In this document: positions 1 to 46,046 of the stretch, piece by piece
Layout of the letters: each line of letters opens with the position of its first letter
How positions within the stretch are numbered: position 1 is the stretch's first letter
Source of the DNA: Actinomycetes bacterium
GTDB lineage: Bacteria > Actinomycetota > Acidimicrobiia > Acidimicrobiales > Bog-793
Assembly (NCBI GenBank): GCA_021798985.1
Contig: JAJZBI010000029.1
Coordinates: 1 to 46,046, forward strand
DNA length: 46,046 nucleotides
Direction: 5' to 3'
The notes under the pieces: generated by a model
Databases searched by the model: none
Told to the model about the DNA's origin: nothing
What the model saw: only the letters and a program-made list of their open reading frames with translations
Translations under genes and position numbers: made by a program

Positions 1-24
1 CTTCGGCCGTCCCCTCGCTGCCAT
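1..24 (-). CDS. IS630-like transposase, N-terminal 8 codons only
   Basis: The ATG is at 24-22 on the minus strand, preceded by GGAGGCGAC, and the reading frame leaves the window after MAARGRPK. The same start, with five codons, is present at the right end. Catalytic DDE residues are not in view, so the transposase identity is an inference from the repeat context and the typical N-terminus. Confidence 0.5.
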
Positions 25-125
25 GTCGCCTCCCATCGTCGCAGGAACGATGGGGAGAACGCGCGGGCGAGGAAGAAATTCCCGGATTCAGGATATTTCT
101 TGCGAATCTCTGGCTCAGGACACTA
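1..125 (-). mobile_element. IS630-like element, left copy (5' end only)
   Basis: Bases 10-128 are the exact reverse complement of 45928-46046. The shared block holds a terminal sequence, a leader, a GGAGGCG ribosome binding site and the first codons of a gene reading out of the window on the minus strand (MAARGRPK). IS630-family transposases of actinobacteria often begin with a basic RGRPK-type segment, and the family inserts at TA; a TA lies at 124-125 where the copies stop being explained by the element. The remaining 3 shared bases could be chance or target preference. The family is assigned from the N-terminus and the TA only, because the transposase body is outside the window. Confidence 0.62.
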
Positions 126-153
126 GCAATCCGGCGCGCATTGGAGCAGTCCA

Positions 154-1593
154 TTGGGAGTGCGCAGACTTCACTGGCGACGGCTGGCTCCTCGGTCGGC
201 CCGTACGCCAAGGTTGTCCCGGACGGTCGCGGCGCTCTTGCGCGGTTGCTTCGCCGTCACTGGGATCTCCGTGGTGGCCGAACGTGCCGTCCGCTGCGGG
301 GTGCTCCAGGTCCCCGAGAATCGCATCGAGCAGACCGGACGGACGATCCCCATCCGTGTCGCTGTGCTTCCGGCGGCGCTGCCTTCCGCCCGGCGTGCGG
401 ATCCGGTGGTCTACTTCGCGGGAGGCCCGGGAGGGTCCGCGATCACCTCGCTCCCGAGCGAGGTGCAAGAGCTCGCGCTGCTCCACGCCCGCCACGACTT
501 CATCTTCGTCGACCAGCGGGGCACGGGGTCCTCCAATCCGCTGCGCTGTCGCGCCTTCCCCTCGCTCGGAGACGCCAAGGTGCTTCGGCGCGCGGTGTCC
601 ACCTGCCTTGCGAGCCTGCATGCCGACCTGGCCTACTACACGACGGCGATGGCGATCGATGACGTTGCCGACGTGCTGCGAGCGCTCCATATCGCGAGGG
701 CCGACCTCGTGGGCGGATCGTACGGTGCCACCGCCGCGCAGGTGTTCCTCCTCCGCCACCCCGCACTGGTGCGGACGATGACGCTCATCGGTGGCACGCT
801 GCTCCCCCTTCCGATCTATGAGCGGATGCCGTCGGCCGCGCAGTCGGCGCTCGCTGCGGTCTTTGGCCGCTGCACGCACGAGCGCGCGTGCCAGCGCGCC
901 TTCCCGCACCTGGCGGCCGACTGGGCGCGCCTGCAGGCGTGGGCGGCAACGTCGCCCCGAGTCGTGCTCCGCGCCCCCGGCACAGCGGCGGCCTCGATGC
1001 GCTTCGACACGGCGACGCTCGCCGACGCCGTCCACCAGGTGCTGATCTCTGCCTCGACGGCGGCACGGCTCCCGCTGCTCGTGCACCTCATCGCCTCCGC
1101 CAAGGATCCCGCCGCCGAGGTCGCCAAGGTGGCGAGCGCGCTGGCCAGTGAGCCAAGTGCGCCGTCGTCGATGATCACCTACCCCATCCGCTGCGGCGAG
1201 CCCTGGGCTGCCGATCGACCGTCCCAACTCTCGGGCACCACGAGCTTTGAGTACGGATCCGACCAGGAGAGCGCTCGATGGTGGCGCGCCGTCTGCGCGC
1301 TCATGCCGCGACCGCCCGAGGGCACCATCTACGGCGCGCTGGGACGGAGCGACGTGCCGGTGCTCATGTTCAACGGCAGCGCGGATCCCCAAGACCCCCC
1401 CGCCAATATGACCGGCGCCCGCCGCTACTGGCCAGAGAGCCGGCTGCTCGTCATGCCGGGACAGTCGCACCGCCTCGACCTGCCCACCTGGCATGCGATG
1501 CGGCGCATCGCTCCTGGAGCGCTTCGTCAGCCGCGCGGATGCGATCCACCTCGACGCAAGCTGCCTGCGGCACCTCGTGCCGCCGCCCTTTGA
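154..1593 (+). CDS. alpha/beta hydrolase, TAP-like peptidase family; damaged
   Basis: This is a serine hydrolase of the tripeptidyl/proline aminopeptidase-like group, normally secreted or periplasmic. The family start CGVLQVPENR is at residues 48-57, the oxyanion segment AGGPGG at 89-94, and the nucleophile elbow GGSYG gives Ser189. The likely acid is Asp411 and the base is His439 in GQSH. The C-terminal hallmark is out of frame: in the +1 frame near 1500-1621 the sequence reads LLERFVSRA and then LDASCL..PPPF, the expected end of this family. A one-base indel near 1495 therefore breaks the gene, or it is a sequencing error. The frame is open back to the IS boundary at 126, the start is a TTG at 154, and there is no clear signal peptide, so the 5' end may also have been lost to the insertion. 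Confidence 0.75.
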   Translation: MGVRRLHWRRLAPRSARTPRLSRTVAALLRGCFAVTGISVVAERAVRCGVLQVPENRIEQTGRTIPIRVAVLPAALPSARRADPVVYFAGGPGGSAITSLPSEVQELALLHARHDFIFVDQRGTGSSNPLRCRAFPSLGDAKVLRRAVSTCLASLHADLAYYTTAMAIDDVADVLRALHIARADLVGGSYGATAAQVFLLRHPALVRTMTLIGGTLLPLPIYERMPSAAQSALAAVFGRCTHERACQRAFPHLAADWARLQAWAATSPRVVLRAPGTAAASMRFDTATLADAVHQVLISASTAARLPLLVHLIASAKDPAAEVAKVASALASEPSAPSSMITYPIRCGEPWAADRPSQLSGTTSFEYGSDQESARWWRAVCALMPRPPEGTIYGALGRSDVPVLMFNGSADPQDPPANMTGARRYWPESRLLVMPGQSHRLDLPTWHAMRRIAPGALRQPRGCDPPRRKLPAAPRAAAL

Positions 1594-1763
1594 CCTCGAG
1601 CCCCGCGACCTCGGGCTGTAGGAACGACGAGCACGACGAACGCCGTCCCCGCCGCCTTCGGGCCACCGGGCCGGCAACTCGAGGAGCTCGGCACGATTCC
1701 ATGCGCCCCGTGGACGAGCCAGAAGGCGACCCAGCGGCCCCCTCGGGCGGGCGCCCCGATGCG

Positions 1764-2741
1764 TCAGCCGATGAGCTCGCAGAAGCGCCGCGTGTCGACA
1801 TTGCCACCCGAGAGGATCACCCCGACGCGCACCGCGCCGGCGGCCACCTCATCGATGCGCCCCGTGAGCACGGCGGCGAGCCCGGTCGCTCCGCTTGGCT
1901 CCACCACCAGCTTGAGCCGGTCGAACGCGAAGCGCATCGCGTCGAGGATCTCAGCGTCGCTCACGAGCGCCACGGCGTGGAGCAGGCGGCGGTTGATGGA
2001 GAAGGTGAGCGCGCCGGGGATCTCGGCGGCCTGGCCGTCCGCGATCGTGCGCGGCACCGGGATCTTGATGCGTTCGCCGGCCTCGAGCGAGCGTTTCGTG
2101 TCGTCCCCGGCGATCGGCTCGACGCCAACGACCCGGATCTTCGGGCACATGGCGTGCGCGATGGTTGCGCAACCCGCTACGAGTCCGCCACCGCCCACCG
2201 GCACGACGAGCACGTCGAGGTCGCCGACCTCCTCGAGCAGCTCGAGCGCTGCTGTGCCTTGGCCCGCGATGACATCGGGATGCTCGTAGGGAGGGATGAG
2301 GCCCATGGCCCGCTCTAGGGCGAGTTGCTCGCCGATCGCCACGCGGTCGCCGTGGTAGCGGTCATAGGTCACAATCTCGGCGCCGTAACCGGCGACCGCC
2401 TCGGCCTTCGAGCGCGGCGCGTCCTCGGGCATGACGACGACCGCCTTGGTCCCGAGCTCGCGGGCAGCGAGCGCCACGGCCTGGGCATGGTTGCCCGACG
2501 AATAGGTCACGATTCCGGACGATCGGACCTCGGGAGAAAGGCGGGCGGCGGCGTGGTACGCGCCGCGGAACTTGAAGGCGCCGACGCGCTGAAGGTTCTC
2601 GCACTTGAAGAAGACGGCACGGCCCGTCGACGCGTCGAGCGTGCGCGATCGGACGACCGGCGTGCGGTGGGCGACGCCGTCGAGAACGCTCGCCGCGTCG
2701 CGCACGTCCTCGGCGCTCACCGCTGCATCTGGCCTCGTCAT
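1764..2741 (-). CDS. threonine dehydratase-like PLP enzyme (no ACT domain)
   Basis: This fold type II PLP enzyme (325 residues) should remove ammonia from threonine or serine, or act on a related hydroxy-amino acid. The PLP lysine is Lys57 in AFKFRGAY. The substrate loop SSGNHAQA and the glycine-rich phosphate-binding loop VPVGGGGLVAG follow in the usual order. The protein ends soon after the catalytic domain with SGGNVDTRRF, so it lacks the C-terminal regulatory domain of biosynthetic IlvA. It therefore resembles the short catabolic threonine dehydratases, serine racemase and 3-hydroxyaspartate dehydratase, and sequence alone does not separate these. The ATG at 2741 has GAGAGG upstream; an open frame further upstream looks non-coding. 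It is followed by 140 bp without a gene. Confidence 0.85.
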   Translation of the reverse strand: MTRPDAAVSAEDVRDAASVLDGVAHRTPVVRSRTLDASTGRAVFFKCENLQRVGAFKFRGAYHAAARLSPEVRSSGIVTYSSGNHAQAVALAARELGTKAVVVMPEDAPRSKAEAVAGYGAEIVTYDRYHGDRVAIGEQLALERAMGLIPPYEHPDVIAGQGTAALELLEEVGDLDVLVVPVGGGGLVAGCATIAHAMCPKIRVVGVEPIAGDDTKRSLEAGERIKIPVPRTIADGQAAEIPGALTFSINRRLLHAVALVSDAEILDAMRFAFDRLKLVVEPSGATGLAAVLTGRIDEVAAGAVRVGVILSGGNVDTRRFCELIG

Positions 2742-2938
2742 GCGTGCTTGTCCTCTCGCGTCGCTCCACTTCGGCGGCTCCCGCCCCCTGCAGGCGAAGA
2801 GCCCACCCCTACTCTCGCGTGTGGGCTGGACGAACGCCCAGCCCGCCCCGCGGCAAGGACGCCGGGACGAGATCTGCACCAGTGCCACCCCGCTCGAAGC
2901 GCGGCCCGTCGCGCCGGTGAGCGTGCGGGCTCGTCGCG

Positions 2939-3697
2939 CTAGGACCAGCTGACGTGCACGCGCTGGCACCAGGCATCGAGCAGGGACTCCGCCCCGACCA
3001 GATCGGGGCGGTTCGGCGGGGGCCGGTTCCAGACCAGCAGGTAGAGCTCAGTGACGGCGCCCCGCACCGTGAGATCGCGCGCCGATGCTCCGCGGGAGGT
3101 CTCGATGCCGCCGTGGGCCAGCCGGATGCTCCACTGCGCGGGCCAGTCCGTCGCCTCGAGGCCGATCGTTCCCTCCACGCCGCTCGGGGGAGAGATGCGA
3201 CGGCGACGGCCGAGAAATCCAAAGAGCAGCTCGTCGATCCCGTCGGCGGCGAACTCGGACGAGACCGGCGTCGGCCGGCGGTCGGCGGCGAGCTCGGCGT
3301 CGACCCGGTGAATCGCCGTCTCGTGGGCCTGGCGGCGCGCCCACATGGCAAGCGGCGATGGCGCCGGCAGGAAGGTCCAGCACTCGAGGCTCAACGGTGC
3401 CGCGGCCAGCGCCTCGACGAGCCGGCGGTGCCCTTCTTGGACGCTCGTGAGCAGCACATCATCTCGTGGCGCCGCGGCGAGAACCCCTGGCTCGTCGAGC
3501 TCGGGCACCATTTCCTGGGAGGCGTCGGCGACATAGTCGGCGGCCCAGCGGTGGATGTAGTGCAGGTGGGCGAGCAACTCACGGACGCACCAGCCCGGAC
3601 AGCTCGGCACCGCCGCGTCGAGCCCGGCATTTCCTGCCGCCTCGATGAGCCAGTGCCCCTCCCGCTCGAGCGCCGAGATGTACTCCTCGATCTGCAC
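2939..3697 (-). CDS. DinB/MDMPI-type metal-binding protein, TIGR03083-like
   Basis: A 252-residue protein of the mycothiol-dependent maleylpyruvate isomerase superfamily, common in actinobacteria. The N-terminal half is a four-helix bundle: CPGWCVRELLAHLHYIHRW carries the first metal histidine, and RRQAHETAIHRVDAE at about 143-157 carries the HxxxH pair. The C-terminal half is a smaller domain ending with WNRPP and a short tail. Members are thought to be thiol-dependent transferases or isomerases, but most have no known substrate. The start is a GTG at 3697 with AGGAG seven bases upstream. It has no obvious functional partner nearby. Confidence 0.8.
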   Translation of the reverse strand: MQIEEYISALEREGHWLIEAAGNAGLDAAVPSCPGWCVRELLAHLHYIHRWAADYVADASQEMVPELDEPGVLAAAPRDDVLLTSVQEGHRRLVEALAAAPLSLECWTFLPAPSPLAMWARRQAHETAIHRVDAELAADRRPTPVSSEFAADGIDELLFGFLGRRRRISPPSGVEGTIGLEATDWPAQWSIRLAHGGIETSRGASARDLTVRGAVTELYLLVWNRPPPNRPDLVGAESLLDAWCQRVHVSWS

Positions 3698-4062
3698 GGG
3701 ATTCTCCTAGCACGCGAGCGCGAGCCGATGCCCCACAGCGTGCCAGCGCTTGAGTCGCGGCGCGCACCTTGGTGATCAGTGCACCGGCCCGCGCCACTGC
3801 CACCAAGGCACCACGCTCGCCGGGAAGCGAGCTCCGCCGGCCCATCGATGTGCGCACCGACGGGGGGACCGGCGGTATGGCGGGGTCCCCTTGCGGTCCC
3901 GGGCCCGCCGATCTCCCGGGCGACGCGCCGAGTGTCACCGTGCCCCATAGCTCTCAGCGCGCCACGCGCTTTGCCTGCCCGTGCCCTCGGGCAAGACGAT
4001 GGGCCGCGTCGCCGGTGACCGCTCGCCAAGTGGAGGCGGTGGCTCCTGGCTCGCCCGCCTCC
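3698..4062. other. gene-poor stretch
   Basis: About 365 bases between the MDMPI-type gene and the next supported ORF. Open frames exist on both strands but their translations are Arg/Pro/Ala-rich without a recognisable fold, as expected from out-of-frame GC-rich DNA. I see no RNA gene, repeat or clear promoter here. Confidence 0.4.
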
Positions 4063-4518
4063 TCAGGCGGCCGGAGGGTGCTCGCCGCAGCGGGCGAGAC
4101 GCCGGTGGGACCACCGGCGCACGCCACCGGGCCCGAGGCTGCGCACGGGCGCCTCCCTCGCCGCACCCGGCTCGCTGGCAAGACGCGCGATCACGCGCAC
4201 GGCGGCGTGCACCGCCATCTCGGCGGCGTACTCGACGCCGCGCCGGTCATGCCCAGCGCGCCAGTCCAGGAGCACCAGGCGGCCGTCGCGTCCGAGCTCG
4301 GCCACATCGGCGCGCGCCCGCTCGGTCCCCGGGGCGATGGACACCACGACGACAAAGGTCCGCTCGCCGACGCGCTCGACGTCCGCGACGAGCGGGAGGG
4401 TACGAGCGCCATCGCCGAGCGACGCGGCTCGCGCCCTCGTAGCCTTCGCGACTGACCTCGCGCTCACCTTGGCAGTAACGGCGGGAAGGATGCACGCCTT
4501 GAGCCAACAGGGCGCCAC
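4063..4518 (-). CDS. hypothetical protein
   Basis: The central part of this minus-strand frame (roughly residues 40-120) looks coding. Its third codon positions are almost all G or C, and it alternates hydrophobic and charged residues (LPLVADVERVGERTFVVVVS, then LVLLDWRAG). I do not recognise the family. The N-terminal 35 residues and the last 25 look less protein-like, so the true start (GTG at 4518 or later) is unsure and the gene may be a remnant. It lies downstream of the ABC substrate-binding protein but a strong hairpin separates them. Confidence 0.42.
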   Translation of the reverse strand: MAPCWLKACILPAVTAKVSARSVAKATRARAASLGDGARTLPLVADVERVGERTFVVVVSIAPGTERARADVAELGRDGRLVLLDWRAGHDRRGVEYAAEMAVHAAVRVIARLASEPGAAREAPVRSLGPGGVRRWSHRRLARCGEHPPAA

Positions 4519-4524
4519 GACAAA

Positions 4525-4559
4525 GCGGCGGCGGCCCGGTCGACCGGGCCACCGCCGCC
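4525..4559 (-). terminator. hairpin terminator after the substrate-binding protein
   Basis: An 18-base perfect palindrome (4533-4550) is extended by flanking GGCGGC and GCCGCC arms, giving a stem of about 15 pairs with one bulge. It begins 20 bases past the stop codon of the minus-strand gene at 4580-6430. No clear U-tract follows, which is common in high-GC actinobacteria. Confidence 0.6.
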
Positions 4560-4579
4560 TCGCTGGTGCGTCGTGACGC

Positions 4580-6430
4580 CTAGTGCTTGAAGTACCAGTA
4601 CTGCGGCTCGATGAAGCCGGCGGCGCCGTCGAACTCGCTCGTCAGGCCGTATCCGGCGAGGTTGGCTGCCGTGGCGTCGATCGAGTCGGTCATCGGCTGC
4701 CAGATCCAGGGCTCTTGCGTGGCGATCAGGTCCTCGGCGGCAAAGAAGTCCGACAGCGAGCTCGCGCTCGTGGACTTGGCGACGAGGGCGTCGAGCTTCG
4801 CGTTGGAGTACTGGCCGGCATTGAATGACCCGCCGGTGGTGAGCACGCCCTCGAGCGCCGGGAAGGTCGACTGGCCGAGGTAGCCGAACTCACCGAGCTG
4901 CCAGTCGCACTGGGGGGTCCCCTTGTCCTTGGGGAGCATGCACGGTGCCACGTTGGCGATGACCGTGTTGAAGTCCTCGGTGCGCAGGGAGACCTGCACG
5001 CCTGCCTTGGCGGCGTCGGACTGCAAGAGGGCGGCCTCCTCGGCTCGGATCGTCGATCCGCCGGCGATCAACAAGTTGAGGGCGAGGCGCTGGCCACGCG
5101 CGATCCCCGCACCGCAGCCGCTGGCGCCGCCGCGCTCGCACACGTCCACCCCACCGGGGTGCACCTTCCAACCGTGCGCCTTCAAGAGCGCGACCGCGGC
5201 GTGGACTGAGTACGGGTAGGGGTTGTGCTGCTCCTGCTTGCTGAGGAACGGGTTGTGCGCGGCCGCGACTGGGACGACCCCATAGCTTGGCACGCCATAG
5301 CCGTCCATGAAGTGTTGGATCATCGTCTTCTGGTCGGTCAGCCGCGCGAGCACCTGGCGGACGTAGCCCTGGCTCAAGACGGCGCCGACCTGCGGGTTCT
5401 TCGTGTTCGGAATGATGAAGGAAAACCCCCACACCGGCACGGCCTTGACGTTGAAGCCCGAGGGCTTGAGCGACGCCGCGGCGGGGATGTCCTGTACCGG
5501 CACCGTGCCGTAGCTGAGGGTGCCCGTGCCGGACTTGAGCGAGGTGAACTCGGCGCTGTCGCTCGTGAAGGGGATCTCCTCGAACTCCGCGACGCGGGGC
5601 TTGGCCCCGCTGTAGTGCGGATTGGGGACAAAGACGTCCGGTGAGCTCGCGCCGCCGAAGCTACGCAGCAGCCAGGCGCCGTCGACGACCTTCCACAGCG
5701 GGTTCGTCGAGTACATGCTCGTCTTGGCCGCCTCGCCCTGCAAGAAGGAGAGCACCTTCTTCGCCCCCGCCGGCGTGAGGTCATAGTTGCCGACCTTGCC
5801 GTTCGCCGACGTCTTGTCCCAAGCGTGCTGGGGGATCGGGATCAGATAGGCGAGGCCGTCGTCCTCGTAGTAGGTGGGGTTGACGGGCGCATCGAGCACG
5901 AGCCGAAGCGTGCGCTCGCCGAGCGCCGTGTAGCTCTTCAAGTTGGCGGGGAACTGCGTCGGGCCGGCGTAATTGCCATACGACGCGCCCTCGGCGCGCG
6001 CCAGGTTGATCGAGAAGATGACGTCACGCGCCGTCACCGGCGCGCCGTCGGACCAGCGGTAGGGCTTCAGCTGCAAGGTGACGGTGGTGTCGTGCGCCGA
6101 CCAGATCGGGGCCTTGGCAATCGAGTGCGAGTAGTCGAAGGTCGGCGCGTCGGGGCTCGGCGAGTACAGCGGCGGGTACAGCAAGTTGTCGAACTGATCG
6201 ATGTTGTAGCCGCTCTGGTACTGCACCGTGGCAATCGGGAAGATGTAGTTTGGCGAGGCCGTGGGTGACTCGGCAAAGCGGATGACGCCGCCCGCCTTGG
6301 CTACGCGGTGCGCTCGCGGCGTGCGCGTGGCCGATGCGATGCTGGGGCCAACGCCGACCGCTCCGATGACGAGCGCAGCGCTCGTCCCTGCGATTGCGGC
6401 GCTCAAGCGCCGATTCCGGATCGTTCTCAT
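4580..6430 (-). CDS. ABC transporter substrate-binding protein, peptide/nickel family (SBP_bac_5)
   Basis: A 616-residue exported solute-binding protein of the oligopeptide/dipeptide class. Residues 1-35 are a signal peptide: basic start MRTIRNRR, a hydrophobic stretch, then SIASA. There is no lipobox cysteine. The mature part shows family features: GGVIRFAESP at the start, KPYRWSDGAPVTARDVIFSI (the WSDG..T..DV signature), LAYLIPIPQHAW, and VRQVLARLTD in the second lobe. It would capture peptides or similar ligands for an ABC importer, but no permease or ATPase gene is beside it, so it is an orphan component here. I chose the ATG at 6430 because the upstream extension has no signal-like features. 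Confidence 0.88.
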   Translation of the reverse strand: MRTIRNRRLSAAIAGTSAALVIGAVGVGPSIASATRTPRAHRVAKAGGVIRFAESPTASPNYIFPIATVQYQSGYNIDQFDNLLYPPLYSPSPDAPTFDYSHSIAKAPIWSAHDTTVTLQLKPYRWSDGAPVTARDVIFSINLARAEGASYGNYAGPTQFPANLKSYTALGERTLRLVLDAPVNPTYYEDDGLAYLIPIPQHAWDKTSANGKVGNYDLTPAGAKKVLSFLQGEAAKTSMYSTNPLWKVVDGAWLLRSFGGASSPDVFVPNPHYSGAKPRVAEFEEIPFTSDSAEFTSLKSGTGTLSYGTVPVQDIPAAASLKPSGFNVKAVPVWGFSFIIPNTKNPQVGAVLSQGYVRQVLARLTDQKTMIQHFMDGYGVPSYGVVPVAAAHNPFLSKQEQHNPYPYSVHAAVALLKAHGWKVHPGGVDVCERGGASGCGAGIARGQRLALNLLIAGGSTIRAEEAALLQSDAAKAGVQVSLRTEDFNTVIANVAPCMLPKDKGTPQCDWQLGEFGYLGQSTFPALEGVLTTGGSFNAGQYSNAKLDALVAKSTSASSLSDFFAAEDLIATQEPWIWQPMTDSIDATAANLAGYGLTSEFDGAAGFIEPQYWYFKH

Positions 6431-6527
6431 AGCCCTGTTCTCTTCGGCGCCCCGACCGGGACACTTGAACGCCACGGCCCGTCGCGTGGTGCTGGTGTGA
6501 CAGGAGCGAGAATCCCGGGACTAGCTC

Positions 6528-6887
6528 ATGACCACACCGGGCGCGACGCTGATCACCGTGCGCGACCACCGCCCCCACCCGCCGCACCGCCAGTCCGCCG
6601 TCGCGATGCTCGGCGGGAGCGACGAGCCGCCGATGCCGGTCCGCCTGGTCGGCGAGCTCGACGTCGCGCGGGCGGAGTGGGTGCTCGACCTGCTCACCGG
6701 GCTCGATCGGGCGATCGTCACGGTCGACCTGTCTGGGCTCAGCTTCATCGACGCCGCCGGGCTCGGCGCCTTCGTACGCGCCCGCCAGGCGCTCGCGCTA
6801 CGCGGCCAGCTGCTCGAGCTGATCGGCGCCCCGGCCCTGGTGCGCGGGGTCTTCCAGCTCGCCGGGCTCGGGGCGCTGCTCGACTGA
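6528..6887 (+). CDS. STAS-domain protein, anti-sigma factor antagonist-like
   Basis: A 119-residue single STAS domain resembling SpoIIAA/RsbV. The core reads VRLVGELDVARA, then VTVDLSGLSFIDAAGLGAFVRA, then QLLELIGAPALVRGVFQLAGL. In canonical antagonists the loop is D-S-S-G and one Ser is phosphorylated by a partner kinase; here it is D-A-A-G, so that switch is absent. It may be constitutively active or have another binding role. No anti-sigma kinase gene is adjacent. It converges on the zinc-ribbon gene with only 7 bases between them. Confidence 0.8.
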   Translation: MTTPGATLITVRDHRPHPPHRQSAVAMLGGSDEPPMPVRLVGELDVARAEWVLDLLTGLDRAIVTVDLSGLSFIDAAGLGAFVRARQALALRGQLLELIGAPALVRGVFQLAGLGALLD

Positions 6888-6894
6888 GGAAGGC

Positions 6895-7647
6895 TCAGTC
6901 CTCCTCGCGGGGTGCGACGGGCGCACTCGGCACGAGGATCCGGCCGCACTGGTCGCAGTGGAAGATCGTCCCTGGGGGGGCGTGGCGGATGCGGTCGATC
7001 TCGGTCGCCGGCAGCTGGAGCCGGCAGCCGTCGCACATGTTGTGCACGAGCCGCGCCACCGCCACGCCACCAAGGCGCGGGGCGAGGCGCTCGTACTCGG
7101 CGCGCAGCGCGCTCGGCACGGCGTCCGCCAGTCCGCCGCGGCGCTGCTGCACGACGTCGAGCTCATGCTGGAGCACGCCGGCCGCTTCCGACAGGCGCTT
7201 GCGGCAGCCATCGGCCTCGCGGACGAGCTCGGCGCGGCTGGACTCCAGGCGGGCAAGGTCGGACTCGACCGGCTCGATGGCCTCCATGGCCTCGAGCTCG
7301 TCGTCTTCGAGCTGGCGCCGGCGACGCCGCAGCGAATCGATCTCGCTCGCCATGGCCTCCTGGTCACGGAACGACCCGCCGCTCGCGGCGCGCTGCTCGA
7401 TCACCTCGATGCGCCTTCCCACCTCCTCGGCCTCGTGCTCGAGGCCGTCCCGGCGGCCGGCCAGCTCCTCGCGCTGGGCCGACGCCCCGGCGAGCTCGAC
7501 GTCGAGGCGGGCGATCCGCCCCTCGAGCTCGGCGAGCTCGGCCGCCTCGGGGAGGTGGCGCATCTGATGGCGGAGCTGCGCCGCGCGCACATCCTCGTCC
7601 TGGAGCGCCAAAAGCGCCGTGAGCCCGTCCGCTTCAGTGTCCGCCAT
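6895..7647 (-). CDS. coiled-coil protein with C-terminal zinc ribbon (CT398/zf-RING_7 type)
   Basis: A 250-residue protein. Residues 20-180 are a long charged coiled coil rich in Glu, Arg and Leu. Near the C-terminus is a four-cysteine zinc ribbon, CDGC then CDQC, matching the PF02591-type family. In actinobacteria this gene is widely conserved and its molecular role is not settled; nucleic-acid or secretion-related roles have been proposed for relatives. It starts 10 bases after the inositol-phosphatase-like gene. No Shine-Dalgarno is visible, and a possible -10 (TAACCT, 7655-7660) sits 7 bases before the ATG but overlaps the upstream stop codon, so re-initiation is equally likely. Confidence 0.82.
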   Translation of the reverse strand: MADTEADGLTALLALQDEDVRAAQLRHQMRHLPEAAELAELEGRIARLDVELAGASAQREELAGRRDGLEHEAEEVGRRIEVIEQRAASGGSFRDQEAMASEIDSLRRRRRQLEDDELEAMEAIEPVESDLARLESSRAELVREADGCRKRLSEAAGVLQHELDVVQQRRGGLADAVPSALRAEYERLAPRLGGVAVARLVHNMCDGCRLQLPATEIDRIRHAPPGTIFHCDQCGRILVPSAPVAPREED

Positions 7648-7657
7648 CTGGGGGAGG

Positions 7658-8416
7658 TTACCCAGCCTCGGCGCCGGCGGCCGGGCGAGCGGCGCGCAGC
7701 GCCGCGTAGAGCTCGGGCGTTCCGGCGGCGATCGGGGTCCGCCGCTCGCCGTGCTCGCGCACGACGAGCTCGCGCCCGTGCGCGTCGCCGACGACGGCGC
7801 CCGCCTCCTCGCAGATGAGCACGCCCGCGAGGTAGTCCCACGAGCCGTGCGCCGCCTCGGCGCAGTCGACATAGCCGTCGAGGGTCCCATCGGCCACCGC
7901 GCACAGGTCGAGCGCCACCGCCCCGAGGGCGCGGAACTGGCGCCACCCGAAATAGCGCGCCGGGTAACCCGACAGGCCGATCACGGCGCAACCAAGCTCG
8001 CGCCGGGTGCTCGGGGCGATCGCGATCCCGTCCCGGGTCGCGCCGCCCCCCCGGGTCGCGCCATAGCAGGTGCCCGTCGCCTGGTTGACGACGAGCGCCG
8101 CCAAGGGGCCGTCGCGGTCGAGCACGCAGCAGCTCGTCGCGTACCACGGGATCCCCCGTGAGGCGTTCGTCGAGCCGTCGAGAGGATCGAGCACGGCCAG
8201 CAGCGGCGCATCCCCGTCATGGATCCCCGACTCCTCCGACAGCACGCCGAGCCCGGCGCCGCGCAGCACCGCGAGCGCCGCCTCGTCGGCGACGAGGTCA
8301 CTTCGGTACTGGCCCGGCCGCGTCCCCGCCGGGCCCCAGTCCGCGAGCTCCTCGAGCGCTCGGCGCACCGCAGCAGCCACCTCGCCCAACAGCGCGAGGA
8401 GCTCGGGAGCGGCCAC
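7658..8416 (-). CDS. inositol monophosphatase family protein
   Basis: A Mg-dependent, lithium-sensitive-type phosphatase of 252 residues. Metal-site motifs appear in order: LSEESG, then DPLDGSTN, then SWDYLAG near residue 190. Substrates in this family include inositol-1-phosphate, histidinol phosphate, fructose-1,6-bisphosphate and PAP, and I cannot choose among them. I prefer the GTG at 8416 over the GTG at 8440, because a TAGGGT box lies 8 bases before 8416 and the protein then begins with family-like VAAPELLALLGEV. It is divergent from the gene at 8507. Confidence 0.83.
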   Translation of the reverse strand: MAAPELLALLGEVAAAVRRALEELADWGPAGTRPGQYRSDLVADEAALAVLRGAGLGVLSEESGIHDGDAPLLAVLDPLDGSTNASRGIPWYATSCCVLDRDGPLAALVVNQATGTCYGATRGGGATRDGIAIAPSTRRELGCAVIGLSGYPARYFGWRQFRALGAVALDLCAVADGTLDGYVDCAEAAHGSWDYLAGVLICEEAGAVVGDAHGRELVVREHGERRTPIAAGTPELYAALRAARPAAGAEAG

Positions 8417-8424
8417 GAAGCTTG

Positions 8425-8498
8425 ACCCTATCGGGCGCACCCGGGCGCCTCCGCCCCCCGGGTCGGGTGCGGGCGCGGGCGCGACCGGCGCCTACACT
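8425..8498. promoter_or_regulatory. divergent promoter region with two start-proximal -10 boxes
   Basis: On the minus strand TAGGGT (8430-8425) lies 8 bases before the GTG at 8416. On the plus strand TACACT (8493-8498) lies 8 bases before the ATG at 8507. Both fit the TANNNT -10 pattern of actinobacterial sigma-70 promoters and would start RNA at or next to the start codon. No convincing -35 boxes are seen. Confidence 0.4.
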
Positions 8499-8506
8499 CC
8501 GCCTGG

Positions 8507-9067
8507 ATGGCCGTCATCGACGTCGCGGGCTACGTGGCAGACCTCAAAGATCACGCCGTTGAGCACGGCTTTCACGTCCACGACGAGCGCCACTTCGTCG
8601 AGACCTACTCCCTTCGCCAGTTCTGGGAGGTCGACCTGCACCCCGAGGAGGGCTGCGGCGGGCCGATCGACCTCCACCTCGCCCTCGAGGTCGACCCCCG
8701 CGTCTTGCTCGACTTCGAAGACGCCGTCGTCGCCCTCCCCGAGGAGGTCGAGCCGCCGGACAAGTGGTCGTTCCCGCTCAATTTCACCTGGGGCGTACCG
8801 CCGCTGCCGCATCCGCCGGACCTCTTGCGCCTGGCGATCGACCTCGCCGGGGTGGGCGACGTCGACCTGCCGCTCGAGATCTCCGCGACGGACTCCTTCG
8901 GCTCGGTGACCGACCCGCCAGTGCGGCGCCTGGCGATCGTGGCCAAGCAGCAGGTCTCCCTCGCCCGCGTCCTCGCCGGGGAGGAGCTGCTGTGCAGCAC
9001 CTTCGACCGGGCGCTCGCGGTCAGCCGCTTCCTGCTCGACGCCGCGCCCACCTGGCTCGGCGAGTAG
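8507..9067 (+). CDS. conserved hypothetical protein
   Basis: A soluble acidic protein of 186 residues that I do not recognise. It is Asp/Glu/Leu/Pro-rich with no signal peptide or membrane segment. The middle alternates short strands and loops (EVDLHPEEGCGGPIDLHLAL, FPLNFTWGVPPLP), and the C-terminus is helical and may pack as a small domain (LCSTFDRALAVSRFLLDAAPTWL). Codon use is typical of the region. Its stop codon abuts the ATG of the lipoprotein gene at 9068, so the two are probably co-transcribed. The ATG at 8507 has no Shine-Dalgarno and a -10-like TACACT 8 bases upstream. Confidence 0.75.
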   Translation: MAVIDVAGYVADLKDHAVEHGFHVHDERHFVETYSLRQFWEVDLHPEEGCGGPIDLHLALEVDPRVLLDFEDAVVALPEEVEPPDKWSFPLNFTWGVPPLPHPPDLLRLAIDLAGVGDVDLPLEISATDSFGSVTDPPVRRLAIVAKQQVSLARVLAGEELLCSTFDRALAVSRFLLDAAPTWLGE

Positions 9068-9427
9068 ATGCCCACCCGCCGATGGCGCATCGCCGTGGTA
9101 GCCGCCTTCCCCCTCGCCGGGCTGGTCGCCTCCGCCTGCGGCGGCGGGGGCGCGGCCCTCGCCCAGCAGGCCTGCACCCACGTCCAGCGCTCCCTCGACC
9201 TCTATGCCAGCGCCAAGCACGCGCCGAGCCCAACGCTCGCCCACCACGAGCGGCGCGCGGCGCTGACCCAGCTGCGCCTCGCCCTGCGGCCGGCCTCGCT
9301 CGCCGGCAGCGCCGGGGGCGCCTACCAAGCGCTCCAGGCCACGCTCGAGGAGTCGAGCCGGGTCCCCGAGTCCTACCTCGTGCGCGCGCTCTCGGCGCAG
9401 TGCGCGAACATCACCTCGGGCTCTTGA
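9068..9427 (+). CDS. small putative lipoprotein
   Basis: A 119-residue protein starting directly after the stop of the preceding gene. The N-terminus has a basic start, a hydrophobic core and LVASAC at 19-24 followed by GGGG, which fits a lipobox with Cys24 as the lipidated residue. The mature part is mostly helical, with two further cysteines (ACTH and QCAN) that could form a disulfide. I recognise no family. The tight junction with the upstream gene suggests a shared task at the envelope. Confidence 0.65.
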   Translation: MPTRRWRIAVVAAFPLAGLVASACGGGGAALAQQACTHVQRSLDLYASAKHAPSPTLAHHERRAALTQLRLALRPASLAGSAGGAYQALQATLEESSRVPESYLVRALSAQCANITSGS

Positions 9428-9472
9428 CCCGCTCTGGTCACCCTCGTCGCTGAGCCGCTGCGTCCCGAGCCT

Positions 9473-9489
9473 GCCGGCCGGAGGCCGGC
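9473..9489 (+). terminator. short GC hairpin after the lipoprotein gene
   Basis: A perfect 7-base-pair stem (GCCGGCC/GGCCGGC) with a GGA loop lies 45 bases after the stop codon at 9427 and before the MFS gene. It could end transcription of the 8507-9427 unit; there is no U-tract. Confidence 0.45.
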
Positions 9490-9603
9490 GCGCGCGTCGG
9501 CGCCGCCCGCCGGAATAGCGCGGGGTGAGGAGGCGTTGGCCGACAGCGAGCGCACCGGTGCCTCCCGGTGCGCACCCCCCGCCTCCCTGCCCTGGAGCCT
9601 TAC

Positions 9604-11064
9604 GTGACGCTGCCCCGCATCAACCAGAAGATCGCCGTCGCCGTCGTCTTCGTGGCGGCGATGTTCATCTCGATCCTCGACACGACCATCGTCAACGTCG
9701 CGCTCCCCGCGATCGGCCGCAGCTTCCACGTCGCTGCCACGTCAGTGGACAGCGTCTCGATCTTCTTCCTCGTCAGCCTCGCCGTCTTCATCCCGGCCTC
9801 GGGCTGGCTCGGCGACCGCTTCGGGGGAAAGCGCATCCTGCTCGGGGCGATCGCCGTCTTCACCGCCGCCTCGGCGCTGTGCGGCCTGGCGACGAACATG
9901 ACCGAGCTCGTCCTGTTCCGGGTGCTCCAGGGCGTCGGCGGCGGGATGCTCATGCCGGTCGGGATGGCGATGCTCTACCGGGCCTTCCCACCCGAAGAGC
10001 GCGTCCGCGCCTCGAGCGTGCTCACCTTCCCGACCGCGCTGGCACCAGCGAGCGGCCCGGTGCTCGGCGGCCTTTTGGTCTCCGACGTCTCCTGGCGGTG
10101 GGTCTTCTACGTGAACGTGCCGATCGGCCTGGCCGCCATCGCCTTCGGCCTGCTCTTTTTGGACTCGACCCCCGAGTCGCACCCCGGCCGCTTCGACCTC
10201 GCCGGCTTCCTGCTCGCCGGGCTCGGGCTCGCCTCGTTGATGTACGGCCTGTCCGAGGGGCCCGTGAAGTCCTGGCACTCCCCCGACGTCCTCGGCACGA
10301 TCGCGCTCGGCCTCGTGCTCCTCGGCGTGCTCGTCCCCCACGAGCTCAAGACGCCCCGGCCGATGGTCGACCTTCGCCTGCTCTCCAACTCGCTCTTGCG
10401 CGCCGGGACGGTGGCGATCCTCGCCATCACCGGCTCCTTGCTCGGGATGTTGTACGTGATCACCCTCTTCTACCAAGACGGGCGCCACCTCTCGGCGCTC
10501 GCGGCGGGCCTCAGCACGTTCCCCGAGGCGCTCGGCGTGATGGTCGGCGCCCAGCTGGCGAGCCGCGTCGTCTATCCGCGCCTCGGGCCGCGCCGCCACG
10601 CCGCGCTCGGGGCGACCGGGATGGCGCTGTTCATCGCCGCGCTGGGCCTCGTCGGCGCCACGACGAGCCTGTGGATGCCCCGCGCCCTGCTGTTCGGCAT
10701 GGGGCTCTGCCTCGCCCAGGTCTTCGTGCCGGTCCAGGCCGCCGCGTTCGCCACGATCACGCCGGCGGCCACCGGGCGCGCCTCGACGATGTTCAACGCG
10801 CTGCGCCAGCTCGGCGGGGCCGTCGGGGTCGCCGTGTTCACCTCGGTGATCGTGGCGATCGGGGCGGTGCACGTCGTGGCCCACCACGTCGTGGCCAACC
10901 TCGCCTCCTACCACGCCGCGCTCTACACCGCCGCCGCCTTCGCGCTCTTGGGCGCGCTCGCGGCACTCCGGATCTGCGACGAGGAGGCGGCGGCGACGAT
11001 CCGGCCGAGCGGGTCGGGCGAGCCGGCGAAGGACGAGCGCGAGCTGGTGGCGATCGAGTACTGA
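9604..11064 (+). CDS. MFS drug exporter, DHA2 (EmrB/QacA) family, 14 TM
   Basis: A 486-residue proton-coupled efflux pump in the inner membrane. The DHA2 hallmark LDTTIVNVALP is in the first membrane helix, followed by GWLGDRFGGKR (motif A) and the antiporter-type stretch LTFPTALAPASGPVLGG. About 14 hydrophobic segments are present, and the end is a hydrophilic tail. Substrates of this family are typically lipophilic cations or antibiotics, but the sequence does not identify one. I chose the GTG at 9604 because GGAG lies six bases upstream; the longer GTG start at 9568 falls inside a small hairpin (9551-9572). No regulator gene is adjacent. Confidence 0.88.
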   Translation: MTLPRINQKIAVAVVFVAAMFISILDTTIVNVALPAIGRSFHVAATSVDSVSIFFLVSLAVFIPASGWLGDRFGGKRILLGAIAVFTAASALCGLATNMTELVLFRVLQGVGGGMLMPVGMAMLYRAFPPEERVRASSVLTFPTALAPASGPVLGGLLVSDVSWRWVFYVNVPIGLAAIAFGLLFLDSTPESHPGRFDLAGFLLAGLGLASLMYGLSEGPVKSWHSPDVLGTIALGLVLLGVLVPHELKTPRPMVDLRLLSNSLLRAGTVAILAITGSLLGMLYVITLFYQDGRHLSALAAGLSTFPEALGVMVGAQLASRVVYPRLGPRRHAALGATGMALFIAALGLVGATTSLWMPRALLFGMGLCLAQVFVPVQAAAFATITPAATGRASTMFNALRQLGGAVGVAVFTSVIVAIGAVHVVAHHVVANLASYHAALYTAAAFALLGALAALRICDEEAAATIRPSGSGEPAKDERELVAIEY

Positions 11065-11098
11065 GCGCCACGGCGGCTCACAAGCCGCCGTGGCGCTC
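11063..11098. terminator. 16-bp perfect hairpin between convergent genes
   Basis: Bases 11063-11078 pair exactly with 11083-11098 around a CACA loop. The stem overlaps the stop codon of the MFS gene and the last codons of the convergent glucokinase gene. It would fold in both transcripts and is a good candidate bidirectional terminator. Confidence 0.65.
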
Positions 11099-12031
11099 CC
11101 ATAAACGGATGCCCCCGAGGATGCCGGCGACGTTGTCGACGATCTCATAGGGCTCGCCGAGGTGCCCGACCAGGCGGCGCGAGTTGCCGCCACCGATGTA
11201 GCAGCGGTCGAAATTGACCAGCCGGTTGAAGTTGTCAAGCGCGCGCAGCACCCGCTTGCGCCACTTCTTCGCCCCGATGCGCTCGAGCGTCGCCTCGCCG
11301 AGCTGGTCGTTGTAGGTCTCGCCCTTGCGGAACGGCTGGTGCGCGAGCTCGAGGTGCGGGGCGAGCACGCCGTCTAAGAACAGCGCGGTGCCCACCCCGG
11401 TGCCGAAGGTGACCACGAGCTCGAGCCCTTTGCCCTTCACCACGGCGAGGCCCTGCAGGTCGGCGTCGTTGGCAAGGCGGGTTGGTTTGCCGAGCCGGGC
11501 ACCGAGGCGCTCGGCGGCCGGGAAGCCCGACCAGGCGGCAAGCAGGTCCGCCACGACGGCGCTGCCGGGACCCTTGGCCGTGACGAAGTGGGGCGCCGTG
11601 AGGATCACGCCGCGGCGCACCACGCCGGGGAAGCCGACTGAGACCCGGTCGAAAGCCGGGAGCGGCTGGACGAGCTCGGCGACGCGCTCGACGAAGTCGT
11701 CCGGCGACATCGGGTAGGCGGTCGCCACGCGCACGCGGTCGGCGACCATGCGGTCCGCCGCATCGAGCACGGAGGCCTTGATGCCCGTCCCGCCCACGTC
11801 GATCGACAACGTGAGCGGCCCGGCGGGCTCGCGCGTCCACCCGGCAACGGGCGCGTGCACGGTGCTCGTTCGGGTCGGTGCCGCCTCGACAGGGCGCGCC
11901 TTCGCGTCGTCGGGGACGGCCCCGGCGCCGACCGGCTGGTCGGTGGCAAGCGGGGCCGATCCGCCGTCCTCGCCCGCCGAAGGCACCGTGGCCCGTGCTT
12001 GCTCGTCGGTCGGTCCCGCCCCCTCGCCCAT
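11078..12031 (-). CDS. ppgK: polyphosphate glucokinase (ROK family)
   Basis: It phosphorylates glucose, probably with polyphosphate as well as ATP, to feed glycolysis. The kinase starts at about residue 73 with LSIDVGGTGIKASVL (phosphate-binding loop). It continues with VSVGFPGVVRRG, LANDADLQGLA (catalytic Asp) and VVTFGTGVGTALFLDG. This order and the DVGGTGIK form match actinobacterial PpgK better than other ROK sugar kinases. The first 70 or so residues are a Pro/Ala/Thr-rich disordered extension not needed by the family. The ATG at 12031 follows an AAAGGGAG ribosome binding site, and a TAGCCT box lies about 29 bases further up, so it may have its own promoter inside the operon with pepA. 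Confidence 0.85.
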   Translation of the reverse strand: MGEGAGPTDEQARATVPSAGEDGGSAPLATDQPVGAGAVPDDAKARPVEAAPTRTSTVHAPVAGWTREPAGPLTLSIDVGGTGIKASVLDAADRMVADRVRVATAYPMSPDDFVERVAELVQPLPAFDRVSVGFPGVVRRGVILTAPHFVTAKGPGSAVVADLLAAWSGFPAAERLGARLGKPTRLANDADLQGLAVVKGKGLELVVTFGTGVGTALFLDGVLAPHLELAHQPFRKGETYNDQLGEATLERIGAKKWRKRVLRALDNFNRLVNFDRCYIGGGNSRRLVGHLGEPYEIVDNVAGILGGIRLWERHGGL

Positions 12032-12090
12032 GACGCTCCCTTTCGCCGCCTTGGCGCGAAGGCTACTGGGCGGCGCGCCGGACCGGCCCG

Positions 12091-13620
12091 TCAGGGGAGC
12101 TCGACGCGTGACACCGGGTCGGCCTCGGCCACGCCGCCGACCGGCTCGTAGTGCTCGAGCAGCTCGATCAGGGTCCGCACCCCGAAGCCGGTCCCGCCTT
12201 TTTGCAGGTATCCGCCGTCTTCTTCGGCACGCGCCGGCCCGGCGATGTCGAGGTGCGCCCAGGGCAGCGAGCCGACGAACTCTTGGAGGATGAGGCCCGC
12301 CGTCAGCGTGCCGGCCTGGCCCGGGGATCCCTGGTTCTGCAGGTCAGCGACCTCGGAGTCGACGAGGGCCCGGTACTCGGCGGGAAGCGGCAGGGGCCAG
12401 GCGGGCTCGCCGGCCTGCAGGCCGGCGTGGCGCACCGCCTCGGCGAGTCGGCGGTCGTTGCTCAACAAGCCAGCGATCTTGCGCCCGAGCGCCACGACGC
12501 ACGCCCCCGTCAGCGTGGCGAGATCGATGATGGCGTCGGGGCGGTCCTCGACCGCCAGGCTGAGCGCGTCGGCAAGGACGAGGCGCCCCTCGGCGTCGGT
12601 GTTGAGCACCTCAATCGTCTTGCCGTTGCGGATGCGCAGTACGTCGCCCGGGCGCGTGGCGCTGCCGCTCGGCATGTTGTCGGCGAGCGCCAGGTAGCCG
12701 ACGACCTCGACCGCGACGGCCAGGCGGCGGCAGGCGACCATGGTGGCGAGCACGGCGGCGGCCCCGGACATGTCCGTCTTCATCGTCAGCATCTGCTGCG
12801 GTGTCTTGAGCGACAGCCCGCCGCTATCGAAGGTAATCCCCTTGCCGACGAGCGCGAGGCGCGGCGGCGCGGCGGCTCCGCGGGCTTGCTCGACGGCTTC
12901 GGGGCGGTAGCGCAGGCGACACAGCCGCGGCGGGCGGACCGAGCCGGCGCCGACGCCGAGCAGGCCGCCGAGCCCGGCCTCGCGGGCGTCCGCCTCGTCG
13001 TAGATTTGGCACTCGAGCCCCTCGGTCTCCGCGAGCGCGGCGGCGCGGGCGGAGAAGTCCTCGGGGCCGAGGTCGGCTGCGGCGGTGTTGACGAGGTCAC
13101 GCGCCAGGCCCACCGCCTCGCTCACGACCTCGGCGCGCGCCGCGCCGCGGCGCGCCCCTTCGAGGTCGTCGGCGCCCGGCACCAACACGATCTCCTCGGG
13201 CGCGTTCGCCTCCGGCTCGCTCGAGCGGTAGCGGGTGAAGCGGTGGGCGGCGAGCGCCGCGCCCTCGGCGAGCGAGCGGGCGGCGAGCTCGGGCCCGAGC
13301 GTCGCGCACAGCGCCGCCACGAGTGGGAAGGCGACGCTCTTCGCGCCCGGCAGCGCCCGCACCGCCGCCGCGCCGGCGCGGCGCAGCGCCTCGCGCCCGA
13401 ACGCCTCGCGAGCGCCCAGGCCGACGAGGACCTCGACCGCCCCCTCGCGGCCCGTCAGCACCGCGCGCTCGTCGCGCTCGCCGCGAAAGCCGACGAGCTG
13501 GCAGCGCGCCCGGTCAAGGGCCTCGCCGTCGGCGGCCTCGAGCCCGGCGAACACCGCCCGCGCGACCACCTGGTCGGCGGCTGGTTCGACCTCGCCGACA
13601 CGAACGCGAAGCGCCATCAT
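12091..13620 (-). CDS. pepA: leucyl aminopeptidase (M17, cytosol aminopeptidase)
   Basis: A 509-residue two-metal exopeptidase that removes N-terminal residues, forming hexamers in known members. The C-terminal catalytic domain shows VGKGITFDSGGLSLK and MKTDMSGAAAVL (metal and catalytic residues), then the family signature NTDAEGRLVLADAL. The N-terminal domain is the variable M17 cap. The start is ATGATG at 13620-13615 after AAAGGAGG. The first ATG overlaps the stop of the cobalamin adenosyltransferase gene (ATGA), so the two are translationally coupled. Confidence 0.9.
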   Translation of the reverse strand: MMALRVRVGEVEPAADQVVARAVFAGLEAADGEALDRARCQLVGFRGERDERAVLTGREGAVEVLVGLGAREAFGREALRRAGAAAVRALPGAKSVAFPLVAALCATLGPELAARSLAEGAALAAHRFTRYRSSEPEANAPEEIVLVPGADDLEGARRGAARAEVVSEAVGLARDLVNTAAADLGPEDFSARAAALAETEGLECQIYDEADAREAGLGGLLGVGAGSVRPPRLCRLRYRPEAVEQARGAAAPPRLALVGKGITFDSGGLSLKTPQQMLTMKTDMSGAAAVLATMVACRRLAVAVEVVGYLALADNMPSGSATRPGDVLRIRNGKTIEVLNTDAEGRLVLADALSLAVEDRPDAIIDLATLTGACVVALGRKIAGLLSNDRRLAEAVRHAGLQAGEPAWPLPLPAEYRALVDSEVADLQNQGSPGQAGTLTAGLILQEFVGSLPWAHLDIAGPARAEEDGGYLQKGGTGFGVRTLIELLEHYEPVGGVAEADPVSRVELP

Positions 13621-14180
13621 TCCTCCTTTGGCGAGCGGCCGGGTCGGCCGCGATGGACGGTGCGGTGCTCGGCCTCGCACGCCCGGGCGAGCGCCCAGCA
13701 CAGGTCCGAGAGCCGGTTGAGGTAGGCGGCGGCGAGCGAGCCGGTGAGCTCGAGGCCGACCACGAGGCGTTCGGCGCGGCGCACGACGGTGCGGGCGACG
13801 TCCAAGCAGGCCGACAGGCGGTTCTCGCCCGGGAGCGTGAAGGCGCGCTCGACCTCCATCGCGGCGACGAAAGCGTCGATGCGCGCCTCGAGGCGGTCGA
13901 TCATCGCCTGGTCAACGGCGCTCTCGCCCGCCACGAGGCGCGCCCGGCCGGCGGGCGCGGTGGCGAGCTCGGCCATCAGCACCCACAGGTCCCGCTCGCA
14001 CTCGAGCAGGGTCGTCCCGACCGCACTGGCCGGGTCGGCCTCGGCGCGCGCCAGGCCGAGGAAGGCCTGGGCCTCGTCGACGGCACCGTTGGCGACGATG
14101 TGGGGGTGGTCCTTTCGCACCCGCTCCCCGCTCCACAGCGCGGTGGTGCCCCCGTCGCCGTTCCTTGTGTAGAGCCGCAT
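13617..14180 (-). CDS. PduO-type ATP:cob(I)alamin adenosyltransferase
   Basis: It transfers the adenosyl group of ATP to cob(I)alamin, making coenzyme B12. The N-terminal ATP loop reads LYTRNGDGGTTALWSGERVRKD (residues 3-24). The helical core holds the family pattern FTLPGENRLSACLDVARTVVRRAER and ends with YLNRLSDLCWALAR. At 187 residues it is a normal single-domain member. Transcription appears to run from the phosphodiesterase gene (22-base gap) through this gene into pepA by a 4-base overlap. No B12-dependent enzyme is encoded in the window. Confidence 0.88.
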   Translation of the reverse strand: MRLYTRNGDGGTTALWSGERVRKDHPHIVANGAVDEAQAFLGLARAEADPASAVGTTLLECERDLWVLMAELATAPAGRARLVAGESAVDQAMIDRLEARIDAFVAAMEVERAFTLPGENRLSACLDVARTVVRRAERLVVGLELTGSLAAAYLNRLSDLCWALARACEAEHRTVHRGRPGRSPKEE

Positions 14181-14202
14181 CGCCCCCGGGGTCCCCGCGG
14201 CC

Positions 14203-15327
14203 TCAGGCAGCGGCCGCGAGCAGCGGCACGAGCACCTCGTCGGCCGTCAGCGAGCCGTGCCGGGAGATGAGGCGCAGCTCGCCGCTGTCGGCCGGGTCGT
14301 AGAAGGCGACGGGCGCCGAGGCGACGAGCGCGACGTCGCCTAACAGCGCCGCGACCTCGGGCGCGAGCTCGCCACCGAACCAGCCCTCGGTCACGAGCTC
14401 CTCGCGGTGGCGCACCCAGGCGAGCTCGCCGTAGCGCGCCTGGCACGCCGCGAGCAAGGCGCCGTCACGCCCGGGGCGGGCGTGCAGCCAGCGGAACCGC
14501 CCCTCGCCCGACAACAGGGCGATCTCGCAGACGAGGTCCTCGTCAAGGACGACGGGCTGGCGCGCCACCTCGACCTGGCCGTGGTCCGCCGTCACCACGA
14601 GCGCCGCCCCGGGGGCGAGCGCTGCGATGGCGTCGGCGACGAGGCGGTCGGTGAAACGGAGCTCGGCGTCGTAGTGCTCGCGCAGGCCGTGCTCGTGCGC
14701 GATCTTGTCGACGCCGTCGTAGTACGCGTAGACGAACTCGGCGCCGCCACGCAGCGCCCGGGCGATCTCGACGCCGATCGACGACGGCGCCCTCCAGCCG
14801 ACGAGTGGCACGCCGTGCAGGTGCGCCTCAGTAAACCCGCTGCCGGCGAACTCGGCACGGGTGATCACCGGTGGCGTGCGGCCACCGAAGGGGGCGGTGC
14901 GGCGGAACCGGGCCGGGGGGAGGCTGGCGCGGGCGTCCTTGCCGCCGGCCGTCCAGCGCAAGACGTTCAAGATCCCCGCCGGGGTGGCGAGGCGGTAGCC
15001 GATGATGCCGTGGCGCGCCGGCGCGCTGCCGGTGGCGATCGAGGTGAGGGCGGTCGCCGTCGTCGTGGGCGCGACCGAGGTGATCGGCCCGCCCGCCATC
15101 GAGGTGAGCGTCGGGGCCAGCTGGCGGCGCTCGACCAGCTGGCGCCAGCCGAGCCCGTCGAGCACCAACAGCACGACCTGGCGGGCTTCGGCGACCGCGG
15201 AGGGGAGCCAGGCGGGCAGCTCACCGGCCTCGGCGAGCTCACGCCGGCGGTACAGGACGGGGACCACCTCGCTCAGACAGGCGCCACCGTAGTCGGGCAG
15301 CATCGGCTGAAGGCGCGCCGGTTGCAC
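14203..15327 (-). CDS. type I phosphodiesterase / alkaline phosphatase superfamily protein
   Basis: A 374-residue enzyme of the nucleotide pyrophosphatase/phosphodiesterase group. The first metal Asp is in VVLLVLDGLGW. The nucleophile region is SVAPTTTATALTSIATGSAP, with a Thr where alkaline phosphatases use Ser. The remaining ligands are in YYDGVDKIAHEHG and VVTADHGQVEV. It has no signal peptide or membrane anchor, so it is probably cytoplasmic. The natural substrate is unknown. GTG at 15327 and ATG at 15303 are both possible starts; I chose 15327 because relatives start a few residues before LPDYGG. Confidence 0.82.
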   Translation of the reverse strand: MQPARLQPMLPDYGGACLSEVVPVLYRRRELAEAGELPAWLPSAVAEARQVVLLVLDGLGWRQLVERRQLAPTLTSMAGGPITSVAPTTTATALTSIATGSAPARHGIIGYRLATPAGILNVLRWTAGGKDARASLPPARFRRTAPFGGRTPPVITRAEFAGSGFTEAHLHGVPLVGWRAPSSIGVEIARALRGGAEFVYAYYDGVDKIAHEHGLREHYDAELRFTDRLVADAIAALAPGAALVVTADHGQVEVARQPVVLDEDLVCEIALLSGEGRFRWLHARPGRDGALLAACQARYGELAWVRHREELVTEGWFGGELAPEVAALLGDVALVASAPVAFYDPADSGELRLISRHGSLTADEVLVPLLAAAA

Positions 15328-15443
15328 GACCGAACTGTCCGCTGCCAGCTCCACCGCAAGCAAGCTAGTGGCTGGTCGGCGCCACCCGCCCACATCGGCG
15401 CGCGAACCTGCGGCGCTCGCCCGCCTGGCAGCCAGGACCGCCG

Positions 15444-15449
15444 TAGCAT
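15444..15449 (+). promoter_or_regulatory. -10 box of a probable leaderless rrf2 transcript
   Basis: TAGCAT fits TANNNT and ends 7 bases before the preferred ATG at 15457. There is no Shine-Dalgarno in the gap. A start at the ATG in 15448 would lie inside this box, which supports 15457. Confidence 0.4.
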
Positions 15450-15456
15450 GGACGCC

Positions 15457-15903
15457 ATGAGGGTTTCGACTCGCGGCGACTATGCGAGCCGGGCCCTGTT
15501 GTCGCTGGCGCTGCACGGCGACGGCACCACCCCGACCTCGGTGCGCGACCTCGCCGAGCGGACGGGCCTGCCCCAGCCCTACCTCGAGCAGATCCTCCTC
15601 GCACTGAAAGGCGCCGGCCTGGTGCGCTCGAAGCGCGGGGTGGGTGGCGGCTACGTGCTCGCCCGCGCCCCGGAGGAGATCACCCTCGGCGCCATCGTCT
15701 CGGCCGTCGACGGCCCGATCGCGCTCGGCGACTTCGGCGCCCCGCACGAGAACGGGGCCTGCGACCACGAGGGCCAGTGCGCGCTGTTGTCGGTGTGGGC
15801 CGAGGTCGGCATGCACATGCGCCAGCACCTCGACTCTTTCAGTCTCGCCGACATGGTCGAGCGCGCCCGCACCGGCGCCGGAGCGCTCGCCGCGCTCGAC
15901 TGA
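15457..15903 (+). CDS. Rrf2 family transcriptional regulator
   Basis: A 148-residue winged-helix regulator starting with the family's typical MRVSTRGDYASRALLSLAL. The recognition-helix region is TGLPQPYLEQILLALKGAGLVRSKRGVGGGY, followed by the dimerisation helix (MVERARTG). Iron-sulfur members such as IscR use three cysteines; here two are visible as C-x5-C in ENGACDHEGQC and the third is not evident, so it may bind a cluster with another ligand, sense thiols or nitrosative stress, or have lost the cofactor. No Isc/Suf genes are adjacent, so its target is unknown. It is divergent from the phosphodiesterase gene. Confidence 0.85.
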   Translation: MRVSTRGDYASRALLSLALHGDGTTPTSVRDLAERTGLPQPYLEQILLALKGAGLVRSKRGVGGGYVLARAPEEITLGAIVSAVDGPIALGDFGAPHENGACDHEGQCALLSVWAEVGMHMRQHLDSFSLADMVERARTGAGALAALD

Positions 15904-15927
15904 CGCCGCCCGTCCTTCGCCGGTCGC

Positions 15928-16536
15928 TCAGGCGTTCCAGCGCTCGACGACGCGCCACTCGTGCTCGTAGCCAAGGATCGAGATGCTGGCGGTGTCGAGC
16001 GCCACGAGCTGGGCGTCTTCGGGTGGCAGGCCGAGCCAGCGGGCGGCGAGGACGCGCAGCAGGTGGCCGTGGGAGAAACAGACAGCCTCGTTCCCCGCGC
16101 AGCGCGGGTCGTCCGCCAGGCGCTCGAGCACCCGATCCGCGCGCGCACCGACGGCCGCCGCCGCCTCGCCGTGGGGGCAGCCGTCGCGAAATAGCTGCCA
16201 GCCGGGGCGCGCGGCGCGGATCTCGGCCGTGGTCCGGCCCTCGTAGTCGCCGTAGTCCCACTCGGCCAGGTCCTCGTCGACCTCGGCGCGCTCGCCGAGC
16301 CCGGCGAGCTCGCAGGTCTGCCGGGCGCGCTGGAGCGGGCTCGTGAGCACGACGGCGAAGTCCTGCTCGCCAAGCCGCTCGCCGAGCGCCTTGGCCTGGT
16401 CGCGGCCCGTCGGGTCGAGCTCGAGGTCGGTCCGGCCGGTGTGGCGCCCGGTGCGGCTCCACTCCGTCGAGCCGTGGCGAACGAGCCACAGCCGCGTCGG
16501 TGCGAGCTTCGCGACGGCGTCCCCGGTGTTGTGCAC
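15928..16536 (-). CDS. histidine phosphatase family protein (phosphoglycerate mutase-like)
   Basis: A 202-residue member of the branch-1 histidine phosphatases. The catalytic motif is LVRHGSTEWSRTGRHTG (nucleophile His at about 21), then TSPLQRARQT, the proton donor Glu in DLAEWDYGDYEG, and the second histidine in CFSHGHLLRVLAARWLGL. It lacks the insertions of glycolytic GpmA, and the motifs are closer to the broad-specificity PhoE/CobC/SixA-like group. The substrate is not determined. The start is a GTG at 16536. It converges with rrf2 with a 24-base gap. Confidence 0.85.
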   Translation of the reverse strand: MHNTGDAVAKLAPTRLWLVRHGSTEWSRTGRHTGRTDLELDPTGRDQAKALGERLGEQDFAVVLTSPLQRARQTCELAGLGERAEVDEDLAEWDYGDYEGRTTAEIRAARPGWQLFRDGCPHGEAAAAVGARADRVLERLADDPRCAGNEAVCFSHGHLLRVLAARWLGLPPEDAQLVALDTASISILGYEHEWRVVERWNA

Positions 16537-16662
16537 CCGCGCTCTCCGATCTCTTTCCCCACGTCGACGGTGCGATCCACGGCGCAGCGCCGCGGGCGGG
16601 CCCGGTGGTTAGAACCCGCGCCCCCTTGGGGTAGTCAACCACGCGACTGTCTGGCGGGCGGA

Positions 16663-17544
16663 ATGCCGGGCCGTCGCGCGTTGTTGCAATTGCTCGCTGA
16701 GGAAGCCACGTCGGAGCCCGTCACTGGGGTCCCCGACAACGAGGAGGACGAAACCATCCCCACCACGATGATCAGCGACGAGTCCAGCGAGCGTACCGGG
16801 GGCGGCCCTGATCTCATGCGCCTGTATCTCGACGACGTTGGGCGGTTCCCCCTACTCAGCGCCGAGCAGCAGGTCGCGCTCGCGCAACGCATCGAGCACG
16901 GCGACGAAGAGGCACGCGCCCAGATGATCGCCGCCAACCTGCGCCTCGTGGTCCACTGGGCCCGCCGCTACCAAGGGCGCGGCATCGATCTCGTCGACTT
17001 GGTTCAAGAGGGAGCCTTCGGGCTGATGCGTGCCGTCGAGAAGTTCGACTGGCGTCGGGGCTTCAAGTTCTCGACCTACGCCACGTGGTGGATCCGCCAG
17101 TCGCTCCAGCGCGCGGTGCAGGCCAAGGGGCGTGCCATCCGGCTGCCCGAGGACGCCGTGGCGGCCGAGGCGGCCGCTGAGCGCGAGGGCGACGACAGCC
17201 AGCCCCACCTGCCCCGTGTCGTCGCCAGCCTGGACCAGCCACTCGCCAGCGAGGCGACGGCGACGCTCGGCGACGTCATCGCCGGCGACCAGGAGGCAGT
17301 CGACGACGAGGTGACGCGGACGGTCTCCCTCCAGCGCCTCGAGGAGGCGATCTCGCGCCTCCCTGAGCTCGAGCGCTCGGTGGTGCGCCTGCGCTTCGGC
17401 CTGACCGGCCAGCCGCCCGCCTCGCTCGAGACGACGGCACGCACGCTCGGCATCGGCGTGCGCCGGGTCCGAAGCGTCGAGGCGGCCGCGCTCCGCTTCC
17501 TCGCCGAGCAGCCCGAGATCGGCGCGCTGCACCCGGCTGCCTGA
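16663..17544 (+). CDS. RNA polymerase sigma-70 factor, group 2-like
   Basis: A 293-residue sigma factor. Region 1.2 is at about 49-82 (DLMRLYLDDVGRFPLLSAEQQ). Region 2 follows with DLVQEGAFGLMRAVEKFDWRRG and the -10 recognition/melting helix FKFSTYATWWIRQSLQRAV. Regions 3 and 4 end with SLETTARTLGIGVRRVRSVEAAALRFL, a helix-turn-helix with a weaker match than in housekeeping sigma. The lack of a long region 1.1 and the short length suggest a non-essential alternative primary-type factor (HrdB/SigB relative), possibly for stress. ATG 16663 is preferred; a later ATG at 16768 would also keep all sigma regions. No anti-sigma gene is adjacent. Confidence 0.85.
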   Translation: MPGRRALLQLLAEEATSEPVTGVPDNEEDETIPTTMISDESSERTGGGPDLMRLYLDDVGRFPLLSAEQQVALAQRIEHGDEEARAQMIAANLRLVVHWARRYQGRGIDLVDLVQEGAFGLMRAVEKFDWRRGFKFSTYATWWIRQSLQRAVQAKGRAIRLPEDAVAAEAAAEREGDDSQPHLPRVVASLDQPLASEATATLGDVIAGDQEAVDDEVTRTVSLQRLEEAISRLPELERSVVRLRFGLTGQPPASLETTARTLGIGVRRVRSVEAAALRFLAEQPEIGALHPAA

Positions 17545-17565
17545 CCAAACGCGACTGCAAGCCCT

Positions 17566-17593
17566 GGGCGCCGGCCGGCTCACCGGCGCGCCC
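17566..17593. terminator. hairpin between convergent sigma and rluD genes
   Basis: GCGCCGG (17568-17574) pairs with CCGGCGC (17583-17589), with two more pairs after a one-base bulge and an 8-base loop. It lies in the 55-base gap between two convergent genes and could serve both. It has no U-tract. Confidence 0.4.
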
Positions 17594-17599
17594 GCGGGC

Positions 17600-18538
17600 T
17601 CACGAGCAGCGCGACAAGACGGCCTGAAGGTCTTCGGGCAGCGCCGCGGTGAAGACCATGGCCTCGCCGCTTCGCGGATGAATGAGCGAGAGCCGGGCGG
17701 CGTGCAGGAAAGGCCGCAGCAGGCTGAGTGATCGGGTCGTGCCCCCATAGCGGGCGTCCCCGGCCACTGGGTGGCCAATCGCGCCCAGGTGGACGCGGAT
17801 CTGGTGTGTCCTCCCGGTCTCCAGGCGCACCTCGAGCAGGCTCAAGGGGGCGGGCTCGTCGTAGCGGGCGAGCACGCGGTAGTGCGTGCGCGCCGGGCGG
17901 CCGTCGACCCGCACCGCCACCTTGGTGGGCACGCGCGTCGAGCGCCCGAGCGGTGCGTCGATCGTCCCCTCGTCGGCGCGCAGCTGGCCGAGCGCGAGCG
18001 CCTGGTAGGTCCGGCCCATCTCGCGGCGCTTCAGCTGGCCGGCGAGCGCCGCGTAGGCGTCGGCCGTGCGGGCCACGACGAGGAGGCCCGAGGTGTCCTT
18101 GTCGAGCCGGTGCACGAGCCCGGGCCGCTCCGGCGGCCAGAGACCGGCGGCGCTGAGGGCGCCGAGCTCGGGGAATCGGGCGAGCAGCCCTGCCGCGAGC
18201 GTGTGGTGGGGCTGGCCGGCGCCCGGATGCACGACGACGCCGGCGGGCTTGTCCACGACGACGAGGTCGTCGTCGGCGTAGACCACCGAAAAAGGGACCT
18301 CAGGGTCCGGCGCGAGCGACGCCGGCTCCGGTGAGGCGGGCGGAGCGTCGATCGCGAGCAGCTCGCCCTCGACGAGCCGCCGGCTGCGGCCGACGACGGC
18401 CCCGCCGACGCGCACGGCGCCTTGGGCGACGAGCGCCGCGGCCTCGGCACGCGAGCGCCCGGTGAGGAGCGCGACCGCCCGGTCGACGCGCTCGCCGGCG
18501 AGGCTGCCCGGCACTTCGACGGCACCGCGGTCGGTCAT
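17600..18538 (-). CDS. rluD: RluA-family pseudouridine synthase (RluD-like)
   Basis: A 312-residue tRNA/rRNA uridine isomerase. The N-terminal S4-type RNA-binding domain (ERVDRAVALLTGRSRAEAAALVAQGAVRVGG) is followed by the catalytic domain. It has VVDKPAGVVVHPG and the active-site segment LVHRLDKDTSGLLVVA (catalytic Asp), then LETGRTHQIRVHL. The S4 domain plus this arrangement fits RluD, which modifies helix 69 of 23S rRNA, though RluC-type specificity cannot be excluded. The ATG at 18538 overlaps the lspA stop by four bases (ATGA); lspA-rluD is a common actinobacterial pairing. Confidence 0.88.
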   Translation of the reverse strand: MTDRGAVEVPGSLAGERVDRAVALLTGRSRAEAAALVAQGAVRVGGAVVGRSRRLVEGELLAIDAPPASPEPASLAPDPEVPFSVVYADDDLVVVDKPAGVVVHPGAGQPHHTLAAGLLARFPELGALSAAGLWPPERPGLVHRLDKDTSGLLVVARTADAYAALAGQLKRREMGRTYQALALGQLRADEGTIDAPLGRSTRVPTKVAVRVDGRPARTHYRVLARYDEPAPLSLLEVRLETGRTHQIRVHLGAIGHPVAGDARYGGTTRSLSLLRPFLHAARLSLIHPRSGEAMVFTAALPEDLQAVLSRCS

Positions 18539-19038
18539 CGGGCCCCCCGGGTATGGCTGAACTCGCTGCGGGCAAGGCCGATGACGAGGACGACGCAACC
18601 ACAGACGATCGAGGAGTCCGCGACGTTGAAGGTCGGCCAGAAGCCGAGGTGGATGAAGTCGACCACGGCACCGTGGCGACCGCGAAAGAGCCGGTCGGCG
18701 AGGTTGCCGACGGCGCCGCCCAGCACGAGGCCGAGCCCGGTGGCAATGGTGTTGGACGGAGCGCCGCGAAGGAACCAGAAGACGACGACGATCAGGCCGA
18801 TGGCGACGAGGATGATCGGCAGGGTGTCCCCGGTCCCGAGCGAGAAGGCCACGCCCGAGTTGAAGGCGAGCTCAAGGGAGAGCGGGCCGATCAGGTGCAC
18901 CGGGCCAGAGCTCAGGTGGTCGACGGCAAGCGTCTTGGTCACCTGGTCAATGGCGACGATGACGGCGGCCACCGCCAGCGCGATCACCAGCCTCCGGCGC
19001 CGGGCCGACGCCTCGACGACGGGGCCGGGAGCGCTCAA
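18535..19038 (-). CDS. lspA: prolipoprotein signal peptidase (signal peptidase II)
   Basis: An inner-membrane aspartyl protease that cuts lipoprotein signal peptides. The 167 residues contain four membrane helices. The conserved segments are IDQVTK in the first helix, LELAFNSGVAFSL, GGAVGNLADRLFRG with the first catalytic Asp, and FNVADSSI with the second. The start is a TTG at 19038 in a TTGA overlap with the upstream TraR-like gene. This order gives traR-like, lspA, rluD in one unit. The small lipoprotein at 9068 is one candidate client. Confidence 0.9.
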   Translation of the reverse strand: MSAPGPVVEASARRRRLVIALAVAAVIVAIDQVTKTLAVDHLSSGPVHLIGPLSLELAFNSGVAFSLGTGDTLPIILVAIGLIVVVFWFLRGAPSNTIATGLGLVLGGAVGNLADRLFRGRHGAVVDFIHLGFWPTFNVADSSIVCGCVVLVIGLARSEFSHTRGAR

Positions 19039-20162
19039 CGGCGAGAGAGCCCGCCGTTCTTGCAGGCGATGCAGAGGCGGGCGAAGGGCAGCGCCTCGAG
19101 GCGGGGCTTGGTGATGAGCTCGCCGCAGTTCTCGCAGATCCCGTAGGTGCCCTGCTCGATCTTGGCGAGCGCGCGGTCGATCTCCTCGACGGCCGCGAGC
19201 GCCTGGGCCGACAGAGCGAGGTCGCGCTCGCGGTCCACCGTCGTCGTCCCACCCTCGCCGGACTCCTCGTCGAACTGCACGTCGCCCGGCTCGGCCTCGG
19301 CGACGAGCGCCTCCGCCTCCGCGCGCAGCGCGCGCGCCTGCTCGGCGTAGGTGCTGCGCTCGGCGAGCAGCGCCTCACGCTGTTGGGCAAGGAACTCGGT
19401 GTCCTTGGCGTAGGTCTCGCCGCTGCCGGCCCCGCCCTCACCTGCTGAGCGGCCACCGAGACGGCCGCCACCGAGACGGCCGCCGAGGCCTTTCGGCGCC
19501 GGAGGAACTGGCACGGGCTCGGACAAGGCGGAGCTGGCGGGGGCCGCGCCCACCGGAGCGGTGGCTGCCAGCTCGGGCCGGTGCTGGTCCTCGGGGCCTT
19601 CGGCCGGGACGAGCTTCTCCGCGGGCTCTGGGACTGGGGCCTTCTCGGACGCGTGCTGGTCTGCGGCTGCCTTGGCCGGGGCGTGCTGGTCTGCGGCTGC
19701 CTTGGCCGGGGCGTGCTTGTCGGCGGCTGCCTTGGCCGGGGCGTGCTGGTCGGCGGCCGACTTGGCCGCGGCGTGCTTCTCGGGCGCCGCCGCCTTGGCC
19801 GGCGCGTGCTTGTCCGCGGCCGCCTTGGCCGGCGCGTGCTTGTCCGCGGCCGCCTTGGCCGGGGCGTGCTTGTCGGCGGCCGCCTTGGCCGGCGCGTGCT
19901 TGTCCGCGGCGTGCTTCTCGGGCGCGGCCGCCTTGGCCGGCGCGTGCTTGTCCGCGGCGTGCTTGTCGGGCGCCGCCGCCTTGGCCGGCGCGTGCTTGTC
20001 CGCGGCGTGCTTGTCGGCGGCCGCCTTGGCCGGGGCCGCCTTGGCTCCGCTTGCCGTCGCCTTCACCGCCGCGGCCTTCGTGCTCGCCTTGGTGGCGGCC
20101 GCCTTCGACCCGGCAGTCTTCGCCGGGGTCGCGGCGCCGCTCGTGGTGCTGGTGCGAGGCAT
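19035..20162 (-). CDS. DksA/TraR-type zinc-finger protein with long repetitive N-terminal tail
   Basis: The C-terminal 120 residues are a DksA/TraR-type protein: a coiled coil (EFLAQQREALLAERSTYAEQARAL) and a four-cysteine finger with Cys343, 346, 364 and 367 (CENCGELITKPRLEALPFARLCIAC). Such proteins bind RNA polymerase secondary channels or act in general regulation; in actinobacteria the role is poorly known. The first 180 residues are unlike standard DksA: an Ala/Lys/His-rich tail with nine exact HAPAKAA units, resembling histone H1-like or HupB tails. Residues 185-240 are a Pro/Gly/Arg linker. The ATG at 20162 has GAAGGAG upstream, and a TATCGT box lies about 40 bases before the start. 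Confidence 0.85.
   Translation of the reverse strand: MPRTSTTSGAATPAKTAGSKAAATKASTKAAAVKATASGAKAAPAKAAADKHAADKHAPAKAAAPDKHAADKHAPAKAAAPEKHAADKHAPAKAAADKHAPAKAAADKHAPAKAAADKHAPAKAAAPEKHAAAKSAADQHAPAKAAADKHAPAKAAADQHAPAKAAADQHASEKAPVPEPAEKLVPAEGPEDQHRPELAATAPVGAAPASSALSEPVPVPPAPKGLGGRLGGGRLGGRSAGEGGAGSGETYAKDTEFLAQQREALLAERSTYAEQARALRAEAEALVAEAEPGDVQFDEESGEGGTTTVDRERDLALSAQALAAVEEIDRALAKIEQGTYGICENCGELITKPRLEALPFARLCIACKNGGLSRR
19655..20010 (-). repeat. in-frame tandem repeats encoding HAPAKAA units
   Basis: About 12 imperfect copies of a 27-48-base unit run inside the TraR-like gene, nine of them coding exactly HAPAKAA preceded by DK or DQ. The period varies because shorter DKHAA or APEKHAA pieces are inserted. 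Near-identity of neighbouring copies at the DNA level suggests recent slippage and a length that could vary between strains. Confidence 0.85.
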
Positions 20163-20254
20163 CCTTCGGTGGTCTCCTTCCCGAGGAAGTGCGCGACGAT
20201 AGCCGATGACCCTGAACGTCGGCGCGTCAGGGGCCTATTCCCGCGAGCGTCAGC

Positions 20255-20629
20255 TCAGCGCTGGCGACGCCCGTGGAGGTCGCGTCCCCCAACGCTCGCG
20301 CCGGCGCGCTCGATGGCCTCCTCGATCACCCGCGCCACGTGCGCCGGGTCGACCTCGCGGATACGGATGCGCTTGTCCCGGCGCATCTGCCCGCTCACGA
20401 GCTCGATGCGCGACCCGGGGACGTTGAAGAGCTCGGCGACGAGCGCGCACACCGCCGCGTTGGCGCGACCCTGCAACGGCGGCGCCGCCACCTTCACCTT
20501 GAGGGCATCGCCGTGCCGGCCCGTCACGGCGGCCCGGCCGGCACCCGGCTGGACGTGCAGGCGCAGGAGCACGTCGGCGGGCGCGGTGGCGTCGGCGCGC
20601 GCCTCGAGCTCGAACAGTTCTCCCGACAT
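20255..20629 (-). CDS. DUF167 / YggU family protein
   Basis: A 124-residue small alpha/beta protein. The family core is LRLHVQPGAGRAAVTGRHGDALKVKVAAPPLQGRANAAVCALVAELFNVPGSRIELVSG, with the conserved KVKV..PP..G.AN segment. The function is unknown in all bacteria. It is often found near YggT and division genes; here it is 4.3 kb away from yggT, across ileS. The ATG at 20629 is 8 bases after a TACAGT box on the same strand. Confidence 0.85.
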   Translation of the reverse strand: MSGELFELEARADATAPADVLLRLHVQPGAGRAAVTGRHGDALKVKVAAPPLQGRANAAVCALVAELFNVPGSRIELVSGQMRRDKRIRIREVDPAHVARVIEEAIERAGASVGGRDLHGRRQR

Positions 20630-20636
20630 GCCGGAA

Positions 20637-20643
20637 TACTGTA
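20637..20643. promoter_or_regulatory. shared divergent -10 element for the DUF167 gene and ileS
   Basis: The plus strand has TACTGT (20637-20642) 6 bases before the ileS ATG. The minus strand has TACAGT (20643-20638) 8 bases before the DUF167 ATG. The two boxes overlap by five bases in the near-symmetric heptamer TACTGTA. RNA started from either would be leaderless or nearly so. No good -35 is evident on either side. Confidence 0.5.
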
Positions 20644-20648
20644 GGGCA

Positions 20649-23924
<3,276 letters not shown>

Positions 23925-23935
23925 GCCGAGGACGC

Positions 23936-23950
23936 CGCGCCCCGGGCGCG
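23936..23950. terminator. small hairpin between convergent ileS and wag31
   Basis: CGCGCC and GGCGCG form a 6-base-pair stem with a 3-base loop in the 27-base gap between convergent genes. It is short but almost entirely G and C. Confidence 0.35.
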
Positions 23951-23951
23951 C

Positions 23952-24884
23952 TCAGGCACTCAGGCCACCGCCGGAGGGTCCCGGCAAGCCCCCGGGGCCG
24001 GGGAGGTCCGGAGGGTCGGGCACGAGGCCGAGGTCGCGCCCGTGCGCCCAGCGCTGCCACAGCTCCTCGGCGGGTGCCTCCTCGCCCTCGCCAGGCAGCG
24101 GCCGCACCTTGCCCGTGCTCGGCCCGGGGAAGCTGCCGCCGTACGCGCTGGCGGCGTCCTCGGCGATCTCCGCCTCGACGTCCGGCAGTGCCGTGCCCTG
24201 CTCGGCGCCAAGCGCCGGGCCGCCGGCCGGCGGGGCCGCCTGATCGAGTTCGGCCGGATCGGCCGGATTGTCGCTGCGCCGGTCGCCGGTGCTCGGCTCG
24301 GCGCGGCGGCCACCCAGCTGCTCAGAGACCGTGAGCGTGTCGCCGACCAGCTGGAGGGCGGAGGAGAGCGCCTCGGTGAGCCGCGCCCGCTCGCTCTCGA
24401 CGAGGCGAGCCAGGGTCGCCACCTCGCCCTCGAGGCGCTCGCGCTCGGTCCCGAGCTGGGCGATGCGGGTGTGCAGGTCCTGCTCGGCGTCGTCGCGGGT
24501 CCGGCGGGCGTGCTCCTCGGCCTGGCCGACGAGCGTCTCGGCCTCCCCGCGCGCCTCGGCGAGGATCTTTCCTGCTTCCTCGCGGGCCTCGGCGATGGCG
24601 AGGTCCGCGGTGCGCTGGGCGAGCACGAGGGTGCGGCGGATGGCGTCGTCGTCGAGCGCGTACTCATTGGGCGCGGGTGGCGGCGCGGGCGGAGGCGGCG
24701 GGGCGACCTCGGGCGGTGCCTGCTCGGCACGTGCCGCCCGCTCAGTGAGGCGCGCCATCTCGGCGCGCAGCTCATCGACGGCGACGGCGACCTTCTCGAG
24801 GAACTCGTCGACCTCGTCGGTGTCATAGCCGCGCAGGCGGTCCCGGAACTCGACCTCGCGCAGGACCTTGCCGGAGATCTCCAT
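23952..24884 (-). CDS. wag31: DivIVA/Wag31 polar growth and division-site protein
   Basis: A 310-residue coiled-coil protein that marks negatively curved membrane at poles and septa and recruits wall synthesis. The N-terminal lipid-binding domain reads REVEFRDRLRGYDTDEVDEFLEKV (residues 10-33). A Pro-rich insert (residues 61-72) follows, then long coiled coil from about 75 to 190. The last 110 residues are acidic, Pro/Gly-rich and probably disordered. It closes the division cluster after sepF and yggT, the usual actinobacterial order. A TAGCAT box 8 bases before the ATG suggests its own leaderless transcript. Confidence 0.88.
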   Translation of the reverse strand: MEISGKVLREVEFRDRLRGYDTDEVDEFLEKVAVAVDELRAEMARLTERAARAEQAPPEVAPPPPPAPPPAPNEYALDDDAIRRTLVLAQRTADLAIAEAREEAGKILAEARGEAETLVGQAEEHARRTRDDAEQDLHTRIAQLGTERERLEGEVATLARLVESERARLTEALSSALQLVGDTLTVSEQLGGRRAEPSTGDRRSDNPADPAELDQAAPPAGGPALGAEQGTALPDVEAEIAEDAASAYGGSFPGPSTGKVRPLPGEGEEAPAEELWQRWAHGRDLGLVPDPPDLPGPGGLPGPSGGGLSA

Positions 24885-24892
24885 GGGTCGCG

Positions 24893-24898
24893 ATGCTA
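24893..24898 (-). promoter_or_regulatory. -10 box before wag31
   Basis: TAGCAT on the minus strand ends 8 bases before the wag31 ATG at 24884, with no Shine-Dalgarno between them. It would give wag31 a transcript separate from the upstream division genes. Confidence 0.4.
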
Positions 24899-24948
24899 GC
24901 CCTGCCCCTCGAGAAGTCCGCGGATCCCGCCGCGCCGTGTCGGCGCGC

Positions 24949-25215
24949 TCAGATCACGCGGAGCACGCTGATCAGGATCTCGAGGGCGACGAAGACGACG
25001 ATGGGCGATAGGTCGATCGCCGAGGCGCCCCCCAAGGTGAGCGGCGGCAGCATCCGGCGGACTGGCACGAGCACCGGGTCCGTGATCGCCGCCAGGACGC
25101 GCACGACCCGGGCCATCGGCGACCAGGGGTTGATCGGGAACCAGGTGAGGACGATCCGGATCAGCAAGACGACGATGTAGGCCTGCAAGATGTCGACGAT
25201 GATGCGGACGATCAT
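24949..25215 (-). CDS. YggT family membrane protein
   Basis: An 88-residue inner-membrane protein with two membrane helices (residues 3-25 and 65-85). Between them is the family signature VLTWFPINPWSPMARVVRVLAAITDPVLVPVRRMLPP. Members cluster with division genes (YlmG/SepF region) and are linked to septum positioning or osmotic tolerance; the mechanism is unknown. It lies 42 bases after sepF and 64 before wag31. Confidence 0.85.
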   Translation of the reverse strand: MIVRIIVDILQAYIVVLLIRIVLTWFPINPWSPMARVVRVLAAITDPVLVPVRRMLPPLTLGGASAIDLSPIVVFVALEILISVLRVI

Positions 25216-25257
25216 CGCCGGCCCCCTCTCAGCGTCGCGGCACCCACTCCGGCGGGC

Positions 25258-25773
25258 CTAGGAGTGGAACAGCCCGCGCTCTTGCAGGCGCTGGCGCTCT
25301 TCGGCGGACACCTCGACGTTCGAGGGTGTGAGGAGGAAGACCTGGTCGGCGACCTTCTCCATCGCGCCGCCGAGAGCGTAGGTGAGCCCGGAGCAGAAGT
25401 CGATCATCCGCCGGGCGAGGTCGCGCTCGCTCGCTTGGAGGTTGACGATCACCGGGTTGGACTGCTTGATCAGGTCGCCGATCTCCTGGGCGTCGGCGAA
25501 GCGGGCGGGGATCACGACCTGGGGCTTGGCGTTACGGCTCGGCACGAGCGGGCGGACGATCGCCCGCTGGGTTGCCTCCGGGCGCGGCTCTTCGCGCGGC
25601 AGCGGCCGCAGGGTGCTCGACGGCGGGGGGTCGAAGTCGTGCTCGACGTAGCCGCCGGCGACCGCCCGCGGCGCGGGGAGGTCGTCGGCGTCCTCGTACT
25701 CGTCGTAGAGCTCGTCCTCATCGACGTCTTTCAGCCCGAGATAGGCGAGCATCTTGTCTACGAACGTTGCCAT
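25258..25773 (-). CDS. sepF: cell division protein SepF
   Basis: A 171-residue FtsZ membrane anchor. Residues 1-14 (MATFVDKMLAYLGL) form the N-terminal amphipathic membrane helix. An acidic Pro-rich linker follows to about residue 82, and then the SepF core, with QVVIPARFADAQEIGDLIKQSNPVIVNL and IDFCSGLTYALGGAMEKVADQVFLLTP. In actinobacteria lacking FtsA, SepF is the main FtsZ tether; it binds the FtsZ C-terminal peptide, which is intact here. AGGAGG precedes the ATG by six bases, and an AGAATAGGGA stretch above it could be a promoter. Confidence 0.93.
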   Translation of the reverse strand: MATFVDKMLAYLGLKDVDEDELYDEYEDADDLPAPRAVAGGYVEHDFDPPPSSTLRPLPREEPRPEATQRAIVRPLVPSRNAKPQVVIPARFADAQEIGDLIKQSNPVIVNLQASERDLARRMIDFCSGLTYALGGAMEKVADQVFLLTPSNVEVSAEERQRLQERGLFHS

Positions 25774-25793
25774 CCAAGCCTCCTTCGGCGTCC

Positions 25794-26549
25794 CTATTCT
25801 GGCATCTCAGCGGCCGAAGGGCGGGCATCCCCACGCGCCGCTGGGTCGCGGGGCGGTCGCGGGCCGAACAGCGCCGTGCCGAGGCGCACCGTCGTCGCCC
25901 CGGCGGCCACGGCGAGCTCGAAGTCCCCGCTCATGCCCATCGAGCGCTCGGCGAGCCCGAGGTCGTCGGCGAGCCGAGCCACCTGGGCAAAGGCGGCCGC
26001 GCTCGCCGCCCGGTCGTCCTGCACGCCGATCGTCATCAGGCCCTCGACCCGAAGCTCGAGGCGCGACAGGGCGCGCACGAGCTCGGGCACGGCCGATGGC
26101 GCCACCCCGCCGCGCTCGGCCCGCCCGGTGAAGTCCACCTCGACCAGCACGCGGGCACCCGGAGCGAGGCGGGCGATCCGCTCGCCCTCGGCCAGGCGGT
26201 CCACGCCCTCGAAGCGGGCGACCAAGGGGGCGAGGCGCCCGACCTTGTTCTGCTGGATTGCCCCGAGGAAATGCCAGGACACCGCCGCCGTCGGATCGAG
26301 CCCAGCCAGGCGGTTGGCCTTGGCGACGAGCTCGTCGGCGTAGTTCTCCCCGATCGCGACGAGGCCGAGCGCGAGCGCGACCCGCACCGCGGCGAGCCCG
26401 AGGCCCTTGGTGACCGCCATCACCGACACCCGCGCCGCGTCGTCGCCCGCCGCCGCCAGGCGGCGGCGAAGCGCGGCGAGGCGCGCCGCCACGACAGCGA
26501 GCTCCTCCTCGCGCACGTCCTCGCCGCAAAAGGGCGCCGTAGCGCTCAC
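25794..26549 (-). CDS. YggS family PLP homeostasis protein
   Basis: A 251-residue fold type III PLP-binding protein (PLPBP). The PLP lysine is in SVMAVTKGLGLAAV. The barrel holds IGENYADELVAKA, WHFLGAIQQNKVGRL, and the C-terminal phosphate site SMGMSGDFELAVAAGATTVRLGTALFG. It buffers free PLP and supports amino-acid balance rather than catalysis. The start is a GTG at 26549 in a GTGA overlap with the pgeF stop, and the ftsZ-pgeF-yggS-sepF order is classical. Confidence 0.9.
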   Translation of the reverse strand: MSATAPFCGEDVREEELAVVAARLAALRRRLAAAGDDAARVSVMAVTKGLGLAAVRVALALGLVAIGENYADELVAKANRLAGLDPTAAVSWHFLGAIQQNKVGRLAPLVARFEGVDRLAEGERIARLAPGARVLVEVDFTGRAERGGVAPSAVPELVRALSRLELRVEGLMTIGVQDDRAASAAAFAQVARLADDLGLAERSMGMSGDFELAVAAGATTVRLGTALFGPRPPRDPAARGDARPSAAEMPE

Positions 26550-27271
26550 TCGCGCCAGCACACGAGCGCGTGGCGCTCGGTCGCGGCCTGCGCCCGGTGC
26601 GAGTACCAGCGCCCACCGCAGGCGCTGCAGCCTCCGAGCGGCCGCGGCGCGTCCACGCCGACGCGTCCAAGCGCCGCGGAGAGCGCCACGGACAGATCAA
26701 GGGCGTCCTCGCCGCTCGCGCTCGTCCCGAGCACCGCCGCGCCGTAGCGCGAGGCGAGCGGCGCCGCGTCGCTGCGGTGGAAGGGGTAGCACTCGACGTG
26801 GACGAAGGCGGACACGACCGCGTCGAGGTGGCTGGCGCCGAGGTCACCGAGCCGCTCGACGGTCGCCTCGACGATACCGGCGACGAGGCCCCGCCAGCCG
26901 GCGTGGACGACGCCGAACACGCCCTCGGGGCTCGACAGGCCGAGCAGTGGGCAGTCAGCCCCGAGCACGGCGAGCGCCACGTCCCCGCGGCACGACACCA
27001 GGGCGTCCGCCTCCTCATCGAGCGGGCCGGCCGGGGCGTCGATCACGAGCACCCGCGCCCCGTGCACCTGGCGCACCATGGTCCAGGGCCGCGCGACGAG
27101 CTCGAGGTGGCGCGCCGGCGTCGCCGCCGGCCGCGCGCCGCGCACCGACAGGTCCCCCTCGGCCGTGCTGGTCGCCAGGGCGACGACGCCCCCGGCGAGG
27201 TGGGCCCGGCCGGACCCAAGCGCGCTCAGCGGCTCAGCGGAGGAACGAGGGGACGTCGAAGTCGTCGTCAC
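26546..27271 (-). CDS. pgeF: PgeF/YfiH (DUF152) laccase-domain protein
   Basis: A purine nucleoside phosphorylase-like, metal-binding protein; the E. coli homologue edits peptidoglycan precursors that carry Ser instead of Ala. Conserved ligands are in [21 protein letters not shown] (Cys) and [14 protein letters not shown] (His). The last part is degenerate but ends in [12 protein letters not shown]. The start is uncertain: no ATG occurs near the expected position, and the first credible codon is the GTG at 27271, which overlaps the ftsZ end by 38 bases in another frame. A CTG or an internal start is also possible. Confidence 0.82.
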
Positions 27272-28352
27272 CAAGGTCGAGGTCGTCGCCGCCGACGGAG
27301 AAGACATCGACCTCCGGTGCCCGCTCGGACTCGCCGCCCTGGGCGGCCGCCGGCTCGCTTCCCGGCTCGTCGCGCCGGCGCGCGGCTGGGCGCTCTGCGC
27401 CCTCGAAGCGGTCGAAGCCGGCCGCGATCACCGTCACGCGCACGCTCTCGCCGAGCGACTCGTCGATGACGCTGCCGAAGATGATGTTGGCGTCAGGGTG
27501 GGCGTGGGAGTGGATCTCCTCGGCCGCCTCGTTCACCTCGAGCAGGCCGAGGCTCGGGCCGCCGGCGATGTTGAGCAGGATGCCCCGGGCCCCCTCGATC
27601 GACGCCTCGAGCAGCGGGCTCGTGATGGCGTGGCGAGCGGCGTTCAGCGCCCGGTTGTCCCCCGAGGCCGTGCCGATGCCCATGATCGCCGTCCCGGCGT
27701 TCTGCATCACCGTCTTCACGTCGGCGAAGTCGGTGTTGATGATGCCCGGCACGTTGATGAGGTCGGTGATCCCCTGGACTCCGTGCAGGAGCACCTCGTC
27801 GGCCATCTTGAAGGCGTCGACCATCGAGGTCTTGGCGTCCGCCAGGGTCAACAGGCGTTCGTTGGGGATGATGATCAGGGTGTCGACCTTCTCCTTCAGG
27901 CGCTGGATGCCGCCCTCGGCCTGCACCGAGCGCCGCCGGCCCTCGAAGGCGAACGGGCGCGTCACGACCCCGATGGTGAGCGCACCGAGGCCCTTCGCGA
28001 TCTCGGCGATCACCGGTGCCGCGCCGGTCCCGGTCCCGCCGCCCTTGCCGGCGGTGATGAAGACCATGTCGGCGCCCTTCAGGACCTCTTCGATCTCCTC
28101 GAGGTGCTCCTCAGCCGCCGCCCGGCCGACCTCGGGATCGCTCCCGGCGCCGAGGCCACGGGTCAGCTGGCGGCCGATGTCGAGCTTGATGTCGGCCTCG
28201 CTCATCAACAAGGCCTGGGCATCGGTGTTGACCGCGACGAACTCGACGCCCTTCAGACCGGCGTCGATCATGCGGTTCACCGCGTTCACCCCGGCGCCAC
28301 CGACGCCGACCACCTTGATGAGAGCGATGAAGTTCTGCGCTGCGGCCGTCAT
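27234..28352 (-). CDS. ftsZ: cell division GTPase FtsZ
   Basis: A 372-residue tubulin homologue that forms the division ring. The nucleotide-binding loops are [16 protein letters not shown] (13-28) and the tubulin signature GGGTGTG (104-110). The T7 catalytic loop includes DFADVKTVM. The variable linker is at about 318-355, and the end is DFDVPSFLR, the conserved peptide that binds SepF and FtsW. The ATG at 28352 follows GGAAGG. The 214-base gap to ftsQ is the only long one in the cluster, so ftsZ probably has its own promoter there, but I found no convincing box. Confidence 0.96.
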
Positions 28353-28566
28353 TGCTGCCCTTGCCTTCCTAGGCGATACCACGGTGCCGGGAGCGGGCGT
28401 CGGCCGGACTCGCCCGGGCACGGGAGACTGTTGACAAGTCGGTGCGACACGGCCCCCCGCTGGGACCCGGTAGCGACTGCACGACTCACCAAGGCAAGCT
28501 CCCGGGCACCGGGACGGGCCGCTGAACTCCGGGCGACCAGAACGTGACGAACATAGGACCAGTGCC

Positions 28567-29334
28567 TCAGTGGGTCAAGACCGGGGACGCTGCGACGCGC
28601 AGGTCAATGGTCGCAAAACCCGCTACTTGCGCCCGATCGAGCAGCGTCACGAGGCTGATCATTTTTTCCCTTAGCGCGCTCGGCGCGCCGATGATCACGA
28701 GGGGCGCGTGGCGCAGCTGGATCACGAGGCCGTCTCCGGGGCGCTCGCCCAACCAGGCGACGCGGCTCAACAAGGCGACCGGCAGCGCCCGGGCGAGGGT
28801 GAGCACCGCCTGCTCGCTCGGCGCGAGGTAGCCGCCCGGCGCGGGCACGACCCCGACGCCCGACAGCGGCGCGAGGTCCGGCGTGCTGGCCGTCGTGTCG
28901 GCGAGCACCCGGCCGCTGCGGTCGATCAGGGCGTAGCTCGTCGGGCCGAGCTCGACCTCGGCGAGGGGACGGCGCTCGGTGATCGCGATCGAGACGGCGC
29001 TCGGCCAGTGGCGGGTGACGGTGGCGCGCGCCACCCAGGGCAGGCGCTCGATCGCCGCCTCCTCGGCGGCGAGGTTGAGGTCAATGAGCGGCGGGTGCCG
29101 ATCGAGGCCAGTGACCGCCAAGAGCTCGCTTTGCCGCTCGTGGCTCGCCCCGCTGATCGAGATCGCGCGCGCCGAGAGGAGGGGCGAGTGCAGGACCACG
29201 AGCGTGGCGACGACGAGCGCCACGGCCGCCAAGAAGCCGCCGAGGATCGCGAGGCGGCGATGCCCGGCCTGGCGGGCGACGGCGATCTTGCGCGCCCGCA
29301 GGCGGGGGTCGCTGAGCACGGCGCGCGCGCTCAC
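28567..29334 (-). CDS. ftsQ: cell division protein FtsQ
   Basis: A 255-residue bitopic division protein. A basic cytoplasmic end is followed by a membrane helix at about 25-47 ([21 protein letters not shown]). Then comes the POTRA domain, [70 protein letters not shown], and the FtsQ beta domain. It links early and late division proteins with FtsL. The GTG at 29334 overlaps the murB stop (GTGA). Confidence 0.87.
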
Positions 29335-30268
29335 CTGAATTCCCCCACCGTCCGCAGCTCCAAGGACAGCTCCACGCCCAAGCGCTCGAGCACGAGACGA
29401 CGAACCTCGCTGATCAGGCGGAAGACGTCGTCGGCTGACCCGTTGGTATCTGACTGCACGAAGTTGGCATGTTTCTCGGACACCTGGGCGGAGCCGACCC
29501 GCAAGCCCTTCAGGCCCGCTGCCTCGATGAGGCGCCCGGCGGAATCCCCCGGCGGGTTGGAGAACGTCGAGCCGGCGTTGCGACCGCCCGGCTGATGGGC
29601 GCGCCGCCAGGCGACGATCTCGCTGATCGCGCCCGCAGCGCGCTCGGGGTCCCCCGCGGCGAGCTGGTAGGTCGCCGACAAGACGAGATGGTGGGCGTGC
29701 AGCGCGGAGTGGCGGTAGCTGAACGCGAGGGCGGAGCTCGACCACTCGGCGGCCTCACCAGTCCTGAGGTCGACGACGAGCGCGCCGACGAGGCGGTCCT
29801 TGGTCTCCGCGCCATGCCCTCCGGCATTCATCGCCACGGCGCCACCGACCGACCCGGGGATGCCGACCGCCCATTCCATGCCCGTCCAGCCGGCCACGGC
29901 GCTGCGGCGGGCGAGGACCGGGTAGTCGACCCCCGCGCCCGCGCGCGCCAGGCCGTCGTCGCGTAGCTCGAGGCCGGCGTAGTCGCCTGCGAGGGCGACG
30001 CACAGCCCGGCAAAGCCCGAGTCGGCGACGAGGAGGTTCGAGCCGCGCCCGAGCGCCAGCACCGCGACCCCGCTCGTCGCCACGGCGCGCGCCACCGCCT
30101 CGAGGGCGGCCGGGCCCGAGATCTCGACGTACAGCGCCGCCGCGCCGCCGGTGCGATAGGTGGTCTTCGGCCCGATGGGCTCGTCGCGAAGCGCCAGTCC
30201 CTTCAGCTCGGCGGCCGCAGCCTCGATGCGGGCCGCCTGCTCGCCGGTCGTGCCGGTCACTGCCGCCC

Positions 30269-30272
<4 letters not shown>
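29331..30272 (-). CDS. murB: UDP-N-acetylenolpyruvoylglucosamine reductase
   Basis: A 313-residue FAD enzyme that makes UDP-MurNAc. It has the FAD-domain elements YRTGGAAALYV, LALGRGSNLLVADSGFAGL and MEWAVGIPGSVGGAVAMNAGGHG. The catalytic Ser is in NAGSTFSNPPGD, and the C-terminus carries KHANFVQSDTNGSADDVFRLI. The GTG at 30272 makes a GTGA overlap with the murC stop; GTG 30275 is a one-codon alternative. Confidence 0.93.
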
Positions 30273-31638
<1,366 letters not shown>

Positions 31639-31642
<4 letters not shown>

Positions 31643-32784
31643 CGTTTGCTCCCGACTCGTCGTGGCGCGCGCCGCGCCGCCTCTTCTACTAACGAGGCCA
31701 CTCGTTCGGCGGCATCGGGGCGGCCGAGCCGGCGCGCCGCCTCACCCATCGCACGACGGCGCTCGTCCTCGCCGAGGAGCGCGTCGAGTACCCGGGCGAG
31801 CTCCTCCGCGCTTGCGGCCGCGTCCTCGACGAGCAGCGCCGCCCCCGCTTCGGCGAGGCGCTCGGCGTTCAGGCGTTGGTGGTCCCCCGGTGCCCCCGGC
31901 AGCGGCACGAGGACGCTCGGGGTGCCGATCACGGTCAGCTCGGCGATCGTCGACGCGCCGGCGCGGGCGACCACCACGTCGGCCGCTGCGAACAGCGCCG
32001 GGAGGCGCTCCTCGTAGCCGACGAGGCGGTATTCGAGGCCGTTGGCGCCGGCAAGGTCGCGGGCCTGCACGCGCGCCCAGTCGAGGTCGCGCTCACCCGC
32101 CACGTGCACGACGACGAGGTCATGGCGCGCGGCCCAGGCGCGGGCGAGGCCGATCGCCGCGAGGTTGAGGCGGCGCGCCCCGAGAGAGCCGCCGGTGAAC
32201 GCGACGACGAGACGGTCCTCGGGAAGGCCGAGCGCGCGCCGGGCGGCCGAGCGCCCCTCCGGCGTGCGGTCCACCGCCAGCACCTCGGGGCGCACCGGGG
32301 CGCCGGTCAGCACGGCGCGGGGCAGCGGCGTCCCGGGCAGCGCGATCGCGCACGCCGTCGCGAAGCGCCCGGTCAGCCGGTTGGTGGCGCCGGGCACGGC
32401 ATCGACGTTGACGACAACGAGCGGCACGCGCAACGCCGCGGCGCCGAGCGCGCACGGCAGGGCCGCGTAGCCGCCGATGCTCACGACGGCCTCGGGCCGC
32501 CTGCGGGCGACGAGCGCGAGGCCCCGGGCACAGCCGAGCGCCAGCATCGCCGCCGCCTGCACGCTCCGGCGCGAGATCCGGCGCTCAATCCCCCGTCCAG
32601 GCAGCGTCACGAGCGAGAAACCGGCCGCCGGGACGAGACGGGCTTCCATCCCCCGCGCTGCGCCGACGTAGGTGATCTCGGCCGGCTGGCGGCCGCCGGC
32701 GACGAGCGCCCGCGCGACGGCGAGCGCCGGCAGCACGTGACCGGCGGTGCCGCCGCCGGTGACGATGATCCCGCCGCGGCTCAC
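31639..32784 (-). CDS. murG: UDP-GlcNAc:undecaprenyl-PP-MurNAc-pentapeptide transferase
   Basis: A 381-residue GT-B transferase that makes lipid II on the inner membrane face. The N-terminal donor loop is IIVTGGGTAGHVLPALAVA (7-25). Next are VSIGGYAALPCALGA, then AFTGGSLGARRLN and VARAGASTIAELTVIGTPSVLVPLPGAPGDHQRLNA in the UDP-GlcNAc domain. The usual start of that GlcNAc site is slightly diverged here. The GTG at 32784 is in a GTGA overlap with the ftsW stop. Confidence 0.95.
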
Positions 32785-34295
32785 CGCAGCCCCGCCCGGC
32801 TCCCCGTCATCACCCCGGCGCGGCGCGGCGCGCCGGCGCGAAGCGGCACGGCGGCGTGGCGTGCCGCAGCGCTCGCCGGACGGCGCACCGTTGCCGCCTG
32901 GCGCGATCCCCCAGCGCGGCGCGGCGAAGGGGTCCGCGCGCTGGCCGCCGCCCGGGGAGCGCGCTCGGCTGGCCGGCGGGTCGCCGAGCGCGGCGCGTGG
33001 GAGGGCGCGCTCGGCTGGCGCGACCTCGTGGCGTCGGCTCGCGGCCGAGTCCGGGTGCCGCTCGCCGGCCGGGCCGGTGCGGTGACGAGCTCGGTGCTCA
33101 CCTTCGGCTGGCGGGCGATGTTGGCGAGCAGGCCACAGGCGAACAGCGCGACGATGAGCGAGGACCCGCCTGCCGACAAGAAGGGCAGCGGGATGCCGGT
33201 GTCGGGCAGCAGGCCGGTCACGCCGCCCATGTTCACGAAGGCTTGGAAGACGATCCAGCCGGTGATCGCCGTGGCGAGCAGCGCCCGGTAGCGGTCCTCG
33301 GCGCGCATGGCGATGCGGATCCCGAGCCAGCCAAAGCACGCGAAGCCGCACACGACGGCGAGGCAGCCGAGCAGGCCGAAGTCGTTGCCGATGGCGGCGA
33401 AGATGAAGTCGCTCGACGCGTTGGGCAGCAGCCACGGGCTGACCGCAGTCGCCATCGGGTGCCCGGCGAGGTGCCCCGAGCCGAGCGCGGCGAGGGACTG
33501 GACGAGCTGGTAGCCGACGGTCGAGGCGTGCCCGAAGGGGTTGAGGAAGGCGAGCAGGCGCGCCCGGCGGTAGGGGGCGGCGAGGGCGAGGATCGATCCG
33601 AGGACGGCGAGCACGCCGACGACCGAGGCGAGCAGCCGGCCGCGCACCCCCCCTGCGTACCACAGCGTCGCGGCGATCCCGACCACGACGATCGCCGTGC
33701 CGAGGTCGGGCTGCTTCAAGATCAGCGCGCCCAAGATGGCGGCGATGAGCGCGAGCGGCAGCACGAGCTCGTGCAGCTGGTCGCGGCAACGCTCGCGCCG
33801 GGCCACGAGGTCGGCGGCGAACAGCGCGAAGGCGAGTTTGGCAATCTCGGAGGGCTGGAGGGTGATCGGCCCCGCCCCGAGCCAGCGGCTGGACCCTCCC
33901 GCCCCCTTGCCGAGGTGCGGCACGAGCACCGCGAGCAGCAAGCAGAACGCCGCGACGAGGATCGGGCGGACCCGGCGCCGCAGCCGGGCAAGGTTCTGGC
34001 GGCGGGCGACGACGAAGGCGACGAGGCCGATCAGCGCCCACATCACCTGGCGCTCGACCAAGGAGAAGACCGAGCCGTAGCTGTAGAGCGACTCGATCGG
34101 CGAGACACCGGCCACCGAAACGAGGCCGAAGACCGTGAGCGAGACGGCGAGCAGCTCAAGGCGGCGAGCGTCCTTGCGCCCGAGGTCTTCGAGGGAGGTC
34201 GCGCGGCGGCCGGCGGCCGCCACGGGCGGCGCGTCACGGCCGCCATCGAGGACGCGAAGGCGCGGCGTCCGCTCGAGCAACTGGGCGATCGCCAT
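32781..34295 (-). CDS. ftsW: SEDS glycosyltransferase FtsW
   Basis: A 504-residue polytopic peptidoglycan polymerase of the division machinery, partner of FtsI. Ten hydrophobic segments run from about 45 to 395. The SEDS landmarks are HLGKGAGGSSRWLGAGPITLQPSEIAKLAF, LKQPDLGTAIVV and the late loop TGLLPDTGIPLPFLSAGGSSLIVAL. The last 100 residues are an unusual Arg/Ala/Pro-rich, probably disordered basic tail. RodA is the alternative, but the position between murD and murG favours FtsW. The ATG overlaps the murD stop as TGATG. Confidence 0.92.
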   Translation of the reverse strand: MAIAQLLERTPRLRVLDGGRDAPPVAAAGRRATSLEDLGRKDARRLELLAVSLTVFGLVSVAGVSPIESLYSYGSVFSLVERQVMWALIGLVAFVVARRQNLARLRRRVRPILVAAFCLLLAVLVPHLGKGAGGSSRWLGAGPITLQPSEIAKLAFALFAADLVARRERCRDQLHELVLPLALIAAILGALILKQPDLGTAIVVVGIAATLWYAGGVRGRLLASVVGVLAVLGSILALAAPYRRARLLAFLNPFGHASTVGYQLVQSLAALGSGHLAGHPMATAVSPWLLPNASSDFIFAAIGNDFGLLGCLAVVCGFACFGWLGIRIAMRAEDRYRALLATAITGWIVFQAFVNMGGVTGLLPDTGIPLPFLSAGGSSLIVALFACGLLANIARQPKVSTELVTAPARPASGTRTRPRADATRSRQPSAPSHAPRSATRRPAERAPRAAASARTPSPRRAGGSRQAATVRRPASAAARHAAVPLRAGAPRRAGVMTGSRAGLR

Positions 34296-35665
34296 CAGGC
34301 CTCCCCGCCGATCTCTTCGCGCACGAGGCGCGCGAAGTCCGCCCCACGCTCCTCATAGGAGCGGTACCAGTCGAACGAGGCGCAGCCCGGTGAGAGCAGC
34401 ACCACCTCGCCCGGGCGGGCGAGGGCGCGCGCCACGCGCACCGCCGCGCGCATCGAGTCGGCGCGCTCTACGGGATAGCCCGAGAAGGCCGCCGCCACCT
34501 CTTCGGCGGCCTCGCCGATCGCGACGACGGCCCGGATCCGGCGCCGACCCCCGGCCTCGGCCGCGAGCCGCATCGCCGAGAGATCGAGGCCCTTGTTGCG
34601 ACCCCCGGCGATGAGCACCACCGCACCGAAGCCGCGCAACGCCGCGGCGACGGCCGAGGGCGTGGTGGCCTTGGAGTCGTCGTAGTAGGCGACCCCGGCG
34701 TGCTCGGCCACGAGCTCGACGCGGTGCGCGAGCACCGTGGTCATCCGGAGCGCCTGGCGGCACGCGGCGGCATCGGCACCCGTGCCGAGCGCGATCGCGA
34801 GCGCGGCCAGGGCGTTCTGCACGTCGTGGGGAAGGGCGCGCGGCAGCTCCGCCAAGGTGGCGTAGGCGGTCCCGTCCGGGCCGACGAGCCGCTCGCCGTC
34901 GAGGTGGTAGTCGCCGCGCTCGAGCCCGAAGGTCACGACCCGGCCGCGCCCGGCGCGCGCCGCCTGCATCACCACCTCGTCCTCGGCGTTCGCGACGGCC
35001 ACGTCGCCGGGGCCCTGGCGGGAGAAGATCTTGGCCTTGGCCGCCGCGTACGCCGCGACGTCGCCGTGCCAGTCGAGATGGTCCTCGGCGAAGTTCAAGT
35101 AGGCGGCGACGATCGGGCGCAGGTCTCGGGTGTAGAGGAGCTGGAAGGAGGAGACCTCCGCCACCACCAGCTCGACGCCCGGCGCGAGCACGGCGTCGAT
35201 GAGCGGGCGCCCGATGTTGCCCGCCGCCGGCGCGTTCCGGCCGGACGCCGCCAGCATGGCGGCGACGAGCGAGGTGACCGTCGTCTTGCCGTTCGTCCCG
35301 GTGATCGCGACGAGAGGCACCGGCGACAGGCGCGCCGCCAGCTCAATCTCGGAGACGAGCCGGTCGGCCGGTGCCGCTCCGAGCGCCGGGTGGCTCGGGG
35401 GCACGCCGGGGCTCGCGACGACGAGATCGGCGTCCCCGATCAGGCGGGCCAGCGCGAGCGGCCCGGGCGACTCGACGAGCTCGATGCCAAGGCGCGCCGC
35501 CTCCTCGCGGGCAGCCGGGTCGGGACGGTCGTCGAGCACGCGCAACGAGAGGTTGCGGGAACGCAGCACCCGCGCCACGGCCTGGCCGGTGCGCGCGAAG
35601 CCGACGATCAGCACCGTCTGCACGCCGGCGAGCGCGTCGACCGAGGGCGGCACGAGCTCGGACAT
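34295..35665 (-). CDS. murD: UDP-N-acetylmuramoylalanine--D-glutamate ligase
   Basis: A 456-residue Mur ligase adding D-Glu. The N-terminal domain starts with LIVGFARTGQAVARVL. The ATP loop is AITGTNGKTTVTSLV (Lys127), followed by GNIGRPLID, VAEVSSFQL and AYLNFAEDHLDWHGDVAAYAAAKAKIF. The C-terminal domain has VAYYDDSKATTPSAVAAAL and SPGCASFDWYRSYEERGADF. It starts two bases after mraY, and is the only junction in this stretch with a gap. Confidence 0.95.
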   Translation of the reverse strand: MSELVPPSVDALAGVQTVLIVGFARTGQAVARVLRSRNLSLRVLDDRPDPAAREEAARLGIELVESPGPLALARLIGDADLVVASPGVPPSHPALGAAPADRLVSEIELAARLSPVPLVAITGTNGKTTVTSLVAAMLAASGRNAPAAGNIGRPLIDAVLAPGVELVVAEVSSFQLLYTRDLRPIVAAYLNFAEDHLDWHGDVAAYAAAKAKIFSRQGPGDVAVANAEDEVVMQAARAGRGRVVTFGLERGDYHLDGERLVGPDGTAYATLAELPRALPHDVQNALAALAIALGTGADAAACRQALRMTTVLAHRVELVAEHAGVAYYDDSKATTPSAVAAALRGFGAVVLIAGGRNKGLDLSAMRLAAEAGGRRRIRAVVAIGEAAEEVAAAFSGYPVERADSMRAAVRVARALARPGEVVLLSPGCASFDWYRSYEERGADFARLVREEIGGEA

Positions 35666-35667
35666 AG

Positions 35668-36708
35668 TCACTTCACCGTTCCCAGGCTGAGGAAGTCGGC
35701 GTAGAAGATGCCGAGGCCGAGCACCGCGCACAGTGCCGAGAAGATCCAAAAGCGGATGATCACGGTCGTCTCAGGCCAGCCCATCAGCTCGAAGTGATGA
35801 TGCAGCGGTGCCATCCGGAACACCCGCGTGTGGAAGACCCGGTAGCTGATGATCTGGATGACCACGGACAGCATGATCACGAGGTACAGGCCGCCAATGA
35901 TCGGCAGCAGCAGCTGCAAGTTGAGCAACAGCGCCAGCACCGCGAGGCCCGTCCCGATGGCGAGCGAGCCCGTGTCGCCCATGAAGATCCGCGCCGGGGC
36001 GGCGTTCCACCACAAAAAGCCCACGCAGGCACCGGCCATCGCCACGGCGACGAGCGCGAGGTCGAGGCCGTCGGGGACCCGGTAGAGCTGGGGGTGGGTA
36101 TGGCGGATCTCCCAGTAGCCCACCAGCGCGAAGCAGAAGTAGGTGAACGACGCCGACCCCGCCGCCAGGCCGTCGAGCCCGTCGGTGAGGTTGACGGCGT
36201 TCGCCTCGGCGACGATCACGAAGATCGACCAGATCACCCAGCCGACCGTGCCGAGCTCCAGGCCCGGCAGGTCATAGCGGGTGAACGAGAGCGTGGTGTG
36301 CACGCCCGCGAGCTCGGCAGCGGCGATCGAGAAGGCGGCCGCCACCACGATCAACAACCCGAGCTTCCAGCGCTTGTTGAGGCCGAGGCTGCGTCGGCGG
36401 CGGACCTTCAGCCAGTCGTCGCTCAGCCCGACCAGGCCGGCGAGGACGATCGCGCCCACCGCGAGCAGGCCCTCGCGACTGAAAGGGACGTGGGTGCCGA
36501 GGTGCCCGAGCAGGTAGCCCGCGACCACCGCCGCCAAGATGGCGATCCCCCCCATCGTCGGCGTCCCCGCCTTCACAAGGTGGATCGCCGGGCCGTCCTC
36601 GCGGATCTGCTGGCCGATGCGGCGCCGGCGCAACCAGCGCAGCAGGATCGGCGTGCCGAACCCGGCGACCAAGAGCGCGATGCCGCCCGAGGTGAAGATC
36701 GCGATCAC
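35668..36708 (-). CDS. mraY: phospho-N-acetylmuramoyl-pentapeptide transferase
   Basis: A 346-residue membrane enzyme forming lipid I from UDP-MurNAc-pentapeptide and undecaprenyl phosphate. Conserved cytoplasmic loops are GTPTMGGIAIL, GLSDDWLKV, VNLTDGLDGLA (catalytic Asp region) and FMGDTGSLAIG. The C-terminal segment APLHHHFELMGWPETTVIIRFWI carries the HHH motif. About ten membrane helices are present. The GTG at 36708 forms a GTGA overlap directly with murE; murF, which usually lies between the two, is absent. Confidence 0.95.
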   Translation of the reverse strand: MIAIFTSGGIALLVAGFGTPILLRWLRRRRIGQQIREDGPAIHLVKAGTPTMGGIAILAAVVAGYLLGHLGTHVPFSREGLLAVGAIVLAGLVGLSDDWLKVRRRRSLGLNKRWKLGLLIVVAAAFSIAAAELAGVHTTLSFTRYDLPGLELGTVGWVIWSIFVIVAEANAVNLTDGLDGLAAGSASFTYFCFALVGYWEIRHTHPQLYRVPDGLDLALVAVAMAGACVGFLWWNAAPARIFMGDTGSLAIGTGLAVLALLLNLQLLLPIIGGLYLVIMLSVVIQIISYRVFHTRVFRMAPLHHHFELMGWPETTVIIRFWIFSALCAVLGLGIFYADFLSLGTVK

Positions 36709-38195
36709 GCGGTCTGCCCAAACGCTGCGGGCGCGCCGCTCACCTCGCGACCAAGGCGAGCCAGCTCCTCTCGCACGACGACCCGGTCATCAAAGGCGAT
36801 CGGCCCGTCGGCGAACTGCATCGTCGTCTCATGGCCCTTGCCGGCGACGACAACGGTGTCGCCGCCCGAGGCCTGCGACAGCGCGGCGGCGATCGCCCGT
36901 CGCCGGTCGAGCTCGACCACGCAGCGGCGCCGATCGCCGACGCCCGCCAGCACCTCCGCGGCGATCGCCTCGGGGTCCTCGCTGCGCGGGTTGTCGGTGG
37001 TGAGGATCACGGCGTCGGCGAGGCGCGAGGCGACCTCGCCCATGACCGGGCGCTTGCCGCGGTCGCGATCGCCACCGCAGCCGAAGACCACGATCAACCG
37101 CCCGTGCGTCGCCGCGCGGGTCGCCTGCAGCACCGCTTCAAGGCCCGCTGGCGTGTGCGCGTAGTCGACGACGACGCTCAGGCCATCGGGGCTCGTCATG
37201 GTCTCGAAGCGACCCGGCACACCATCGGCCTCCTCGAGCCCGGCGCAGATCGCGTCGAGCTCCACGCCGACAAGGCGCGCTGCGGCGGCGGCCCCAAGCG
37301 CGTTGCGCACGTTGAACAGGCCGCCGAGGGGAAGGCGCACGAGGCGCCCCCCGAGGCGAAACGTGCTCGACGACAGCCCGAGCTCGAGCTCGGACACGTC
37401 GTGCATCGAGTACGAGACCGTCTCGATCTGGGGGCGGTCGAGCAACCGGCGGCCGTAGGGATCGTCGGCACAGATCACCGCGGCGCGGGCGTGCTCGGGC
37501 GTGAACAGCGTCGCCTTCGCCTGGAAGTAGGCCTCCATCGAGCCGTGGTAGTCGAGGTGGTCCTGGCTGAGGTTCGTGAACACCCCGACCTCGAAGCGGG
37601 TCCCGTCGACGCGGTGCTGCACGAGCGCGTGCGAGCTCACCTCGACCGCGCAGGACTGCGCGCCGCCGTCTCGCAGCTCGGCAAAGAGCCGCTGCAGCTC
37701 CGTCGCCTCCGGGGTCGTTCGCGCGCCGCCGAGCGTGCCGATCACCCCGCACCGCCAGCCGTGCGCCGCGAAGATCGACCGCAACAGGTACGTCGTCGTG
37801 GTCTTGCCGTTGGTTCCCGTAACGCCGATGGCGTGGAGCGCGCTCGCCGGATCGCCGTAGAAGGCGCACGCTGCCTGTGCGGTGGCAGCACGCGCCGCTC
37901 CCGGCGCGACGACGAGCTGGACCGCCGCGCCGGCGGCCTGGCCGAGCGAGCGCTCGCAGATGAACGCTGCGGCGCCGGCGGCGCGGGCCGCGGCGACGAA
38001 GTCGTGGCCGTCATGGTGCGCCCCCGGCAGGCAGCAGAACAGCGCGCCGGGGTGGACCTTGCGGTGGTCGATCTCGACGGCGCGGATCGGCAGGCCGTTC
38101 GGGTCGCCGAGCACCGCGAGGGGGCGCACCCGCTCGACGATGCGCTCGAGCGACACCGGGGGTCCCATGACCTTGTCCACGCTGACGAGTCTCAC
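36705..38195 (-). CDS. murE: UDP-MurNAc-L-Ala-D-Glu--meso-diaminopimelate ligase
   Basis: A 496-residue Mur ligase adding the third stem-peptide residue. The ATP loop is GVTGTNGKTTTTYLL (124-138, Lys131). VEVSSHALVQHRVDG and FTNLSQDHLDYHGSM follow. The specificity motif DNPR (401-404) and EDPEAIAAEV are those of enzymes using meso-diaminopimelate rather than lysine, so this organism probably has mDAP-type wall. The GTG at 38195 overlaps the ftsI stop (GTGA). Confidence 0.95.
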   Translation of the reverse strand: MRLVSVDKVMGPPVSLERIVERVRPLAVLGDPNGLPIRAVEIDHRKVHPGALFCCLPGAHHDGHDFVAAARAAGAAAFICERSLGQAAGAAVQLVVAPGAARAATAQAACAFYGDPASALHAIGVTGTNGKTTTTYLLRSIFAAHGWRCGVIGTLGGARTTPEATELQRLFAELRDGGAQSCAVEVSSHALVQHRVDGTRFEVGVFTNLSQDHLDYHGSMEAYFQAKATLFTPEHARAAVICADDPYGRRLLDRPQIETVSYSMHDVSELELGLSSSTFRLGGRLVRLPLGGLFNVRNALGAAAAARLVGVELDAICAGLEEADGVPGRFETMTSPDGLSVVVDYAHTPAGLEAVLQATRAATHGRLIVVFGCGGDRDRGKRPVMGEVASRLADAVILTTDNPRSEDPEAIAAEVLAGVGDRRRCVVELDRRRAIAAALSQASGGDTVVVAGKGHETTMQFADGPIAFDDRVVVREELARLGREVSGAPAAFGQTA

Positions 38196-40045
38196 GCGCC
38201 CGAGGTCGCGCTGCAGGTCAAGGGGCTCGGCGTCGGTGCCCCGTGGGGCGCGATGTCGTAGCGGCGCAGGGCGTACTCCATGACCTTGGCGAACACCGGC
38301 GCCGATGCCGAGCCGCCGTAGGGGTCGGCGGAGTGGTTGAGCCAGACAATGCCAGAGAGCTGAGGTGCCTGGGCGGGCACGAATCCCACGAAGGTGGCGT
38401 TGAAGTCGCCCGGGACATAGCCGGTGCCCCCGGTGGCGACCTGCTGGGCAGTCCCGGTCTTGCCCGCGACGGCGTAGCCCGGCACCGCAGCGCACACCGC
38501 CGTGCCGTCTTGGACGACGCCTTCGAGCATCGGGATGAGCTCGTGTGCGATCGCCGCGGGCAGCACTCGCCGGCTCGAGGTCGCCGTGGCGTGCTCGACG
38601 CCGCTGCCAGAGATCGTCGCCTGCACGAGGTGGGGAGTCTCGCGCACCCCACCGTTCGCCACGGAGCTGTACGCGTCGAGGATCTGCAGCGGCGTGACCG
38701 CCTCGCCGAGGCCGATCGGCACCGAGCCGGTGTCTGAGCCCACCCAGCTCGAGGAGGGCCCGACGATGCCGTAGGACTCGCCCGGCCAGTTCAGCCCGGT
38801 GGGCTTGCCGAATCCGAGGTCCGCCAGCGCGTGGCCGAGCCGGGTCATGCCGAGCAGCGAGGCGATGTGGATCGTGCCGACGTTGGAGGACTGGGCGAGG
38901 ATCTGGGAGGCCGTGAGCGTCTCGGTCGGGTGGTACTCGGCATCCGCGAAGACATATCCGCCGATCGTCTTGGTCATTGGGACGATGAATGGCGTCGAGG
39001 GCGTGATGATCCCGTCTTTCAGCGCGTAGGAGAACGTGGCGATCTTCATCACCGAGCCGGGCTCGTACACCGAGGTCACCGCCAGGTTCTGGCTGGCGGG
39101 CTCGATCACGCCCTTCGGCGTGGCGACGAGGTCGACCATCGCCAAGATCGCGCCGGTCTTCACCGATTCGATGACCGCCACGCCACTGCGGGCGTGCTGC
39201 AGCTTCATCTCGGCGGTGAGGTCCTTGGTGACCTCGACCTGCAGCGGCTCATCGATGGTGAGGACGACGCTCTCGCCCTGACGGGGCGGCACCACATGGC
39301 TGGTCGAGCTGGGCAGCGCCACGCCGCCGGGCGCGATGCCCACCAGCTCGCTGCCCGCCTTGCCGCTCAAGGTGGCGTTCTCCTCCTCCTCAAGCCCGCT
39401 GACGCCGGCACCGTTCGCGCCGAGGAATCCGAGCAAGGGCTCAAAGAGGCTGGCATCGGGGGCCGTCCGCTGGGTGTCGGGCAAGAAGCTGATGCCGGCG
39501 AGCCCGAGCGGGGCGATCTTGGTCTCAAGGGACGGCGCGGCCTCACGCGCGAGGACGACGTAGCCGTTGTGCTCGGACAGATCGGCGATGAGCGTCGACA
39601 CGGACTGGCCGAGCAGGGGGGCGAGGGCGCGCGCCTCCGTCGTCGGGTGGCTGATCTGGAAGTCGTCGGCGACCACGTCGACGGTGGGCACCGAGGCGGC
39701 CAGCAGGTTGCCGTTGCGGTCGTAGATGGCCCCGCGCGTGGCTGGCAGCACCACCTTCTGCGCGGTCTCGCCAGCCGCGTACGCGGCATAGCGCGAGCTG
39801 TCGAAGAACTGGACCATGGTGAGCCGCGCGACCACGGCGACGAGCGCCACGGCGCTGGCAAGCCAGAGCAGGCGGAGGCGGTGACGCTGGCGGCTCGCGC
39901 TGCGCTTTCGACCGCCGACGCTCGACGCGGCGTGGCCCGCCACTCGGGACCCGGCGGCGACCGGGCGGCGCGCGGGCGGTCGGTGCCGCGATGCCGGCGC
40001 CGCGGGTGCGGTCCGCCGTGGCGGGCGGGGTGGTGGCGCGCTCAT
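38192..40045 (-). CDS. ftsI: division-specific transpeptidase, penicillin-binding protein 3 type
   Basis: A 617-residue class B penicillin-binding protein that cross-links septal wall with FtsW. Residues 1-57 are a basic Pro/Arg-rich cytoplasmic tail, and the membrane helix is at 59-80. The pedestal domain starts at PATRGAIYDRNGNLLA. The transpeptidase motifs are Ser331-x-x-Lys334 (GSVMK), SSN (386-388) and KTG (529-531). There is no PASTA domain. The ATG overlaps the ftsL stop by four bases. Confidence 0.95.
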   Translation of the reverse strand: MSAPPPRPPRRTAPAAPASRHRPPARRPVAAGSRVAGHAASSVGGRKRSASRQRHRLRLLWLASAVALVAVVARLTMVQFFDSSRYAAYAAGETAQKVVLPATRGAIYDRNGNLLAASVPTVDVVADDFQISHPTTEARALAPLLGQSVSTLIADLSEHNGYVVLAREAAPSLETKIAPLGLAGISFLPDTQRTAPDASLFEPLLGFLGANGAGVSGLEEEENATLSGKAGSELVGIAPGGVALPSSTSHVVPPRQGESVVLTIDEPLQVEVTKDLTAEMKLQHARSGVAVIESVKTGAILAMVDLVATPKGVIEPASQNLAVTSVYEPGSVMKIATFSYALKDGIITPSTPFIVPMTKTIGGYVFADAEYHPTETLTASQILAQSSNVGTIHIASLLGMTRLGHALADLGFGKPTGLNWPGESYGIVGPSSSWVGSDTGSVPIGLGEAVTPLQILDAYSSVANGGVRETPHLVQATISGSGVEHATATSSRRVLPAAIAHELIPMLEGVVQDGTAVCAAVPGYAVAGKTGTAQQVATGGTGYVPGDFNATFVGFVPAQAPQLSGIVWLNHSADPYGGSASAPVFAKVMEYALRRYDIAPHGAPTPSPLTCSATSGA

Positions 40046-40503
40046 CCTGCCCGGTGCACCTGGGAGGTCGAGCGGCCGTTCGCCCGCGACGGCGACCCGC
40101 CGAGCGTCGCCCCGATCGAGACCGGCGCGAGGTAGCTGACCGAGCTCGGGGCGATCATGTGGAGCTGGTGCTCGGCGATCTGCAGGACCCTCGCCGGCGA
40201 CTCGAGCTGTGCGCGGCGAAGCTGCAGCTGCTGCTCGTCAGCGACCGACTGCGCCAGCTGCTGGCGGGCGAGGTCGAGGCGGACCTGCTGAGAGGCCACG
40301 AGATCCTGGCCGATCGCCACGGTCGCGAGCGAGGCGGCGAGGACCGCCCCGGCGACCAGCGCGATCACCCGGGCGCGACGCAGCCGTGAACGCTCGGCCA
40401 GCGTGCGCGCATCCAAGACGGTGAGCTGCTCGCGTTCTTGGCGCGCCACCTCGGGGCGCGAGGTGGCGCGGCGCGCGGCGCCGGTGATCGCGATGCTGCT
40501 CAC
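40042..40503 (-). CDS. ftsL: FtsL-like division protein
   Basis: A 153-residue bitopic protein between rsmH and ftsI, the standard ftsL position. It has a basic cytoplasmic part, one membrane helix at about 46-64 (VIALVAGAVLAASLATVAI), and a leucine-zipper-like coil (QQVRLDLARQQLAQSVADEQQLQLRRAQLESPARVLQIAEHQLHM). FtsL proteins have almost no sequence conservation, so the call rests on topology and position. It should join FtsQ and a DivIC/FtsB partner in activating FtsW-FtsI. The GTG start overlaps the rsmH stop. Confidence 0.8.
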   Translation of the reverse strand: MSSIAITGAARRATSRPEVARQEREQLTVLDARTLAERSRLRRARVIALVAGAVLAASLATVAIGQDLVASQQVRLDLARQQLAQSVADEQQLQLRRAQLESPARVLQIAEHQLHMIAPSSVSYLAPVSIGATLGGSPSRANGRSTSQVHRAG

Positions 40504-41657
40504 GCGTGGGACTCCTCGGTCTCAGCGAGCCGCTCCACGGCGCGCAGGCGCGCCGCGTCGGCCCGGGGGTTTGCCGCCTTCTCCTCGCTCGATGCCTGCC
40601 GCGACGAGCGCGTCAAGAGCCGGACGAGGGGGCGGGCGCCGCAGCCGCACGGCAGGCCGGGCGGGCAGACACAACCCCCCGTGGCCGCCTCGCGGAAGCG
40701 CTCCTTGACGATGCGGTCCTCGCCCGAGTGGTAGGCCAACACCACGCAGCGCCCGCCGGAGGCAAGGGCAGCGATCGCGTCGTCGATCGCGCCCGGCAGC
40801 TGCTCGAGCTCCTCGTTGACGGCGACGCGCAACGCCTGGAAGACCCGGCGAGCGGGGTGGCCGCGCCGGCGCGCCGCAGCGGGGAGGGCGCTCGCCACGA
40901 CCTCGGCGAGTGCGTCGGTGCGATGAATCGGCCGGGCGGCGATCACAGCCCGGGCAATGCGCCGGGCGAAGCGCTCCTCGCCGTGCTCGGCGAACAGCGC
41001 CGCAAGGCGAGCCTCGTCCCAGGAGTTCACGACGTCCTGCGCCGATGGGCCCGCCTCAGGATCCATGCGCATGTCGAGCGGGCCACCATGGCGGTAGGAG
41101 AAGCCGCGCTCGGCCACGTCGAGCTGGTGGGATGAGACGCCGAGGTCGAAGAGCACCGCGACGAGGGGGAGCTGCGCACGGTCGGCGCCGCGGCGGGCGC
41201 GCTCGGCTGCCAGCGCGTCGCCGAGGTGATCGAAGCGGGCGCGCTCCACCCGGGCGCGCTCGCCGAATCGGGCGAGCCGTTCGCGGGCTACCACCACGGC
41301 CTCCGGGTCGCGGTCGAGCCCGAGCAGGCACAGATCGTCGCGCTGGTCGAGGATCGCCTGCGCGTGGCCGGCACCGCCGACGGTGGCGTCGATCACGAGT
41401 CCGCTGCCAAGGGGGCCGAGGAGCGCCAGCACCTCGGCGAGCATCACGGGCTCGTGGGCAAAGGGGGTGGTCGGCGCGTCGCCTTGTCCTCGAGCCGGCG
41501 CCGCGTGCTGCAGCCCCCCGGATGCCGCGCCAGCGCAAGGTGCGCCGTCGTCGCCGCGGGCATTGGCGGAGAGGGATGACCCGAAGGCGAGCTTCGCGGC
41601 ACCCGGGGGGAAACCGATGGCCACCGCGGGGCGAGATGGGCTGAGCACCGCGCTCAT
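40500..41657 (-). CDS. rsmH: 16S rRNA (cytosine-1402-N4) methyltransferase
   Basis: An S-adenosylmethionine enzyme (385 residues). The SAM site is LVIDATVGGAGHAQAIL followed by LGLDRDPEAV, then VLFDLGVSSHQLDVAERGFSYRHGGPLDMRMD and VFQALRVAVNEELEQL. The catalytic domain starts near residue 66 (FAHEPVMLAEVLALL); the first 65 residues are an Ala/Gly-rich extension absent from most homologues. An internal start near that point is possible, but the ATGA overlap with mraZ at 41657 favours the long form. Confidence 0.92.
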   Translation of the reverse strand: MSAVLSPSRPAVAIGFPPGAAKLAFGSSLSANARGDDGAPCAGAASGGLQHAAPARGQGDAPTTPFAHEPVMLAEVLALLGPLGSGLVIDATVGGAGHAQAILDQRDDLCLLGLDRDPEAVVVARERLARFGERARVERARFDHLGDALAAERARRGADRAQLPLVAVLFDLGVSSHQLDVAERGFSYRHGGPLDMRMDPEAGPSAQDVVNSWDEARLAALFAEHGEERFARRIARAVIAARPIHRTDALAEVVASALPAAARRRGHPARRVFQALRVAVNEELEQLPGAIDDAIAALASGGRCVVLAYHSGEDRIVKERFREAATGGCVCPPGLPCGCGARPLVRLLTRSSRQASSEEKAANPRADAARLRAVERLAETEESHA

Positions 41658-42070
41658 CGCTGCAACGCCCCGCCTTCTTGCTGCTCACGGCTCGCCCATG
41701 AGGCGGGCGACCAGAGCTCGACGCGGTTGATCATGCCGATCACGAGCACCTCTTGCTCGAGCCCGGCGTACGAGCGCAGGTGCGGCGGCACGGCCATGCG
41801 CCCTTGGCGGTCGATCTCGGCCTCAAAGACCGCTGCCGCCCAGTCGCGCACGGCATTGCGCGCTCCCGCCTCGCCGTCGGCGAGCGCCAGGCGCACCTCG
41901 ACTTCCTTCTCGAATTCCTCGTCGGTCCACAGCGCGAGGCACCCCTCGAGGTGGGGGGTCAAAAAGCCGTGCTGGCCCAGGTGCGTGCGCAGCTTGGCAG
42001 GCAGGATCAGCCGCCCCTTGGCATCCAGGGCGTGCTCATACCTCCCAAAGAACCGTGCTGTGAGCGCCAC
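41654..42070 (-). CDS. mraZ: transcriptional regulator MraZ
   Basis: A 138-residue AbrB-like DNA-binding protein that represses the division cluster. Two swapped-hairpin repeats carry the signature: residues 8-25 (FGRYEHALDAKGRLILPA) and the second copy near 82-100 (AVFEAEIDRQGRMAVPPHLR). The start is GTG at 42070, giving a seven-residue extension before the usual FxGxY. It leads the 18-gene minus-strand cluster and is probably autoregulated through the boxes upstream. Confidence 0.93.
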   Translation of the reverse strand: MALTARFFGRYEHALDAKGRLILPAKLRTHLGQHGFLTPHLEGCLALWTDEEFEKEVEVRLALADGEAGARNAVRDWAAAVFEAEIDRQGRMAVPPHLRSYAGLEQEVLVIGMINRVELWSPASWASREQQEGGALQR

Positions 42071-42113
42071 CCCGGCGATGTCCCTTCACTGCGCAAGACC
42101 CGGAGGGCGAGGG

Positions 42114-42138
42114 CACCCAACCCCTCCCTTTCCCTCCA
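42114..42138 (-). promoter_or_regulatory. possible MraZ operator repeats
   Basis: On the minus strand three G-rich units (TGGAG, AGGGAG, TGGGTG) recur every 10 bases between the mraZ promoter and its start codon. MraZ binds direct TGGGN-type repeats spaced about one helix turn in other bacteria, and this lies in the expected place. The units are imperfect. Confidence 0.45.
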
Positions 42139-42147
42139 CTTCGCGCC

Positions 42148-42176
42148 ACTCTACGTACTATTCGCTCCCCGGTCAA
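42148..42176 (-). promoter_or_regulatory. sigma-70-type promoter of mraZ and the dcw cluster
   Basis: On the minus strand TTGACC (-35) and TAGAGT (-10) are separated by exactly 17 bases. The RNA would begin near 42141, leaving a leader of about 70 bases to the GTG at 42070. It is the best full promoter match in the window. Confidence 0.65.
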
Positions 42177-42210
42177 TCATCAGCCCAGGCAGAAGGCCAT
42201 GCATGGGTGC

Positions 42211-42304
42211 CGCCACCGAATCGGGACCGGCGGCGCCACAGATCAGGAACGCGCCGCCAACGAAGTGAGAACGGCCCGCCAGCGAGGTGAGAACGCCGCC
42301 AGCG
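42211..42304. repeat. array of four degenerate 22-bp direct repeats, IS21-end-like
   Basis: Copies start at about 42211, 42234, 42255 and 42277, with a partial fifth at 42297. The consensus is CGCCARCGARGTGAGAACGG, and the two rightmost copies are almost identical. IS21-family elements carry multiple ~20-bp repeats at their ends of this general look, so this may be a stranded terminus. It could instead be an operator array for the neighbouring promoters. Confidence 0.5.
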
Positions 42305-42608
42305 CACCGGGGGGTATGGGCGTGTGTTGGGTGGGTCCGCTGGCGTGTGCGAGCAGCGCGCTCACGGGCGGTCCAGGCGCCCGCCATCCCGCCCGCGCGG
42401 CGTCAGCAACTGAAACCAAACTGTAACGCAGCAAGGAGTGACGACGCGGAACTCCTGGTCAGCGTGCTGCTTACGTGTCCGCCGCGATGCGGTACGCCGT
42501 AGCGCGCACGATCGAATCCCTGATGAGGGCGGTGCTCGAGGAACTGTCCCGGGCGCGGGCTTGAGCACACGAAGTACCGAGCCCCCTGTCGGCGAGACAG
42601 ACGACCGC
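42305..42608. other. non-coding stretch upstream of the CBASS operon
   Basis: About 300 bases with no supported gene. A 25-codon frame from 42486 ends at a TGA but has no support beyond being open. The base composition falls from very GC-rich towards more balanced after 42400. I see no tRNA or attachment site. Confidence 0.35.
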
Positions 42609-42659
42609 TAGAATCACAATACCGTAGTTTCTCTTCTGGGATTAGTGGCGGATACCGCC
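42609..42659 (+). promoter_or_regulatory. possible CBASS operon promoter and leader hairpin
   Basis: TAGAAT (42609-42614) is a good -10, with no clear -35 at 16-18 bases; TACCGT (42620-42625) is an alternative. The leader ends in a GGCGG-ATA-CCGCC hairpin (42647-42659) directly before the GGGAG ribosome binding site. The hairpin could limit translation of the ATPase gene. Confidence 0.35.
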
Positions 42660-42669
42660 GGGAGCAGCC

Positions 42670-43557
42670 GTGAAGGTCGAGGAGTGCATCACAAGCAACG
42701 AGCTTCGGCAGGGCGCGTCACCGTCGCCGCTATGGGAGTCGATCATCGTCGACGCGACGCTCAAAGAGAGGCTCCGTCGATCGGCAATCCTCGCTCTACG
42801 GCTACGCCCTGTTCTGCCGTTCACGACGACTGCCCTGCATGGGCTGGTCTTGCTGTACGGCCCGCCCGGGACGGGGAAGACGACCCTTGCGCGGGGCCTC
42901 GCCGACGAGCTCGGCGCCGTGCACCCGGGTGGAGTGCGACTCGTCGAAGTCAACCCTCACGGCTTGATGAGCGCTGAACACGGACAGAGCCAACAGCTCG
43001 TCACCCAGCTGCTGTGCGAGCACATCCCCGCACTCGCCGCTGACGGCCGGGCGACGGTCATCCTCTTGGATGAGGTCGAGTCGATGGCGGTCGCTCGGAG
43101 CGCGGCATCGTTGTCGGCTAACCCCGCTGATGTCCACCGCGCCACAGACGCCGTGCTTACGGCCCTCGACCGCAACACGACAGATCATCACCACATCGTC
43201 ACCGTCGCGACCAGCAACTTCGACAAGGCGCTCGACGAGGCATTCAAGTCCCGAGCTGATGAGAGCATCCTCGTACCACTGCCCTCCGCGGATGGAATCG
43301 TCGCCATTCTGCGAGCGACGCTGCAGGGCTTCGGTGCCGTATTCCCTGGGGTCGGAGCTCTGGCTGGCGCGAACGAGCTCTCCGTGATCGCACATCGGCT
43401 CGAAGGGCTTGACGGCCGCCGGGTCCGCAAAGTCGTCACCGATGCGATGAAGATGCGCAGCGAGACCGTCCTCGATCCGAACCTGCTGAGCATCGAGGAC
43501 CTCGCGGCCGCGGCTACTCGTGCCGGCATTGAGGGGGGCGCCAATGCAGCGGCGTAG
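42670..43557 (+). CDS. cap6: TRIP13/Pch2-like AAA+ ATPase of a CBASS system
   Basis: A 295-residue single-ring AAA+ ATPase. Walker A is GPPGTGKTT (64-72), Walker B is ILLDEVES with Asp134-Glu135, sensor 1 is Asn173 in VATSNF, the arginine finger is probably Arg185, and sensor 2 is in DGRRVRK (238-244). The overall pattern is closest to Pch2/TRIP13, which remodel HORMA proteins; in type III CBASS this partner (Cap6) unfolds the HORMA protein to keep the system off. It starts at GTG 42670 with GGGAG five bases upstream. The HORMA and nucleotidyltransferase genes downstream support this role strongly. Confidence 0.85.
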   Translation: MKVEECITSNELRQGASPSPLWESIIVDATLKERLRRSAILALRLRPVLPFTTTALHGLVLLYGPPGTGKTTLARGLADELGAVHPGGVRLVEVNPHGLMSAEHGQSQQLVTQLLCEHIPALAADGRATVILLDEVESMAVARSAASLSANPADVHRATDAVLTALDRNTTDHHHIVTVATSNFDKALDEAFKSRADESILVPLPSADGIVAILRATLQGFGAVFPGVGALAGANELSVIAHRLEGLDGRRVRKVVTDAMKMRSETVLDPNLLSIEDLAAAATRAGIEGGANAAA

Positions 43558-44023
43558 GGACATAGCTGCTAGCCCGGTGCGGCGCGCTGCGGAGACGTGG
43601 ACCACCATCACCGACCTCGTCGCTGACACGCTTGATCACTCGCCTGCCATCAAGCGCTCCGAGGTCGTCGCCGTGCTCTCCGCCGTGGCGGACGTCGGCC
43701 AGCGCCTTGTCGCCGGCGGCCATCTCTCCGAATACCCCATCGTCCTCGTCGCCGAGCACGTGCACCTGAGCATCTTCACGGTCTCCGGTGCCGATGCGAT
43801 TGGGCTCGACGAGAATCTCAATGCGGTGCCCGGCGCTGCGCAAGCGACCGACTGGATGCTCCACATACCTGCCCCTCCGCCCTTGACCGACGTCGTCACC
43901 GCCGCTGTGGCTGGAACCGAGAAGCTCACGACTGACGCGGCGGTGGCGGCGAAGGCTGCCAGCCGTGCGGACCCGCTCGACATGGACGCTCTCGCTCGCA
44001 TGGCCGCGGAGGGAAAGCTGTGA
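43544..44023 (+). CDS. unrecognised CBASS-operon protein
   Basis: A 159-residue protein that I cannot place in a family. The ATG at 43544 overlaps the ATPase gene by 14 bases; an in-frame GTG at 43520 would add eight residues. The TGA at 44021-44023 overlaps the HORMA start, so it is tightly embedded in the operon. Predicted from pattern: two N-terminal helices (about 9-27 and 35-52), two strands (YPIVLVAEHVHLSIFTV), a strand (DWMLHIP), a Pro-rich turn, a long helix (LTDVVTAAVAGTEKL) and a short C-terminal helix (DMDALARMAAEGKL). It has no signal or membrane segment. It could be a divergent second HORMA protein, a closure-peptide donor or an activator; none is shown. Confidence 0.75.
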   Translation: MQRRRDIAASPVRRAAETWTTITDLVADTLDHSPAIKRSEVVAVLSAVADVGQRLVAGGHLSEYPIVLVAEHVHLSIFTVSGADAIGLDENLNAVPGAAQATDWMLHIPAPPPLTDVVTAAVAGTEKLTTDAAVAAKAASRADPLDMDALARMAAEGKL

Positions 44024-44532
44024 CGACGGCAACGTCGACCTCGACCAACACCTACACTCGCACGCACACCGCGGCCTACCTCGCCGAGGCGATCCTCGGG
44101 ACCATCTCAGAGGTTCTAGCGCATCTCGGAATCCCCACGTCGCAGGGTTCGTGGGACCTTGAGCGCGACGAGCGGGCCATCGCCGCGTGGTACGAGGAGG
44201 GCTCGCTGAAGCTCGTCGCCCTCGAGTGCCACCAACCGGACGGCACAGTCGCCCCCGTTTTCGAGTTCCCGGTCACGTACTCGGCGCACCCTCTGAGCGA
44301 GTTGAAGGCCTTTCAGACTGATGCGGTATCCCTCGCCAACTTCCGGCAGAAGATCAACGCGACGCCGCGGGGAACGACCTTCCGGTTGTTCTGCAGCTTC
44401 AACGGCACGCATTCGGACCAGAAAGGCTGGAGCGCCGCGGCGAGGGCGAGTACCGACGGGCTCAGGAGTAGCAGCTTCGGCACCATCGCGTCCGGGCCGC
44501 ACGGCTCGGCCGAGATGCGCTACCTGCGATAA
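44020..44532 (+). CDS. cap7: bacterial HORMA-domain protein
   Basis: A 170-residue protein resembling bacterial HORMA family 1. After a Thr/Ser-rich start, TYTRTHTAAYLAEAILGTISEVLAHLGI forms the first helix, followed by AIAAWYEEGSLKLVALECHQPDGTVAPVFEFPVTY strands typical of the family core. The C-terminal part would form the mobile safety belt (FRLFCSFNGTH to AEMRYLR). In type III CBASS it senses a peptide, closes, and switches on the nucleotidyltransferase. The start is GTG at 44020 in a GTGA overlap with the preceding gene. It is called from pattern and context; similarity is modest. Confidence 0.75.
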   Translation: MTTATSTSTNTYTRTHTAAYLAEAILGTISEVLAHLGIPTSQGSWDLERDERAIAAWYEEGSLKLVALECHQPDGTVAPVFEFPVTYSAHPLSELKAFQTDAVSLANFRQKINATPRGTTFRLFCSFNGTHSDQKGWSAAARASTDGLRSSSFGTIASGPHGSAEMRYLR

Positions 44533-44546
44533 AGAGGGAGAGGCCG

Positions 44547-45407
44547 ATGGGCTACCTCGACGAGGCATTCACCAAGATGAAGCACGCGCTCGAGATCACG
44601 CAGACCGAGCAGGACCAGGCCAAGCGGCGTCATGAAGCCGCCCGGGATCACGTCCGTTCCGCGTGGAAGCTAAGCGCCGATTTCCTGACAGGCAGCTACG
44701 TGCGTGACACGAAGACAAAGAAGCTGAAGGACGTCGATGTGTTCGTCGTGATCGACGCGGCGGGCCCTCAGGGCACTCTGCGTAGCCTCCCCCCAAGCTC
44801 CGTGCTGAGCCAACTGGCGGATGTGCTCAGGTCGAAGTATCCCGACGCCTACGCCGACCAGATCGCCTGCGTCATTCCGTTTGGCAGCGACGACGAGGTG
44901 ATGTCGCTAGACATCGTTCCTGCATTCGAACGGAGTGGCGGCGGTTATCAAATCCCCGATGTGCATACGGGCGGGTGGATTGACACCGACCCGAACGTGC
45001 ACTGGAACCTCAGCATCGCGAAGAACAAGGTCTGCGATGGCAAGTTTGTGCCGTTCGTCAAGATGATCAAGGGCATGAACCGGGAGCTGGGCGAGCCGGT
45101 GCGGTCGTTCCTCCTCGAAGTGATGGCACAGTCGCTCGTCGAGCCGCCGTTCACCGACTATCCAAGCGAGATCCGCTTCTTTTTGGCGTCAGCTCGGGAG
45201 CAGATCCACAACGCATGGCCGGACCCGGCCGGGCTCGGACCCGACGTCAACACCTTGAGCAGCTTCGAGCGGATGGCCGCGGCGACGGCACTCAGTGGGG
45301 CTCTGCAGGTAGCCGAGCGCGCAATCCATCTCGGGGACAGTGGCCAGGAACGCGCCGCGGTCGAGGCGTGGCGCGAGCTGTTCGGCTGGCGCATGCCGCG
45401 GCCCTAG
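44547..45407 (+). CDS. CD-NTase (cGAS/DncV-like nucleotidyltransferase)
   Basis: A 286-residue synthase of cyclic oligonucleotide second messengers. The nucleotidyltransferase motif is G49-S50 in LTGSYVRDTKTKKLKDVDVFVVID with Asp62 and Asp64, and the third acidic residue is Asp122 in MSLDIVPAFE. The helical lobe shows NVHWNLSIAKNKVCDGKFVPFVKMIKGMNREL, typical of this family. The product nucleotide and clade cannot be told from the sequence alone. GGGAG precedes the ATG, 14 bases after the HORMA gene. With HORMA and TRIP13 partners it would be activated only on a closed HORMA signal. Confidence 0.9.
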   Translation: MGYLDEAFTKMKHALEITQTEQDQAKRRHEAARDHVRSAWKLSADFLTGSYVRDTKTKKLKDVDVFVVIDAAGPQGTLRSLPPSSVLSQLADVLRSKYPDAYADQIACVIPFGSDDEVMSLDIVPAFERSGGGYQIPDVHTGGWIDTDPNVHWNLSIAKNKVCDGKFVPFVKMIKGMNRELGEPVRSFLLEVMAQSLVEPPFTDYPSEIRFFLASAREQIHNAWPDPAGLGPDVNTLSSFERMAAATALSGALQVAERAIHLGDSGQERAAVEAWRELFGWRMPRP

Positions 45408-45413
45408 TTCGAC

Positions 45414-45941
45414 GTGCGCGTGACCAGCTCCATCAGCGAGCGCCAGCAGGAAGAGAAAGCTCTCGACCTAGTGTGCGCGGCGAACTGGCACTACCGGCGA
45501 GCCAAGGCGTGGCACTTCGTGCGCGTACTCGGCACGATCTGCTTGGCGCTCCTGGCTCCCATAGTCACGTTCTGGGTGCCGAGCATCGCGACGCCGCTTG
45601 CGACGGCTGCGGCAGCATGGGTGTTCGTTGCACGGGTCGCCCTGGCGCGCTGGGAGGACAACCAGGTGCGCCTAGGTGCGACCGCGCAGGAACAGTTCGA
45701 CTGTCACGTCTTTGGCCTCCCTTGGCATGAGGCGCTCGCCGGACGTCCGCTTGCGACCCAGGACGTGCTCGCCGCCGCCAGGCGCGTCAAGCCGACGAAG
45801 CGCGAGGAACTGCGCAACTGGTACTCCCCCAAGGCGGATATGGCGCCGTGGCCGCTCAATGCGGTGCTCTGCCAGAGCGCGAGTGCGACGTGGAGCCGGC
45901 GCGCCCATGAGCACTACGCCCGCGTGCTGCTAGTGTCCTGA
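45414..45941 (+). pseudogene. S-4TM CBASS effector, truncated by IS insertion
   Basis: The frame starts at GTG 45414 (GTG 45420 is possible) and has the SMODS-associated 4TM family beginning ISERQQEEKALDLVCAANWHYRRAKAWHFV. Two membrane segments follow at about 33-55 and 58-78. Then comes the family middle: AQEQFDCHVFGLPW and EELRNWYSPKADMAPWPLNAVLCQ. The coding frame crosses the IS630-like boundary at TA 45931-45932 and ends two codons later, so the remaining part, including the other two expected membrane segments, is lost. Full-length members are about 290-310 residues, compared with 175 here. Intact proteins are thought to damage the inner membrane when they bind the second messenger. Confidence 0.78.
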
Positions 45942-46046
45942 GCCAGAGATTCGCAAGAAATATCCTGAATCCGGGAATTTCTTCCTCGCCCGCGCGTTCT
46001 CCCCATCGTTCCTGCGACGATGGGAGGCGACATGGCAGCGAGGGGA
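45931..46046 (+). mobile_element. IS630-like element, right copy (5' end only)
   Basis: The exact inverted counterpart of the left-end block. It begins at TA inside the S-4TM gene, runs through the terminal inverted repeat and leader, and enters the transposase start. Window sequence stops within the element, as expected for a contig that ends at a multi-copy repeat. Confidence 0.65.
46032..46046 (+). CDS. IS630-like transposase, first 5 codons
   Basis: The ATG at 46032 follows GGAGGCGAC and reads MAARG before the window ends. The left copy extends the same start to MAARGRPK. Function is inferred from the element only. Confidence 0.5.

Follow-up and report, generated by a model that had tools for sequence, protein, structure and literature searches.

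A predicted compact bidirectional promoter in the 19 bases between ileS and a DUF167 gene of an Acidimicrobiales genome

The 19 bases between ileS and a divergent DUF167 gene probably form one compact bidirectional promoter (rough probability 0.83, judged from comparison of related loci). The heptamer TACTGTA within them very probably starts transcription both ways, towards the essential ileS gene on one side and a small conserved gene on the other. Comparison gives good support to the reading of overlapping -10 boxes used in two directions; the mirrored letter that the second direction would require is kept in the short-gap relatives examined, and this points to selection for two-way firing.

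The locus and its heptamer

The window (the whole stretch of DNA analysed, 46,046 nucleotides) is contig 50 of a host genome of 3.76 Mb in 71 contigs. Among the matches listed, the nearest named relatives of its isoleucine--tRNA ligase (IleRS) are assemblies from metagenomes that carry the labels Actinomycetes, Acidimicrobiaceae or Acidimicrobiales. On the evidence of this single protein, the host is most likely an uncultured Acidimicrobiales bacterium. Loci in which a divergent DUF167 gene starts 18-20 bases from ileS are called compact pairs below; letters of the heptamer are numbered 1 to 7 along the ileS strand, and N6 stands for six bases between a box and a start codon. The features are as follows:

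20649-23924, plus strand: ileS, isoleucine--tRNA ligase, 1091 aa (P0001 matches TIGR00392 at 819.4 bits; cut-off 621.4)
20255-20629, minus strand: DUF167 (YggU-like) gene, 124 aa (P0002 matches TIGR00251 at 86.1 bits; cut-off 35)
20630-20648, no strand: intergenic region of 19 bases separating the start codons, predicted to serve as the entire core promoter of both genes (gap 18-20 in 31 compact pairs)
20637-20643, no strand: shared heptamer TACTGTA (TANNNTA), predicted overlapping -10 boxes (T1, A2, T6 and A7 in 31/31 compact pairs)
20637-20642, plus strand: predicted -10 box TACTGT for ileS (TANNNT at N6-8 before ileS in 96/113 loci)
20638-20643, minus strand: predicted -10 box TACAGT for the DUF167 gene (A7, the mirror letter, goes with the short gap)
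20649, plus strand: predicted ileS transcription start at the A of ATG, leaderless (from the N6 spacing)
20629-20631, minus strand: predicted DUF167 transcription start, 20631 at canonical spacing or 20629 if strictly leaderless (from the spacing of 8)

Positions 20627-20651 read CATGCCGGAATACTGTAGGGCAATG; the DUF167 ATG starts at 20629 on the minus strand and the ileS ATG at 20649 on the plus strand. Six bases separate the plus hexamer TACTGT from the ileS ATG, and eight separate the minus hexamer TACAGT (20643-20638) from the DUF167 ATG. The first-pass annotation had described a 19-base gap in which TACTGTA offers a -10 on either strand, 6 and 8 bases from the two starts; this layout is confirmed.

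The ileS frame is open for more than 1 kb upstream of the start (19581-23924, plus strand), antisense to DUF167 and to a DksA-like gene; automatic gene callers may set the ileS start too far upstream. The DksA/TraR-like gene (assigned by eye; minus strand, 19035-20162) adjoins DUF167 and has a long N-terminal tail with repeated ADKHAPAKAA-like units. Lys/Ala-rich tails are seen in G010 and L133 too.

TACTGT and TACAGT match the E. coli consensus TATAAT at three and four of six positions, respectively (own count); both conform to the actinobacterial TANNNT. A promoter of E. coli type with a -35 box was rejected, as a sigma-70 scan requiring a -35 returned no sites in 19000-24500. In high-GC Actinobacteria, TANNNT lies about 12 bp before leaderless starts, according to the available text of PMC3160421; in M. 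tuberculosis it occurs at 73% of primary starts, without a -35 consensus, according to that of PMC3898074. The ileS box fits the leaderless arrangement, with its first T 12 bp before the ATG; for DUF167 this distance is 14 bp.

The same arrangement is also enriched in a sample of the host genome. In its 266 kb (7% of the genome, window included), TANNNT-N6 precedes ATG or GTG codons followed by at least 80 open codons 24 times, compared with a mean of 4.4 per offset at offsets 12-39; the counts at N7 and N8 are 11 and 9. In 180 kb of a related genome (G021), the N6 count is 15 versus 1.9.

Relatives were drawn from 60 genomes, the host included. Of these, 58 were used (G020 and G044, with weak matches only, were left out); together with 80 named loci (80 kept of 182) they gave 138 entries, and removal of three with less than 150 bases upstream and 22 duplicates left 113 distinct ileS upstream regions. 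TANNNT at N6-8 is present before ileS in 96 of the 113 and absent in 17, the ileS start being allowed to shift upstream by as many as 14 codons to an ATG or GTG in frame; DUF167 lies upstream on the opposite strand in 36. From these counts, a putative leaderless-type ileS promoter occurs widely in the group, whether DUF167 is present or not. A leaderless ileS, as proposed in the first-pass annotation, is supported by this frequency together with the N6 peak in the host sample. The DUF167 gene is plausibly nearly leaderless, with a predicted leader of 0-2 bases; the minus spacer is 8 in 27 of the 31 compact pairs.

At 71% GC, TANNNTA is expected by chance with p = 0.00044 at a fixed place and p = 0.0057 anywhere in 19 bases. 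A looser pattern in the host genome is not above its control (2 places with 3 strand matches; control 4); it is therefore conservation, not the single copy, that raises the heptamer above chance. The strict architecture CAT-N7-TANNNTA-N5-ATG occurs at 20 places in 22 whole genomes of the family, which were picked for carrying the compact pair; 17 of these places are the ileS/DUF167 locus, three are elsewhere (G003, G004 and G032), and the reversed control gives two matches in the same genomes. The strict pattern has no match at the locus in G001, G003, G009, G011 and G021; all five use GTG as the start on one side, and the gap in G021 is also 18.

Conservation of the mirror letter in compact pairs

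The set was enlarged by a search across the order, in which DUF167 was found in at least 148 of 397 genomes. Forty places outside the family were fetched, and ileS is divergent from DUF167 in 16 of them. With five further new divergent loci this made 21, of which 11 were added after curation by hand. Five others are identical over 180 bases to loci already in the set (G079, G099, G101, G123 and G297), and five were left out: G063 and G267 have TACTGT at N5, while G080, G095 and G155 have no qualifying plus box. Start codons and frames were checked in G080 and in the five added compact loci.

Position 7 varies with the distance to the neighbouring gene. Where ileS has TANNNT 6-8 bases ahead of its start, A7 occurs in 31/31 loci with a DUF167 start 18-20 bases off and in 14/76 of the others (Fisher p 2e-16, with relatives counted as if independent). 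In the first set the counts were 26/26 for DUF167 starts 17-22 bases off and 12/70 for the others. Non-compact loci mostly have G at this position (G 48, A 14, T 11, C 3). The 31 compact pairs fall in nine family codes, if L114 is placed via the sequence-identical G123. Rows were selected partly on T1, A2 and T6, which leaves A7 as the one unbiased observation; since A2 and T6 are already needed by ileS, A7 is also the sole extra letter required when the box is read from the other strand. The proposal that both genes share overlapping -10 boxes is supported by these A7 counts.

The compact heptamers are TACTGTA (19), TACTCTA (7), TATCGTA (3), TATTCTA (1) and TAGAGTA (1). The letters between the two TA pairs thus differ (CTG 19, CTC 7, TCG 3, TTC 1, AGA 1), while A7 is constant; fixed outer letters and free middle ones are the pattern that a -10 box would require. 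The gap is 19 in 24 pairs, 20 in four and 18 in three. Plus spacers of 6, 7 and 8 occur in 26, 4 and 1 pairs, and minus spacers of 8, 7 and 6 in 27, 3 and 1. In G041 the heptamer is shifted by two bases (spacers 8 and 6), and the gap is still 19.

A quick tree of IleRS (125 rows) requires 10 changes in compactness among the 106 scored rows. Eight independent contrasts lie on well-supported branches; on average 6.1 agree with the tie between A7 and the compact gap, none opposes it and 1.9 show no difference (sign test on eight contrasts: median p 0.03, range 0.008-0.125). The first set, with 95 rows, offered five usable contrasts, of which a mean of three agreed and none opposed (median p 0.25); the set was enlarged after this result was seen. 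The tree carries warnings for one long branch (G095, unscored) and for uneven letter make-up. Its support for the tie is real but moderate.

Eleven of the A7 non-compact loci have no DUF167 upstream (G006, G007, G012, G015, G023, G026, G031, G055, L118, L135 and L161), and the same eleven have no minus frame of at least 40 codons beginning 18-20 bases before ileS. The other three have a divergent DUF167 farther off, at about 63 (G047), 72 (G303) and 73 (G112) bases. A7 alone is therefore no proof of divergent use. Minus open reading frames of 98 and 97 aa begin 18 bases before ileS in L150 and L177, where base 7 is G; inspection of their translations by eye suggests that they are spurious. If either is a real gene, it is evidence against the A7 rule.

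G080 is a compact pair with a gap of 21 that, from its sequence, seems to have lost the ileS box: the DUF167 box TAGAGT is present at N6, and ileS has no TANNNT at N6-8. At nine wide-gap loci, a DUF167 start candidate with TANNNT at N7-9 is present in five and absent in G043, G047, L134 and L144; DUF167 has its own TANNNT in G048 (gap 39, N8), L145 (194, N8), L174 (55, N8) and G037 (38, N9). Nine further loci comprise G095, G155 and G267 with TANNNT at N7-9, G296 without, and five with no candidate start.

Alternative readings of the 19 bases

The promoter might serve ileS only, as a one-way leaderless promoter; DUF167 would then rely on an opposite-strand promoter within ileS, or be hardly transcribed, and A7 would reflect a lineage base preference after the -10 box. 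TANNNT at N6-8 is indeed kept by ileS whether or not DUF167 adjoins, and A7 is found in 14/76 non-compact loci and in 6/24 N6 leaderless candidates of the host sample. This is nevertheless unlikely: A7 is invariant in the 31 compact pairs across several families, no tree contrast opposes the tie to the compact gap, and the commonest base 7 in non-compact loci is G (48/76).

Two other readings fare worse. If the 19 bases were coding, ileS would truly start at the ATG of CATG (20628-20630, in frame), its product would begin MPEYCRAM..., and the conservation would be that of a protein. An in-frame ATG 21 bases upstream does exist in 20/31 compact pairs, and the ileS frame is open far upstream. 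The upstream ATG is missing in the other 11, and one of these, G041, has a stop codon in frame 9 bases ahead of the start, which makes an ileS extension unlikely. The heptamer is nonetheless kept in all 11, as it is in the four pairs with a gap of 20. Exchange of TACTGTA and TACTCTA would also swap Cys and Ser, yet TA...TA is fixed. A coding extension is thus very improbable. An operator, in which TACTGTA is a near-palindromic repressor site controlling both genes, would suit a near-palindrome between two divergent genes; it is also very improbable, as palindromy is lost in 12 of the 31 pairs (every heptamer other than TACTGTA) and the fixed letters are those required by a -10 box. Seven base pairs is also short for an operator.

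A T-box leader of ileS (RF00230) was rejected as well. The first-pass annotation had argued that the gap excludes one, and this stands: 19 bases are too few, there is no leader to hold a T-box before the window ileS, and Rfam at gathering scores gives no matches in the window. Twenty loci scanned with Rfam at the same threshold likewise give none. Two distant members of the order have sub-threshold T-box matches next to ileS, L080 (922-1100, 37.9 bits) and L254 (1561-1736, 32.8 bits; gathering score 93); from these, ileS control seems to vary among lineages.

Predicted operation and related promoters

In the two-way reading preferred here, the housekeeping sigma factor would read TANNNTA as TANNNT on either strand. 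The form can be read both ways since the -11A of either orientation pairs with the -7T of the opposite one; A7 gives the -12T of the second box. RNA polymerase would load in one of the two orientations, one at a time. A rightward start at or beside 20649 would yield a leaderless ileS mRNA, presumably translated as such, and a leftward start at about 20631-20629 would yield a DUF167 mRNA whose leader is 0-2 bases long. Neither a -35 box nor a ribosome-binding site would be needed.

Symmetric -10 bidirectional promoters have been described by Warman, Grainger and co-workers; in the available text of these papers, starts are 7-25 bp apart, most often 18, and the T at -18 of each start comes from the +1 A of the other (PMC10268837, PMC12825309). 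The ileS/DUF167 locus resembles this class in that one -10 would be read on both strands, -7T and -11A are paired, and the predicted starts (20649 and 20631) are 18 bp apart, or 20 if DUF167 is strictly leaderless. The reciprocity of -7T and -11A is present as A20638 and T20642 in the window and as A2 and T6 in 31/31 compact pairs (rows selected for a plus TANNNT). The -18T would be supplied for DUF167 by A20649; for ileS the column is C20631, and T stands there in 9/31 pairs. Unlike the published examples, as far as the available text of these sources describes them, both predicted transcripts are mRNAs starting no more than two bases from their start codons, the form is TANNNTA, and one locus is conserved across families.

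The locus likewise resembles the leaderless TANNNT genes of PMC3160421 and PMC3898074 in having TANNNT, no -35 consensus and a start codon at the predicted start; unlike those genes, as described in the available text, one box would serve two genes. The latter source calls closely juxtaposed divergent promoters common in M. tuberculosis and includes prpD (Rv1130)/Rv1129c, a divergent pair with both starts mapped to start codons (PMC3898074). ileS and DUF167 would be similar divergent neighbours, leaderless and nearly leaderless as predicted from sequence. Judged by titles and abstract openings among the matches listed, no work joins symmetric -10 boxes with leaderless divergent neighbours. Each is already known; the present locus is a new, deeply conserved case.

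Polymerase cannot hold both orientations at once, and interference arises above an activity threshold, according to the available text of PMC12825309. By extension from that source, weak basal firing would leave both genes independently expressed and strong ileS activation would lower DUF167. A stronger version is rather unlikely: that across the order a two-way leaderless promoter of 19 bp with a single heptamer is conserved because it works as an obligate switch, firing in one orientation at a time with IleRS inverse to DUF167, that it replaces the T-box leader which other members seem to use, and that base 7 sets directionality (A two-way, G one-way).

Bidirectional promoters were originally found by start-site mapping; here the second-direction letter tracks neighbour distance. 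Among the loci examined it is invariant where the neighbour starts no more than 20 bases off, and elsewhere that position is mostly G. The ortholog pair thus lets one ask, as a natural experiment, whether -10 symmetry is under selection or only tolerated. It also yields a prediction for a single base (A7 to G) and a case in which the core promoter of an essential gene would fit in 19 bp.

Two further observations concern this arrangement. The IleRS proteins of G059, G177 and G202 lie across a long branch from that of the host (G000; G059 is 41% identical to P0001); despite this divergence, their ileS genes adjoin the same DUF167 gene and have the same compact promoter. It looks as though ileS had been exchanged, or had diverged, while the promoter stayed as it was. 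In the host genome, a second TANNNTA (TACGCTA) lies between divergent start codons at G000:C22:28607-28633 (L096; L188 near 8621), flanked by divergent open frames of 378 and 351 codons.
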